The translations under genes and the position numbers were made by a program. Of a DNA stretch of 52,444 bases, positions 1 to 52,444 are shown piece after piece. The stretch covers positions 1 through 52,444 of the forward strand of contig JAUNJY010000031.1 in the NCBI GenBank assembly GCA_030535455.1. Reading direction: 5' to 3'. The stretch is from a bacterium (GTDB taxonomy: Bacteria > Bacillota > Clostridia > Lachnospirales > Lachnospiraceae). The notes below the pieces were generated by a model. It was not told the DNA's origin, did not search any database, and saw nothing but the letters and a program-made list of their open reading frames with translations. The stretch's first letter is position 1. Each line of letters begins with the position of its first letter.

Positions 1-393
1 CCAACAGCAGAACCAACCGTGGAACCAACAGTTAAACCAACAGCAGAACCTACAGTACAGCCAGTTACCCATAACTTTACGGTTAATGGGAAGACTAGTG
101 ATTTCTTTGCAATTACAGGAAGTACGACAACAAGCAAGGGAACTGTATCTTACCAAGGAATGAGTCTTACGACTTGTATTAAGATGGAAACTGCAACAAA
201 TATTACATTTACCACAGAACGTGCTAGCAGCCTGAAGATGGTATTCTCAAATGACTGCACTAGAAAGATTGAAGTGGATGGTCAGGTGTATGCTGTCAAA
301 AATGGTATTTTAGAAATTGAACTGACAGCAGGAGCACATTCCATTAAAAAAGCAGATACAAATGTGAATTTATATTATATAGAAGTAAAATAA
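1..393 (+). CDS. C-terminal end of a secreted polysaccharide-degrading enzyme (partial)
   Basis: The frame is open from base 1, so only the last 130 residues are present. It begins with a Pro-Thr-Glu/Val linker (repeats of the PTAEPTV type, about 22 residues), typical of spacers between domains of secreted glycoside hydrolases and pectate lyases in cellulolytic or pectinolytic Clostridia. A domain of about 105 residues follows, beta-rich with no membrane segment (HNFTVNGKTSDFF... to ...NLYYIEVK). Similar small C-terminal domains are known to me from Lachnospiraceae pectate lyases, where they follow the catalytic domain. The catalytic part lies outside the window, so the substrate is inference. 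A strong terminator follows directly. Confidence 0.7.
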   Translation, partial: PTAEPTVEPTVKPTAEPTVQPVTHNFTVNGKTSDFFAITGSTTTSKGTVSYQGMSLTTCIKMETATNITFTTERASSLKMVFSNDCTRKIEVDGQVYAVKNGILEIELTAGAHSIKKADTNVNLYYIEVK

Positions 394-413
394 AAAAAGT
401 AAAAAGAAAAAAG

Positions 414-448
414 TGCCTTTCCTCTTATTAGTGAGGAAAGGCATTTTT
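414..448 (+). terminator. Rho-independent terminator of the secreted enzyme gene
   Basis: Perfect 11-bp stem TGCCTTTCCTC/GAGGAAAGGCA with an 8-nt loop, followed by TTTTT. It lies 20 bases after the stop codon. Confidence 0.9.
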
Positions 449-620
449 CTTGAAGAATAGGAAGCTTCTCTTTGAGCAGCCCCCTATTCTTCAAGAAAGC
501 ACCCTGAAAAGCGGGTGCAGGATGCGCACTCACTCGAAAGGAAGATGTCGCTTGCGCGACCGAGTTCGGCGCGGGCAAAGTGTGTGTTCTTTGCAGTGAT
601 TTCAAGCAAAACACTTTGTT
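447..620 (+). repeat. Composite intergenic hairpin repeat, copy A (most complete)
   Basis: Four modules in order. H1: a perfect 15-bp stem (447-461 with 483-497) capped by an imperfect GAAGCTTCTCTTTGAGCAGC apex. H2: GCACCC/GGGTGC (499-504, 513-518). A box AGGATGCGCACTCAC (519-533). H3: ACTCG (532-536) pairing CGAGT (561-565) around GTCGC-TTGC-GCGAC (547-560). H4: CAAAGTGT (576-583) with ACACTTTG (611-618). The same modules recur at 16519, 19475 and 26588, with partial copies at 4811, 46895 and 49407. No coding potential is evident. The function is unknown; it may be a terminator-derived repeat or a structured RNA. Confidence 0.7.
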
Positions 621-646
621 CTCCATGCTATCTTTTTGAGTAAGGA

Positions 647-1231
647 TTAGAATTCAGGAATATAGGAAACGAGGCCATTTCGAAGCAGTTTATAACATAA
701 GACAGAGAGTTCTTTTGGAGACTCTTTTGCACCGTCGAAAAGCCATTTTTCAATTAATCCCACACAGGCACCTAAATAGAAGGCAACAGCATATTCAATC
801 TCTTCTACAGACTGGGTACCATTTAAAAGTTCGATGGTGGTTTGAGTAATGTTATCTTTAATTAAGTTTTTAACGTTATTTATAAAGTTAAGATCGCCAT
901 TTGGGCCGATTAGTAACATGCATATATCAATATTTTCAAGAAGGATTGTAAAAACTTCTTCTAAATAGAATTGTACTTTGTCGTTGTAATACTCTTTTTT
1001 ATGTGTCAATGTCACATTGATTAATTCATCAATGAGTTCCTGCTCAATTTTATTTAGCATATCGTAGATATCGGTATAATGAAGATAAAAGGTAGAACGG
1101 TTAATGTCTACTTCTTCGACAAGTTCACGCACTGTGATCTCGCGAATGCTTTTTGTCTGCATAAGTTTGATTAATCCGGCACGAAGAGCGGCTTTAGTTT
1201 TTCTGACCCTGCGGTCTACTTTTTGTGTCAT
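647..1231 (-). CDS. TetR/AcrR-family transcriptional regulator
   Basis: A 194-residue DNA-binding repressor. The N-terminal helix-turn-helix is clear (VRKTKAALRAGLIKLMQ...ITVRELVEEVDINRSTFYLHYTD, about residues 8-55), with the TetR signature RSTFYLHY. The C-terminal ligand domain resembles the clostridial TetR set that guards membrane proteins. I chose the internal ATG at 1231 because an AAAGGA site lies 7 nt upstream; the longer frame to 1267 has none. It is divergent from the YhgE/Pip gene at 1538, and several inverted repeats lie between them, so it probably represses both itself and that gene. The ligand is unknown. Confidence 0.85.
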   Translation of the reverse strand: MTQKVDRRVRKTKAALRAGLIKLMQTKSIREITVRELVEEVDINRSTFYLHYTDIYDMLNKIEQELIDELINVTLTHKKEYYNDKVQFYLEEVFTILLENIDICMLLIGPNGDLNFINNVKNLIKDNITQTTIELLNGTQSVEEIEYAVAFYLGACVGLIEKWLFDGAKESPKELSVLCYKLLRNGLVSYIPEF

Positions 1232-1256
1232 AAAGGAATCCTTTCTTGAAATTCGA

Positions 1257-1294
1257 ATAAACAACAATAGTTTTAGGATAAAATTATTGTTTAT
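1257..1294. promoter_or_regulatory. Inverted repeat, candidate TetR operator
   Basis: ATAAACAACAATA (1257-1269) and TATTGTTTAT (1285-1294) form an inverted repeat with a short internal gap, 26 bp upstream of the tetR start. A second dyad, GACAC-N11-GTGTC (1339-1359), lies nearer the centre of the divergent region. Either could bind the TetR protein; which one does is not decidable here. Confidence 0.45.
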
Positions 1295-1391
1295 GTAGAG
1301 TTTAGCTCGAATTAATTAAAAATTTATAATATATTATAGACACAAACGAGAAAAGTGTCGTATAACATACAAACGGTAGAGAAGTTGTCGG

Positions 1392-1420
1392 TTGCAACTG
1401 CGCTACAACATTAGTATAAT
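1392..1420 (+). promoter_or_regulatory. Candidate promoter of the YhgE/Pip gene
   Basis: TTGCAA (1392-1397), 17-bp spacer, TATAAT (1415-1420). It implies a 5' leader of about 110 nt before the ATG at 1538. The -35 hexamer sits inside a small dyad (GTTG-N7-CAAC, 1386-1400). Confidence 0.55.
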
Positions 1421-1537
1421 CTAAATTAATCTAGAAAGCAACACAATGTCTATAATTGGACTGTTGTATGTGGAACTTAATTAAATATAGTGGTTTAGCC
1501 GTCCCGGAAAAAAAACATGTAGAAAGATGGTGTATAT

Positions 1538-4441
1538 ATGCTAAAGAGAGAATGGCAGAGTTTATTTAAGAATAAATTTCTTTGCATTGTCCTAATTGGT
1601 ATTATCACAATTCCTACAATCTATACTACTATTTTCTTAGGATCTATGTGGGATCCATATGGGGAATTAGAACATTTGCCGGTGGCTGTTGTCAATAAAG
1701 ACAAATCAGTTGATTATGATGGCAAAACAATGGATGTAGGGAATAATCTGGTTGATAATCTAAAGGATAATGACTCGCTTGCATTTGAATTCGTAACAGA
1801 AGAGCAAGCAGAAACAGGATTAGAAGACGGAACATATTATATGGTAATTACAATACCAGAGAATTTTTCCGAAAATGCAACAACATTGATGGATGAAAGT
1901 CCAAAAAAAATGGAGCTAGAATATAAGACAAATCCGGGAACAAACTATATTGCTTCGAAAATGAGTGAAACTGCAGTTAGTAAAATTCGCACAAGTGTTG
2001 CAGAAGAGGTAACTAAACAATATGCCGAGACTGTGTTTGATCAGTTAGGGGAAATCGGTGATGGTTTTACTGAAGCAACTGATGGAACAGAAAAGCTTGG
2101 TGACGGTTTAGAAAAGTTAAGCGACGGTAATGGAAAGATTAGTGAAAACTTAACTACGTTATCTGACAGCTCTTTGACATTTAAAGAAGGTGCAGATACA
2201 TTCCAGGTGGCATTAAAAACATATACAGATGGTGTAAGCTCTGCAAATGATGGTGCAGGCCAATTGAAAGCGGGTATTGATACATTAGCAGATGGTACAG
2301 GCGCATTAGCAGATGGAGCTTCACAATTAAGCGATGGAGCGGGTACATTAAAGGGTGGTCTCGATACATTAGCAGATGGAGCTGGAACATTAGCAGACGG
2401 AGCTTCTCAGTTAACTGATGGTTCAAGCACATTAAAATCAGGAATTAGTACCTATACAGATGGTGTGAGTCAAGTTTATGCAGGCACACAACAGCTTGTA
2501 GCAAATAACAAAGCTTTAAATGAAGGTGTTGCTACGTTATCCAATGGTGTAACAACTTTAAACAGTGGAAGTACATCTTTATTAGCTGGTTTAAAAACGA
2601 TGTCATCTACATTAGGAGAAAGCTTATCAAAAGACAAGAAAACAGACCTTGCAACATTACAGGGTGGTATTTCCCAAGTGAGTCAAGGATTAAGTGATTT
2701 AAATGCAGCGGTTTCTAGCGTTGACGTAAGTAAAGTGCCTACACTTGTGAATAAAGTAAAAGGCGGTATGGAGTCAGTTGGAAGTGATGCAACAAAAGCA
2801 GCAACTCATGTTGGAACTGCAATCGCAAAAAAAGCAGCTGCAAGAGAGAGTGTTGAGGCAAATGAAGGATTTAAATCGTTAAGTAAAGAAGATCAAGAAA
2901 AGATCCTTGCTGCATTTGATGTGACAGATAGTGAATTATCTGGAGCAATGTCTGATCTTAAAAATGCTGGTACAACGTTAACAGGCCTTCAAGAAGGGCT
3001 TAAGGAAAGCAATCTTACAGAAGATAAGCTTGATCAAATTGCAACATTACAAGATAGTGTGGCAAAACTTGAGAAGAATGGTACTTATGTACTTAGCAAG
3101 AGCTCAGAAGCAATCACATCTTTACAGACAGGCTTAGAAAATATTCAAGATGCGTTAGAACGTAAAGGAACGACTCCACAAACAATGGGATTGATCCAAG
3201 GTATGACAGCAGTAAGCGAAGGTGTAAAACAACTTGATACAGGCGTAAATGCGAAACAAGGTTTACAAGCAAGCGTTAAGACATACACAGCTGGTGTAGA
3301 AACAGTCAATGCAGGACTTAAAACGTTAAATGAGAACTCAAGTGCATTAAATAGTGGTTCTACAAAACTTGCAGGCGGTTTATCAGCTTTAAATGAAAAA
3401 GTACCAACATTAACTGGTGGTATTGGCCAGCTTCAAGAAGGTGCAACAAAATTATCATCAGGTTTATCATCTTTGAACGAAAAGGTGCCAACATTAACAG
3501 CAGGTATCAGTAAGTTACAAGATGGTTCTACTCAGTTAGCAGCAGGTACATCAAAATTAACTGCAAATAATGCAGCAGTTATGGAAGCAATCGCAAAATT
3601 AGACGATGGTGCTAGTAAAATCAGTGATGGTTCAGGAAAATTAGCAGATGCATCAGAAACATTAGGCGAAGGTCTTACGACAGCAAAAGATGGTGTAACA
3701 GAACTTAATACTAAATTAAGTGATGCAGCAGATGAAATCAATAGCAAGAAGACAAGCGAAAAAACCAATGAAATGTTCGCAACTCCAGTAGAAACAAGCG
3801 GTTCTGAAATGACATCCGTTGATAATAACGGTAATGCCATGGCTGCTTATATGATGAGTGTAGCATTATGGGTTGGCTGTCTTGCATTCTCTATTATGTA
3901 CCCACTTGCAGGTTCTGCAGGAAAAGTAAAAAGTGGATTTAGATGGTGGTTAAGCAAAGCAAGTGTTGCTAGTTTAATTGCTGGTATCCAAGCAGTAGTA
4001 ATGGTATTTATGTTAAAGAGTGTTCTTGGATTTAATCCAGCATACTTTGGTAAGACATTATTAATTGCCATTCTTGCATCCTTTGCATTTATGACAATCT
4101 TCTACTTCGGTAACTTATTACTTGGTAAAATCGGAAGCTTTATCTTATTGATCTTTATGGTACTTCAACTTGGTGGTTCTGCAGGAACATATCCAATTGA
4201 ATTATCTTCCGGTTTCTATAAAGCAATCCATCCGTTTATGCCATTCACTTACAGTGTTAATGCATTCAGAGCTACAATTGCTACAGGTGCAAGCATTGCT
4301 CAGCCAATTGCTGTATTTGTTAGTATCATTGTTGTATGTACAGGATTAACAATTATGATCTTTGAATATAAGGCAAAGAAAGTGATGGGACAAGAAAGCG
4401 TAGAAGCAATCGATCCTTTATTAGGCGAAATGGCTGAATAG
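1538..4441 (+). CDS. YhgE/Pip-family membrane protein with long extracellular repeat region
   Basis: A 967-residue integral membrane protein. One N-terminal membrane segment (about 12-32, FLCIVLIGIITIPTIYTTIF) is followed by the Pip/YhgE N-domain (VAVVNKDKSVDYDGKTMDVG). About 600 extracellular residues come next, with repeated DGxxxL / ADGAxxL / LNxGxxxL heptad- and octad-like units (about 190-720). The protein ends with five or six membrane segments (about 770-945) resembling ABC-2 type permeases. Relatives include phage infection protein Pip of Lactococcus and B. subtilis YhgE; their biochemical role is unclear, with transport or type VII secretion links suggested. The divergent TetR gene implies induction. 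The ribosome site is weak (GAAAGATGG), so the start is slightly uncertain. Confidence 0.88.
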   Translation: MLKREWQSLFKNKFLCIVLIGIITIPTIYTTIFLGSMWDPYGELEHLPVAVVNKDKSVDYDGKTMDVGNNLVDNLKDNDSLAFEFVTEEQAETGLEDGTYYMVITIPENFSENATTLMDESPKKMELEYKTNPGTNYIASKMSETAVSKIRTSVAEEVTKQYAETVFDQLGEIGDGFTEATDGTEKLGDGLEKLSDGNGKISENLTTLSDSSLTFKEGADTFQVALKTYTDGVSSANDGAGQLKAGIDTLADGTGALADGASQLSDGAGTLKGGLDTLADGAGTLADGASQLTDGSSTLKSGISTYTDGVSQVYAGTQQLVANNKALNEGVATLSNGVTTLNSGSTSLLAGLKTMSSTLGESLSKDKKTDLATLQGGISQVSQGLSDLNAAVSSVDVSKVPTLVNKVKGGMESVGSDATKAATHVGTAIAKKAAARESVEANEGFKSLSKEDQEKILAAFDVTDSELSGAMSDLKNAGTTLTGLQEGLKESNLTEDKLDQIATLQDSVAKLEKNGTYVLSKSSEAITSLQTGLENIQDALERKGTTPQTMGLIQGMTAVSEGVKQLDTGVNAKQGLQASVKTYTAGVETVNAGLKTLNENSSALNSGSTKLAGGLSALNEKVPTLTGGIGQLQEGATKLSSGLSSLNEKVPTLTAGISKLQDGSTQLAAGTSKLTANNAAVMEAIAKLDDGASKISDGSGKLADASETLGEGLTTAKDGVTELNTKLSDAADEINSKKTSEKTNEMFATPVETSGSEMTSVDNNGNAMAAYMMSVALWVGCLAFSIMYPLAGSAGKVKSGFRWWLSKASVASLIAGIQAVVMVFMLKSVLGFNPAYFGKTLLIAILASFAFMTIFYFGNLLLGKIGSFILLIFMVLQLGGSAGTYPIELSSGFYKAIHPFMPFTYSVNAFRATIATGASIAQPIAVFVSIIVVCTGLTIMIFEYKAKKVMGQESVEAIDPLLGEMAE

Positions 4442-4469
4442 ATTGAACGACTGTTTTACAAGATAAAGA

Positions 4470-4512
4470 AAAAGGACTAGAAACACAGGCAAACGTGTTT
4501 CTAGTCCTTTTT
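4470..4512 (+). terminator. Rho-independent terminator after the YhgE/Pip gene
   Basis: Long perfect stem AAAGGACTAGAAACAC/GTGTTTCTAGTCCTTT with an 8-nt loop, followed by a T-run. The A-tract on the 5' side makes it potentially bidirectional. Confidence 0.9.
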
Positions 4513-4625
4513 TCTTCTAGATAGAGTCACTAAGAGAATGGTTATAATTGGTGGCCTGACTAAGGTCGATTTAGGAGATAAAACCACAAATTGAGTGAAT
4601 TGTGTGAAAAATATAAAAAATAGTG

Positions 4626-4654
4626 TTGACATATGCTTTTTTATACTATATAAT
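4626..4654 (+). promoter_or_regulatory. Promoter of tRNA-Gly copy 1
   Basis: Consensus TTGACA (4626-4631), 17-bp spacer, TATAAT (4649-4654), preceded by an A/T-rich tract that could act as an UP element. Confidence 0.88.
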
Positions 4655-4696
4655 AAGTCATGTGTTCAGCAAGTAGCACAAACAACAAATGAATAT

Positions 4697-4768
<72 letters not shown>

Positions 4769-4774
4769 TACTGT

Positions 4775-4808
4775 AATCCCAAATCTTAAACAGATTTGGG
4801 ATTTTTTT
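4775..4808 (+). terminator. Terminator of tRNA-Gly copy 1
   Basis: Perfect 12-bp stem AATCCCAAATCT/AGATTTGGGATT with a 5-nt loop, then a T-run. It begins 6 nt after the tRNA. Confidence 0.93.
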
Positions 4809-4810
4809 GT

Positions 4811-4855
4811 GTATAGGAAGATGTCGATTGTGCGACCGGGTTCGGTACTGACCCG
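4811..4855 (+). repeat. Partial intergenic repeat, copy G (H3 module only)
   Basis: ATAGGAAGATGTCG...GCGACCGGGTTCGG matches the H3 module of copies A and D, with GTCG/CGAC still paired (4823-4826 with 4833-4836). H1, H2 and the GCACTCAC box are missing. It lies between a tRNA terminator and the lacI-type gene, and is probably a decayed copy. Confidence 0.55.
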
Positions 4856-4884
4856 TTGACATTTAGCTAAATGGTGACTAAAGT
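4856..4884 (+). promoter_or_regulatory. Weak promoter and 12-bp palindrome before the LacI-type gene
   Basis: TTGACA (4856-4861), then 17 bp, then a poor -10 TAAAGT (4879-4884). The spacer begins with the perfect palindrome ATTTAGCTAAAT (4861-4872), a possible operator. The -10 element is weak, so confidence is modest. Confidence 0.4.
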
Positions 4885-4933
4885 AGTACATAAGACGAGA
4901 TGGTAATTAAATAAGAAGACTTGGAGGGTTTGC

Positions 4934-5926
4934 ATGAATATAAATGAAATAGCAAGATTGGCAGAAGTATCAAGGGCAACGGTGTCGAGATATTTAAACC
5001 AAGGCTACGTAAGCGAAGAAAAGAAAGAACGGATCAAGAAGGTAATTGAAGAAACTGGATACAATCCATCCAGCCAGGCACAGATGCTTAGAACCAAAAA
5101 GACTAAGCTGATCGGAGTGATTATTCCAAAGTTAAATTCGGAATCTATCAGTAGAATGGTAAATGGGATCGGTCTCGTGCTATCCAAAGAAGGATATCAG
5201 CTATTGCTTGCCAATACACAAAATGATGTAAAGGAAGAATTAAAGTATCTAAATACATTTAAGTCCAATCAGGTGGATGGGATTATCTTTATTGGTACGA
5301 TCTTTACAAAAGAACATAAACGTCTGCTTGAAGAAACAAAGGTGCCAGTAGTTATATTAGGTCAATGGCTTTCTGGATATTCCTGTGTATATTATGATGA
5401 CTATAATGCAGCAAAAGATCTCTCCAATCAATTGCTTCAGAGTGCAAAAAAAGCTGTCTACCTAGGAGTAACGAAAAAAGATGAGGCGGCAGGCCATAAC
5501 AGAACGGATGGTTTTCTTGCGGCATACCGAATGATACAGTCGGCAAATGGCCGGGAGATTAAGAAGCCAATGATGCTTGAGACCGATTTCACAATGGAGG
5601 CAGCTTATCATAGGACGAAGGAAGCATTTGAACAAGAAGCGGACTTAGATACAGTGATTTGTGCTACAGATACTATTGCAATCGGTGCACTACAATATTT
5701 ACATGAGAAGAATATCAAGGTGCCGGATCAGGTGCAGTTAGCGGGAATTGGTGATACTGCCATTGGTAATGTAGTTTCTCCAAAGCTTACAACAGTTCAT
5801 TATTACTATAAGACCAGCGGAATTGAGGCGGCAAATATGCTTTTAGAAATGCTGCAGACAGGGGAGTATGTGCGAAAAGAGATAAAAATGGGGTACAAGC
5901 TTCTAATGCGAGATTCTACCAGATAG
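4934..5926 (+). CDS. scrR: LacI-family repressor of the sucrose operon
   Basis: A 330-residue repressor. The N-terminal LacI helix-turn-helix (INEIARLAEVSRATVSRYLNQ, residues 2-22) and hinge helix (NPSSQAQMLRTKKTKLIGVIIP) lead into a periplasmic-binding-protein-like effector domain. GGAGG lies 7 nt before the ATG. It sits directly upstream of the sucrose PTS/hydrolase operon, whose promoter carries a classic LacI-type operator at 6022-6041. The effector is therefore probably sucrose, sucrose-6-phosphate or a fructose phosphate. The symbol is assigned by family and context, not by identity. The separate 3' gap and promoter suggest it is transcribed independently. Confidence 0.82.
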   Translation: MNINEIARLAEVSRATVSRYLNQGYVSEEKKERIKKVIEETGYNPSSQAQMLRTKKTKLIGVIIPKLNSESISRMVNGIGLVLSKEGYQLLLANTQNDVKEELKYLNTFKSNQVDGIIFIGTIFTKEHKRLLEETKVPVVILGQWLSGYSCVYYDDYNAAKDLSNQLLQSAKKAVYLGVTKKDEAAGHNRTDGFLAAYRMIQSANGREIKKPMMLETDFTMEAAYHRTKEAFEQEADLDTVICATDTIAIGALQYLHEKNIKVPDQVQLAGIGDTAIGNVVSPKLTTVHYYYKTSGIEAANMLLEMLQTGEYVRKEIKMGYKLLMRDSTR

Positions 5927-5984
5927 ATTTTTAAAATTGGTAGAAGTGCATAAAAAAGCTATTATAAATTAGTAAAAAAATGTA

Positions 5985-6012
5985 TTTACACATAAAAATA
6001 TCATGTTATAAT
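5985..6012 (+). promoter_or_regulatory. Promoter of the sucrose operon
   Basis: TTTACA (5985-5990), 16-bp spacer, TATAAT (6007-6012). The expected transcription start falls near 6019, just before the operator. Confidence 0.8.
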
Positions 6013-6021
6013 TAAAGCATG

Positions 6022-6041
6022 ATGTGAGAACGATTTCACAT
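6022..6041. promoter_or_regulatory. LacI-family operator (cre-like) over the transcription start
   Basis: ATGTGAGAACGATTTCACAT is a 20-bp dyad with a central CG, the hallmark of LacI-family sites. It lies 10 bp after the -10 box, so bound repressor would block initiation or early elongation. The core also differs at only one position from the CcpA cre consensus TGWAARCGNTWNCA, so catabolite control at the same site is possible. Confidence 0.82.
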
Positions 6042-6084
6042 AAAACGAAAAAATTAGAATTTCGCATTAGAAAGGATGGTAAGT

Positions 6085-7950
6085 ATGGATTACAACGTAG
6101 TTGCAAAAGAAGTGGTAAAACATATCGGAGGAAAATCCAATATTGTTTCAGCAGCACATTGTGCAACAAGATTACGTTTGGTGATTGCGGACAATGCCAA
6201 ATGTGACAAAGAAGCTGTAGAAAATATCGACGGTGTTAAAGGCGTATTTATGGCAGCGGGCCAATTACAGATCATATTCGGAACAGGAACTGTGAATAAA
6301 GTTTATGATGAGTTTGTAAAGGTGGCTGAAATTAAAGAATCATCCAAAGATGAAGTAAAGCAAGCAGCAAATGCGAAACAAAATATATTTAAGAGAATGA
6401 TTAAGACACTAGGTGATATCTTTGTACCAATCATTCCAGCAATCGTAGCATCCGGATTATTAATGGGATTGTTAGAAGGACTTAGCAAAGTATATCCGGA
6501 ATTATTGAATTCAGGAACTTATACAATCCTTCACTTATTCTCCAATGCAGCATTTGTATTCCTACCTGTATTAATTGCAGTAAGTGCAGCTAAGACATTT
6601 GGCGGAAACATATTCCTTGGTGCGGTCATCGGTATGATCATGATCCATCCGGATTTGTTAAATGCATGGAGCGTGGCAGGGGCAGATACAATTCCAACTG
6701 CAGGCGTTTGGTTTGGAGTATATGACATTAACATGGTAGGTTATCAGGGACACGTAATACCAGTTGTAATTGCAGTTTGGTTTATGTCCATGATCGAGAA
6801 GAAGCTTCATAAAGTCGTGCCAGAGATTATCGACTTATTTGTAACACCTTTAGTAACAGTATTAATAACAGGATACTTAACATTAACCGTATTTGGACCA
6901 TGTTTCTCCTGGATTGAAAATGGCGTATTAGACGCTGTAAAATATTTAATCACAATTCCATTTGGTATTGGTGCAGCAATTAGTGGTGCATTGTATGCCC
7001 CAACCGTAGTTGCAGGCGTTCATCATATGTATAACGCAGTAGAAGCTGGACTTTTAAGTTCAGATGGAATTAATACATGGATGCCAATCGCAACGGCAGC
7101 CAATGTGGCACAAGGTGCAGCAGCACTTGCATTAGCACTTAAGACAAGAAACAAAAAGACAAAAGCAATAGCACTTCCAGCTTCCCTTTCTGCATTTTTA
7201 GGAATTACAGAACCAGCAATCTTTGGTGTTAACATCCGCTATATGAGACCATTTGTGGCAGGTTGTATTGGTGGTGCATGTGGTGCTTTAGTAGCAGGGA
7301 TTACAGGAATTGGTGCCAGCGCATATGGCGTAACAGGCGTGTTTGGTTTCTTAATTACAACAGAGTATACACTTCAATATTTACTAGTAATGGTAGTTGC
7401 CAGTGTTGTTGCTTTTGTAATCTCATGGATGCTTTATAAAGATAAAGAAACAGTGTCTGACGTAAAGACAAAAGAAATAAAAACTGAATTAGTTACAGAA
7501 AAGAATACGATTTATGCACCAATCGAAGGTGAAGTAATTGCACTTAGCAGTGTTCCTGATGAAACATTTGCAGGTGAAGTACTTGGAAAAGGATGCGCAA
7601 TCATTCCAAAAACAGGTCGAGTGGTAGCACCATTTGATGGTGTTGTTGAGACTGTATTCGATACAAAACATGCAATTGGGCTTAAGAGTGCCGATGGCGT
7701 GGAAATATTGATCCATGTTGGAATTAATACGGTAGAACTTGGTGGAAAATTCTATGAGACTTATGTAAATGATGGAGATACTGTGAAAGCAGGCGATCTA
7801 TTAGTAAGCTTCGATATGAACAAGATCAAAGAGGCTGGATATGAAATGGCTACACCAGTGATCGTTACCAATACAGATGATTATGACAATGTAAATGTCT
7901 TATTTGAGGGAGAGACAAAAGAACTTCAAAAGGTGATGATGGTAGAATGA
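6085..7950 (+). CDS. scrA: Sucrose-type PTS transporter, fused IIB-IIC-IIA
   Basis: A 621-residue phosphotransferase permease that imports and phosphorylates a beta-glucoside/sucrose-class sugar. IIB domain: residues 1-85 with phospho-Cys26 in AAHCATRLR. IIC membrane domain: about 105-455, with glycine-rich helices and the motif GITEPAIFGVN. IIA domain: about 470-621, with active His at about 544 in LIHVGINTVEL. Unlike enteric ScrA, which borrows IIA from Crr, this one carries its own. I chose ATG 6085 because AAAGGA sits 8 nt upstream; the ATG at 6076 overlaps that site. It overlaps the GH32 gene by 4 nt (ATGA). Sucrose is inferred from the neighbours. Confidence 0.9.
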   Translation: MDYNVVAKEVVKHIGGKSNIVSAAHCATRLRLVIADNAKCDKEAVENIDGVKGVFMAAGQLQIIFGTGTVNKVYDEFVKVAEIKESSKDEVKQAANAKQNIFKRMIKTLGDIFVPIIPAIVASGLLMGLLEGLSKVYPELLNSGTYTILHLFSNAAFVFLPVLIAVSAAKTFGGNIFLGAVIGMIMIHPDLLNAWSVAGADTIPTAGVWFGVYDINMVGYQGHVIPVVIAVWFMSMIEKKLHKVVPEIIDLFVTPLVTVLITGYLTLTVFGPCFSWIENGVLDAVKYLITIPFGIGAAISGALYAPTVVAGVHHMYNAVEAGLLSSDGINTWMPIATAANVAQGAAALALALKTRNKKTKAIALPASLSAFLGITEPAIFGVNIRYMRPFVAGCIGGACGALVAGITGIGASAYGVTGVFGFLITTEYTLQYLLVMVVASVVAFVISWMLYKDKETVSDVKTKEIKTELVTEKNTIYAPIEGEVIALSSVPDETFAGEVLGKGCAIIPKTGRVVAPFDGVVETVFDTKHAIGLKSADGVEILIHVGINTVELGGKFYETYVNDGDTVKAGDLLVSFDMNKIKEAGYEMATPVIVTNTDDYDNVNVLFEGETKELQKVMMVE

Positions 7951-9380
7951 ATGTAATATCAAGGGAATTATTGAAATTAGTTACCAATTGTGAAAAAGCA
8001 AGAGTTCATACAGAAAACAAATACCGATTAAAGTTTCATTTGATGCCACCTACTGGGTGGCTCAATGATCCCAATGGATTATGCCAGTTCCATGGAGAGT
8101 ATCATGTGTTCTTTCAATATACTCCATTTGACTCAACAGGAGGCCTTAAAGTATGGGGCCATTATGTAAGCCGTGACTTACTGAACTGGGAGTACCGTGG
8201 GACACCAATTATGCCGGATCAGCCATGGGATTGCCATGGGGTGTACTCAGGTAGCACGTTTATTGAAAATGACGAAATGTATATTTACTATACGGGCAAT
8301 GTAAAGTTCCCTGGAGATTATGACTATATATCTGATGGACGTGGTTCCAATACGATTTTAATTACCAGCAAGGATGGAAAGAACTTTTCTGAAAAGAAAT
8401 GTCTGTTAGAGATGGAAGACTATCCAAAGAATTATACAAACCATATTCGTGATCCTAAGATCATAAAGGTAGATGGTGCGTATTACATGGTGCTTGGCGG
8501 AAGAAGAAAAGATGACCACGGAGCAGTACTTTTATATAAATCAGAAGATTTAATTAAGTGGGAGTATCACAAAGAACTTACGACAAAAGATGCATTTGGT
8601 TACATGTGGGAATGCCCAGATTTAATGGAGATTGATGGAGATTGGTTCTTAGGCATCTGTCCACAGGGAGTAGAGAGAGAAGAGTATCGTTTTCAGAATA
8701 TTTATCAATCCGGTTATTATGTCGGAGAAGGTGAGTATTTAGGTGATTATAAGTTAAATGATTTTGTAGAGTGGGATATGGGGTTTGATTTCTATGCACC
8801 ACAAACATTTATTGATGAAAATGGTCGAAGAATTTTAATTGGATGGGCAGGTCTCCCTGATATTGACAATGAGTATAAGAATCTTACAATAGAAGAAGAG
8901 TGGCAACATGCACTTACGATTCCTAGGGTTATTACAAAACAGGAGAAAAAGCTTTATCAATATCCAGTAGAAGAGTTAAAAGATCTTCGTACATCAAAAA
9001 TCGACTTTAATAGTAATGAAAAGCTTACGATCCAAGAGGGAATATTTGATTTAGAGATTACCAATATAAAAAGTAAGAAAATACAGATTCAGATAAGTGA
9101 TGGCCTTGTACTTCAGTATGAAAATGACGTATTTTCTATGAAGTTTACCGGAAACCTTGGTGCAGGCAGAACAGAAAGAAAGGCAATCGTTAAGGAGCTT
9201 AATGAAGTACGCATTCTTTGTGATGTATCATTAATGGAAGTATATTTAAATCATGGAGAGTATGTGTTTACAACAAGATTCTATGGTGAAGATGCACCGC
9301 TGACTGTACTTGTAGACAGTGAGGATAGTGTGAATACACTTTGGAAGATGAGAGACATGGAGGTAAACTATGAAAAATAA
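7947..9380 (+). CDS. scrB: Sucrose-6-phosphate hydrolase (glycoside hydrolase family 32)
   Basis: A 477-residue cytoplasmic enzyme expected to split sucrose-6-phosphate into glucose-6-phosphate and fructose. GH32 signatures are intact: WLNDPNG with nucleophile Asp41, the FYA/RDP motif (IRDPKII, about 164-170) and the acid/base Glu in MWECPDL (about 225), followed by a C-terminal beta-sandwich. No signal peptide is present, consistent with a PTS-phosphorylated substrate. Translation is coupled to the PTS gene through an ATGA overlap, and the gene overlaps the fructokinase start by 11 nt. An extracellular fructan hydrolase is unlikely for lack of an export signal. Confidence 0.93.
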   Translation: MNVISRELLKLVTNCEKARVHTENKYRLKFHLMPPTGWLNDPNGLCQFHGEYHVFFQYTPFDSTGGLKVWGHYVSRDLLNWEYRGTPIMPDQPWDCHGVYSGSTFIENDEMYIYYTGNVKFPGDYDYISDGRGSNTILITSKDGKNFSEKKCLLEMEDYPKNYTNHIRDPKIIKVDGAYYMVLGGRRKDDHGAVLLYKSEDLIKWEYHKELTTKDAFGYMWECPDLMEIDGDWFLGICPQGVEREEYRFQNIYQSGYYVGEGEYLGDYKLNDFVEWDMGFDFYAPQTFIDENGRRILIGWAGLPDIDNEYKNLTIEEEWQHALTIPRVITKQEKKLYQYPVEELKDLRTSKIDFNSNEKLTIQEGIFDLEITNIKSKKIQIQISDGLVLQYENDVFSMKFTGNLGAGRTERKAIVKELNEVRILCDVSLMEVYLNHGEYVFTTRFYGEDAPLTVLVDSEDSVNTLWKMRDMEVNYEK

Positions 9381-10338
9381 ATTAATTGCAATTGGAGAAG
9401 CGTTAATTGATTTCATACCGAAACAATCTGGAGCAAAGATTAAAGAAGTGACTGAGTTTAAGCCAATCGTAGGCGGGGCTCCTGCCAATGTGTGTGGAGC
9501 ATTTACCAAACTTGGCGGAACGTCTGAAATGGTTACCAAACTTGGTGCAGATCCATTCGGAGACAAGATTGTGGATGAGTTTAAGCAGTATGGAATAGGC
9601 TGTGACTTGATCTCGCGTACTACTGAGGCAAATACTTCATTGGCATTTGTTGCATTAGAAGCAGATGGAGGAAGAGAGTTTTCCTTCTATAGAAAACCAG
9701 GTGCCGATATGCTGCTAAAGGATACAGAGGTAAAAAAGGAATGGTTTGATGATGCATTTGCACTTCATTTTTGTTCCGTTTCCCTTGGTGATTTTCCTAT
9801 GAAAGAAGCACATAGAAGTGCCATCAAATATGCAAAAGAGGCTGGAGCAATCATTAGTTTTGATCCAAACCTTCGACTTCCACTATGGGAAGACCATGAA
9901 GAATTAAAACGTGTCGTATTAGAGTTCCTTCCTTATGCAGATATCGTTAAGATTTCAGATGAAGAGCTATTCTTTATTACTGGAGAGACAGAGATTGAAA
10001 AGGCAAAGGAAGTACTGTTTACTGGTGATGTTAAGTTGATTATTTATACATTAGGAAGTGAAGGAGCGGAAGCATTCAACAAGAGCGGCAAGGCATTTGC
10101 AAAGCAGAAGAAAGTGGAAGCTTTAGATACTACAGGAGCAGGAGATGCATTTATTGGTTCGTTCTTATATCAATTATGTGCCGACGGAGTAGAGAAGGAA
10201 GAACTTTCTTCCATTACAGAACAACGTTTGGAGACCTATTTAGCAAGATCCAATCAATACTGTGGCGAAAGTGTAACAAAACATGGTGCCATTGCATCTT
10301 ATCCATCAAAATTAGAGTTTGATACAACTATTGTGTAA
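9370..10338 (+). CDS. scrK: Fructokinase, PfkB family
   Basis: A 322-residue sugar kinase. PfkB signatures: N-terminal GEALIDFIP, sugar-binding GGAPANV (residues 35-41), and the C-terminal DTTGAGDAFIGSFL with catalytic Asp. It would phosphorylate the fructose freed by the hydrolase to fructose-6-phosphate. GGAGG lies 7 nt upstream of the ATG, inside the end of the hydrolase gene. Other PfkB substrates cannot be excluded on sequence alone, but the position between sucrose hydrolase and PTS genes makes fructose by far the best fit. Confidence 0.9.
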   Translation: MKNKLIAIGEALIDFIPKQSGAKIKEVTEFKPIVGGAPANVCGAFTKLGGTSEMVTKLGADPFGDKIVDEFKQYGIGCDLISRTTEANTSLAFVALEADGGREFSFYRKPGADMLLKDTEVKKEWFDDAFALHFCSVSLGDFPMKEAHRSAIKYAKEAGAIISFDPNLRLPLWEDHEELKRVVLEFLPYADIVKISDEELFFITGETEIEKAKEVLFTGDVKLIIYTLGSEGAEAFNKSGKAFAKQKKVEALDTTGAGDAFIGSFLYQLCADGVEKEELSSITEQRLETYLARSNQYCGESVTKHGAIASYPSKLEFDTTIV

Positions 10339-10370
10339 TAAAATAAAGTATAAAAAAGGAGATAATTAAT

Positions 10371-10628
10371 ATGAAAGAATTTAAATATATCATTACAGAC
10401 GAAGTAGGAATTCATGCAAGACCAGCAGGACTTTTAGTAAAGGAAGCAAAGAATTATGCATCCAAAGTAACAATTCAAGCAAATGGAAAATCTGCAGAAG
10501 CTACTAAATTATTAGCAATTATGACATTAGGTGTAAAAAAAGACACTGAAATCGTTGTTACTGTTGATGGTGAAGATGAAGAAGTGGCTGCAAGCAAATT
10601 AGAACAATTCTTTAAAGAAAATCTTTAA
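10371..10628 (+). CDS. ptsH: Phosphocarrier protein HPr, lacking Ser46
   Basis: An 85-residue PTS phosphocarrier that passes phosphate from Enzyme I to the IIA domain. The active site GIHARPAG has His15 in place. The usual regulatory Ser46 is replaced: the aligned stretch reads GKSAEATKLLAIMTLG, with Lys at position 46. It therefore cannot be phosphorylated there by HPr kinase and should not act as a Ser46-P corepressor for CcpA. From memory, several Lachnospiraceae HPr proteins also carry a basic residue here, so this may be a family trait. AAGGAGA lies upstream. Confidence 0.93.
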   Translation: MKEFKYIITDEVGIHARPAGLLVKEAKNYASKVTIQANGKSAEATKLLAIMTLGVKKDTEIVVTVDGEDEEVAASKLEQFFKENL

Positions 10629-10659
10629 TTAGTTTTTAGCGAACAGTCTGGAGGTGCTT

Positions 10660-12273
10660 ATGGAACAGTTTAATGGAAAATCAGCAAGTAGTGGCATTGC
10701 GATAGGAAAGATCCTTGTGTACGCAAAGGATGAACAGCAAGTAAAACGTACAAGAATAGAAGATGTTAGTGGCGAAATCACTCGTTATCAGCTGGCAAAA
10801 GACTGTGCTATCGAGCAGTTAAAGGAACTGTATGAAGTTGCATGCAAAGAAGTTGGTGAAGTGAATGCCGGCATCTTTGAAGTCCATCAGATGATGTTGG
10901 AGGATGACGACTATACGGACTCCGTCCACAACATCATTGAGACGCAGAAGGTAAATGCAGAATATGCAGTAGCAAAGACTGGAGATACCTTATCAGAGAC
11001 ATTTGCATCCATGGATGACGAATATTTTAAAGCAAGGGCAATCGATGTAAAGGATATCTCAGAACGAGTGATCAACTGTCTGTCTGGGAAAACGGAAAAT
11101 GAAATCCAGGGAGACGAGCCAGTCATCGTAGTGGCAAATGATCTTGCTCCTAGTGAGACGGTCCAAATGAACAAGGATAAGCTGATGGGATTTGTAACGG
11201 AACTTGGTTCGGCAAATTCCCATACTGCAATCCTTGCACGAACTATGAATATTCCTGCATTAATCCATGTGAAACTGGATGCTTCCTGGAATGGAAAGCT
11301 TGCAATCATTGATGGAGATAAAGGGATATTGATCATAGACCCAACAGAGGAAGTCAGAAAGGACTACCAAGAAAAATATCTTCTCCAGAAGGAAAAGGAA
11401 GAACTTTTAAAAGAATTAAAAGGAAAAGAGAATAAGACGCAAAGCGGAAGGGAAATCAAGCTATATGCCAATATCGGCAGTGTTGAAGACCTTGGAAGCG
11501 TATTGCAAAATGATGCCAGTGGCATCGGCTTATTCAGAAGTGAATTTTTATATCTTAAGAAAGATACGTATCCTACTGAAGAGGAGCAATTTGCAGCTTA
11601 CAAACAAGCATTACAGTCTATGGCTGGCAAGAAGGTAATTATCCGTACTCTTGATATTGGAGCAGATAAAATGGCTTCTTACTTTGAACTAGACCATGAG
11701 GAGAACCCAGCAATGGGATATCGTGCAATTCGTATCTGTCTTGAGAGAGTTGATGTGTTCAAGACCCAGTTACGTGCCCTTTATCGTGCCAGTGCTTATG
11801 GAAACCTTAGCATTATGTATCCAATGATTATTTCTGTGGAGGAAGTCCAAAAGATTAAGAGAATTGTTAAAGAAGTGAAACAAGAACTTGAGGAAGAGGG
11901 AGTTACTTACGGCGAAGTTGAACAGGGAATTATGATTGAAACACCTGCAGCAGCCATGATCAGTGACCTTCTTGCAAAGGAAGTAGACTTCTTTAGTATC
12001 GGTACTAATGATTTGACTCAATATACATTGGCAATCGATCGTCAAAATTCTAACTTGGATGCGTTTTATAATCCACATCATGAAGCCGTATTACGAATGA
12101 TTCAGATGGTAATTAACAATGGCCATAAGGAAGGCATCTGGGTAGGAATTTGTGGAGAACTGGGTGCAGATGTATCTCTGACTTCTAAATTTATTGAAAT
12201 GGGAATTGATGAGTTATCCGTTTCTCCAACCAGCGTGCTAGCTGTAAGAAAGGCTATTCGTGAGACCAAATAA
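10660..12273 (+). CDS. ptsI: PTS Enzyme I (phosphoenolpyruvate-protein phosphotransferase)
   Basis: A 537-residue first enzyme of the PTS, transferring phosphate from PEP to HPr. The phospho-His188 site is in ELGSANSHTAILAR. The C-terminal PEP-binding barrel has GLFRSEFLY, the Arg-rich TLDIGADK and GYRAIR motifs, and the catalytic IGICGELGAD-like site near the end (VGICGELGAD). It is slightly shorter than the usual 570-575 residues. The ATG at 10660 is preferred over the GTG at 10654 because GGAGG (10650-10654) overlaps the latter. It is the last gene of the sucrose operon; whether it is the only Enzyme I of the cell cannot be told. Confidence 0.94.
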   Translation: MEQFNGKSASSGIAIGKILVYAKDEQQVKRTRIEDVSGEITRYQLAKDCAIEQLKELYEVACKEVGEVNAGIFEVHQMMLEDDDYTDSVHNIIETQKVNAEYAVAKTGDTLSETFASMDDEYFKARAIDVKDISERVINCLSGKTENEIQGDEPVIVVANDLAPSETVQMNKDKLMGFVTELGSANSHTAILARTMNIPALIHVKLDASWNGKLAIIDGDKGILIIDPTEEVRKDYQEKYLLQKEKEELLKELKGKENKTQSGREIKLYANIGSVEDLGSVLQNDASGIGLFRSEFLYLKKDTYPTEEEQFAAYKQALQSMAGKKVIIRTLDIGADKMASYFELDHEENPAMGYRAIRICLERVDVFKTQLRALYRASAYGNLSIMYPMIISVEEVQKIKRIVKEVKQELEEEGVTYGEVEQGIMIETPAAAMISDLLAKEVDFFSIGTNDLTQYTLAIDRQNSNLDAFYNPHHEAVLRMIQMVINNGHKEGIWVGICGELGADVSLTSKFIEMGIDELSVSPTSVLAVRKAIRETK

Positions 12274-12295
12274 AAAAAGATAGAGCATTTGATAG

Positions 12296-12330
12296 ATAGG
12301 CTGTCCGGAGGGGAAGGACAGCCTATTTGT
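12296..12330 (+). terminator. Terminator of the sucrose operon
   Basis: 11-bp stem ATAGGCTGTCC/GGACAGCCTAT with a 9-nt loop. The T-run is weak (TTTGT), so termination may be incomplete. Confidence 0.75.
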
Positions 12331-12369
12331 CGAATTGAATATAAAATTAAAAAAATATACAAAATAGTG

Positions 12370-12398
12370 TTGACATAGCAAGTATTTTAGTGTATTAT
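12370..12398 (+). promoter_or_regulatory. Promoter of tRNA-Gly copy 2
   Basis: TTGACA (12370-12375), 17-bp spacer, TATTAT (12393-12398). Confidence 0.85.
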
Positions 12399-12436
12399 AA
12401 GTAATGTGTTCGAGAGAAACACACAATAGTAAATAT

Positions 12437-12508
<72 letters not shown>

Positions 12509-12514
12509 TATATA

Positions 12515-12550
12515 AAAGCCTCAGATCATTTGATGATTTGGGGCTTTTCG
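12515..12550 (+). terminator. Terminator of tRNA-Gly copy 2
   Basis: AAGCCTCAGATCAT pairs with ATGATTTGGGGCTT through two G-U wobbles, with a 3-nt loop and a following TTTT. Confidence 0.85.
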
Positions 12551-12663
12551 TTATGCCAAAGAAGAGTGAAATCTGCTATTAATAAAACCAAGGAAATTAA
12601 TGGGAATGTATGTGATTATATTGACCAGTGGGCGACCCCTTATTTTAAGATTAGCTTGTTAAA

Positions 12664-12683
12664 AAAATATCTTAAGATATTTT
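12664..12683. promoter_or_regulatory. 20-bp perfect palindrome abutting the reductase ribosome site
   Basis: AAAATATCTTAAGATATTTT is self-complementary over 20 bp and ends one base before the GGGAGGAAG ribosome site of the flavin reductase gene. It could be an operator (for example for the downstream MerR protein) or an mRNA hairpin affecting translation. No convincing promoter was found next to it; TTGACC-17-TTTAAG near 12619 is weak. Confidence 0.55.
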
Positions 12684-12695
12684 GGGAGGAAGAAT

Positions 12696-14633
12696 ATGAA
12701 AAAAAGATTAGCATATGCTTTCGTTGCAACAATGCTTATGACAAGCATGATGGCTTGTGGAAAGAAATCCGACGAAGCAACTAACAGCGGTAGCGCAACT
12801 GTAAGCTACAAAGCTGGTACTTATACTGGAGAAGGCACTGGTAACAACGGCGTAGTTAAGGTTGAAGTTACATTTAGTGAAAACAAGATTGAAAAAGTTG
12901 AAGTAAAAGACAATAGTGAAACGCCAACAATCTGTGCAGCACCATTTGAACGTATTCCTGCTACGGTTGTAGAAGATCAAACATTAGCAGTAGATACAGT
13001 AACAGGCGCAACAAACTCTAGTAATGCAGTATTAACAGCAATCGAAGACTGTGTAAAACAAGCTGGCGCAGATCCAGAAGTGTTAAAGACAGCATCTGGT
13101 GCTGAAAAAGAACTTGTAAAAGAAGAATTAACTTGTGACGTAGTAGTTGTTGGTGCTGGTGCAGCAGGTTCCGCAGCAGCTCTTTCCGCAGCAGAAAACG
13201 GTGCAAAAGTAATTATCATTGAAAAGACAGCTAACGTATCCGGTGCAGGTACAATGGCAGGCGTATTATTCGCAGATCATAGTTCTTTACAAAAAGAAGC
13301 TGGAAAAGAAGTAGATTCAGAATGGTTATACGATGAATATGTGGAAGCAAGTTTATCCACTTGTAATACAAGATTAGTAACAAACATTATTCAAAATTCT
13401 GCGAAGACAGTAGATTGGTTACTTGATTCAGGCGTTCGTTTAGCATTATTAGACGCTGGACATGGTGCACAATACAACCACGTTGGTATGCCTACAACTG
13501 CTCATGGTTACCAAGATGGTGGTACTGTAGCAATCGAAACATTACTTGAAAAAGTAAAAGAAAACGGTGGAGAAGTAAGATTCGAAACTACTGGTCAAAG
13601 CATTATCAAAGATAATGATGGAACTGTTTCTGGAGTAATCGCGACTACAGGTGATGGCAAAGAACTTCACATCAATGCAGGCAGTGTTGTAATCGCAACT
13701 GGTGGTTACGGCGGTAACCCAGAAATGATGGAAAAATACTTTGGTACAAAAGCAGGTACTGGTCTTATTGCAAGTGCAACAGGTGACGGTATCAACATGG
13801 CTTGGGATGCTGGTGCAGCTGAATTCGGTACAGAAGTAGCTCAATGGTTTGGTATGAAATATGGTCCAGAAGCAAAACAAATGGAAAATTCCAAAGAACT
13901 TACTGAGCTTGTACGTAATCCATTATTATTTGTAAATAACAGAGGACAACGTTTCGGTAACGAAGAAGAAGCATACGAAAGTGGTGCACTTTCTTCCTTA
14001 ATGTACAGCCAACCAGATGGTGAAATGTATATCATGGTTCCAGAATCAATTGTAAATGAAGTAAAAGAAAAAGGTTTAGCTGATGTATTCGTAGATCGTT
14101 GGGCTCACATGTATGGAAAAGGTATTACATTCATGGAATCTGGTCACGAACAAAATATTGATAAAGCAACAGAAGCTCTTAGAACTCCAAAAGATTATAC
14201 TAAAACTTTAGAAGATGCAGTAAAATGTGGAGTGGCAAAAAAAGGTACAATCAAAGACCTTGCAAAAGAGTTAAATATGGAATATCTTAATGATGAAGTT
14301 GCTCGTTACAATGAATTCTGTAAAACAGGAAATGATGTTGACTTCCACAAAGATAAAAAATTCTTAGACTCAATTGGTGATAATGAACAAGTTTACGCTG
14401 TAAAAGTAGTAACAAGATGTCTTGGTACACTTGGCGGTGTTAAAATTAATGAAAATATCCAAGCAGTAGATAATAACGATGTTGCAATTCCAAACCTTTA
14501 TGTAGCTGGTGCGGATGCAGGTGGTATGTACGGTAACAACTATGTTGTATTCGAAGGTGGTACATTAGGATTTGCTTATACTTCAGGTAGATTAGCAGGT
14601 GAAAATGCAGCCAAGAATGCAGTAACTAAATAA
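12696..14633 (+). CDS. Secreted FMN/FAD-dependent reductase (flavocytochrome-c/fumarate reductase family lipoprotein)
   Basis: A 645-residue lipoprotein: signal peptide with lipobox SMMAC (Cys21), then an FMN-binding domain (about 35-115) with covalent flavinylation motif DTVTGAT (Thr106). A FAD_binding_2 domain follows from about 145 (VVVVGAGAAGSAAALSA) and ends with the usual GGVKIN...IPNLYVAGADAGGMYG...GGTLGFAYTSGRLAGENAA. There is no CxxCH haem motif. Related enzymes reduce fumarate, urocanate, methacrylate or other small acceptors at the cell surface, fed by extracellular electron transfer. The substrate here is unknown. Maturation needs an ApbE-type flavin transferase, which is not in this window. 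GGGAGGAAG lies before the ATG. Confidence 0.9.
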   Translation: MKKRLAYAFVATMLMTSMMACGKKSDEATNSGSATVSYKAGTYTGEGTGNNGVVKVEVTFSENKIEKVEVKDNSETPTICAAPFERIPATVVEDQTLAVDTVTGATNSSNAVLTAIEDCVKQAGADPEVLKTASGAEKELVKEELTCDVVVVGAGAAGSAAALSAAENGAKVIIIEKTANVSGAGTMAGVLFADHSSLQKEAGKEVDSEWLYDEYVEASLSTCNTRLVTNIIQNSAKTVDWLLDSGVRLALLDAGHGAQYNHVGMPTTAHGYQDGGTVAIETLLEKVKENGGEVRFETTGQSIIKDNDGTVSGVIATTGDGKELHINAGSVVIATGGYGGNPEMMEKYFGTKAGTGLIASATGDGINMAWDAGAAEFGTEVAQWFGMKYGPEAKQMENSKELTELVRNPLLFVNNRGQRFGNEEEAYESGALSSLMYSQPDGEMYIMVPESIVNEVKEKGLADVFVDRWAHMYGKGITFMESGHEQNIDKATEALRTPKDYTKTLEDAVKCGVAKKGTIKDLAKELNMEYLNDEVARYNEFCKTGNDVDFHKDKKFLDSIGDNEQVYAVKVVTRCLGTLGGVKINENIQAVDNNDVAIPNLYVAGADAGGMYGNNYVVFEGGTLGFAYTSGRLAGENAAKNAVTK

Positions 14634-14684
14634 TATAGTATTTGAGGGGAGGCGATATTTCGTTCTTCCCTCGTTTGAGGTTGT

Positions 14685-15497
14685 ATGAAAAAGTATAAAA
14701 TAAGCGAGTTTTCTAGAAAAATGGGCGTTTCCGTTGATCTTGTAAAACACTATCAAAGTAGTGAAATTTTATTTCCGGATGTTGACCCCAATAATGGTTA
14801 TCGCTATTATACGATTCGACATGGAGAACGTATTGTAGCGAGTCGGAAGTATAGGAAAATGGGCTTTAGTGTAAATGAAGCAAAAGAAATTCTATATGAA
14901 AAAGATGTAGATGAGATAAAGGAAATGCTTCATGAAAAAAAGCTGGAGCTAGATCAGAAGATAAAGCTGCTGCAGTTGAAAAACAGCAGAATACAGGAAG
15001 TCTATGAGGAATTTGAAGAAATGGGACATAAGGTGGGATCGGTGGAAATCCATGACGGCCCAGGTTTTTATTATCTTCCACATGTGATTTATCGACACTT
15101 AAATGATAATGAAAAAGTAATCAACGAGCTTCCAGAATGGATGGAATCATTAGAGTTTCTCTATAAGACTTATGATGTGAAATGTAAATCAGACAATATC
15201 TTCTATGATAAGACTATTGGTTTCTATATCGATGAAAAGTATTTTGATGCCTTAGGTTTTAAGAAGATTGATGATATTGAATACTATAAACCATCAAAAC
15301 GGCTGATTTATTATATGAAAGAAGAGTATTCCACAGACCGATATCTGGAAGAGTACGTCATGGAGTTTATAGAAAAAGGACTAAAGACCGGAAGTAAGAT
15401 TAAGAGAGAACAAGTATTTGCTCAACATATTATGGATAGTAATGAAGATGGAAAGCGATACATGTACTATAAGATCATTTGCTTCCTTGATTATTAA
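14685..15497 (+). CDS. MerR-family transcriptional regulator with effector domain
   Basis: A 270-residue protein with an N-terminal MerR helix-turn-helix (YKISEFSRKMGVSVDLVKHYQSSEIL...NGYRYYT, residues 3-45) and a coiled-coil linker (about 75-115, EIKEMLHEKKLELDQKIKLLQLK). A C-terminal domain of about 150 residues resembles a GyrI-like ligand-binding fold. It follows the flavin reductase gene by 51 nt on the same strand, so it probably controls that gene in response to the reductase's substrate; this is inference from position. No cysteine cluster typical of metal-sensing MerR proteins is evident. It ends in a bidirectional terminator shared with the HAD gene. Confidence 0.85.
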   Translation: MKKYKISEFSRKMGVSVDLVKHYQSSEILFPDVDPNNGYRYYTIRHGERIVASRKYRKMGFSVNEAKEILYEKDVDEIKEMLHEKKLELDQKIKLLQLKNSRIQEVYEEFEEMGHKVGSVEIHDGPGFYYLPHVIYRHLNDNEKVINELPEWMESLEFLYKTYDVKCKSDNIFYDKTIGFYIDEKYFDALGFKKIDDIEYYKPSKRLIYYMKEEYSTDRYLEEYVMEFIEKGLKTGSKIKREQVFAQHIMDSNEDGKRYMYYKIICFLDY

Positions 15498-15545
15498 AAA
15501 AGGTTACACACTCTTATTAAACTTAAGAGCGTGTAACCTTTTTGT
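15497..15545. terminator. Bidirectional terminator between convergent MerR and HAD genes
   Basis: AAAAAGGTTACAC and CTCTT pair with AAGAG and GTGTAACCTTTTT across one mismatch. The A-tract and T-tract allow function on both strands. The last codons of the HAD gene lie inside the stem, so the hairpin overlaps its 3' end. Confidence 0.85.
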
Positions 15546-16263
15546 CTAACTTAAGAAGTTCCGGTACCTTGGTAAGATCAATTGGATTTTGAATGTAGGT
15601 TGCTTGAAACTTGCTTGGCAGTGAGTTAGATTGATTGGAATGAAGATACAGGGTATCCAGTCCATATATACTTGCTCCTTGGATATCCGTGATACTGTCA
15701 TTGCCGATCATCAGTGAGTCTGACTTTTCTAATTGATAGGAGGTAAACAAACGGTCATAGAAGGCTTGTTCAGGCTTTTGGCAAAAGGCATCCGAAGAGA
15801 ATAGGATACCATCAAAATACTCGTAAATGCCTAGGGATTTCATTTCGTATTCGGTAAATACCCGTTGTGCATTGGATAATAGGTAAAGCTTTGTATGTCT
15901 GTCTCTTAATAGGCCAAGAAGTTCTTTCGCACCAGGATAGAGTTTGATATAGTCGGTGGAAAGGACACGGAAGAGTTCACAGACATGTAGAAGAAGTTCA
16001 TCGGATGGATGGACGTCTTTTATAGAGAATAGTTTTGCAAATATGTATTCAATCCGTACCTCACGGTAAGTATAGGGAGAAGGGGAAGCAAGGGCGGTAC
16101 TTACCAGGCTTCGGTAGGCGTTCATGATTTCTGCAGCGTTATAATTTGCTCCCTGCATGGTGTAGAAAGCGCTTAGTTTATCCCATACAAATGGTTGATC
16201 CTCATCGGTATGAATGTCGATTAATGTTCCATAGAGGTCAAAAATATAGTTTTTATACATCAT
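15523..16263 (-). CDS. HAD-superfamily hydrolase (YjjG-like)
   Basis: A 246-residue protein. HAD motif I is FDLYGTLID, with nucleophile Asp9 but Tyr where phosphatases usually have a second Asp (DxDGT); such DLYGT forms occur in haloacid-dehalogenase-like and some nucleotidase branches. Motif II is LYLLSNAQ, motif III is the Lys in SDAFCQKPEQAFYD, and motif IV is MIGNDSITDIQGA. The C1 cap domain spans about 15-90. The substrate is unknown, perhaps a nucleotide or sugar phosphate. Either of the first two Met codons could start it. It is convergent with the MerR gene, and no operon partner is seen. Confidence 0.85.
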   Translation of the reverse strand: MMYKNYIFDLYGTLIDIHTDEDQPFVWDKLSAFYTMQGANYNAAEIMNAYRSLVSTALASPSPYTYREVRIEYIFAKLFSIKDVHPSDELLLHVCELFRVLSTDYIKLYPGAKELLGLLRDRHTKLYLLSNAQRVFTEYEMKSLGIYEYFDGILFSSDAFCQKPEQAFYDRLFTSYQLEKSDSLMIGNDSITDIQGASIYGLDTLYLHSNQSNSLPSKFQATYIQNPIDLTKVPELLKLDKKVTRS

Positions 16264-16341
16264 TGATTCCTCGCTTTTCTAATTTATTACTGTAATAGTA
16301 AACGTTATGCAGCATGATTGCAATGAAAATAAAGGTAAAAC

Positions 16342-16371
16342 TTGACAAAAATATTCTTTTGAGTATATTAT
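16342..16371 (+). promoter_or_regulatory. Promoter of the TPP riboswitch-thiC unit
   Basis: TTGACA (16342-16347), 18-bp spacer, TATTAT (16366-16371), ending 10 bp before the riboswitch. Confidence 0.75.
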
Positions 16372-16380
16372 AAAAAGCGT

Positions 16381-16460
16381 ATCAGGGGTGCCGTTTGGCT
16401 GAGAGAACGATGGTTCGACCCTTATAACCTGATCTGGATTATGCCAGCGTAGGGAGATCG
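16381..16460 (+). ncRNA. TPP riboswitch (thi-box) aptamer
   Basis: Diagnostic thi-box elements appear in order: GGGGTGCC, GGCTGAGA, ACCCTTATAACCTGATCTGGATTATGCCAGCGTAGGGA (in pieces at 16385-16455). It binds thiamine pyrophosphate and sits before thiC, the pyrimidine-branch enzyme of thiamine synthesis. A terminator hairpin follows, so it probably acts by attenuation. Confidence 0.96.
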
Positions 16461-16482
16461 CATTGCTTAGGAAACAGAGTGT

Positions 16483-16518
16483 AAAGCCTCGCGATTATAA
16501 TGATTGCGGGGCTTTTTT
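16483..16518 (+). terminator. Riboswitch-controlled terminator before thiC
   Basis: AAAGCCTCGCGAT and ATTGCGGGGCTTT form an imperfect G-U-containing stem followed by TTTTTT. It is placed as the expression platform of the TPP riboswitch. Confidence 0.85.
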
Positions 16519-16640
16519 AATACATAGAAATGTTCTCTTCGAGAAGATTCCTATGTATTAAAAAGGCTTTCTAAAAAACAGAAAGCCAAGATGCACACTC
16601 ACTCGAAAGGAAGATGTCACTGTCGTGACTGATTTTAGCA
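16519..16640 (+). repeat. Composite intergenic hairpin repeat, copy B, inside the thiC leader
   Basis: H1: AATACATAG (16519-16527)/CTATGTATT (16551-16559) with a TTCTCTTCGAGAAG apex. H2: GGCTTTCT/AGAAAGCC (16565-16587). Box ATGCACACTCACTCG. H3: GTCAC-TGTC-GTGAC (16616-16629), where copy A has GTCGC/GCGAC, a compensatory G-C to A-T pair. It lies between the riboswitch terminator and the thiC ribosome site, so it is part of the thiC mRNA leader. Confidence 0.75.
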
Positions 16641-16676
16641 AAGAAAAAGCAAATGGAAAAAGGGAAGGAGTATATA

Positions 16677-17984
16677 ATGGGATATACAACTCAAATGAAT
16701 GCTGCAAGAAAAGGCATTCTTACAAAAGAAATGAAAGCAGTGGCCAAAAAGGAAATGATGGATGAGCAAGAACTGATGAGTCTTGTTGCAGAAGGGAAAA
16801 TTATTATCCCTGCAAATAAGTTACATACATGCATAGAGCCAAACGGAATTGGCTCCATGCTTCGAACGAAAATAAATGTAAATCTAGGTACGTCAAGAGA
16901 TTGTAAAGATCTTTCCATGGAGTTAGAGAAGGTCAATAATGCAGTAGAAATGGGCGCAGAAGCAATTATGGACCTAAGTTCTTATGGCAAGACACAGGAG
17001 TTTAGAAGGAAACTTACCAAGGAATGTCCAGCAATGATTGGAACGGTGCCTATTTACGATGCTGTAGTGTATTACCATAAGCCACTAAAAGACATTACAA
17101 CCAAAGAGTGGTTAGATATTGTAGAAATGCATGCAAAAGATGGTGTGGACTTTATGACGATCCATTGCGGCATTAATAAAAATACAGCAAGCCGTTTTAA
17201 GGAAGCAAAACGACTTACCAATATTGTCTCTAGAGGGGGATCCATTATCTTTGCATGGATGGAAATGACCGGAAATGAAAATCCATTCTATGAGCATTAT
17301 GACTGGCTGCTGGAAATCTGTCAGAAATATGATGTTACCTTAAGCTTAGGTGATGCATGCAGACCAGGATGCCTTGACGATGCTTCGGATATTTCTCAGA
17401 TTGAAGAGTTAATTACACTTGGCGAGCTTACTAAGAGAGCATGGGAAAGGGATGTCCAGGTGATGATCGAAGGTCCTGGACACATGCCACTGGATCAGAT
17501 TGAGGCAAACATGAAAATTCAGCAGACAATCTGCAAGGGTGCACCGTTCTATGTACTTGGGCCTTTAGTTACCGATGTTGCTCCAGGCTATGACCATATC
17601 ACGGCTGCAATCGGTGGTGCTATTGCAGCAACTTACGGGGCATCCTTCCTCTGTTATGTCACACCTGCAGAGCATTTACGTCTTCCGGATGTAAATGATG
17701 TGAAGGAAGGTATCATTGCATCCAAGATTGCTGCTCATGCAGCAGATATTGCAAAAGGTGTAAAAGGCGCCAAAGACTGGGATACTAAGATGAGTACTGC
17801 ACGTAAGAAACTGGACTGGGAGACAATGTTTGATCTTGCAATCGATCCAGATAAGGCTAGGGCATATCGTGCTTCTGCCAAACCAGAAAAAGAGGATACC
17901 TGTTCTATGTGCGGCAATTTCTGTGCAGTCAAGAATATGAACCGTATCTTAGATGGTGAAATCGTTACCATTTTCGACGAATAG
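16677..17984 (+). CDS. thiC: Phosphomethylpyrimidine synthase ThiC, short form
   Basis: A 435-residue radical-SAM enzyme that converts aminoimidazole ribotide to HMP phosphate for thiamine. Its length matches the short form of anaerobes and archaea rather than the 600-residue proteobacterial form. Conserved stretches include [31 protein letters not shown] and [15 protein letters not shown]. The C-terminal cluster motif reads [10 protein letters not shown]2CX3C, one residue shorter than the textbook CX2CX4C. ATG 16677 is chosen because GAAGGAG lies 7 nt upstream; the longer frame from 16653 lacks a site. It is controlled by the upstream TPP riboswitch. No other thi gene is nearby. Confidence 0.97.
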
Positions 17985-17999
17985 AAGAATATTTAAGAT

Positions 18000-18034
18000 G
18001 GTAAGATGTTCCGTTGAACTTACCTTATTTTTCT
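18000..18034 (+). terminator. Terminator after thiC
   Basis: GGTAAG-ATG-TTC pairs with GAACTTACC through a short bulge, and the sequence then continues with a broken T-run (TTATTTTT). Confidence 0.7.
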
Positions 18035-18093
18035 ATTATCATTTAGGGTAAGAAAGAACAACCGAAAGAGGTAGTAGAAGAATAAGGAGTTTT

Positions 18094-19242
18094 ATGGAAC
18101 AATTAAAAGCGTATAAGAAACAGCTGGAACTGGTTTCTGGTTATTCCATTCTTACTTTATGCGATGTAGGTACTACCTATGAAAAGCAAGAAGAAAAAAT
18201 AGAGGAGTTCGTAGTAGATCGAATTGAATACTTGATCGAAACGTGTAATAAATATAAAAAGCAGATTAAGAAAATGAACGAGGGAACTCCATTTATATGG
18301 ACAGATGAAAATCAGCGTACCTATGGAGGCGTTCGACTTAATGAAACCACATTATTTGTGGTTATGTGGTGCCAGCGTGCCAATACCACATCGTTCTATT
18401 CCTTGCTCTGTCTGATTGCAGGCAGAATTCAAGGAAGCTTGTATCAGGAGAAGGATATCGTTGTTCTCGACCAGAAATGCAGAAAGTTATTTGAGCAAAA
18501 GCAAGTGGTAGATATAAATGAGTTGCTAGATAAGGAATATGAACAGTCTCATCATAGTTATGCAGATGAAGAAAAACTTTTTCAGATCATCATGGATGGA
18601 GATGTGGAAGGATTTCAAAAGGTAGTGGACAGCGGCTTCTTTAAGCATGTGGGAATTACATCAAAAAATCCGGTAACCCAGCAAAGAAATCTTTGTATTA
18701 CATTTATTGCACTTGTGACGAGGGCAGCGATCAAAGGACAGGTTCCGTCAAAAACGGCCTATGAACTAAGTGATGAGCTTTTGATGAAGCTGGATGCCAT
18801 GCATTCTGCCCAGCAGATTTATTTATTTATGATGCAGGCAATCCATACATTTATCGAGCTGGTACAGACGGAAAAGGAGAAGCGTACTAGTAATAACTAT
18901 ATTGAACAGTGTAAGCTATATATTGGGAAGTATTATAAGGAGAAGATAGCCATTGGCGATATTGCAGACTACCTGGGACTGAATAGTTCATATCTATCCC
19001 ATATTTTTAAAAAAGAGACAGGTATGACCATTAATGAATATATTCAGCAAGAGAAGATTAAAGCGGCAAAATACCTGCTTTCTAACTCAGACTTTGATAT
19101 CTTAACCATTGCGCACCATTTGTCCTTCAGCTCCCAAAGTTATTTTGGTAGTGTATTTCGAACCATTACGGGAGAAACTCCACAAAAGTATCGAGATAAA
19201 AACAAAGTTAGAGAGCTGTCAGAAGAAGACGTAATTTGGTAG
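18094..19242 (+). CDS. AraC-family transcriptional regulator
   Basis: A 382-residue regulator. The C-terminal ~100 residues are a standard AraC pair of helix-turn-helix units (CKLYIGKYYKEKIAIGDIADYLGLNSSYLSHIFKKETGMTINEYIQ... and LTIAHHLSFSSQSYFGSVFRTITGETPQKYR, about 275-375). The N-terminal ~250 residues are helical, with no cupin, membrane or receiver motif that I can recognise; this layout is common in Clostridia. AAGGAG lies 7 nt upstream of the ATG. Its target is not obvious: the next gene cluster downstream (cystine-type symporter and flavoprotein) is on the same strand and separated by 480 bp. The start of transcription was not located. Confidence 0.85.
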   Translation: MEQLKAYKKQLELVSGYSILTLCDVGTTYEKQEEKIEEFVVDRIEYLIETCNKYKKQIKKMNEGTPFIWTDENQRTYGGVRLNETTLFVVMWCQRANTTSFYSLLCLIAGRIQGSLYQEKDIVVLDQKCRKLFEQKQVVDINELLDKEYEQSHHSYADEEKLFQIIMDGDVEGFQKVVDSGFFKHVGITSKNPVTQQRNLCITFIALVTRAAIKGQVPSKTAYELSDELLMKLDAMHSAQQIYLFMMQAIHTFIELVQTEKEKRTSNNYIEQCKLYIGKYYKEKIAIGDIADYLGLNSSYLSHIFKKETGMTINEYIQQEKIKAAKYLLSNSDFDILTIAHHLSFSSQSYFGSVFRTITGETPQKYRDKNKVRELSEEDVIW

Positions 19243-19329
19243 AAAAAGTAGAATATTATCAATAAAAGTATCAAAAGTCTAAAAATAATGATAAAAAACA
19301 AAGAATTTTAATAAATTAAACCCTATTAA

Positions 19330-19471
19330 TGTAGTATTATATATCTAACGACAGGAGCAATATTCCAGTTATTGCTACTAACGTACGCAACTTATGATTA
19401 CTGCTAAATAAGTTGAAATTCCAATTCAATATATTATCCTTGAAAAGAGAGCTCTGGGGGCTCTCTTTTTT
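19330..19471 (+). ncRNA. Candidate small RNA or leader with terminator
   Basis: An intergenic stretch with three hairpins: AGCAATA-N6-TTATTGCT, CAACTTAT-N12-ATAAGTTG (8 bp, perfect), and a strong terminator GAGAGC/GCTCTC followed by eight Ts (about 19445-19471). AT-rich possible -10 sequence precedes it (TATTATAT near 19334), but no good -35 is visible. It matches no riboswitch class I can recognise. It is transcribed separately from the downstream symporter, which has its own promoter. Confidence 0.4.
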
Positions 19472-19474
19472 TTG

Positions 19475-19612
19475 CTCTATAAGAAAGTTCTCTCCGAGTC
19501 CTTCCTTATAGAGTAAAAAAAAGGCTTTCAAAAAACAGAAAGCCAGCTTGCACACTCACCCGATGGAGAGAAGACACTTTGTTCATTGAGGAAACTTTTC
19601 TTCGAACAGCCA
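19475..19612 (+). repeat. Composite intergenic hairpin repeat, copy C (rearranged)
   Basis: H1: CTCTATAAG (19475-19483)/CTTATAGAG (19505-19513). H2: GGCTTTC/GAAAGCC (19523-19544), closely matching copy B. Box CTTGCACACTCACC. The H3 module and the 5' half of H4 are missing, leaving GACACTTTGTTC. A second H1-like apex (AGGAAACTTTTCTTCGAACAGCC) starts at about 19589, so two copies may be fused here. Confidence 0.65.
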
Positions 19613-19620
19613 TCTATTAA

Positions 19621-19678
19621 AAAAATGTAAACAAAAACAAAAATTTTTATTTACATTTTTGGTTAAGCCGAGTATAAT
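19621..19678 (+). promoter_or_regulatory. Promoter of the symporter operon, -35 box inside an inverted repeat
   Basis: TTTACA (19650-19655), 17-bp spacer, TATAAT (19673-19678). The -35 box lies in the right arm of a perfect inverted repeat, AAAAATGTAAA (19621-19631)/TTTACATTTTT (19650-19660). A regulator bound to this dyad would overlap RNA polymerase. Confidence 0.75.
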
Positions 19679-19724
19679 ATCACATATTAAACATAGTAGA
19701 TTAGTATGAATTGAGGAGCGTATG

Positions 19725-21089
19725 ATGAAAAGCAATACATTTTTAACAGATTTCTTGCAACTTAGTAACTATAAAACCATCCTTTTTATTGTCGTATTAG
19801 TAGCGGCAATGGGGATTATTCGATATATGGAGAAGCGAAAGATTAAATTCTGTTACCGCATGATTACAGGATCCGTGGCCGGGCTCTTGCTTGGAGGCAT
19901 AATCCAGTTTGTAGCAGGTTTTCCAAAAGATCCGGGAAGCATAGGCTGGCTGAATGAAGTTTCTAGCTGGTATGGACTAGTTGGAAATGGATATATGGAT
20001 TTATTAAAGATGCTTGTTGTACCATTAGTATTTTTCTCGATTGTTCGTGTAATCATGAATATGCAGGGTGAAAACCTTGGAAAGATGACAGGAAAGACAA
20101 TCGGTATGTTAGTAGGAACCACGTTGATTGCAGCAATCATCGGTATTTTCCTTGCCAGCGTATTTCAGCTTGGAAATGGACTTACAATGGAAGATAAGTC
20201 TGCTGAAATTCGTGAACTTAGTACAATGGTAGAGACATTTCGTGGATTGCTTCCTGCCAACGTGGTAAAAGCCATGGCGGAAGGAAATGTAGTAGCAGTG
20301 GTTATCTTCGCCGCATTTATTGGTGTTGCCATTCGCAGGCTTACAAAGAAATACAGCGATGTGATTGAACCATTTGTAAAATGGGTAGAGGCATTTTACA
20401 AGATCATCTTAAGTGTTGCCATGACAGTAATTAAATATATGCCATATGCTGTAATTGCAATGCTTTCTAATACGATTACATCAAGAGGTGTTGGCGTGTT
20501 AGCATCGGTAGCAATGTTTATCGTAGTTACGTATCTTGGTATTGCGCTTATGTTTGGCGTGCATCTTATCATTGCAGCAATCAATGGTGTCAGTCCGATT
20601 GCCTATATTAGAAATGGTATGGAGCCATTGTTGTTAGCATTTACATCCCGTTCAAGCCTTGGAACACTTCCTGTCTTAATTGAGACATTAGATAAGAAGT
20701 TTGGGGTAAATGAAGGGGTAGCAAGTTTTGTCGGAAGTCTTGGATGTAATATGGGTATGAATGGATGTGCCGGTCTGTATTCTGCTCTAGTAACGGTAGT
20801 ATTGGCACAGATTACAGGAGTACCAATGGACTTAAGCTTTTATTTAATGCTTGCAACCGTAATTGCAATCAGTTCCTTTGGTATTGCAGGTCTTCCAGGT
20901 GCAGCAACCATTTCGATTTCAGTAGTTATTTCAGGAATGGGAATGGGAGAATTCTTCCCATTAATCGGTGCAATCGTAGCAATTGATCCGATCCTTGACA
21001 TGGGAAGAACTTTATTAAATGTTAGTGGAACCATGGTAAGTGCCATCACAGTTGGAAAATCAATGAGCAAGAAGCAAGGAGAAAACTAG
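19725..21089 (+). CDS. tcyP: Cation-coupled dicarboxylate/amino-acid symporter, TcyP-like (L-cystine uptake)
   Basis: A 454-residue DAACS-family membrane transporter with about nine transmembrane helices. Family motifs: LLKMLVVPLVFFSIV in TM4, AFTSRSSLGTLPVLIETL (re-entrant loop with the Ser-rich motif), GCNMGMNGCAGLY in TM7, and DPILDMGRTLLNVSG at the end. The overall layout, with an N-terminal pair of short hydrophobic segments and the SRSSLGTLP form, is closest to B. subtilis TcyP, an L-cystine carrier. ATG 19725 has GAGGAG 6 nt away; ATG 19722 is possible. It is followed after one base by a flavin disulfide reductase gene, which supports a disulfide substrate. Confidence 0.75.
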   Translation: MKSNTFLTDFLQLSNYKTILFIVVLVAAMGIIRYMEKRKIKFCYRMITGSVAGLLLGGIIQFVAGFPKDPGSIGWLNEVSSWYGLVGNGYMDLLKMLVVPLVFFSIVRVIMNMQGENLGKMTGKTIGMLVGTTLIAAIIGIFLASVFQLGNGLTMEDKSAEIRELSTMVETFRGLLPANVVKAMAEGNVVAVVIFAAFIGVAIRRLTKKYSDVIEPFVKWVEAFYKIILSVAMTVIKYMPYAVIAMLSNTITSRGVGVLASVAMFIVVTYLGIALMFGVHLIIAAINGVSPIAYIRNGMEPLLLAFTSRSSLGTLPVLIETLDKKFGVNEGVASFVGSLGCNMGMNGCAGLYSALVTVVLAQITGVPMDLSFYLMLATVIAISSFGIAGLPGAATISISVVISGMGMGEFFPLIGAIVAIDPILDMGRTLLNVSGTMVSAITVGKSMSKKQGEN

Positions 21090-21090
21090 G

Positions 21091-22425
21091 ATGAGAGTAA
21101 TCATTATTGGTGGAATTGCAGCAGGAATGAGTGCTGCAGCAAAGCTTAGACGAGCTGATAAAGAGGCAGAAATCATTGTATTTGAAAAGAAGGACTATAT
21201 CTCATTTGGTGCATGTGGGCTTCCATATTTCGTAGGTAATTATTTCGAAGAGAAGGAACGTATGCTTGTAAGAACCAAAGAACAGATGGAGAGTCTTGGA
21301 ATTAAGGTTAATTTAGAGCATGAGGTGATTGCCGTTGACGCAGACAACCACATGGTAAAGGTGAAAAATCTTTCGGATGATAGCGTAAAGGAAGAGCACT
21401 ATGATAAATTATTGATCGCAACGGGAGCAAGGGCAATTCTTCCATCCATGGAAAATAGCGATCTTGCAAATATCCATGTATTGCGTTCCTTAGAAGATGG
21501 AGTGCAGGTAAAAGAACTATTTATGTCGAAAGAAGTGAAGTCTGTAGGCATAATAGGGGCAGGATTTATTGGTCTCGAAGTAGTTGAGGCGGCAAAGAAG
21601 TTAGGAAAAGAGGTTCATGTATTCCAACTGAGTGACCGTATACTTCGAGAAGTCTTTGATCAAGAGGTAACAGAGCTTTTAGAAGAAGAGTTAAGAAGCG
21701 AAGGCGTGCATCTTCATCTAAATACTCAAGTACTTGGATTTGAAGGCGATGATAAGGTTAAGAGAATTGTAACTAAGGACGAAGTGATTGAAACAGATGT
21801 AGTGATTATAGCTACAGGAGTCCGACCAAATACGGAATTCTTAGATAGCACTTCCATTAAGAAGCTTGGAAATGGAGCAATTATTATTGATCAGGAAGGA
21901 AAGACTTCCTTAGAAGATATCTATGCTGCAGGAGATTGTGCAACGGTACCTCATTTACTTAAGGAGGAACCAGCTTACCTTCCCCTTGCAACAACAGCCA
22001 ATAAGCTTGGAAGAATTGTAGGAACTAATCTGGCAGGGGGACATGAAGTTTTTGAAGGAACCTTGGGTTCTAGCTGTCTTAAAGTGTTAGGATTAGAAGC
22101 AGGTCGTACAGGATTGTCCGAGGAAGAAGCAAAGAGACAGGGCTATAAGGTAAAGGCATCCTTTATTACAGATAAGAACCATACAGACTATTATCCAGGA
22201 CAGGAAAAAGTTTCGGTAAAGCTTATTTATGAAGCAGATACCTTACGACTCTTAGGAGGTCAGGTAGTTGGAAAATGTGATGCTGTACAGCGTTGTAATG
22301 TACTTGCAGCTTGTATCTATGCAAAGATGACGACAAAGCAGTTAGGTATGTTAGACCTATGTTATGCACCACCATTTTCAAGAACATGGGATGTTTTAAA
22401 TGTGTCCGGAAATGCATCTAAATAG
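21091..22425 (+). CDS. CoA-disulfide reductase / NADH oxidase-like flavoprotein
   Basis: A 444-residue FAD- and NAD(P)H-binding enzyme of the single-cysteine disulfide reductase group. FAD motif IIGGIAAGMSAAAKLRR (4-20). Redox Cys42 in SFGACGLPYFVG. NAD(P)H motif IIGAGFIGLEVVEAAKK (about 154-170). Second FAD motif EDIYAAGDCA. The C-terminal dimer domain ends in YAPPFS. Cys42 with a downstream Tyr-Ala-Pro-Pro is typical of CoA-disulfide reductases and water-forming NADH oxidases. It starts two bases after the symporter stop, so translation is coupled. Together they could import cystine and keep the thiol pool reduced; the exact substrate is inferred. Confidence 0.88.
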   Translation: MRVIIIGGIAAGMSAAAKLRRADKEAEIIVFEKKDYISFGACGLPYFVGNYFEEKERMLVRTKEQMESLGIKVNLEHEVIAVDADNHMVKVKNLSDDSVKEEHYDKLLIATGARAILPSMENSDLANIHVLRSLEDGVQVKELFMSKEVKSVGIIGAGFIGLEVVEAAKKLGKEVHVFQLSDRILREVFDQEVTELLEEELRSEGVHLHLNTQVLGFEGDDKVKRIVTKDEVIETDVVIIATGVRPNTEFLDSTSIKKLGNGAIIIDQEGKTSLEDIYAAGDCATVPHLLKEEPAYLPLATTANKLGRIVGTNLAGGHEVFEGTLGSSCLKVLGLEAGRTGLSEEEAKRQGYKVKASFITDKNHTDYYPGQEKVSVKLIYEADTLRLLGGQVVGKCDAVQRCNVLAACIYAKMTTKQLGMLDLCYAPPFSRTWDVLNVSGNASK

Positions 22426-22529
22426 AATTACAGTAAATTCCAGTAAAAAAAAGGAAAAACACATAAGAGATTTGGCAGAAGTGGTCGATTAATAATGTGA
22501 ATAGAATTATAATGTACTGGAGGATACGA

Positions 22530-24548
22530 ATGAAGAAGAGACGTTCTATAAAAACACGTATAGGTTTAGCATTAGGAATTAGCATTGCTTTATTCCTTGG
22601 AATTACAACATTTATGATTTATACGGTGACGAGTAAAAAGATCGGAACAATCAAAGAGGATAACATCTCTCTTATGGTTAAAAATACATCTATTGTAATA
22701 AGTGAAAGGCTTGAACAGTATTTAATTATTACAGATATGATCACAGAAAATAAAGAGATCAATGATCCTAATCAGGATTGGAACGAAAAGCTTAGCAAAC
22801 TTAATGAAGTAATTGAAATATATAACAAGAAGTATGGCATGCTCAGTATAGGATATATAACAAAAGAAGGTTATCTGAGAACAACAGATAATTTTGAAAA
22901 TGATATTTCTGATAGAGAATATTTTAAGAACCTTATGAATGGAGAAGATTATATTAGTAGTCCATCTTATAATAGCAATACAGGGAAGCAGATTGTATTT
23001 TTTGGAAAACCTATTGTTATTAACGGTGTTGTAGAAGGTGCATTCACCTGCTCTTTTGGGGGGGATTTTATTTCGGAACTTCTTGATGGAATGTATTACT
23101 TCGGGAATGGAAACGCCTATATTCTTAATACAGAAGGTACTGTGATTGGATCGCAGCAACATAAAGAGGTAGAAGATGCGTACAATCTGATCGAAGCATC
23201 TAAGACGGATGAAAGCTTAGCTGAAATCGCCCGCATTCAAGAGAAAATGATTGCAGGTGAAAATGGGATAGCAGTATTTGATGACGGTGATAAGAAAAAA
23301 ATCATGTACCAGACAATTGATAATTCTCAGGGCTGGTCATTGGCATTTCAGATTAAGATGTCAGATATGAATCAAGAGTTCTACACACTTATGAAAATAC
23401 TAAGCATATTTGGTGTGATAGGAATGGCCCTATTAACTGTCTTATTATATCTTATTACGGATAGAATTGCCAAGGCATTATTGGACTTAAAAGAGAAAAT
23501 CTTAATTTTTGCAGCTGGAGATTTTTCTCTTGAAGTTGAAGATAAGTATCTAAACATGAATGACGAGTTTGGTGATATATATAATGCGATTGCTAAAAGT
23601 AGTAGTGCTACGAAAAATGGAATGCAAGGTATTCAAAATCGTATAGAGGTACTGTCGGAAACTGCAGAAAATCTAGACAAAGTATCAAACGATATTGTGT
23701 TACGTTCTGAAGCAATTACGATTGCAATGAATGAGGCCGCTGCCGGAAATACAGACCAAGCATCTGCTATTGCTGATATCAGCCGTATGATGGGTGTTCT
23801 CGGAGATAATATTAACAATGTAAATGATAACATAAAAGAAATTGTTAAGATATCAACAAAAACAGGTGATAATATTGAGCAAAGCAGCCAGGTATTTAAA
23901 GAACTTGGGATATCATTAGAAGAGTTCGGAAGCACATTTCAAATGTTGTATCAAGAAGTAAATACGATGAGTGCTCAAATTGCTAACATAGGTACAATTA
24001 CGGAGACGATTAAGGAGATTTCATCACAAACAAACTTACTTGCGTTAAATGCAGCAATTGAGTCTGCTAGGGCTGGTGAGGCTGGTAAAGGTTTTGCTGT
24101 TGTTGCAGAAGAAATCAGAAATTTAGCAGAGGCAAGTGAAAACAGTGTAAATGAAATTGCTAAGATTATTGATACAGTATTACTCAGCGGAAGTAGTTTA
24201 TCAAACTCAACAAATCAAATGAATTCTAAGATGGCAGAACAAAAAGAACGAGTGGAAGTAACGAATGAAACATTTAAGAGAATTTCAGATTTGATTGGAG
24301 CAATTATTCCTATGACAAATATAATTGCAGAGGCCTCAAATGATAGTATCAGTAAAAAGGATGAGATGCTTATGCTTATAAACGGAGTAAGTGCAGTTTC
24401 TGAAGAGCTTGCAGCAACAACTGAGGAAGTAGCAGCAACAGCAGACGAATTTGGTACAACGAGCATAGTTGTAAAAAGGGTTTCTGAGGAAGTAGCAGAG
24501 AGTATCGTAGTATTAGAAGCTCAGCTTGCAAACTATAAGTTAGATTAG
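22530..24548 (+). CDS. Methyl-accepting chemotaxis protein
   Basis: A 672-residue transmembrane chemoreceptor. TM1 at about 12-32. An extracellular dCache-type sensor covers about 35-280 ([14 protein letters not shown]...[30 protein letters not shown]), with TM2 at about 285-307. A HAMP region follows, then a cytoplasmic signalling domain with the hairpin tip [39 protein letters not shown]. The DISDREYF stretch resembles the amino-acid or amine binding motif region of dCache sensors, but the ligand is unknown. ATG 22530 has TGGAGGA 6 nt upstream and is preferred over the GTG at 22497. It is transcribed after the symporter operon, perhaps on its own. Confidence 0.95.
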
Positions 24549-24572
24549 CCTAGAGAAGCTAATTTCTATATA

Positions 24573-24612
24573 TAAAACTTCTTTTACATAGAAAATGTAA
24601 AAGAAGTTTTTC
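24573..24612 (+). terminator. Terminator after the chemoreceptor gene
   Basis: AAACTTCTTTTACAT/ATGTAAAAGAAGTTT, a 15-bp perfect stem with a 5-nt loop and following Ts. Confidence 0.9.
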
Positions 24613-24684
24613 TTTGTTGAAACTTGTCAACAATCTATGGTAAAATTGATTTACATATTAGTACAAAGAGAGGAAATGGGATAG

Positions 24685-25362
24685 ATGAGTAGCTTACATA
24701 AAAATGGGGAATACCGCGAAAGCAATACGAGAGTAGAGCGTTTGACATTAATTGAACATTGGAAAAATCCAGTCCTTTCATTAATGAAAAATAATAGTCC
24801 GATTATAGATGGTGTGTTTGAAATCTTCCTTACCACTAACAGCATCAATGAGAAGGTTAAAACGTTAAAGAACAAGGAAGAATATTCATATTGCCAGGTG
24901 CCTGTAATCCAAGTAGTGGATGCAATTTTCAGTCAGACATGCAAAGGATTATCCATTCACGGATTAGCGCCAGAAGAATTATATATCACAAAGACAGATT
25001 TACGCCCAATTCAAGACCAGGCAGATACGATTGTGACATTTATGGCAGTTGCCGCGGAACGTCTGACAAAAGAAGATGCATTGAGTCGTTTATCAGAAAA
25101 AGAATTTTATATGCTAGGCAGCATTCCTGAGAAATTAAATCCTAAAGAGGATTTATATGAATTTGATACGGTTACCGTAGAAGACCACTCTTTTGTCAAA
25201 TTATTTATTACAAAGGACCATGCAAGAGAAAACAATGATCGAAACTTTGAAATTAGTAAATATACATTAAGTCAATTAGTGGAATTCTTCAGAGGACACT
25301 ATGGCTTAGCATTTGAACCAAAAGAGGAATACACTATAAGCTATCAGTCAGAAGAATTATAG
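24685..25362 (+). CDS. Conserved-type hypothetical cytoplasmic protein
   Basis: 225 residues with no signal peptide, membrane segment or motif I can assign. It is rich in charged residues, with a mixed alpha/beta pattern and scattered hydrophobic strands (TIVTFMAVAAERLTK, SFVKLFITKDHA). AGAGGAAATGGG precedes the ATG. It is monocistronic, between the chemoreceptor terminator and a strong inverted repeat (25396-25444). Codon use matches the neighbours, so it is very likely a real gene. I recall lineage-specific Lachnospiraceae proteins of this size but cannot name the family. Confidence 0.75.
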   Translation: MSSLHKNGEYRESNTRVERLTLIEHWKNPVLSLMKNNSPIIDGVFEIFLTTNSINEKVKTLKNKEEYSYCQVPVIQVVDAIFSQTCKGLSIHGLAPEELYITKTDLRPIQDQADTIVTFMAVAAERLTKEDALSRLSEKEFYMLGSIPEKLNPKEDLYEFDTVTVEDHSFVKLFITKDHARENNDRNFEISKYTLSQLVEFFRGHYGLAFEPKEEYTISYQSEEL

Positions 25363-25395
25363 TTTGTTTTGTCACTTAAGTTAGTGAAAAATAGA

Positions 25396-25444
25396 AATGG
25401 GAGATTTTATAACATTAGGATTTGTTATAAAGTCTCCCATTTGA
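25396..25444 (+). terminator. Long inverted repeat, probable terminator
   Basis: AAATGGGAGATTTTATAACA pairs with TGTTATAAAGTCTCCCATTT (one mismatch), with a 9-nt loop. The following T-run is poor (TTGAG), so it may be an inefficient terminator or a stabilising 3' structure. Confidence 0.6.
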
Positions 25445-25465
25445 GTTATAAAAACCTCTCATATA

Positions 25466-25495
25466 TTGACAATTTACATAAAAAAGGAGTATAGT
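25466..25495 (+). promoter_or_regulatory. Promoter of the SecD-P1-like lipoprotein gene
   Basis: TTGACA (25466-25471), 18-bp spacer, TATAGT (25490-25495). Confidence 0.65.
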
Positions 25496-25547
25496 AGATG
25501 TAAAAAAAAGGTAAAACATACGATATATTGTAGGAGGAGAGATAAAA

Positions 25548-26234
25548 ATGAGAAAAAAGATCTTTGCAATCTTTTTATGCACAAGTTTTTTAGTAGGATG
25601 TTCAAGTACGGATGTAATTAAACTGGAGAATACAAGTTCACAGTCACAAAGCATGCAGGAGCTTACAAACAAGGTGACATGTAAAGTAATTGGTACATAT
25701 GATGAAACAAAAGTAAATGCTACAGTGAAAAAATTAGAGGACAGGGCAAAAGTATATTCTGCAACGGCCAAGATTACTGCAAATAAGGAGGACTCTACCA
25801 TAACGATCGAGTTGCCTGATATTAAGACAAATGAGAAGGTACAAAGCATTGTACAGGATATTACAGGCGTTGGCGATATTACATTTGATGATGAAAATCA
25901 TAATACACTGCTTACCAGTGATTTTATTGCAGAAGCAACTTCTACCTCACTTAGTAACTCGTCAGACACAGCTTCAGTACTGGATGCTAATTATGCAATC
26001 ACCCTAAAGTTTAATGAGAAGGGTGCAAAGAAATTTGCTACCATAACCCAAGACAATATCGGAAAACAGATTTGTTTAAGCTGTGATAAGACCACAATCC
26101 TTAAGGCGACCGTACAAAGTGTCATTGTAGATGGCAACATCGTGCTTGATGGGTTTGCATCAAAAGAAGAAGTAGATTCCATTGTAACAAAACTAAAAAG
26201 TGGTACGTTAGATGTTAAATTAGAAATCGCTTAG
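25548..26234 (+). CDS. Lipoprotein with a stand-alone SecD P1-like domain
   Basis: 228 residues. Signal peptide with lipobox LVGC (Cys18). The rest resembles the extracytoplasmic P1 region of SecD: a base with KVIGTYDETKVNATVKKLEDRAKVY and a TITIELPDIK strand, then the head subdomain YAITLKFNEKGAKKFATITQDNIGKQI...KATVQSVIVDGNIVLDGFASKEEVDSIVTKLKSGTLDVKLEI. The order of motifs matches SecD (LKFNEEGAKKF, NIGK, V..PI.DGN, L.SGALPVPL). No SecD membrane helices are present. In SecDF this domain binds translocating preprotein; a lipid-anchored copy could aid secretion or folding outside the cell. AGGAGGAGA precedes the ATG. Function is inferred only from the domain. Confidence 0.75.
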   Translation: MRKKIFAIFLCTSFLVGCSSTDVIKLENTSSQSQSMQELTNKVTCKVIGTYDETKVNATVKKLEDRAKVYSATAKITANKEDSTITIELPDIKTNEKVQSIVQDITGVGDITFDDENHNTLLTSDFIAEATSTSLSNSSDTASVLDANYAITLKFNEKGAKKFATITQDNIGKQICLSCDKTTILKATVQSVIVDGNIVLDGFASKEEVDSIVTKLKSGTLDVKLEIA

Positions 26235-26286
26235 TTCAATTAAATAATGGTGGACATTAAGATGAAGATGTCCATTTAAAATATAA

Positions 26287-26585
26287 AGAGTTTCTGACAA
26301 TATCATGTTAGAAGCTCTCAGCTTGTCGACAAAGTCGCCAAGCTGTGGATGAAATCAGGATTTCATCCAGTGCCGAGGGAAGTGATTAGTGCTCATTCGT
26401 GCAAGTCCTTATAAAGCAGGACCTATTCGCACTAATCCGATATTCGAAAAGCGTGGTTTCCGAATATCGATTCCAATGAAAACCCAGGTTTTCAAATTTT
26501 TTTGTAAAGCGCGGCGTTGGAGTGAATGCAAGATTTCGTTTGTCTACAGTCTTAGAGTTTCTGACAATATCATGTTAGAAGCTCT
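26287..26585 (+). other. Hairpin-array element bounded by 32-bp direct repeats (candidate structured RNA)
   Basis: Two identical 32-bp copies (26287-26318 and 26554-26585), each an imperfect palindrome AGAGTTTCTGACA...TGTTAGAAGCTCT, bound a 235-bp core. The core holds five near-perfect hairpins: 26319-26345 (CAGCTTG/CAAGCTG with CGAC/GTCG), 26347-26368 (GGATGAAAT/ATTTCATCC), 26384-26437 (GATTAGTGC/GCACTAATC enclosing GTCCT/AGGAC), 26438-26469 (CGATATTCG/CGAATATCG) and 26477-26494 (TGAAAAC/GTTTTCA). The last is followed by seven Ts. The right-hand boundary copy is followed by TTTTTT and would terminate transcription. No ORF is credible. It matches no RNA class I recognise. Confidence 0.6.
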
Positions 26586-26587
26586 TT

Positions 26588-26742
26588 TTTAATACATAGG
26601 AAACTTCTCTTCGAGAAGCCTCCTTTTCAATAAAAAACGCCCTAGAGTGCAGGGCGTAGGATGCGCACTCACCGGAAAGGAAGAGGTCGCTTACGCGCGC
26701 CCCGGTTCGGCGCGAACAAAGTGTGTGTTCCACACACTTTGT
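26588..26742 (+). repeat. Composite intergenic hairpin repeat, copy D
   Basis: H1: AATACATAGGAAACTTCTCTTCGAGAAGCCTCC (in parts, 26590-26623) with a decayed 3' arm. H2: ACGCCCT (26637-26643)/AGGGCGT (26651-26657). Box AGGATGCGCACTCAC (26658-26672). H3: ACCGG (26671-26675)/CCGGT (26702-26706), where copy A has ACTCG/CGAGT, so both sides changed together. H4: ACAAAGTGTGTG (26716-26727)/CACACACTTTGT (26731-26742), perfect. It is directly joined to the hairpin-array element. From 26743 to 26870 I see only an A/T-rich leader and the GGAGG site of the next gene. Confidence 0.72.
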
Positions 26743-26870
26743 ATCTGAATGCGAACCAGCCCTATATCTAATGCAAATAAAAAAATCTGAAGAGTTTCGC
26801 ATATATTCAGTTTGGTACATGCATATATTTGTTACGTACATATAAATTTTCTTAGGTTGGAGGAGCTTGT

Positions 26871-28073
26871 ATGAAGCGAAAAATTCTTAGCATCTTGATG
26901 GGAGTTGCAATGGTAGCAACTTTGCTTTCAGGATGTGGCGGTTCCAAAGATGCAGATGGTAATGCGTCGGGTACAGAGGGTGAAAAAAAGGATGCCTCAA
27001 CGATAAAAGTAGGAATTATTTATGTTGGAGATGAGAATGAGGGATATACGGCTGCACATATGGCAGGAATAAAGGAAATGGCCGCAGAATATGGGATTTC
27101 AACGGATCGGATCATCGAAAAGACTTGCATAAAAGAAGACGAGTCCTGTTATGATGCAGCAGTGGATCTGGCAGATCAAGGATGTGATGTCATATTTGGA
27201 AATAGTTTTGGGCATGAGGATTATTTAATCCGTGCAGCAAAAGAATACAAGGACGTAGAATTTTGCCATGCAACCGGATATCAGGCAGCATCTAGCGGAC
27301 TAACCAATATGCATAATTACTTTGACAATATATTTGAAGCAAGGTATGTTTCTGGCGTGGTAGCCGGAATGAAATTGCAAGAGATGATTGATAATGGAAC
27401 AATTACAAAAGAGCAGGCAAAGATGGGCTATGTAGGTGCATTCCCATATGCAGAAGTTGTTTCAGGCTATACTGCATTTTATCTTGGAGCAAAGAGCATT
27501 GTGGACTCTGTTACAATGGAAGTACGCTATACCAACAGCTGGGCTGATTCTTCTCTTGAAGGTGAGACGGCAACAGCATTGATTGCAGATGGATGCGTAT
27601 TGATCAGCCAGCATGCAGATACCACAGGCGCACCTTCCGTTTGTGAGACAAAAGGAGTTCCTGTAGTTGGATACAATGTGGATATGACAGCCGTTGCACC
27701 TAAGACGGCATTGACTTCTCCAACAAATAACTGGGGTGTATATTATAAATATGCAATAGGATGTTTATTGGATGGAACTAAGATGGAAGCTGACTGGTGT
27801 AAAGGATATGCAGAGGACGCTGTAGGGATTACCACCCTTGGCACAGCTTGCGCAAAGGGAACGCAGGAAAAAGTAGATGAGACAGTCAAGGCAATCCGCG
27901 ATGGCTCTTTACATGTATTTGATACGTCTAAGTTTACAGTAGGTGGAAAGACTGTGGACACTTGGAAGAACAAAGCTGGTGTTGAGTATATTAAAGATGG
28001 ATATTTCCATGAGTCTGAAGGAATATCCGCTCCAGCATTTGAACTTAGAATTGATGGCATAACAGAAAAATAA
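26871..28073 (+). CDS. nupN: BMP-family ABC transporter substrate-binding lipoprotein (nucleoside type)
   Basis: A 400-residue lipoprotein: signal peptide with lipobox LLSGC (Cys22), then a low-complexity linker and a BMP/PnrA domain (KVGIIYVGDENEGYTAAHMAGIKEMA ... GCDVIFGNSFGHEDY ... VSGVVAGMKL ... GYVGAFPYAEVVSGYTAFYLGAKS). Relatives bind purine nucleosides and deliver them to the permease encoded just downstream. Two variants are notable: an extra cysteine pair region (TCIKEDESCYD) and a GADVI-type motif reading GCDVIFG. A hairpin follows before the ATPase gene, consistent with higher expression of the binding protein. The symbol is by homology to B. subtilis NupN; the ligand is not proven. 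Confidence 0.88.
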   Translation: MKRKILSILMGVAMVATLLSGCGGSKDADGNASGTEGEKKDASTIKVGIIYVGDENEGYTAAHMAGIKEMAAEYGISTDRIIEKTCIKEDESCYDAAVDLADQGCDVIFGNSFGHEDYLIRAAKEYKDVEFCHATGYQAASSGLTNMHNYFDNIFEARYVSGVVAGMKLQEMIDNGTITKEQAKMGYVGAFPYAEVVSGYTAFYLGAKSIVDSVTMEVRYTNSWADSSLEGETATALIADGCVLISQHADTTGAPSVCETKGVPVVGYNVDMTAVAPKTALTSPTNNWGVYYKYAIGCLLDGTKMEADWCKGYAEDAVGITTLGTACAKGTQEKVDETVKAIRDGSLHVFDTSKFTVGGKTVDTWKNKAGVEYIKDGYFHESEGISAPAFELRIDGITEK

Positions 28074-28098
28074 AGAAACAGTCCAGAGTGAAATTGAG

Positions 28099-28127
28099 GC
28101 GCGTAACAGTGAAATATTGTTGCGCGC
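28099..28127 (+). terminator. Intercistronic hairpin after the binding-protein gene
   Basis: GCGCGTAACA (28099-28108) pairs with TGTTGCGCGC (28118-28127) through one G-U wobble, without a T-run. It probably stabilises or attenuates the transcript so that the binding protein is made in excess over the ATPase and permeases. Confidence 0.7.
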
Positions 28128-28150
28128 TTCTAGGTTAAGGGGGAAGGTAT

Positions 28151-29686
28151 GTGCAAGAGGAGCTTGCAATAGAACTAAAACAAGTGACCAAGCATTTTGG
28201 AGAAGTTATGGCCAATGACCATATTAGTCTGACGGTTCGAAAGGGAGAGATCTTATCTATCTTAGGGGAAAATGGCAGCGGCAAGACGACACTTATGAAT
28301 ATGATATCCGGCATTTATTACCCGGATAGTGGAACGATTAAAGTAGAAGGAAAGGAGGTTGCCATTCGCTCACCAAAAGATGCCTATAATTTAGGAATTG
28401 GAATGATACACCAGCATTTTAAGTTGATCCAGATCCTAACAGCTGCAGAAAATATTATTCTTGGCCGGAAAGGGCCTAATCAGCTGCATATGGATCAGAT
28501 AGAACAGGAAATATCAGAATTAGTACATAAATATGGATTTGACTTAGATCCCTCTCAAAAGATTTACAATATGTCAGTTTCCCAAAAGCAGACGGTGGAA
28601 ATCATAAAGGTATTGTACCGCGGGGCCAATCTGTTAATACTAGATGAACCAACCGCAGTGCTTACCCCTCAGGAAACAGAAAGACTGTTTGATGTCTTGC
28701 GCAATATGAAGAAAGACGGAAAATCCATTATTATCATTACTCATAAATTAAATGAGGTTTTAGAGATTTCAGACCGGGTATCGGTACTTCGAAAGGGCAA
28801 GTATATCGGGACTGTGGAGACGAAGGAGGCAACCTTGGAGTCCCTGACAGAAATGATGGTAGGAGAAAAGGTTGTATTAGACATTAATCGGGCAGAAACA
28901 ACTAAGAGGGAGAAACGTATCGATATGCGAGGCGTTACCGTGAAAAATAAAGAGGGTGTGAAAGTACTTCGTGAGACTTCCTTCACAGCCTACAGTGGCG
29001 AGATCCTAGGAGTGGCAGGAATATCCGGGAGTGGACAGAAGGAACTGTTAGAGGCAGTTGCTGGATTACAGGAGATTGAAAGTGGAGAAATCCTTTATTA
29101 CAGTCCCGAAGGGCAAGTAGAGAAAATTTCTGATATGAAGCCAATCGATATTCGTAATTTACATATCGCCCTGTCATTTGTTCCGGAAGATCGCCTAGGC
29201 ATGGGATTGGTTGGCTCCATGGATTTGACAGATAATATGATGATTCGAAGCTATCAGGATGGAAAGCATTTTATTGCAAACCGAAAGAAGCCAAAAGAAT
29301 TAGCTAAGCAGGTAGTGACTTCGCTTAATGTGACCACTCCAAGTATTGAAACGCCGGTAAGCAGGCTGTCCGGAGGAAATGTGCAAAAGGTTTTGGTAGG
29401 ACGTGAGATTGCATCCAATCCAACCGTATTGATGGTAGCCTATCCGGTGCGAGGGCTAGACATTCATTCCTCCTACACCATTTATAATCTGCTAAATAGT
29501 CAGAAACTTCAGGGTGTTGCTGTGATTTGTGTGGGTGAGGATTTAGACGTGCTATTAGAATTATGTGACCGTGTGCTGGTGTTAAATGGAGGAGAAGTAA
29601 CGGGAATTGTTGATGCCAGAACAACCACGAAGGAGGAAATTGGCGTGCTTATGATGGCATCCGGAAAGGAGAAGGAAGGCCAATGA
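28151..29686 (+). CDS. nupO: Nucleoside ABC transporter ATP-binding protein (two NBDs)
   Basis: 511 residues with two fused ATPase domains. Domain 1 is canonical: Walker A GENGSGKTTL, Q-loop IGMIHQHF, signature-like MSVSQKQTVEI, Walker B LLILDEPTAVLTP, switch ITHK. Domain 2 has GISGSGQKELLEA in place of Walker A, signature LSGGNVQKV and a degenerate Walker B, VLMVAYPVRGLDIHS. Loss of catalytic residues in the second site is usual for this family, although AYPVRG differs from the common AQPTRG. The GTG start is supported by GGGGGAAGG 4 nt upstream. It overlaps the next permease gene by 4 nt (ATGA). Confidence 0.93.
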   Translation: MQEELAIELKQVTKHFGEVMANDHISLTVRKGEILSILGENGSGKTTLMNMISGIYYPDSGTIKVEGKEVAIRSPKDAYNLGIGMIHQHFKLIQILTAAENIILGRKGPNQLHMDQIEQEISELVHKYGFDLDPSQKIYNMSVSQKQTVEIIKVLYRGANLLILDEPTAVLTPQETERLFDVLRNMKKDGKSIIIITHKLNEVLEISDRVSVLRKGKYIGTVETKEATLESLTEMMVGEKVVLDINRAETTKREKRIDMRGVTVKNKEGVKVLRETSFTAYSGEILGVAGISGSGQKELLEAVAGLQEIESGEILYYSPEGQVEKISDMKPIDIRNLHIALSFVPEDRLGMGLVGSMDLTDNMMIRSYQDGKHFIANRKKPKELAKQVVTSLNVTTPSIETPVSRLSGGNVQKVLVGREIASNPTVLMVAYPVRGLDIHSSYTIYNLLNSQKLQGVAVICVGEDLDVLLELCDRVLVLNGGEVTGIVDARTTTKEEIGVLMMASGKEKEGQ

Positions 29687-30804
29687 TTAGGGAAAATATA
29701 AATAGCAAGGAGCCAATCCTTCGAATGGTACGACGGGACCATATTGGAACAAGAAAAGCTATTATCATACGTTTGATTGCGGTGATCCTGTCCTTGATCG
29801 TTTCTGGATTTGTAATTGTACTCATAACGGGTCAAAATCCACTGGAGGTATATGAAGGAATTGTAGACGGTGCAATTGGAACGGAGCGTCGCTTATGGGT
29901 GACGGTACGGGAGACTATGGTATTATTGCTGATTTCCGTTGGCTTAATACCTGCATTTAAAATGAGATTTTGGAATATTGGAGCAGAAGGGCAGATTCTA
30001 GTGGGAGGATTGGCAGCTGCAGCATGCATGATTTATTTGGGAGATATGCTTCCAAACTGGCTATTGATCCTTGTCATGTTTCTTACAAGCGGACTGGCTG
30101 GACTGGTCTGGGGCATGATACCGGCCATCTTTAAGGCAGTATATAACACGAATGAGACACTGTTTACCTTAATGCTGAATTATGTTGCCATGCAGCTGGT
30201 CACCTTTGGTATCGTATTTTGGGAAAAGCCGGCAGGTTCCAATACTGTCGGGGTCATTAACAGTGCCAGTGGAAAAGGCTGGTTTCCAGAGCTGTTTGGG
30301 AATTCTCAATTATTAAATATCTTAGTGGTTTCAGCCATCACCATAGGCATGTTTATCTATATGAAATACAGTAAGCAGGGCTATGAGATTGCTGTGGTTG
30401 GTGAAAGTGAAGATACGGCTAATTATGCAGGTATCAATGTGAAAAAAGTAATTATTCGGACAATTATGATTTCGGGAGCGATTTGTGGGATAGCCGGAGT
30501 AATCATTGTGGGAGGATGTAGTCATACCATATCAACCAGTACAGCAGGGGGCAGAGGATTTACTGCAATCATTGTGGCTTGGATGTCCAAGTTTAATCCA
30601 TTTGTCATGGTGATAGTGTCTGCCTTTCTGGTATTTATGCAGCAGGGTTCGGTGCAGATTGCCAGCCAGTTTGGATTGAACCAGAACGCATCAGATATCA
30701 TTACAGGAATTCTCTTATTCTTCTTAATCGGATGTGAGTTCTTTGTTACTTATAGGGTAGAATTTCGAAGAAGAGGGAGGGCAAAGAGCAGATGTCAGTC
30801 TTAA
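29683..30804 (+). CDS. nupP: Nucleoside ABC transporter permease 1
   Basis: 373 residues with about nine to ten membrane helices of the BPD_transp_2 family. Motifs include FWNIGAEGQILVGGLAA (about 95-112), NETLFTLMLNYVA, and the EAA-like cytoplasmic loop YEIAVVGESEDTANYAGINVKKVI. It starts inside the ATPase stop codon (ATGA) and overlaps the second permease by 13 nt, so the three are translationally coupled. Together with permease 2 it forms the heterodimeric channel of a guanosine/nucleoside-type importer. The ligand is inferred from the family. Confidence 0.92.
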   Translation: MIRENINSKEPILRMVRRDHIGTRKAIIIRLIAVILSLIVSGFVIVLITGQNPLEVYEGIVDGAIGTERRLWVTVRETMVLLLISVGLIPAFKMRFWNIGAEGQILVGGLAAAACMIYLGDMLPNWLLILVMFLTSGLAGLVWGMIPAIFKAVYNTNETLFTLMLNYVAMQLVTFGIVFWEKPAGSNTVGVINSASGKGWFPELFGNSQLLNILVVSAITIGMFIYMKYSKQGYEIAVVGESEDTANYAGINVKKVIIRTIMISGAICGIAGVIIVGGCSHTISTSTAGGRGFTAIIVAWMSKFNPFVMVIVSAFLVFMQQGSVQIASQFGLNQNASDIITGILLFFLIGCEFFVTYRVEFRRRGRAKSRCQS

Positions 30805-31772
30805 TAACATTTATTCAAAAGGCCATAGGCCAGGCAGTGCCGATTTTATTTGGTGCAACAGGAGAAATTGCAATTGAGAAGTCAGGCAATCTTAATCTTG
30901 GAATTCCTGGAATTATGTATATGGGTGGCATTTCCGGGCTTATGGGTGCGTTTTTCTATGAAAAGAGTACGACTGCGCCAAATGGATTGATAGGACTTAT
31001 GATTTCATTGGTATCAGCACTGGTGGCAGCAGCTCTTGGTGGATTGATCTATAGCATTCTTACGATTACATTGCGTGCAAATCAGAATGTGGTTGGTCTG
31101 GCACTTACCACCTTTGGTGTGGGATTTGGTAATTTTTTTGGTGGCTCTATTTCTAAATTAGCCGGTGGCGTTGGACAGATTTCCGTTGCAACCACGGCAG
31201 AGGCTTATCGAGCTACCATTCCGGGACTTTCGAAAATTCCATTGATAGGGCCATTGTTATTTTCCTATGGATTTTTAACCTATGTATCCATTATCCTTGC
31301 CATTGTTTTGGCGGCCTTCTTAAAAAATACAAGGGTGGGACTAAACCTTCGGGCGGTAGGAGAAAGTCCTTCTACGGCAGATGCAGCAGGAATACACGTT
31401 GCCAAGTATAAATATATTGCGACCATTGCAGGGGCAGCAATTGCCGGCCTTGGTGGATTATTCTTTGTTATGGACTATTTAGGAGGAACTTGGATCAATA
31501 ATGGATTTGGGGATCGAGGCTGGCTTGCCATAGCGCTTGTCATCTTAGCACTATGGAATCCAAAGCGGGCCATCTGGGGATCGGTTGTATTTGGTGCACT
31601 ATATATCCTCTATATTTACATCCCAGGTCTATCCAGGGCATTCCAGGAATTGTTTAAGATGCTTCCTTACGTGGTGACCATACTTGTATTAATTATGACA
31701 AGCAGGCGGAATAAGAAAGAGAACCAGCCCCCAGAAAGCCTTGGAAAGGCGTATTTTAGAGAGGACAGATAG
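30792..31772 (+). CDS. nupQ: Nucleoside ABC transporter permease 2
   Basis: 326 residues with about eight to nine membrane helices. Typical motifs are PILFGATGEIAIEKSGNLNLGIPGIMYMGG near the N-terminus and the coupling loop GLNLRAVGESPSTADAAGIHVAKYKYIA. The ribosome site (GGGAGGGCAAAG) lies within the upstream permease gene. Its last 17 bases overlap the 3' end of the convergent Gfo/Idh/MocA gene, and I see no terminator hairpin between them, so transcription from each may run into the other. Confidence 0.92.
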   Translation: MSVLITFIQKAIGQAVPILFGATGEIAIEKSGNLNLGIPGIMYMGGISGLMGAFFYEKSTTAPNGLIGLMISLVSALVAAALGGLIYSILTITLRANQNVVGLALTTFGVGFGNFFGGSISKLAGGVGQISVATTAEAYRATIPGLSKIPLIGPLLFSYGFLTYVSIILAIVLAAFLKNTRVGLNLRAVGESPSTADAAGIHVAKYKYIATIAGAAIAGLGGLFFVMDYLGGTWINNGFGDRGWLAIALVILALWNPKRAIWGSVVFGALYILYIYIPGLSRAFQELFKMLPYVVTILVLIMTSRRNKKENQPPESLGKAYFREDR

Positions 31773-32787
31773 TAGTTAGAGAAAGTATCTTCTCATCTGC
31801 TGGAAAATAAATGCCGGCCTCTCTTCGGGCAGTTGTAATTACCTTATTTACAAGAAGGCTTTCTTCTAAGGCATTGTAACAGGAGGTATAGTCTGACGTT
31901 AGAATTTCATGAAAGAAGGTCTTGAATTCGGGAAGCATACGATGTTTGCAATGGTTTTCATCGTAGGTAAGAGCCTCTTTCTTATTTGCTTTATATGTTA
32001 CTGCGCCGCATGAGTTGGCAGGCGTATCCTGAGTGATATAACCATTTGTGCCTGAGATGACATAGTGATTAGGTGCAAAGCAGTCCTTTGCGGCAATGGA
32101 TACGGCTTTACAGTGACCATAGTCCATTGTCAGAACACCGCTTGTATCGATCCCGCGGTCAAGATTTGGCTGGTATACGTACGCATTGGGTTCTCCTAAC
32201 AGTCCGATAATATAGTGGAGGTTATAGAGATTTAAGTCGATCAGGGTGCCGCCGGATTTTCGTGGATCAAACACAGGAGCAACCGAGCCTGCTAAAAAGG
32301 CATCATATCGACTGGAATACTGGCTGAAATTACATTCGATCATTTTGATTTCACCAAGCAAGGGAAGCAGTTCTTTTATCTTTTTATAATTAGGAAGGTA
32401 CCTGGTTGAAATGGCCTCATAAAAGAATAGTTTATGCTCTTTTGCATAAGAGGCAAGGAGTGAGGCCTCCTCATAAGTGCTTGTCATTGGCTTTTCTACA
32501 ATTACATGTTTATTTGCCTTCATGGCCTTTATACAAAACTCAAAATGAAGGTGGTTTGGGATTGCAATATAGACGATGTCCACCTGGGAACGCAGAAACT
32601 GCTCATAGTCCGAATAGGCCTCTTTAATATCATATTGGTTACATAGAGCATTGATGGTTTCTTTACTTCGCAAGGTACCACAAAGAGCATGGCAAGTGAT
32701 GCTGGTTTCCGTTGTAAGATAGTCAGTGAGATAAGGCAAAAACTCCTTTACAATTTGGCCAGTTCCAACAATTCCTAATTTCATCAT
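31756..32787 (-). CDS. Gfo/Idh/MocA-family NAD(P)-dependent oxidoreductase
   Basis: A 343-residue dehydrogenase. Rossmann motif GIVGTGQIVKEFLPYL (residues 4-19), then the family motifs VDIVYIAIPNHLHFEFCIKAMKANKHVIVEKPMTS (about 70-103, with the EKP triad) and a C-terminal beta-sheet domain beginning YEAISTRYLPN. Members oxidise or reduce sugars, inositols or amino-sugar derivatives. The substrate cannot be given here. It is convergent with, and overlaps by 17 bp, the nucleoside permease operon, and is divergent from the DUF5131 gene. AAGGAAG lies upstream of the start, where two consecutive ATGs occur. Confidence 0.9.
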   Translation of the reverse strand: MMKLGIVGTGQIVKEFLPYLTDYLTTETSITCHALCGTLRSKETINALCNQYDIKEAYSDYEQFLRSQVDIVYIAIPNHLHFEFCIKAMKANKHVIVEKPMTSTYEEASLLASYAKEHKLFFYEAISTRYLPNYKKIKELLPLLGEIKMIECNFSQYSSRYDAFLAGSVAPVFDPRKSGGTLIDLNLYNLHYIIGLLGEPNAYVYQPNLDRGIDTSGVLTMDYGHCKAVSIAAKDCFAPNHYVISGTNGYITQDTPANSCGAVTYKANKKEALTYDENHCKHRMLPEFKTFFHEILTSDYTSCYNALEESLLVNKVITTARREAGIYFPADEKILSLTTICPL

Positions 32788-32878
32788 TCTAACTTCCTTC
32801 CTTTACATTTTAGTGATAGTGTGGATTTATTGTAGCACTGTAATAAAAATGTTGTAAAGTGGCTCACTGTATTTTTCG

Positions 32879-32907
32879 TTTACAATTGAAGTGAACTATG
32901 GTATAAG
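32879..32907 (+). promoter_or_regulatory. Promoter of the DUF5131 gene
   Basis: TTTACA (32879-32884), 17-bp spacer, TATAAG (32902-32907), 48 bp before the ATG. Confidence 0.7.
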
Positions 32908-32954
32908 ATAAGACTAGTAAAGTTACGTGGATAGTCTATAAGGAGTAAGGTAAG

Positions 32955-33830
32955 ATGCATGATATTTGGAATCCGTGGCATGGATGTAAAAAGGTTAGTG
33001 AAGGCTGCAAACATTGCTATATGTATTTTTTAGATCAGAAAAATAATAAGAATGGTGCAGATATTTATCGAACCAAAGCAGGATTTTACTATCCCATCCA
33101 GAAGGACCGAAAGGGAAACTATAAGATTAAGAGCGGGGAGAAGCTACGTGTCTGCCTGGTTTCTGATTTCTTTTTAGAAGAAGCGGACCAATGGAGAAAC
33201 GAAGCATGGGAAATGATGCGTGAACGAAGTGATGTCAAATTCTTTCTGCTTACCAAACGGCCAGAACGGGTAAGAGACTGCCTTCCAAAGGGCTGGGGAG
33301 ATGGATTTGAAAATGTATTTTTCAATGTAAGCTGTGAGAATCAGCGTCGTGCAGACGAGCGTATTCCTATTCTGCTAGAACTTCCATTTAAACATAAAGG
33401 AATTATGTGCGCGCCGTATATTGGTCCGGTCAGTATTGAAAAATATTTAAAGACAGGACAGATTGAACAGGTAATCTGTGGCGGCGAAAACTATGATGGG
33501 GCAAGGCCATGTAATTTTGACTGGGTAAAATCACTGCAGGCAGAATGCGTGGAACACAATGTCACATTCTGTTTTATTGAAACAGGGAGTAATTTTATAA
33601 AGGATGGGAAGCTTTATCATATGCCAAAGAAATCTGTTCAGAATTTAATGGCATATAAGTCGGGTATGAATTATCAAGGAAAGCCCATTGAGTTTAAGTT
33701 ACAGTATGCCCATGGCGGACCAATTGACAAAGAGGACCTATATGTTCCAAAGTATAAAGAAAAATGTGAACAGTGTGCCAATAAGTTAATCTGTAATGGA
33801 TGCAGCAACTGCGGACGTTGTGAAAAATAA
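32955..33830 (+). CDS. DUF5131 (phage Gp37/Gp68-like) protein, radical-SAM-like
   Basis: 291 residues. The N-terminus IWNPWHGCKKVSEGCKHCYMYFLDQK carries the CX7CX2C cysteine pattern typical of Gp37/Gp68-type DUF5131 proteins, which resemble radical SAM enzymes. Conserved blocks follow: RVCLVSDFFLEEADQWR, FFLLTKRPERV, FFNVSCENQRRADERIPILLELP, and ICGGENYDGARPCNFDWVKSLQ. The extreme C-terminus is a Cys-rich tail with seven cysteines within 25 residues (CEQCANKLICNGCSNCGRCEK in part), likely a second metal site. The biochemical role is unknown. Despite the phage-derived family name, no phage gene lies nearby. It is followed after 18 bp by ywbE. Confidence 0.82.
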   Translation: MHDIWNPWHGCKKVSEGCKHCYMYFLDQKNNKNGADIYRTKAGFYYPIQKDRKGNYKIKSGEKLRVCLVSDFFLEEADQWRNEAWEMMRERSDVKFFLLTKRPERVRDCLPKGWGDGFENVFFNVSCENQRRADERIPILLELPFKHKGIMCAPYIGPVSIEKYLKTGQIEQVICGGENYDGARPCNFDWVKSLQAECVEHNVTFCFIETGSNFIKDGKLYHMPKKSVQNLMAYKSGMNYQGKPIEFKLQYAHGGPIDKEDLYVPKYKEKCEQCANKLICNGCSNCGRCEK

Positions 33831-33848
33831 GGATAACAGGAGAAAAAG

Positions 33849-34040
33849 ATGGATCCAACAATCAGAAGTAATATAAAGATAGGTGCAACCGTGTTAGTTG
33901 TACAAAAGCAGGATCAGCGAACAGGAAAGCTGACAGAGGGAGTTGTAGCAAGACTCCTTACCAATTCAGCAAGACATCCAAGAGGCATCAAAGTGATGCT
34001 GACAAGCGGAATTGTAGGAAGGGTACAAAAAATCATGTAA
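33849..34040 (+). CDS. ywbE: YwbE-family small protein
   Basis: 63 residues: MDPTIRSNIKIGATVLVVQKQDQ...RHPRGIKVMLTSGIVGRVQKIM. The pattern NIK.G..V.IV.K.DQ.TGKLTEGVV..LLT.S..HP.GIKV.L..G.VGRV is the YwbE (DUF2196) signature. The predicted fold is a small beta-barrel that may bind nucleic acid; function is not established. AGGAG precedes the start, and the gene probably shares a transcript with the DUF5131 gene. Confidence 0.85.
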   Translation: MDPTIRSNIKIGATVLVVQKQDQRTGKLTEGVVARLLTNSARHPRGIKVMLTSGIVGRVQKIM

Positions 34041-34151
34041 TTGTGCGAAAGGGAATGGAAAGAATAATTATTTGCCATTCCCTTCAACACAACGTATAAT
34101 AGCTAGATAGAATGTTATCATAAACTACATAAGCGAAAGGAACTGAAATTT

Positions 34152-35168
34152 ATGACACAATATAAATTAGATACCAATATTCTTAAAGCAGTGGAAACGC
34201 AAATTATTAAAAATGAACCAACATGTGCAAGAGTAGCATTTAATCGATTAATGGAACTTGGCTATACACAAATTCAGACATTAGAGTTAATCGGAAGTGT
34301 GTTAGTAACATATATGAATGATAAAATGCCAGTAGGAAATGAATTTGATGAAGCAGAATATGCGCTCAAATTAGATCAATTATATAAAGATGCGGCAACG
34401 CTTAAAGTAGAACCAGTACAGTTAGATGAAATCTTAAAAGAGAAACATGCAGGATATGATGCCTTGATGAACGATGACAAAGAGGAAATGATAAAACATT
34501 TTCTTGCTGGATTTGAACTGGTAAAGCAGCTTGTGAAGAAAGAGTTTCTGGATACTAAGCCAGAACTTGTGGAAATTGATGCAAAGAACGAGTTTAAATA
34601 TGGCTTAATGTCATGGTTTGAGGACATTGAACGTGAACTTGGAGCTGCAAATAAGTATCAGGAGAGAATTGATTACTGCAAACAGCTCATGGAACTATTT
34701 ACATGGAAGGATGCTTCAATAGATACATTTAATGCTTCTATTGGTGAAAGTTACTGTGCAATGGGAAAAGAAGCAGAGTGCAAAGAGTGGTTTGAACAAT
34801 TACTTGCAGAAAAGCCAGGCAATGCATGCATTATTGAAAGCTACCTAAGTTCCTTAATAGAGATGGGACAAGCAGATCTTGCAATGGAAGTCGCAAAGAA
34901 AGAAATCAACATGGAAATGGAATGTGATCTGGATACGGAAGCAATGTTTGTCCGTGCACAGTCTTTATTCCAACAGGCAGGAGATGTAGAAACATCCAAT
35001 CGTTTCAAAGAAAAGATTACAGCTTTCCATGACAAATGCTTAGAGTATGCTAAGGCATATGAAAAGAAGAAACTTATGTCTAAAGCAGGACAACAGGCAA
35101 AGGTGTATCCAAATGACTTATGTCCATGTGGCAGTGGTAAAAAATATAAAAAATGTTGTGGTAAATAA
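34152..35168 (+). CDS. Helical protein with C-terminal SEC-C zinc motif
   Basis: 338 residues. The first ~300 are helical with TPR-like repeats (ERIDYCKQLMELFTWKD, ESYCAMGKEAECKEWFEQLLAEKPGN, EMGQADLAMEVAKKEI). The last 20 form a SEC-C motif, NDLCPCGSGKKYKKCCGK, the zinc-binding CXCX8CC element found at the end of SecA. The helical part may act as a scaffold, and the SEC-C motif may contact ribosome or SecB-like partners; both are inferences from the motif. AAAGGAAC lies upstream. It is monocistronic, ending in a strong terminator. Confidence 0.8.
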   Translation: MTQYKLDTNILKAVETQIIKNEPTCARVAFNRLMELGYTQIQTLELIGSVLVTYMNDKMPVGNEFDEAEYALKLDQLYKDAATLKVEPVQLDEILKEKHAGYDALMNDDKEEMIKHFLAGFELVKQLVKKEFLDTKPELVEIDAKNEFKYGLMSWFEDIERELGAANKYQERIDYCKQLMELFTWKDASIDTFNASIGESYCAMGKEAECKEWFEQLLAEKPGNACIIESYLSSLIEMGQADLAMEVAKKEINMEMECDLDTEAMFVRAQSLFQQAGDVETSNRFKEKITAFHDKCLEYAKAYEKKKLMSKAGQQAKVYPNDLCPCGSGKKYKKCCGK

Positions 35169-35173
35169 ATTTA

Positions 35174-35208
35174 ATGGCAGTGCAGAAGTTGCACTGCCAT
35201 TTTTTTTG
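35174..35208 (+). terminator. Terminator after the SEC-C gene
   Basis: ATGGCAGTGCA/TGCACTGCCAT, 11-bp perfect stem with a 5-nt loop and eight Ts. Confidence 0.95.
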
Positions 35209-35210
35209 CG

Positions 35211-35273
35211 TTGACAAATATTGGGAGTTAAGTTACTATACTGTTTAGAAACGAAACAGTATAGTAACTTAAC
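35211..35273. promoter_or_regulatory. MarR promoter with a 47-bp palindromic operator
   Basis: TTGACA at 35211-35216. A perfect 20-bp inverted repeat follows: left arm 35227-35246 (GTTAAGTTACTATACTGTTT), 7-nt spacer, right arm 35254-35273. The -10 region (TACTAT at 35234-35239, 17-bp spacing, or TATACT at 35237-35242) lies within the left arm, so a bound dimer would block the promoter. It is most likely the autoregulatory site of the MarR protein. Confidence 0.88.
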
Positions 35274-35309
35274 AGCACGCAGACCAAATAATATCATAGG
35301 AGGCAGACC

Positions 35310-35759
35310 ATGAATGAGTATGAAAAGATCAGTTATTTGATGGAACGGTGCATACACAAGTATATGCAGACAGAGAATAAGAAACGAAGCTACGGAACCG
35401 ATATTCTTTTATCAAGGGCAGAGATACATACGATTGCTACAATCGGAGATACACCAAATATAAATCTGACTTCACTGGCAAAGTTTCAAGGCATTACCAA
35501 AGGGGCAGCCTCACAAATGGTATACAAGTTAGTAGATAAGGGCGCAATAAAAAAGGAGGTCTCTCCAAATTCGGACACAGAGATTTGCCTGACACTTACA
35601 GAACTTGGAAAGAAGGCTTATGAGTCCCATCAAAAATATCATAGAGATGCCAATGAGCGCTTTTTCAAGCTTTTACGCGATACGCCGAAAGAGATGCAGG
35701 AATACATGATCTACATATTAGAGGAATTTGATAAAGCACTAGACGAACATAAAGAGTAA
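35310..35759 (+). CDS. MarR-family regulator linked to a cation efflux gene
   Basis: 149 residues with a winged helix-turn-helix of MarR type: LLSRAEIHTIATIGDTPNINLTSLAKFQGITKGAASQMVYKLVDKGAIKKEVSPNSDTEICLTLTELGKKAYESH (about 35-110). AGGAGG precedes the ATG. It is the first gene under the 47-bp palindrome and is followed after 18 bp by a cation diffusion facilitator. It may sense a metal ion, as AdcR/ZitR do, or a small molecule. No obvious His/Cys cluster proves metal binding. Confidence 0.88.
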   Translation: MNEYEKISYLMERCIHKYMQTENKKRSYGTDILLSRAEIHTIATIGDTPNINLTSLAKFQGITKGAASQMVYKLVDKGAIKKEVSPNSDTEICLTLTELGKKAYESHQKYHRDANERFFKLLRDTPKEMQEYMIYILEEFDKALDEHKE

Positions 35760-35777
35760 GATAGAGAATAGGCAGAA

Positions 35778-37010
35778 ATGGCAAATTCGAAAGGGGTTCT
35801 TAACCATATGTTTCAGCTAATCAGTAGAATTTTTATATCAGAAAATCAAAATTATTCCTCACCAAAGGTAAAACAGGAATATGCAAAGTTATGCGGCCTA
35901 ATAGAGATTGGAATTAATATTGGACTATTCCTTATAAAATATACAATTGGAACAATAAGTGGATTGGTTTCCATCCAGGCAGATGGTTTAAATAACCTTA
36001 GCGACGTAGTGGTTGCCATCATATCACTTTTGGGATTTCTGATTGCAGGAATTGGAGCAGGAGACAACCACCCATTTGGTCACGGAAGATTTGAATGGAT
36101 CATGGGGATATTCTCTAGTACTATCGTAATTTACTTAGGATGTTCCCTTATTAAAGAGTCCATTCAGGCAATTAAAAATCCGCTGCCAATGAAGTTTGAT
36201 GGATTAATGTGTGCCATGCTTGTACTTTCCATCGGAGCAAAGTTTTACATGTATCTGTATAATAAAAAGATTGGAACAAAGATTGATTCCATCAGCTTAA
36301 ATGCAACAGCAGCAGACAGCCTTGGAGATATGATCTCTACTACAGTGATATTGCTAAGTGTCTTGGTCCAAAAGTTTTCCGGGATACAGATCGATGGGTG
36401 GGCAGGACTGCTAGTAGCTGCAGTAATCATTGTTTCAGGAATTAAGTCTATGGCAAAAGGAATCGAGCGAATATTAGGAGAAAGCATGGATGAGGATACG
36501 ATAAAGAAAATTGAGAGCCTCTTAGGGGAGTACCCAATGATTGATGGGGTAAGCAATCTGTTCGTTCATGATTATGGTATGGGGCATATGGCCGTATCCA
36601 TGCATATCGAGGGAGACAGCGAGAAAAAGAAGGAGCAGCTTACTATGATTGCAGAAGAGCTTTCCTTCCGGCTTTATCAGATATTTGGATGTGAAGCAAC
36701 AATCCAGGTAGATATCCTTAATATGGATGCTACTACAACTTGTAAGATGGAAGGAATCGTGAACGATACACTTGAAAAGATCCAGGTAACGGCGTATCCA
36801 AAGGAAATACGTGTGTTGCCTATGGATACGCATACCATTGTCAATCTTACGATTGCCTGCGACCACATGGAGCAGAAACGAGAAGAAGCCATAAAGAAGG
36901 AGTTAGAGCATGTCTTTCATAAGATAAGCCCGGATTACCAGGTAAAGATCTGTTTTGTTCTTGAGATAATCAATAAGACATTGAGAGGAAATAAAAATCC
37001 AGTTCTATGA
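35778..37010 (+). CDS. Cation diffusion facilitator (probably Mn-type), long C-terminal form
   Basis: A 410-residue metal exporter. Six membrane helices lie in the first ~230 residues. The transport-site motifs are NNLSD in TM2 (NxxxD) and DSLGD in TM5 (DxxxD). The His of zinc-type CDF proteins is absent at both sites, which resembles manganese-selective members. The cytoplasmic part holds two tandem dimerisation domains (about 240-310 and 325-400), longer than the usual one. The ribosome site is poor (AGGCAGAA), and Met at 35808 with GGGG upstream is an alternative start. It shares a transcript with the MarR gene. Metal choice is an inference from motif residues. Confidence 0.88.
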   Translation: MANSKGVLNHMFQLISRIFISENQNYSSPKVKQEYAKLCGLIEIGINIGLFLIKYTIGTISGLVSIQADGLNNLSDVVVAIISLLGFLIAGIGAGDNHPFGHGRFEWIMGIFSSTIVIYLGCSLIKESIQAIKNPLPMKFDGLMCAMLVLSIGAKFYMYLYNKKIGTKIDSISLNATAADSLGDMISTTVILLSVLVQKFSGIQIDGWAGLLVAAVIIVSGIKSMAKGIERILGESMDEDTIKKIESLLGEYPMIDGVSNLFVHDYGMGHMAVSMHIEGDSEKKKEQLTMIAEELSFRLYQIFGCEATIQVDILNMDATTTCKMEGIVNDTLEKIQVTAYPKEIRVLPMDTHTIVNLTIACDHMEQKREEAIKKELEHVFHKISPDYQVKICFVLEIINKTLRGNKNPVL

Positions 37011-37145
37011 TAGGCAACGATTATCATTATCGTATTTGTATTTTACTTGACTTCGAGTGCACTCCAGGGAGTACACTTAAGTAATACATAAAAGTACATA
37101 AGCTTCATGTTACATAAAATAAAAATCAATTAAGGAGAGAATGAA

Positions 37146-37697
37146 ATGAGAAACAAATTAAATTCAACCAAAAAGCTGGTACTGACAGCTACCTTTATTG
37201 CCATTGGGTTAGTCTTGCCATTTCTTACAATGCAAGTACCAAGCATCGGCAATATGTTATGTCCGATGCATATCCCGGTACTGTTATGTGGATTTATCTG
37301 CGGCGGACCTTATGGACTGATTGCTGGGCTATGCCTGCCAGTATTACGAAGCGTCATATTTGGAGCACCTGTATTAATGCCTACGGCTCTGGCAATGGCA
37401 TTTGAACTTGCAGCCTATGGCTTTGTAAGCGGCATCCTTTATGATTTAGTGAAAAACGTAAAGGGAGGCGTTTATATTGCACTAATTGGTGCTATGATCA
37501 TCGGAAGAATGGTTTGGGGAATTGCTGCATTTGGCTTATACCATGCAGTGGGCAATGTATTTACATGGAAGATCTTTGCAACCCAGGCATTTGTTCGTGC
37601 AATCCCAGGCATCATCCTTCAGTTACTATTTATCCCACTGCTTGTCATCCAATTGGAAAAGGCAGTCTCAAACGAGGTTATCTATGAGCGAAAATAA
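37146..37697 (+). CDS. ECF transporter substrate-binding S component
   Basis: 183 residues with about five or six membrane helices: STKKLVLTATFIAIGLVLPFLTMQVP, CPMHIPVLLCGFICGGPYGLIAGLCLPVLRSVIFGAP, and so on. The N-terminal basic stretch followed by LTATFIAIG, where AxxxA contacts EcfT, is typical of S components. They capture a vitamin or other micronutrient and use a shared EcfAT motor encoded elsewhere. The ligand is not clear. The next gene, a P-loop kinase, overlaps its 3' end by 14 nt, so the imported molecule is probably phosphorylated on entry. The 135-bp leader shows no riboswitch class I can recognise. Confidence 0.85.
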   Translation: MRNKLNSTKKLVLTATFIAIGLVLPFLTMQVPSIGNMLCPMHIPVLLCGFICGGPYGLIAGLCLPVLRSVIFGAPVLMPTALAMAFELAAYGFVSGILYDLVKNVKGGVYIALIGAMIIGRMVWGIAAFGLYHAVGNVFTWKIFATQAFVRAIPGIILQLLFIPLLVIQLEKAVSNEVIYERK

Positions 37698-38295
37698 ACT
37701 ACTGATACAGGAAAACTGTAAGAAGAGATTTGAGAATGCAGTACAAGAAGTGGAAACATTGGTAACCACATCAAAGCAGTCTAGATTGATTGTGGGCATT
37801 GATGGGCAGTGCGCCAGCGGAAAGACAACGTTAGGCTATTATCTAAAAAGTCTTTTTGATTGTAATCTGTTTCATATGGATGATTTTTTCTTACAGCAAT
37901 GGCAAAGGACAAAAGAGCGCCTTTTAGAGGTGGGAGGAAATGTTGATTATGAACGGTTTAAGAAAGAGGTAATTGAACCGGTACGTTTAGGAAAAGAGGT
38001 AGATTACCGGCCGTATCGCTGTATGGACGGCACAATCATGGAAGGACAGAGGATACCATGGAAGCGACTAACCATTATTGAAGGCAGTTACAGCCTACAT
38101 CCTTATTTTGGAGATTGCTACGATTTACGCATCTTTACCGAGATTAGTAAAAAAGAGCAGATTGAAAGAATACGTAGGCGTAATGGAGAAGAAAAGCTAA
38201 AGCGTTTTATTGCAGAGTGGATTCCCAAGGAGGAAGCGTATTTTACCAAGTTTGAGACGAAAAAAGATTGTATTTGGATTGGTGAAGTTGAGTAG
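37684..38295 (+). CDS. Uridine-kinase-like P-loop kinase
   Basis: 203 residues from ATG 37684, which overlaps the ECF S gene end; the longer frame back to 37522 lies wholly within that gene and is rejected. Walker A is GIDGQCASGKTTLGYYL, a DE/DD motif appears as HMDDFFL, and a lid region contains ERIRRRNGEEKLKRF. The fold matches uridine kinase/nicotinamide riboside kinase/pantothenate kinase relatives. Substrate specificity cannot be read, but coupling to the ECF S component suggests a vitamin or nucleoside taken up by it. No ribosome site is needed if translation is coupled; AACGAGG lies 8 nt upstream. Confidence 0.82.
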   Translation: MSENKLLIQENCKKRFENAVQEVETLVTTSKQSRLIVGIDGQCASGKTTLGYYLKSLFDCNLFHMDDFFLQQWQRTKERLLEVGGNVDYERFKKEVIEPVRLGKEVDYRPYRCMDGTIMEGQRIPWKRLTIIEGSYSLHPYFGDCYDLRIFTEISKKEQIERIRRRNGEEKLKRFIAEWIPKEEAYFTKFETKKDCIWIGEVE

Positions 38296-38374
38296 GAATT
38301 TTGCATGAATACTGGTTTCTATGTTAGAATAAGGGTAAGAATATAGCGAAGAGATTAAGATAGGAGCTTTATGA

Positions 38375-41041
38375 ATGGAAATGGACATCAAGGACTTAAC
38401 AATATATCAAAAGACCATGCCAAAAAGAGAGGCAGTCTATAGTGTTTTTCCGGAGAATATGCTGCCTGAGCTTAAGGCGTACTTAAGCTCTACCGGAATA
38501 AAACAGCTGTACTGCCATCAGGCAGAGATGTTTTTAAAGGTAAGCGAGAAAGAAAATGTAGTCATTACAACATCCACTGCCAGTGGTAAGACATTAAGTT
38601 TTTTATTGCCAGTGCTTCAGGAGATTTTAAAAAATCCGTTAGCAAGGGCAATTTTTATTTACCCAACCAAGGCACTTGCAAGTGACCAATATCGAGCAAT
38701 ATTGCCATACCTAGAAGCTTTTGGGGAAGGTAGGATTTCAGCAGGTGTATATGATGGAGATACTCCGCCAAATGAGCGAAGCAGAATCAGAAAGAATGCC
38801 AATATCATATTGACCAATCCGGAGATGCTAAATGGAGCATTTCTTCCCAATCACAGCAAGTTTGGATTTGACTTTATCTTCTCCAATTTGAAATTCATTG
38901 TAATTGATGAACTTCATACGTATCGTGGGGCATTTGGTTCCCATCTTGCCAATGTGTTTCGACGTGTACACCGAGTATGCAAATATTATGGGTCAAAGCC
39001 ACAATATCTTTGCAGTTCTGCAACTATTGCTAATCCGGTGGAACTGGCAAAAGAAATCTGTGGTGAGGAATTTGTAAGGGTTGAGAAGGATGGCTCTCCG
39101 GCGTCAAAGAAGAATTATGCGTTGATACAGCCGCCAAAGATCATGGGGCAGGATAAACGATACTATGGACAAGTACAGTCCTCCACTGTGGCAGCCAATC
39201 TGATACCTAAGCTAGTGGAAAACAGCAATAGCTTTATTGCATTTGCCAAATCCAGAAGAAATGTGGAAGTCGTACTAAAGGAAGCACGTGACAAGTTAGA
39301 GACGGAAAGTTTCTTTGGAGGCTCTTTGACCGATAAGATTTCCGGTTACCGTGGAGGATACACTCCATTAGAACGTAAAGAGATTGAAAGCAAGATGATT
39401 TCAGGTGCATTAAGTGGCCTGGTATCCACCAATGCGCTGGAGCTTGGAATTGATATTGGTAAGATTGACACCACGATTTTAATCGGATATCCGGGAACAA
39501 GGGCATCCTTCTGGCAGCAGACAGGAAGGGCAGGACGAAGCGGAATGGAATGTACCAATTACCTGATCCTTGAGAACCTTCCATTTGACCAGTATATTGC
39601 AATCAATCCCAGCTGGCTGTTTGAAAATAGCAGTGAAAATGCAGTGATTGATAAGAATAATCTATTGATTGAGTTAGCGCATATACGTGCTGCAGCGGCA
39701 GAAATTCCGTTGACATTAGATGATATTTCACTATTTCCGGATCTAGGAGAGTCGATTCCAGTACTGATTCGCGCAAGTGAGCTATCCAGCCAAAATGGTA
39801 AGTTTGCATGGTGTGGAACATCCTTCCCAGCAGGTGATTTTAGTCTTCGTAATATAGACAAGGCTAGATATAAGTTAATGAATAAGGAAACAAACAGAGA
39901 AATTACCCAGATGGATGAGATGCAGGCATTCCGTGAAATCCATAGGGGAGCCATCTATATGCATGATGGTGCCCAGTACCAGGTAGTGAATCTGGATGTG
40001 GAAAGCAGGACGGCATATGCCATTCCTTTTAAGGGAAATTACTATACGATGCCGGGTGGCAACACCAATATCCGTATTATTCATCAGGCCAAGGAGAAGG
40101 AGTACAAGCGAAGCCATGTAAGCTTTGGGGATGTAAATGTGGATGACGTGGTCTATATGTATAAAAAGCTGCAATTCCATAATCATCAGAATTTGGGATT
40201 TGAACAGTTAGAAAAGCCATTGGCAAAAGATTTTGATACAGAAAGCACATGGATTAAGATGCCAGACAATGTGGTAAGCGTATATCGCAGACTTTTACAG
40301 GAAAGTGCCAATGGACAAATCATCCGTAATAATCATTTTGAAGGACTTTGCCACGCCATAAAGAGTGCGGCAATGATGACAACCATGACAGAACAAGAAG
40401 ACATCGGTGTCACCATGTCTAACAATGCAGTGGAGCTTCGAGAAGACTTTGACGAGCAGGTATTCTTATTTATCTATGACAAATATATTGGTGGGCTAGG
40501 TTACTCTGAAAAGGTATACGATTTAATCCCCGATATTCTTAATAAAGCAATTGAGATGGTTGGTGGCTGTACATGTGAGAAAGGCTGTGTTGCCTGTATC
40601 GGAGACTATAAGTTAGATAAGAAGGTCGTTCTTTGGGGACTGAAGAATATGTTAGAGGAATTAGAAGCACCCAAAGACATGAAGTTAATTGAATACGCAC
40701 CATCCACCTTTATGAAAAAACCATTTTCCTTTGAAGAGTTACCTGAGAAATGGAAAGAGTTCTGTATGTATTTACAGGAAAACGGAGAATCTTACGCCTC
40801 CTTTTTAAGCACAGTGAAAGACGTGCAGGTGGCAGAACACTGTTTACAGTTAGAAGTGGCCTCTGCCTTTTATAAGCAGTGGATTTTAGAGGAGGTCAAT
40901 AAGAAAAGCCTTCTTAACATCATCCGTTTTTATACTGATGCCGCGCAGGGCTTAGAACTGGCAATAACTATTCCGGAGGAAGGACAAGACCGGACAGAGG
41001 TAAAACAAAAATTAGAACGCAGATATGAAAATTTGACATAA
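38375..41041 (+). CDS. MrfA/YprA-like DEAD/H helicase with DUF1998 domain
   Basis: An 888-residue superfamily 2 helicase. Motif I TTSTASGKTLSFLLPVL, motif Ia PTKALASDQ, motif II VIDELHTYRG (DELH), motif III CSSATIANP, motif V STNALELGIDIGKID, motif VI QQTGRAGRSG. The C-terminal DUF1998 has the four-cysteine cluster GGCTCEKGCVACIGDY. B. subtilis MrfA (YprA), with the same architecture, removes mitomycin-type DNA damage together with nuclease MrfB. No MrfB-like gene is adjacent; instead a UvrD-type helicase follows after 13 bp. AGGAGC lies 7-8 nt upstream. The role in DNA repair is inferred from the family. Confidence 0.88.
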   Translation: MEMDIKDLTIYQKTMPKREAVYSVFPENMLPELKAYLSSTGIKQLYCHQAEMFLKVSEKENVVITTSTASGKTLSFLLPVLQEILKNPLARAIFIYPTKALASDQYRAILPYLEAFGEGRISAGVYDGDTPPNERSRIRKNANIILTNPEMLNGAFLPNHSKFGFDFIFSNLKFIVIDELHTYRGAFGSHLANVFRRVHRVCKYYGSKPQYLCSSATIANPVELAKEICGEEFVRVEKDGSPASKKNYALIQPPKIMGQDKRYYGQVQSSTVAANLIPKLVENSNSFIAFAKSRRNVEVVLKEARDKLETESFFGGSLTDKISGYRGGYTPLERKEIESKMISGALSGLVSTNALELGIDIGKIDTTILIGYPGTRASFWQQTGRAGRSGMECTNYLILENLPFDQYIAINPSWLFENSSENAVIDKNNLLIELAHIRAAAAEIPLTLDDISLFPDLGESIPVLIRASELSSQNGKFAWCGTSFPAGDFSLRNIDKARYKLMNKETNREITQMDEMQAFREIHRGAIYMHDGAQYQVVNLDVESRTAYAIPFKGNYYTMPGGNTNIRIIHQAKEKEYKRSHVSFGDVNVDDVVYMYKKLQFHNHQNLGFEQLEKPLAKDFDTESTWIKMPDNVVSVYRRLLQESANGQIIRNNHFEGLCHAIKSAAMMTTMTEQEDIGVTMSNNAVELREDFDEQVFLFIYDKYIGGLGYSEKVYDLIPDILNKAIEMVGGCTCEKGCVACIGDYKLDKKVVLWGLKNMLEELEAPKDMKLIEYAPSTFMKKPFSFEELPEKWKEFCMYLQENGESYASFLSTVKDVQVAEHCLQLEVASAFYKQWILEEVNKKSLLNIIRFYTDAAQGLELAITIPEEGQDRTEVKQKLERRYENLT

Positions 41042-41054
41042 ATAGGAGGCGGCC

Positions 41055-43166
41055 ATGCAGCTAGAGGAAATCATAGGGAAGCTGAACGACTATCAGAAAG
41101 AGGCAGTATTAGATGACAGTAATGCTTGTATTGTAAATGCAAATGTAGGAAGTGGGAAGACTACGGTCCTGATTGCAAAAATTCTTTACCTTCACGAGTG
41201 CAAGCAGGTTCCTTACAAAGATATGATTGTTTTGACATTTACCAATAAGGCCGCAGGAGAGATTAAGGAAAGGCTGCTAAAGCAGCAGTCGGATATTCCG
41301 AAAGAGGATCTGATTGGATTTGGAACGTTCCACAGCGTAGCATTGAATTTATTAAAGACAAAGCTTCCGGTGGAGAGACTGGGATATACCAAGGAATTTC
41401 TTGTGATTGATCCAGAAGAGGAATTGGACCTGGTATCCCAGATCACAGCGAGAGAAAAGTTGACAATTAAATATAAAAACCGTTTAAAGAAACGCTTGGA
41501 AAAGGCAAAGAAGATTACAGATGAGGAAAAGAAAGTCTCGAAATACAATGATGATTTATTTCATTTGGTTGACCTATTAAAGGAGGAGAAGGTAAAGCAG
41601 AATAAGATGACCTTTGATGACCTGCTATCAAATACAATTCAATTAATGGAGGAAGAAAATATAATCCCTGGATTTATCATTGTAGATGAGGTGCAGGACT
41701 GTGATGAGATGCAGCTTGCATTTATTGACCAAATGAAAAAGGAAGGGACAAGGCTATTTTGTGTTGGGGACCCTAACCAGGTAATCTATAGCTGGCGAGG
41801 AAGCAGCCAAAGTGCACTATATACGCTGAAGTTTCGATATGATGCAAGGGAATTGTCTTTACCAATCAATTATCGGTCCAGCAATGCCATCCTGGCAGCC
41901 GCCAAATGCTTCTTGCAGATGGGCGGACGCTTAGAGGGAAAACGCAAAGAGGGAGAAAAAATTGTTGTAAAAAATCAGTATGATACGTTTATTGAAGCAA
42001 ATGATTTGGCGGAGCGGATTAAGAAGTTGCATGAAGAGGGACTTCCATATAAGGAAATCGCAATCTTTTATCGTTTGCAAAATCAATCTCAGGTATTTGA
42101 GGATGTATTTACAAAGAATGAAATCCCCTTTGAAGTATCTTTAAAGAAGACAATCAAGGATATTCCGGTCCTTAACTGGGTCATACGCCTGTTACGTGCA
42201 TCAGTAAATCCAAAGGATATTAGTGCGTTGACTTATGTGCTGAGTAACAAAGAGTATGGAGAACATTTTACAGAAAAAGAAGCCGTAAAGCTTATTGCAG
42301 GAACAAGCAAGAAGAGTTCAAGAGTACTGCCATGCATTTATGCATTTTCCACAGCGTGCAGCAGGCTAAGTACACCACAAGACCTTTATAATTATTTCGG
42401 ATTAGACATGTTGATACGTCCTACTTCTTCAAGCTTTTTGGAGGACAAAGAGTCGATCCTGAAGCTATTTGAGGTGATCTTTACTTACTGCAAAGAACAT
42501 AGTCTTCCTTTGTTAGAAGGGGGCAGGGAGTTTATCAATTCGTCCTCTTTATATGGAATTAACATCTTAAAGAAGGATATTGACAGCCAGGTGGATTCTG
42601 TAAAGTTAATGACCCTTCATGCATCAAAGGGCCTGGAATTTTCCCATGTGTTTATAACCGGTGTAAACTATGGGTTGATCCCATTGCAGACAAGGAGCTA
42701 TGAAGAGGAGGAAGAGGAACAACGCCTGTTCTTTGTAGGAATTACAAGGGCAAAAGATTATCTGGAGCTATCGTATTACACCAATCCGGGAAGCTATCAG
42801 GCAGCCCCAGGAGAAAGCCGTTATATCAAGCGAATCCCAAAGGAACTTATCCAGGGTGAGGAAAAGATGGCGGAAAAAATAAGCCTAAAGGAACTAAAGC
42901 GTCAAGTGCTTATGGAAAAAGAGGAAGCTAGGCTTACCAAAACAAAGGAAACAGCTGCTTCTAGCCAGGTGGCAGAGAGTGTTTCGGATATGGAAGAACC
43001 AAGTATACAAAATCAGGACGCAAACCCAGTTAGAAAGGTAAGCCATAAGAAATATGGAATAGGAACCGTAGTAACCGAAGATGACATGATGATCACGGTT
43101 GCATTTGAAGGCTATGGTGAAAAAGAGTTTATGAAGGCATTTAGCGAGTTAGAAGAGTTAGACTAA
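41055..43166 (+). CDS. UvrD/PcrA/Rep-family superfamily 1 helicase
   Basis: 703 residues. Motif Q/I: LNDYQKEAVL...NANVGSGKTTVLIAKI. Motif Ia: VLTFTNKAAGEIKERL. Motif II: FIIVDEVQDCDEMQ (DEVQ in place of DEFQ). Motif III: GDPNQVIYSWRG. Motif IV: LPINYRSS. Motif V: VKLMTLHASKGLEFSHVFITG. Motif VI: RLFFVGITRAKDYLELSY. The C-terminus (KVSHKKYGIGTVV...MMITVAFEGYGEKEFMKAFSELEEL) is a PcrA-like Tudor fold that binds RNA polymerase in PcrA. AGGAGGCGG precedes the ATG. It is coupled to the MrfA-like gene, suggesting a shared DNA-repair transcript. Confidence 0.92.
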   Translation: MQLEEIIGKLNDYQKEAVLDDSNACIVNANVGSGKTTVLIAKILYLHECKQVPYKDMIVLTFTNKAAGEIKERLLKQQSDIPKEDLIGFGTFHSVALNLLKTKLPVERLGYTKEFLVIDPEEELDLVSQITAREKLTIKYKNRLKKRLEKAKKITDEEKKVSKYNDDLFHLVDLLKEEKVKQNKMTFDDLLSNTIQLMEEENIIPGFIIVDEVQDCDEMQLAFIDQMKKEGTRLFCVGDPNQVIYSWRGSSQSALYTLKFRYDARELSLPINYRSSNAILAAAKCFLQMGGRLEGKRKEGEKIVVKNQYDTFIEANDLAERIKKLHEEGLPYKEIAIFYRLQNQSQVFEDVFTKNEIPFEVSLKKTIKDIPVLNWVIRLLRASVNPKDISALTYVLSNKEYGEHFTEKEAVKLIAGTSKKSSRVLPCIYAFSTACSRLSTPQDLYNYFGLDMLIRPTSSSFLEDKESILKLFEVIFTYCKEHSLPLLEGGREFINSSSLYGINILKKDIDSQVDSVKLMTLHASKGLEFSHVFITGVNYGLIPLQTRSYEEEEEEQRLFFVGITRAKDYLELSYYTNPGSYQAAPGESRYIKRIPKELIQGEEKMAEKISLKELKRQVLMEKEEARLTKTKETAASSQVAESVSDMEEPSIQNQDANPVRKVSHKKYGIGTVVTEDDMMITVAFEGYGEKEFMKAFSELEELD

Positions 43167-43189
43167 ATGCCTCTGTAAAGGAGAAGGAA

Positions 43190-44095
43190 ATGAAGATTTC
43201 AGTAGTAGGAAGCATTAATATGGATATGACGGTGAAAACAGCGCGTATTCCAATCAAAGGAGAGACCGTCAAGGGAGAGGACCTAACATATATTCCTGGA
43301 GGAAAAGGGGCTAATCAGGCAGTCGCAATGGCAAAGTTAGGGGCTAGCGTGGAGATGTTTGGTTGTGTTGGAGATGATGCAGCAGGAAAACAGCTTGTCA
43401 AAAACCTAGAGCAATATGGCATTGTTACAAAAAACATCAAGACCGTAAAAGACGTACCCACAGGGGTAGCCTTGATTACAGTGGGAGAGAAGGACAATAC
43501 AATCGTTGTGGTGGCAGGAGCCAATGATAGTGTTACGATCCCTTATATCGATAGTATAAAAGAGGATCTGCTGTCGTCGGATCTTGTTCTGCTACAGCAT
43601 GAAATTCCAAAGGACACAGTACAGTATGTAATTGATGTATGTTACAAAGCAGGAATTAAGGTGATCTTAAACCCTGCACCGGCTAGAGACGTCAGACAGG
43701 AAGACATAGAGAAGGTCGCATACCTTACTCCAAATGAACATGAGGCTGCAATCCTATTTGGAGCAGAGAACTCTTTAGAAGACCTGGTAAAGGCTTATCC
43801 TGAAAAAATGATCATTACCATGGGGAAAGAAGGGGCAATCATGTGTGGAGAGAAGGGCAAAGTGATTACAGTACCGGCAGGAAAAGCCAAGGTTGTGGAC
43901 ACAACAGGAGCAGGAGATACATTAAACGGAGCGTTTGCAGTACAGATTGCGAAGGGGAGGACAATGGAAGAAGCCTTGCGTTTTGCAACTACTGCTGCCA
44001 GTTTATCAACGGAAACCTTTGGAGCCCAAGCAGGCATGCCAAGTTATGAAGAAGTGGAAAGGATGATGTCTAATGACAATTGCAGAAGTAAGTAA
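43190..44095 (+). CDS. rbsK: Ribokinase (PfkB family)
   Basis: 301 residues. N-terminal VVGSINMDMTVKTARIPIKGETVKG, the ribokinase signature GGKGANQAVAMAKLGA (about 37-52), LNPAPAR (about 160-166) and the ATP/catalytic motif VVDTTGAGDTLNGAFAV (about 237-253). It phosphorylates ribose to ribose-5-phosphate. The neighbouring nucleoside importer is 11 kb away, so no rbs transporter is close. GGAGAAGGAA precedes the ATG. It overlaps the MerR gene by 23 nt. Confidence 0.93.
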   Translation: MKISVVGSINMDMTVKTARIPIKGETVKGEDLTYIPGGKGANQAVAMAKLGASVEMFGCVGDDAAGKQLVKNLEQYGIVTKNIKTVKDVPTGVALITVGEKDNTIVVVAGANDSVTIPYIDSIKEDLLSSDLVLLQHEIPKDTVQYVIDVCYKAGIKVILNPAPARDVRQEDIEKVAYLTPNEHEAAILFGAENSLEDLVKAYPEKMIITMGKEGAIMCGEKGKVITVPAGKAKVVDTTGAGDTLNGAFAVQIAKGRTMEEALRFATTAASLSTETFGAQAGMPSYEEVERMMSNDNCRSK

Positions 44096-44453
44096 GGAAT
44101 ATGACTTGACGCCAGACACCCTGCGTTATTACGAACGGATTGGATTGCTCCCCCATGTACAGCGCAATGCCAGTGGAATTCGTAATTATAGCGAAAGTGA
44201 TCTTAAATGGGTGGAATTTATCAAATGTATGAGAAATGCAGGGCTGTCGATCGAGGTACTGGCAGAGTACGTTTCCTTGTTTCAGGAAGGCCATTCTACA
44301 GTAGGTGCAAGAAAGCAGCTGCTAATGGAACAAAGAAGCCAGCTGGCACAACGAATTGAACATTTGCAGGTCACATTATCCCGCTTAGACAAGAAAATTG
44401 AGAGCTATGATGAACTAATGGTTTCAGTGGAGGAAGATCTGAAGCGAGAATAA
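44073..44453 (+). CDS. MerR-family regulator
   Basis: 126 residues: TIAEVSKEYDLTPDTLRYYERIGLLPHVQRNASGIRNYSESDLKWVEFIKCMRNAGLSIEVLAEYVSLFQ is a complete MerR DNA-binding domain, followed by a coiled-coil dimerisation helix (about 80-118) and almost no effector domain. This is the compact type common for stress or aldehyde sensors. It lacks the Cys typical of AdhR/NmlR. It overlaps the end of rbsK; GGAAAGGATG within that gene can serve as ribosome site. The target is unknown. Confidence 0.9.
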   Translation: MTIAEVSKEYDLTPDTLRYYERIGLLPHVQRNASGIRNYSESDLKWVEFIKCMRNAGLSIEVLAEYVSLFQEGHSTVGARKQLLMEQRSQLAQRIEHLQVTLSRLDKKIESYDELMVSVEEDLKRE

Positions 44454-44543
44454 GAAACAAAACAATAGGTTTGCTTTCCAAAAGGATTAGAAATGTATTA
44501 TAATAGAATCAGGATGTAATCTTAAGAATATGGGGGTATCATT

Positions 44544-45179
44544 ATGAATACAGTCTGGTTCTATAAAATAATTGGAAAGGCATATGACCTTTTAGATGTT
44601 ACATATTTTCGGAATGTCAACAGGAGTCCTAGAATGGCAGTACTGGATCTGATACCAAAAGAGAAGGAGTTAAAGGTATTAGATTTATGCACAGGGACTG
44701 GGGTGAGTTGTATTGAGATTGCTAAGGCAAGACCAGATACAATGGTAGTAGGTGTAGACCGTTCCAAAGAAATGCTAAGAATTGTAAATCACAAGATTAA
44801 AAAGGATCGTGTAACCAATATAAGGCTGAAACGAAAGGATGCAAGTCATACGTCGCTTCCAGAGAAAAGCTTTGATGTAATTTTATTATCCCTGGTGCTT
44901 CATGAGTGCAGTGAGAAAGAGGCAAAGGCAATTATGCAGGAAGCAAGCAGGCTGCTTAAAGATAGTGGAAAGCTTCTTGTGACAGAATGGGAAGAATGCA
45001 AGGAACCTGTCAGAAGGGTATTATTTTATCTGATTAAGAAGCTTGAGCCAAAGCAATACAAAGAATTTGCAAACCAGGATATGAAGAAGTATATGAAAAG
45101 GATGGGCTTTGAGTTACGTTATACGAGACATTGTGATTATACCAAGGTTATGGTGCTTAAAAAGCTAAAAAGTGAATAG
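44544..45179 (+). CDS. Class I SAM-dependent methyltransferase
   Basis: 211 residues. Motif I VLDLCTGTGVSCIEIAKA (about 46-63), acidic motif II VVGVDRSKEMLRIV, motif III RKDASHTSLPEKSFDVILLSLVLHE, and a post-motif GKLLVTEWEE. The overall form resembles UbiE/Methyltransf_11 small-molecule enzymes. The substrate is unknown. ATGGGGG lies upstream of the ATG. It follows a 90-bp gap after the MerR gene, and no terminator is evident, so it may be in the same transcript. Confidence 0.88.
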   Translation: MNTVWFYKIIGKAYDLLDVTYFRNVNRSPRMAVLDLIPKEKELKVLDLCTGTGVSCIEIAKARPDTMVVGVDRSKEMLRIVNHKIKKDRVTNIRLKRKDASHTSLPEKSFDVILLSLVLHECSEKEAKAIMQEASRLLKDSGKLLVTEWEECKEPVRRVLFYLIKKLEPKQYKEFANQDMKKYMKRMGFELRYTRHCDYTKVMVLKKLKSE

Positions 45180-45218
45180 TTAATTAGTAATTGTGATGGA
45201 TTAGCAGGTGAAAAAAAT

Positions 45219-45857
45219 ATGGCATATAGGGCAGTTCTATTTGATTTTGATTATACATTAGGAGATTCTACAAATGGAATTGTAGCATGTATGGATTTTG
45301 CATTTGAGAAAATGGGATGCAAGAAGAAATCAGAGGATGCTATAAAAAAGACAATCGGACATCGATTGCAGGATGCTTATGTTCAGCTGGAACAAGATGA
45401 AAATAAAGAAAAACAAGAATTATTTAAAAAATATTATTTAGAAAAAGCAGACCAGGTTATGACGGACTCCGCAATTCTTTACGAAGGTGTCATCGATATG
45501 CTGAAAGAGTTAAAGACTAAGGGCATGAAATTAGGCGTCATAACGACAAAGCAACGATATCGAGTGCTAGATATACTAAAAAAGTTTAATATAAAACAGT
45601 ATTTTGATGTTACCATTGGCGGTGATAGTGTACATAAAGAAAAACCAGATCCAGAAGGGATCCGGTTGGCAATGAGCATGTTGAAAATGGAAAAAGAAGA
45701 TATTTTATATGTAGGGGACAGTCTTGTCGATGCCAGCACTGCAAAGAGGGCAGGAGTGGACTTTATAGCCGTATTAACTGGCACAACGACAAAAGATGAG
45801 TTTATCAAATACCCTTATAAGCAGATAATAAAAGATGTAAGCCGCATGGTTGTATGA
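45219..45857 (+). CDS. HAD-superfamily phosphatase (phosphoglycolate phosphatase-like)
   Basis: 212 residues. HAD motif I LFDFDYTLGDST with two Asp residues (D9, D11), C1 cap helices at about 20-90, motif II LGVITTKQR, motif III GGDSVHKEKPDP, motif IV DILYVGDSLVDASTAKRAG. This is the Gph/PgmB-like group. Likely substrates are phosphoglycolate, pyrophosphate or a sugar phosphate. AGGTG precedes the ATG. Its stop lies within the promoter region of the yjdF leader (TTGTAT at 45850). Confidence 0.88.
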   Translation: MAYRAVLFDFDYTLGDSTNGIVACMDFAFEKMGCKKKSEDAIKKTIGHRLQDAYVQLEQDENKEKQELFKKYYLEKADQVMTDSAILYEGVIDMLKELKTKGMKLGVITTKQRYRVLDILKKFNIKQYFDVTIGGDSVHKEKPDPEGIRLAMSMLKMEKEDILYVGDSLVDASTAKRAGVDFIAVLTGTTTKDEFIKYPYKQIIKDVSRMVV

Positions 45858-45878
45858 CTAAAAAGAGAGTGATATAAT
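45850..45878 (+). promoter_or_regulatory. Promoter of the yjdF riboswitch transcript
   Basis: TTGTAT (45850-45855), 17-bp spacer, TATAAT (45873-45878). The -35 overlaps the last codons of the HAD gene. Transcription would start near 45885. Confidence 0.75.
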
Positions 45879-45888
45879 AAAAAAAGCA

Positions 45889-46045
45889 AAGATAAAAACA
45901 CATTCCGGTTGGTAGTCCGGAAGCATTTCAGATAAATGATAAGCAGCGTCTGAATTGTCAGTAACCTGCCTCCTTTGGTTGTCCGATCTTTGAGTAATCA
46001 TAAGAGACTGTATAAAGCAGGCCTCTTATAATAAAAGGAGGGCTT
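45889..46045 (+). ncRNA. yjdF-motif riboswitch (azaaromatic-sensing), with SD-sequestering segment
   Basis: A ~155-nt structured leader directly before yjdF. Hairpins include TTCCGG/CCGGAA (45903-45920), CATTT/AAATG around 45925-45938, and ATAAGAG/CTCTTAT (46010-46030). CCTCCTTT (45969-45976) is exactly complementary to the Shine-Dalgarno AAAGGAGG (46034-46041), giving an obvious on/off switch of translation. The RNA family assignment rests on position before a YjdF gene, size and this switch; I did not match a full consensus. Known yjdF RNAs bind azaaromatic compounds and control translation. Confidence 0.8.
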
Positions 46046-46048
46046 TAC

Positions 46049-46468
46049 ATGGACCAGGTAAAAGATAGATGCCTAGTATATTTTGAAGATCCATTCTGGG
46101 TAGGTGTGTTTGAACAATGTTACGAAAATAAGATATCCGTCAGCAAAGTGACATTTGGACCCGAGCCAAAAGATTATCAGGTATATGAGTTTATCAGGAA
46201 GCAGTTCTATCAATTGCAGTTTAGTCCCATGTTACAGATGGATGCTGTGAAAAATAATAAAATTAACCCCAAACGAATGCAGCGTGAGGCTAGGAAGGAA
46301 TTAGCCAATGGCGGCATCGGCACAAAATCACAGCAGGCACTGAAAGAGCAGCAAGAGCAAAGAAAACTAGAAAGAAAAGAGATCAGGAAGAAACGCTCAG
46401 AACGAGAAAAAGAAGAGCATTTCCTGCAAAAGCAACAAAAGAGAAAGCAGAAGCATAAAGGCAGATAA
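46049..46468 (+). CDS. yjdF: YjdF-family protein (DUF2992)
   Basis: 139 residues. The N-terminal half is the YjdF core: RCLVYFEDPFWVGVFEQCYENKISVSKVTFGPEPKDYQVYEFI...LQFSP. The C-terminal ~65 residues are a highly charged, Lys/Arg/Glu/Gln-rich helix (KEQQEQRKLERKEIRKKRSE...), typical of the family and possibly nucleic-acid binding. Function is unknown; it is regulated by the yjdF RNA, which senses aromatic heterocycles and hints at a role in handling toxic aromatics. The strong SD AAAGGAGGG lies 7 nt upstream and pairs with the leader's anti-SD. Confidence 0.92.
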   Translation: MDQVKDRCLVYFEDPFWVGVFEQCYENKISVSKVTFGPEPKDYQVYEFIRKQFYQLQFSPMLQMDAVKNNKINPKRMQREARKELANGGIGTKSQQALKEQQEQRKLERKEIRKKRSEREKEEHFLQKQQKRKQKHKGR

Positions 46469-46521
46469 TCATTTGCAGCAGATAAAAGGAATATGTAAGC
46501 AGGTCAGGAGAGTAGACGACT

Positions 46522-46833
46522 ATGAAAATAACAATGTATGGGGCAGCGATTTGTCCTGATTGTGTTGTTGCAAAACAACAGTTAAGTTTGAAGAATGATG
46601 TGGAAGTAGAGTATAAAGACATTACATCAGCAACTGCCATATTAAAGGAGTTTTTAAAGTTCAGAGACAGTGAACCAATGTTTGAACCGATAAAAGCAGA
46701 TGGAAAAATCGGAATTCCTTTCTTTATCTTAGAAGATGGAACTAAGACATTTGACATCGAAAACTATGTGGCATTTGATCCAAACTTAGTAAGAGAAGTA
46801 AATGCATGTTCCATAGATGGTAAGAACTGCTAG
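46522..46833 (+). CDS. Glutaredoxin-like thiol-disulfide protein
   Basis: 103 residues: MKITMYGAAICPDCVVAKQQL is a thioredoxin-fold N-terminus with active site CPDC (Cys11-Cys14), followed by the cis-Pro motif GKIGIPFFILEDG (about 67-79). The C-terminus ends DGKNC, giving extra Cys residues (96, 103). It is longer than the NrdH class, and the CPDC motif is typical of clostridial glutaredoxin-related proteins. It probably shares the yjdF transcript (53-bp gap) and ends in a strong terminator. Confidence 0.85.
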   Translation: MKITMYGAAICPDCVVAKQQLSLKNDVEVEYKDITSATAILKEFLKFRDSEPMFEPIKADGKIGIPFFILEDGTKTFDIENYVAFDPNLVREVNACSIDGKNC

Positions 46834-46842
46834 TGAAGATGA

Positions 46843-46894
46843 AATGGAGTATCTAACATAATGCGGTGTCATTGTGCTAGATACTCCATTTTTT
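46843..46894 (+). terminator. Terminator after the glutaredoxin-like gene
   Basis: AATGGAGTATCTA (46843-46855)/TAGATACTCCATT (46878-46890), 13-bp perfect stem with a 22-nt loop, then TTTTTT. Confidence 0.92.
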
Positions 46895-46992
46895 AATTGC
46901 TAGGATACATCTCTTCGGACAGCCTCCTAGCAATTAAAGAGAAGACTCTTTCCTAATAAATTCCCTAAAAAACAGATAGCCAGGCACAGTTT
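46895..46992 (+). repeat. Composite intergenic hairpin repeat, copy E (decayed)
   Basis: H1: AATTGCTAGG (46895-46904)/CCTAGCAATT (46926-46935) with apex ATACATCTCTTCGGACAGCCT. The spacer AAAAAACAGATAGCCAGGCACAG resembles the H2-box junction of copies B and C (AAAAAACAGAAAGCC). H3 and H4 are missing. Confidence 0.55.
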
Positions 46993-47020
46993 TTTTTAAG
47001 ATGAATAACATAATCATAGC

Positions 47021-48889
47021 GTGACAGTTATGCTTGGGGGTGAGTTCTTGAATGTAGACAGCTTACTAAAATATCTGAACAATGTGGAAAATTGGTACTT
47101 CTCAAGAAATAAAAATCTTTCTGTGATTGCCACCCAGTCAATTAACGCAGAGGACTATGTAATATATAAAGTAGAACCTTTGGGAACGGATAGTGCAAGC
47201 AAAGCATTTTCAGCACTTGAGAATGTGTTAAGCGCAATGGAGATGCCAGGAATCATACTATTTTATTGCATACAAGGAGTAAATGGCACAATCCAGTACT
47301 ATTATGGCATCAGCATTGATACTACTTATCATATGGACCAAAGAATGAGTCAGAATGTATTATCGCAGGCAAGCATGGTCTTTGAAGCGGTATATACAGG
47401 AAATTTTCCTGGAAATCCATTAATCCCGTTAAGCACCATAGAGAAGTGCGCCCTTGCAAAAAGCGTATATGATTACTGCTACGCCGGGGTGTTAGAAGGG
47501 GTTCCCGGAGAGTTTGATACGTCAACCAATGAGATTGGAGCCAATAATGTAAATCGTTCCATGTCAGGAGATAATTTCTTGGTAGTTCAATTGGCAAGAC
47601 CGTTATGTCTTGCTTTGGATAATCAAATCTCATGTAATATTGAGGAAATTACGTCTCAATTGGAGCCTTTGGCAAATCGGACGGAAAATTGTGTCCACTC
47701 AGACTCGAAGAATAGCAGTTTTAACGTAAATGAAGGGCATTTCTGTTCTAATAGTTATATCAGAGGAAATACTGAAGTGCGTAGAGAGTACCGTTTTACA
47801 GACAATAATGGAACGACAGTAGCAACGCCGGCAGCAAACCGCTCATCCAATTTGGCGGTGGAAACAAACGAGGGAAGTACTCAGTCTGCAACTGACCCGA
47901 AACGCAGATTGACCAATATAGAACGGGCAAATGATTTGGAAGATGCAGTATTTGAAGGTGAGTTTCAGGGAACTGCAACAAGCTTTGCCAATCTTGTTAA
48001 TAATGACTTACTAGAGGAAGAAGATTTAGAACCAATGGAGATTAAAAGCACGCAAAGAAAAAATCAAAAGAGGGTTCAAAATAAAGTTCAAAATAATTTT
48101 CAAAATAAAGCGAAAAGCAAGCAAGAGCAGCTACCACAAAAAAACTGCCAAAGATGTAACCGCAGAAAGCGAATGCAGCTACTTAATATTCAGGCCCTTC
48201 GCCCACCAGGAAACTATAATTCAAGAATTACCAATCGTGCCATTTCAAGAGGGCTTGGTGCGCCTAATTTGCCATTTGGAACAACACTGGCATCTCAGCT
48301 GGTAGGGGGAAGCTTGCCTTTAATAGATGGGGATTTTATGATTAGCGACATTGAACGTCAGATCAGCTTGTCTAACAGTAATACATTATTAAAGACAAAT
48401 AGTGATAATTTAGCAACGACACAAAGCAGTACGGCAACAAGGACAAAAACATCAACAAGAAATATTTCCAATCGAAATGCCTATAGTTGGGTCAGATATA
48501 ATGAGAACTTGTTGTACAGCAGGCTGGATGTAGGAAAGTCACAAGGGTTATACCTGTATACGACAGGGCTGTTTGCAGATAGTAATGTCACGCTGATCAA
48601 GTTGGCAGCAGCATTGAAGTATACGTATAATGCAAGAGGGTATAATAAAATTCCAGTGATTATGACAAATATGACCAGCTATGATTTAAGGATGCAGGCA
48701 TTTTGCAATTTTCAAATTCCGGAATATGTAAGAGCAGATGACAAATGTGAATTTTCAGATACGGATATTTTATTACACAGTAATTTTTCACAGTGTATGT
48801 CCAGAACCATTGCATACGGAGGAAATTGGCTGTCTAGTAAAGAGCTGGGGTCCATATTTGCACTTCCACAAGCTCAAATATCGGAATAA
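47021..48889 (+). CDS. Ser/Asn-rich protein resembling the front half of a HerA/VirB4-like ATPase, without motor domain
   Basis: 622 residues if the GTG is used; TTG 47048 after GGGGGTGAG gives MNVDSLLKYL and is an alternative. No signal peptide is seen. Residues 1-215 are folded, with NRSMSGDNFLVVQLARPL (178-195) like the 'am.g..wa.lvlA.Pl' segment of HerA/VirB4-type N-domains. About 220-500 is low-complexity (Ser/Thr/Asn/Gln) with a CQRC pair. Residues 505-622 (NENLLYSRLDVGKSQGLYLYTTGLFADSNVTLIKLAAALKYTY... SSKELGSIFALPQAQISE) match the segment that normally leads into the ATPase. The frame stops there, with no Walker A after it. It could be a truncation or a motorless partner. I hold the family link loosely. 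Confidence 0.5.
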   Translation: MTVMLGGEFLNVDSLLKYLNNVENWYFSRNKNLSVIATQSINAEDYVIYKVEPLGTDSASKAFSALENVLSAMEMPGIILFYCIQGVNGTIQYYYGISIDTTYHMDQRMSQNVLSQASMVFEAVYTGNFPGNPLIPLSTIEKCALAKSVYDYCYAGVLEGVPGEFDTSTNEIGANNVNRSMSGDNFLVVQLARPLCLALDNQISCNIEEITSQLEPLANRTENCVHSDSKNSSFNVNEGHFCSNSYIRGNTEVRREYRFTDNNGTTVATPAANRSSNLAVETNEGSTQSATDPKRRLTNIERANDLEDAVFEGEFQGTATSFANLVNNDLLEEEDLEPMEIKSTQRKNQKRVQNKVQNNFQNKAKSKQEQLPQKNCQRCNRRKRMQLLNIQALRPPGNYNSRITNRAISRGLGAPNLPFGTTLASQLVGGSLPLIDGDFMISDIERQISLSNSNTLLKTNSDNLATTQSSTATRTKTSTRNISNRNAYSWVRYNENLLYSRLDVGKSQGLYLYTTGLFADSNVTLIKLAAALKYTYNARGYNKIPVIMTNMTSYDLRMQAFCNFQIPEYVRADDKCEFSDTDILLHSNFSQCMSRTIAYGGNWLSSKELGSIFALPQAQISE

Positions 48890-48959
48890 ATGAAACTACA
48901 AATGATGCAATAGTGAATTAATTTAGCGAAAATACTAAGTATAAAAAATAAATAAAACA

Positions 48960-49406
48960 GGATAATTTTTCCATAAAATATGTTGCTTAATTACAAAATT
49001 AGGAGTATTCTATAGTTACAAAAGAAACATTAAGGTGTAGGTACGTTAGAGAAAAAATTGTATCTAATGCTTGTATAGAGATTGGAGGTGTAACGGAAAA
49101 GTAACCTGAACAAACTCTTGGAAAACGCTAGTTGCGCTTGACATACCTCGCGATTTTTACCTAGGAACGATTAAGTTTTATTTATTACAACGTTGTAATT
49201 TACAAACCAAAAGGATTTAAGAAGGAAAGAAAAGTTACGAACTAGAATATAACATACGTATCCCAAACAAAAGGTACCAGTAGAACATAGTAAGATACGT
49301 GTTGAGAGTTTAAAATACATAGCCACAAGATAATTATAATAAGAACTAATATAATATCCTTTCTTAAAAAGGAAGCTGTTGACGAAAGTAGACAGCTTCT
49401 TTTTTA
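48960..49406 (+). ncRNA. Long noncoding stretch with terminator, candidate ncRNA
   Basis: The gap 48890-49550 has no credible ORF. It contains a perfect 16-bp palindrome ATTACAACGTTGTAAT (49184-49199), a long-range stem ACGTATC/GATACGT (49256-49262 with 49293-49299), TTAGA/TCTAA near 49046-49066, and a strong terminator GAAGCTGT/ACAGCTTC with seven Ts (49371-49406). The terminator is 480 nt beyond the preceding stop codon, so either a very long 3' UTR or a separate RNA ends here. No known RNA class was recognised. Boundaries are approximate. Confidence 0.35.
49371..49406 (+). terminator. Strong Rho-independent terminator
   Basis: GGAAGCTGTTGAC... pairs as GAAGCTGT/ACAGCTTC around GTTGAC/GTAGAC-like inner bases, with seven Ts. 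It ends the transcript that crosses the noncoding region. Confidence 0.85.
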
Positions 49407-49450
49407 AATTGATAGTAAACTTCTCTTCGAGAACTTACCGAACAATTAAC
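49407..49450 (+). repeat. Intergenic repeat, copy F (H1 module only)
   Basis: AATTG (49407-49411)/CAATT (49443-49447) enclose AAACTTCTCTTCGAGAA (from 49417), identical over 17 nt to the apex of copy D. The flanking arms are decayed. H2-H4 are missing. Confidence 0.55.
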
Positions 49451-49550
49451 AAAACACCATAAAAAACAATCTAAAACAGGAAGAAAATTGTTAAAAAGGG
49501 AAGGTGGTATGATATACTGATATTAATAAGTATGAATTAGGAGGGACACT

Positions 49551-50153
49551 ATGCTAAAACAAGTAAAAGACATGGAGACAGAATTTGGGGAGAAAAGCGA
49601 AGAAAGCATATCGGATCAGATTACTGTACATAATTGGCCATACGGAAAGCCAAATACAATTTTTTGCATTGGAGAAAATCCAGAGATAAAAGAGAATATT
49701 TTTGCAGCTACTAATAAAGGTGTCAGCTACCTTGGAAGCATTGATGATTTTAATTTGACTTATATTACAAATAGTAATGAATTTAGCAATGATATTCCGT
49801 TAGGATACACTGCGCTGGATATTTATGAGAGAATGATGGTAGTGAATAAGGGAAATATATGTTGGGAAAATAAAAACATACTTGATCTTAGCAGCATAAA
49901 AAAGGAAGAACTGGAAGAGAGAAAGATTGAGATTTTTGCACATAATAAGGAAGAACATTATGCCGTATTTCTGCCAGACCGTTCTTTTGACAAGAAGTTT
50001 TGTCTGGGATTTGGAAGTGTTCGATATGAGGAATTCTTTCATATAAGGGCAAATCAAAAAGACCTTGTAATTGCCGCTGCTAAAAAATATTCAGCAGAGA
50101 ACAACATACCTTGCATGGTTGCAAAACGCCTTTATTCCTGCACTTGGCATTAG
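49551..50153 (+). CDS. Hypothetical protein
   Basis: 200 residues with no signal peptide, membrane helix or motif I recognise. Several patches look structured: NTIFCIGENPEIKENIFAATNKGVSYLG, LGYTALDIYERMMVVNKGNICWENKN, HYAVFLPDRSFDKKFCLGFGSVRYEEFFHIR. Four cysteines are spread through the sequence. TAGGAGGGACAC gives a strong ribosome site 8 nt before the ATG, and codon use is like its neighbours, so it is a real gene. It is monocistronic or leads into the chromate transporter pair 76 bp on. Function unknown. Confidence 0.75.
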   Translation: MLKQVKDMETEFGEKSEESISDQITVHNWPYGKPNTIFCIGENPEIKENIFAATNKGVSYLGSIDDFNLTYITNSNEFSNDIPLGYTALDIYERMMVVNKGNICWENKNILDLSSIKKEELEERKIEIFAHNKEEHYAVFLPDRSFDKKFCLGFGSVRYEEFFHIRANQKDLVIAAAKKYSAENNIPCMVAKRLYSCTWH

Positions 50154-50229
50154 ACAGTAGGGTTGAAATTAAGAATTAACTGATATAAAGTTAAGAGAAT
50201 AAGACAGTAATACAAGAAGGAATACAGAG

Positions 50230-50802
50230 ATGGAAGAAAAGGAAGCAGTAAAGTGTAGTAAGCTGTTTATTACATTTTTAAAAATCGGTGCGTTTACATT
50301 TGGCGGTGGCTATGCCATGATTCCTTTGATACGCACAGAAGTTGTAGATAAAAATAAATGGCTGTCCAATGAGGATATTGTAGATATCATTGCGGTAGCA
50401 GAGAGTACGCCAGGACCACTGGCTATCAATAGTGCAACATTTGTAGGATGTCAGACAGCAGGAGCAAAAGGAGCAGCAGTTGCTACCATTGGTGTTGTAC
50501 TTCCCAGTTTTATCATTATTTTAGTGCTGGCACATTTTCTAAGACAGTTTGAGGAGCTAAAGGCCATACAGTATGCCTTTTGGGGAATACGAATTGGGGT
50601 ACTGACACTGATTATCAATGCATTACTGACTATGGCAAAGGAATGTCCTAAAAATATACTATCCTATACAATTGCCGGATTTGCATTTATATTAGTTGCT
50701 ATATTGGGAGTAAATGTGATCATTGTTTTGATCTTGTGCGCCTTAATTGGAATTGCAGCTTCTAAAATTCAGTTCAAAAAGATGGGAGAGCACAGGAAAT
50801 GA
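50230..50802 (+). CDS. Chromate transporter half-protein 1 (CHR family)
   Basis: 190 residues, one CHR domain with about five or six membrane helices. The signature near the N-terminus is KIGAFTFGGGYAMIPLI, followed by ESTPGPLAINSATFVG and GVVLPSFIIILVLA. Short-chain CHR proteins work as pairs with opposite membrane topology. AAGGAA lies upstream. Translation is coupled to half 2 through an ATGA overlap (50799-50802). The family exports chromate; some members are known only as anion transporters, so chromate as substrate is not proven. Confidence 0.92.
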   Translation: MEEKEAVKCSKLFITFLKIGAFTFGGGYAMIPLIRTEVVDKNKWLSNEDIVDIIAVAESTPGPLAINSATFVGCQTAGAKGAAVATIGVVLPSFIIILVLAHFLRQFEELKAIQYAFWGIRIGVLTLIINALLTMAKECPKNILSYTIAGFAFILVAILGVNVIIVLILCALIGIAASKIQFKKMGEHRK

Positions 50803-51368
50803 TATATTTAACCTTATTTTGGACATTTTTTAAGATTGGTGCGTTTACATTTGGAGGAGGCTATGCCATGCTTCCTCTGATTGAGGAAGAGGTCATGAAT
50901 CATGGATGGATGTCGATGGAAGAGCTTGTTAACTTCATTGCCGTCAGCGAGAGTACTCCAGGACCATTTGCCGTGAATATCTCTACGTATGTGGGAACAG
51001 AGACGGCAGGCCCGTTTGGAGCCCTATGTGCCTCCTTAGGCGTTGTGCTTCCCTCCTTTATCATCATAATGATCGTTGCAAAATGTTTTCTTGCGTTTAA
51101 GAACAACAAAATCGTTCAATATGGCTTAAGTGGTCTTCGTCCTGCCGTAGTAGGACTGATTGCAGCAGCAGTGATCAGTGTGGGAAAGACAGCATTTTTC
51201 CCGGATGGTTATACCATTGCAGTAATCAGCACATTAAGATTTGTATTAGGAGTGGTACTGTTTGGATTTATGCTTTTTGCAACCTATAAGAAATGTAATC
51301 CAATCAGTATTATCGTTATTTCAGCAGTGATTGGAATTGGCGCAGGATATCTTGGATTTTTAAATTAA
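50799..51368 (+). CDS. Chromate transporter half-protein 2 (CHR family)
   Basis: 189 residues, a paralogue of the preceding gene: KIGAFTFGGGYAMLPLIEEEV, ESTPGPFAVNISTYVG, GVVLPSFIIIMIVA. The repeat of the same three signatures shows the pair arose by duplication and was never fused, or has been split. The start codon overlaps the stop of half 1, and GGGAGAGC within half 1 serves as ribosome site. Its end abuts the promoter of tRNA-Gly copy 3 (TTGACA at 51378), with no terminator visible. Confidence 0.92.
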   Translation: MIYLTLFWTFFKIGAFTFGGGYAMLPLIEEEVMNHGWMSMEELVNFIAVSESTPGPFAVNISTYVGTETAGPFGALCASLGVVLPSFIIIMIVAKCFLAFKNNKIVQYGLSGLRPAVVGLIAAAVISVGKTAFFPDGYTIAVISTLRFVLGVVLFGFMLFATYKKCNPISIIVISAVIGIGAGYLGFLN

Positions 51369-51377
51369 AAAAAGTTG

Positions 51378-51406
51378 TTGACAAATAAAGGCCTCTAGTG
51401 TATACT
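51378..51406 (+). promoter_or_regulatory. Promoter of tRNA-Gly copy 3
   Basis: TTGACA (51378-51383), 17-bp spacer, TATACT (51401-51406), 9 bp after the chromate transporter stop. Confidence 0.87.
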
Positions 51407-51466
51407 AACAAAGTCGCAAGTGAGAACGCTTCGACAAGAAATGATATAATACATCATATTAGATAT

Positions 51467-51538
<72 letters not shown>

Positions 51539-51544
51539 TACCGG

Positions 51545-51578
51545 ATAGGAAGCTTTCTTTTGAAAGTTTCCTATTTTT
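51545..51578 (+). terminator. Terminator of tRNA-Gly copy 3, resembling the H1 repeat apex
   Basis: ATAGGAA-G-CTTTC/GAAAG-T-TTCCTAT with a 4-nt loop and TTTTT. The sequence AGGAAGCTTTCTTTTGAAAG resembles the H1 apex of the intergenic repeat family (AGGAAACTTCTCTTCGAGAAG), suggesting that the repeat derives from, or supplies, terminators. Confidence 0.85.
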
Positions 51579-51709
51579 GCGTAGTAGACAAAATGGTTTG
51601 GGGTATAATAACCAATAGGGAAATGCCTTAAGTGTTGACACGCATACAAATAGCATATAAAATAGGTTTCAAATGATTTTATATAGATAACATAACGGAG
51701 AATACGAAT

Positions 51710-52183
51710 ATGCAATATTTTTACAATGAGCAACCTTTTGAGAATAGCAGCCTAGAGTTAGAGAATAATGAAAATCAATTTCCAATTATTAAGGATTTTA
51801 CAATCCGTATTATGGAGAGTGATTTCTCAGGTATGCAAATGCTGTACTATAGTGAAGAAAATGGAGTAGTAACTTCATTTCCATGGTTAACCGATGTCGA
51901 TCAGACATTAAAGACAATGAATATGATGCAGATTTTTCTTGGTTCTAAAGAAAGACCTTATTGCGTTGAAAATAATGGTACGAAAGTCGTTATTTATACA
52001 GATGGTGAATTTGTATACGTATTACAAGGGGACAGTTCCTCTGAACAAGGGTATGGAACATACTTCCGTGTGAAATATGATACTTACATTAGTGAATGGG
52101 AAACATTATTAACTTACTTCAAATCTAAATTATTCGAGCGCGAAGAAGCATTTGAAATGTTTGGTGTAGAGGACATTTACTAA
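51710..52183 (+). CDS. Hypothetical protein
   Basis: 157 residues, acidic, no signal peptide or membrane helix. A mixed alpha/beta pattern runs throughout: FPIIKDFTIRIMESDFSGMQMLYYSEENGVVTSFPW, MMQIFLGSKERPYCVENNGTKVVIYTDGEFVYVLQGD, YGTYFRVKYDTYISEWETLLTYFKSKLF. CGGAGAATACGA precedes the ATG, and it ends in a good terminator, so it is a genuine single-gene unit between two tRNA-Gly genes. I do not recognise the family. No functional clue comes from the neighbours. Confidence 0.75.
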   Translation: MQYFYNEQPFENSSLELENNENQFPIIKDFTIRIMESDFSGMQMLYYSEENGVVTSFPWLTDVDQTLKTMNMMQIFLGSKERPYCVENNGTKVVIYTDGEFVYVLQGDSSSEQGYGTYFRVKYDTYISEWETLLTYFKSKLFEREEAFEMFGVEDIY

Positions 52184-52199
52184 ATTATTTATAAATGAC

Positions 52200-52243
52200 A
52201 AAGCTTAAGGTGATTGAAACATTCAATCCTTTAAGCTTTTTTT
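52200..52243 (+). terminator. Terminator after the 157-residue protein gene
   Basis: AAAGCTTAAGG and GATTG pair with CAATC and CTTTAAGCTTT, with a 7-nt loop, followed by a run of Ts. Confidence 0.88.
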
Positions 52244-52320
52244 AGTCAGAAGGAAAAAAAAGTCTCTGATTTGACTGAATTCGTCTGAAAAATTATTTTG
52301 AAAAAAGTTTAGAAAAAATG

Positions 52321-52349
52321 TTGACAATGGATACTATATGTTATATACT
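52321..52349 (+). promoter_or_regulatory. Promoter of tRNA-Gly copy 4
   Basis: TTGACA (52321-52326), 17-bp spacer, TATACT (52344-52349). Confidence 0.87.
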
Positions 52350-52389
52350 AAACAAGTCGTTAGCGAACAGCTGGCAAACAATTGAATAC

Positions 52390-52444
<55 letters not shown>

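What the first reader, a model, noticed from the sequence alone, without database searches (positions are those of the whole stretch)
26287..26585. All-hairpin element with identical 32-bp terminal direct repeats
A ~300-bp noncoding block between two genes is almost wholly occupied by consecutive near-perfect hairpins, bounded by two identical 32-bp copies of an imperfect palindrome. The right copy is followed by a T-run and would work as a terminator for the upstream lipoprotein gene; the left copy sits 53 bp after that gene's stop. One reading is that a structured element inserted into the terminator and duplicated it; another is a self-contained structured RNA, with a further T-run after the fifth hairpin. 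Two stems share a CAGG apex. I know no class with this layout.
Basis: partly seen in the sequence, partly recalled or inferred. Interest (0 to 1): 0.85.

Follow-up and report, generated by a model that had tools for sequence, protein, structure and literature searches.

The report
Jumping hairpin element that duplicates terminators
This is one of many copies of a small non-coding jumping DNA element, probably moved by a borrowed transposase, that inserts at the hairpin "stop signs" behind bacterial genes and copies the whole stop sign, so the stop signal should survive the insertion.

Summary
In detail: 26319-26553 is a hairpin-filled 235-bp block between two identical 32-bp terminator hairpins. 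It is a mobile element. Its genome holds at least 40 places with it, whole or partial. In 30 of 33 copies with both ends, the two flanks are the same terminator-like hairpin, a different one at each site, 17-38 bp long. A relative has the syntenic site empty, with one hairpin. The ends are inverted repeats. The commonest right end, CAGACTGTAGACAA, is identical to both ends of three IS1182-family insertion sequences from the same bacterial family, which also have palindromic duplications. Contig breaks in this genome show an unassembled multi-copy IS with such ends and hairpin duplications. Best reading: a non-autonomous, MITE-like passenger of an IS1182-type DDE transposase that attacks the 5' feet of an extruded terminator cruciform, so the whole hairpin is duplicated; published work proposed that pathway as a model. 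The interior hairpins covary, and a model of them hits 49 of 392 genomes of the order (own included), but G-U pairs are not preferred, as an RNA should show. Insertion into the terminator is supported; a self-contained RNA is not.

The parts
26287..26318 (+). left copy of the duplicated terminator hairpin (target-site duplication); its T-run is now replaced by the element
   Evidence: 32/32 identical to the right copy; one related hairpin at the empty site in G001
26319..26553 (+). 235-bp non-coding mobile element (MITE-like)
   Evidence: at least 40 places in the genome; ends defined by 30 of 33 two-ended copies with hairpin duplications
26319..26332 (+). left terminal inverted repeat CAGCTTGTCGACAA, 11 of 14 to the common right one
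   Evidence: read directly; exact in 39 of 56 aligned copies
26540..26553 (-). right terminal inverted repeat; commonest form CAGACTGTAGACAA, this copy AAGACTGTAGACAA
   Evidence: exact common form in 34 of 56 aligned copies; that form is 14/14 to the IS ends in L097, L099, L100
26320..26344 (+). hairpin 1, made of the left terminal repeat and its own inverse
   Evidence: helix 1, 97.8% of cells paired
26346..26369 (+). hairpin 2
   Evidence: I3; helix 2, 99.8% paired, 7 of 9 pairs never vary
26384..26437 (+). hairpin 3 with an inner stem
   Evidence: helices 3 and 4; 8 of 12 pairs with changes on both sides
26438..26469 (+). hairpin 4, apex CGAAAAGCG(C/T)GGTTTCCG
   Evidence: helix 5; 5 of 12 pairs with changes on both sides; apex exact in 36 of 56 copies and in L288 and L290 of another family
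26478..26493 (+). hairpin 5
   Evidence: helix 6; 3 of 7 pairs with changes on both sides; the window row is misaligned by one column there
26497..26503 (+). run of seven T after hairpin 5, private to this copy
   Evidence: 1 of 56 aligned copies
26554..26585 (+). right copy of the terminator hairpin, followed by the retained T-run 26586-26590

Best explanation
The block is a non-autonomous DNA transposon (MITE-like) with ends recognised by an IS1182-family DDE transposase supplied in trans. The transposase joins the element's 3' ends to the 5' feet of the hairpins extruded on both strands of an intrinsic terminator. Gap repair then copies the whole hairpin, so the target-site duplication is the terminator hairpin itself and its length follows the hairpin. 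The left copy loses its U-tract and the right copy keeps it, so upstream transcripts should read through the element and still stop. Each insertion leaves two hairpins, so the target is renewed and can be hit again. Shown: dispersed copies, hairpin duplications, an empty site, ends shared with IS1182-type IS, like duplications at some of those IS. Inferred: the cruciform intermediate, trans mobilisation, read-through and termination.
For: At least 40 places in G000 (40 of 114 candidates scored). 30 of 33 two-ended copies have matching hairpin flanks, 17-38 bp, against 7 of 1056 mismatched flank pairs. 9 of 12 elements in G001 and 15 of 17 distinct in G003. Empty site with one hairpin in G001. 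IS1182-family loci with palindromic duplications: L095, L097, L099, L100, L101, L104, 6 of 32 examined; L097, L099 and L100 carry CAGACTGTAGACAA at both ends. In G000, 13 contig ends stop about 50 bp inside one of two IS end types; five pairs, each one of either type, share one hairpin in reverse complement. In G069 an intact IS1182 and this element sit at one terminator with three hairpin copies. Wan et al. (PMC5678879, section 29 part 1) draw this duplication as pathway b.
Against: No IS1182 match in the assemblies of G000 or G001, and only a broken one, apparently with other ends, in G003; the IS body in G000 is unassembled, so its family is inferred from its ends. 26 of 32 IS1182 loci showed no palindromic duplication in my screens. 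IS1182 matches are common in the bacterial family (167 of 299 genomes), while the model of the element found, within that family, only the own genome among those sampled. The studied member IS1272 replaces its stem-loop instead of duplicating it (PMC5678879). Three two-ended G000 copies (L042, L045, L069), 3 of 12 in G001 and 2 of 17 in G003 lack the duplication.
Confidence: 0.88

Rival explanations
1. A structured regulatory or small RNA (for example a 3'-UTR element) whose RNA function is what selection keeps; mobility is secondary.
For: 97.8% of cells paired and 18 of 50 pairs with changes on both sides; four of five measures were reached by 0 of 500 shuffles. Orientation: neighbouring genes (+,+) in 24 and (-,-) in 5 of 51 insertions (two-sided binomial 0.0005). 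Model R1 hits 49 of 392 genomes of the order, own included.
Against: G-U is not preferred over A-C among imperfect pairs: 11 against 26 cells (14 of the 26 in one column pair), 11 kinds each. The fifth measure, further pair types, was reached by 167 of 500 shuffles. No Rfam family at the element in the window or in 16 related loci. Perfect arms can also be kept by template switching at quasi-palindromes (recalled). Orientation can come from asymmetry of the target.
Confidence: 0.2
2. An ordinary deletion derivative of an IS with the ends kept and an arbitrary filling; the hairpins mean nothing.
For: With four IS1182 elements it shares the 14-bp ends (three of them) and otherwise only matches at E 0.28. 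Internally deleted copies exist (L077, L083).
Against: The architecture recurs in several families and the hairpin-4 apex is shared between families; arms covary.
Confidence: 0.12
3. A group IIC-intron-like RNA element that inserts behind terminators by retrotransposition.
For: Both sit at intrinsic terminators (group IIC habit recalled).
Against: Whole-hairpin duplication and inverted terminal repeats are features of DNA transposition; no Rfam intron match.
Confidence: 0.02
4. IS200/IS605- or REP/RAYT-type single-strand transposition using the hairpins.
For: Hairpins at one end and at the target.
Against: That mechanism makes no target duplication (recalled); here 30 of 33 two-ended copies have one. 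No search for a Y1 transposase was made.
Confidence: 0.03

Closest known systems
IS1182 family (IS1272 of staphylococci, PMC5678879; duplications of 2-60 bp quoted in PMC7335449, passages)
   Same: Target is a stem-loop of any sequence; DDE transposase; terminal inverted repeats; variable duplication length in the family
   Different: IS1272 replaces the stem-loop and leaves no duplication; here the whole hairpin is duplicated, and the element codes for nothing
Bacterial MITEs (review PMC10969869, passages)
   Same: Short, non-coding, inverted ends, target duplication, many copies, hairpin-rich
   Different: The duplication is an entire terminator hairpin of variable length; the interior has covarying hairpins that recur across families; one end is itself a hairpin
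Pneumococcal SPRITE, BOX and RUP repeats (PMC3049150 seen only in listings; PMC10969869, passages)
   Same: Small structured intergenic repeats; SPRITE is terminator-like
   Different: Here the terminator belongs to the host site and is duplicated, not carried
Group IIC introns (recalled)
   Same: Insert behind intrinsic terminators
   Different: RNA splicing elements without target duplication; no Rfam intron match here

Membership tests
MITE | short, no protein-coding gene | tested here: met
   235 bp; no ORF of 80 aa or more lies in it; a minus-strand ORF 26575-26841 touches only the right hairpin copy
MITE | terminal inverted repeats | tested here: met
   11 of 14 positions between the common forms of the two ends
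MITE | target-site duplication | tested here: met
   30 of 33 two-ended G000 copies
MITE | many dispersed copies | tested here: met
   at least 40 places
MITE | autonomous partner with the same ends in the same genome | tested here: inconclusive
   of 16 contig ends L127-L142, 13 stop inside an IS end (6 of one type, 7 of the other) and 3 inside the element; five IS pairs matched by hairpin; the IS body is unassembled
IS1182-family mobiliser | transposase matches NF033551 and DDE_Tnp_1 | tested here: met
   in IS from other genomes: NF033551 for L095 and L097, L099, L100; Pfam tested for L095 and L097 only
IS1182-family mobiliser | transposase present in the own genome | tested here: not met
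   0 matches in the G000 assembly; 93.6% complete, 126 contigs, repeats unassembled
IS1182-family mobiliser | palindromic target | tested here: met
   6 of 32 IS1182 loci examined have palindromic duplications; not shown for the other 26
IS1634 family | transposase match NF033559 | tested here: not met
   0 matches in G000
Rfam RNA family | score above gathering threshold | tested here: not met
   no match at the element in the window or in 16 related loci
Group II intron | domain V and splicing | tested here: not met
   no Rfam intron match up to E 10 in 26200-26870; splicing itself not testable

The most novel reading that the evidence does not exclude
A long-lived bacterial counterpart of a SINE: a structured passenger with its own conserved interior that depends on IS1182-type transposases, spreads through several families of Clostridia, uses terminators as self-renewing safe harbours and adds a conserved structured tail to the host gene's transcript. 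The interior hairpins would have a job of their own, as folded DNA in transposition or as RNA in the tail.
Probability: 0.35. Interest if true: 0.8.

Novelty: new variant of a known kind. Interest (0 to 1): 0.62.

Why it matters
[quoted passage not shown] That makes recognition of DNA cruciforms by a DDE transposase testable. It also suggests how a mobile element can insert next to genes while restoring the terminator it hits, and it adds a structured element family that Rfam does not hold.

Tried and rejected
IS1634 (remembered for long variable duplications): no transposase in G000. Known RNA family: none. Self-contained RNA with an internal terminator: the T-run is private to this copy. Retro-element or single-strand transposition: rejected on the duplications. 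A first alignment with flanks was cut and of little use. The palindrome filter flagged 2 of 29 loci (L095, L101); I added L104 by eye from its printed repeat, and L097, L099 and L100 come (the filter missed L097 and L104 because a repeat edge was off by a base or more, and found no such repeat at L099 and L100). Literature searches listed no description of this element; only openly licensed papers are held.

Rows dropped and samples: of 40 G000 places 7 lacked an end. One search used a stricter end pattern: 28 G000 elements, 27 with duplication; 20 loci given for G001 and 23 for G003, chosen by end patterns; G003 printed 18 rows, L250 twice. The alignment used 56 of 57 elements; I left out L069 (no duplication, odd left end). 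Of the IS1182 matches in 167 genomes, 30 loci were fetched and looked at, the best-scoring ones. In one search, 3 of 32 loci had too short flanks. One search printed 11 rows; I take 4 as a neighbouring element's end and 7 as chance matches in the hairpin or flank.

Full report
What was checked. The window holds two identical 32-nt copies at 26287-26318 and 26554-26585, the first 52 bases behind a 228-aa lipoprotein ORF. The block folds far better than shuffles on both strands (z -7.9 and -7.0).

It is a repeat family. A search of the window's own assembly gave 40 strong places, all that were scored of 114 candidates. I fetched the 39 others. The flanks show hairpins that differ from site to site. 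Of 33 copies with both ends recognised, 30 have matching flanks that reach the left edge of the element; the repeats are 17-38 bp long. Mismatched pairs of flanks reach that score in 7 of 1056. In 23 of these 30 the first base of the printed repeat pairs with its last; in the other 7 the printed edge does not. In the same genus, 9 of 12 elements in G001 and 15 of 17 distinct ones in G003 have such repeats.

Empty site. In G001 the same two genes lie 148 nt apart instead of 636, with one related hairpin and T-run between them and no element. The record JAUNRX010000029.1 (MAG isolate S3R_St_47) has the same sequence there. Of the 488 extra bases in the window, 267 are the element and one hairpin copy; most of the rest is another repeat. 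This is the only site so tested.

Ends and partner. The element's ends are imperfect inverted repeats, CAGCTTGTCGACAA and CAGACTGTAGACAA in their common forms (39 and 34 of 56 copies exact), 11 of 14 alike. IS1634, my first guess, has no transposase in G000. IS1182 has none in G000 or G001, a broken one in G003 and an intact one in G069, a genome of another family of the order. In G069 that IS sits at a terminator shared with the structured element: hairpin, IS, hairpin, element, hairpin. A search of 299 genomes of the family found IS1182 matches in 167. I examined the 30 loci fetched there and the two. Six of these 32 have palindromic duplications at the IS edges: L095, L097, L099, L100, L101, L104. 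L097, L099 and L100 carry CAGACTGTAGACAA at both ends. The L097 and L095 transposases have DDE_Tnp_1 and DUF772 domains and are 46% identical. Beyond the 14-bp ends the element shares with these IS only matches at E 0.28.

The partner in the own genome. Many G000 contigs break about 50 bp inside a sequence starting with CAGACTGTAGACAA or CAGACCGTAGACAA. Of 16 such ends fetched, 13 belong to two IS end types (6 and 7) and 3 to the element itself. Five pairs of contig ends, each one of either type, carry one hairpin in exact reverse complement, 21-28 bp: C5/C110, C7/C106, C57/C20, C71/C34, C51/C101; a sixth pair (C43/C95) flanks a copy of the element. An unassembled multi-copy IS with hairpin duplications would leave this. 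Its transposase was not seen.

Mechanism. Wan et al. 2017 (PMC5678879; outline with abstract, passages and part 1 of section 29 seen) report that IS1272, an IS1182-family member, targets stem-loops and replaces them without duplication. [quoted passage not shown] A paper on IS982 (PMC7335449, passages) quotes duplications of 2-60 bp for IS1182. The present duplications fit that pathway. That the hairpin is extruded at the time of attack is inference. The left copy is followed by the element and not by T; the right copy is followed on average by 5.6 T in 8 bases. So termination should be preserved; this too is inference. At three G000 sites (L046, L051, L062) and one in G003 (L235) an end of a second element lies directly left of the duplication, so one terminator was probably hit more than once.

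Orientation. Among 51 elements with duplications, neighbouring genes of 100 aa or more are (+,+) in 24, (-,-) in 5, convergent in 12, divergent in none; the other 10 had no gene within 500 bp on one or both sides. Two-sided binomial for 24 against 5 is 0.0005. A first count over the 40 G000 places with shorter ORFs gave 18 (+,+), 5 (-,-), 10 convergent, 1 divergent. T after the right copy outnumbers A before the left one in 17 of 30, the reverse in 4, tie in 9. Insertion preference and later selection are both possible. The gene calls are crude longest-ORF calls.

The interior. In 56 aligned copies from three genomes, 97.8% of cells in 50 pairs are paired and 18 pairs have changes on both sides; four of five measures were reached by 0 of 500 shuffles, the fifth (further pair types) by 167, and slid structures fall far below. 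Most of these changes are one split between G003 and the other two genomes, so independent events are nearer ten than the 182 cells. Against RNA: among imperfect pairs G-U makes 11 cells and A-C 26 (14 of them one column pair), 11 kinds each. RNA selection should favour G-U. Folded DNA, or arm-to-arm template switching, explains this better.

Spread. A covariance model of the element hits 49 of 392 genomes of the order, the own genome included, in families f1 (own genome only), f11, f16 and f17, and 5 of 391 in a sample of the class, three of them from the order. Of the two outside, L292 has a 23-bp hairpin duplication and L293 does not. Of 21 distant loci, 12 have flank repeats scoring 11 or more, against 6 of 420 mismatched pairs. 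Part of the model's power comes from the conserved left hairpin, so some hits share little else. The apex CGAAAAGCGCGGTTTCCG of hairpin 4 recurs in two loci of family f17 (L288, L290), which themselves show no flank repeat. No Rfam family matches.

Organism. Many of the named relatives of the neighbouring protein are Lachnospiraceae, so that family is likely; this is inference.

Verdict. A real and well-defined mobile element: a new structured, terminator-duplicating variant of MITE that most likely depends on an IS1182-type transposase. The role of the conserved interior is open.

Noticed in passing
window 26586-26745: A second dispersed repeat (near its start TAGGAAACTTCTC, then an AACGCCCT...AGGGCG hairpin and GGATGCGCACTCAC): 72 matches printed with 40 of 172 candidates scored, in places in tandem at about 185 bp, in places next to this element; its nature was not worked out.
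   Followed up: partly
G000 sites L046, L051, L062; G003 L235: Ends of a second element directly left of the duplicated hairpin: probably repeated insertion at one terminator.
   Followed up: partly
L095 (G069) 1388-3165: Intact IS1182-family IS and the structured element in series at one terminator, with three hairpin copies.
   Followed up: yes
L096 (G003) about 1300-3130: Broken IS1182-type transposase region directly against the right end of a copy of the element, apparently with other ends.
   Followed up: no
IS ends at 13 G000 contig breaks (within L127-L142) and in L095, L097, L099, L100: Directly inside their terminal repeats these IS carry hairpins of their own, several with a T-run.
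   Followed up: no
window 4697-4768, 12437-12508, 51467-51538, 52390-52444: Four tRNA matches, three with the same score (68.5 bits), the last cut by the window end; possibly identical genes.
   Followed up: no
window 45882-46002 and 16374-16472: azaaromatic (yjdF) and TPP riboswitches.
   Followed up: no
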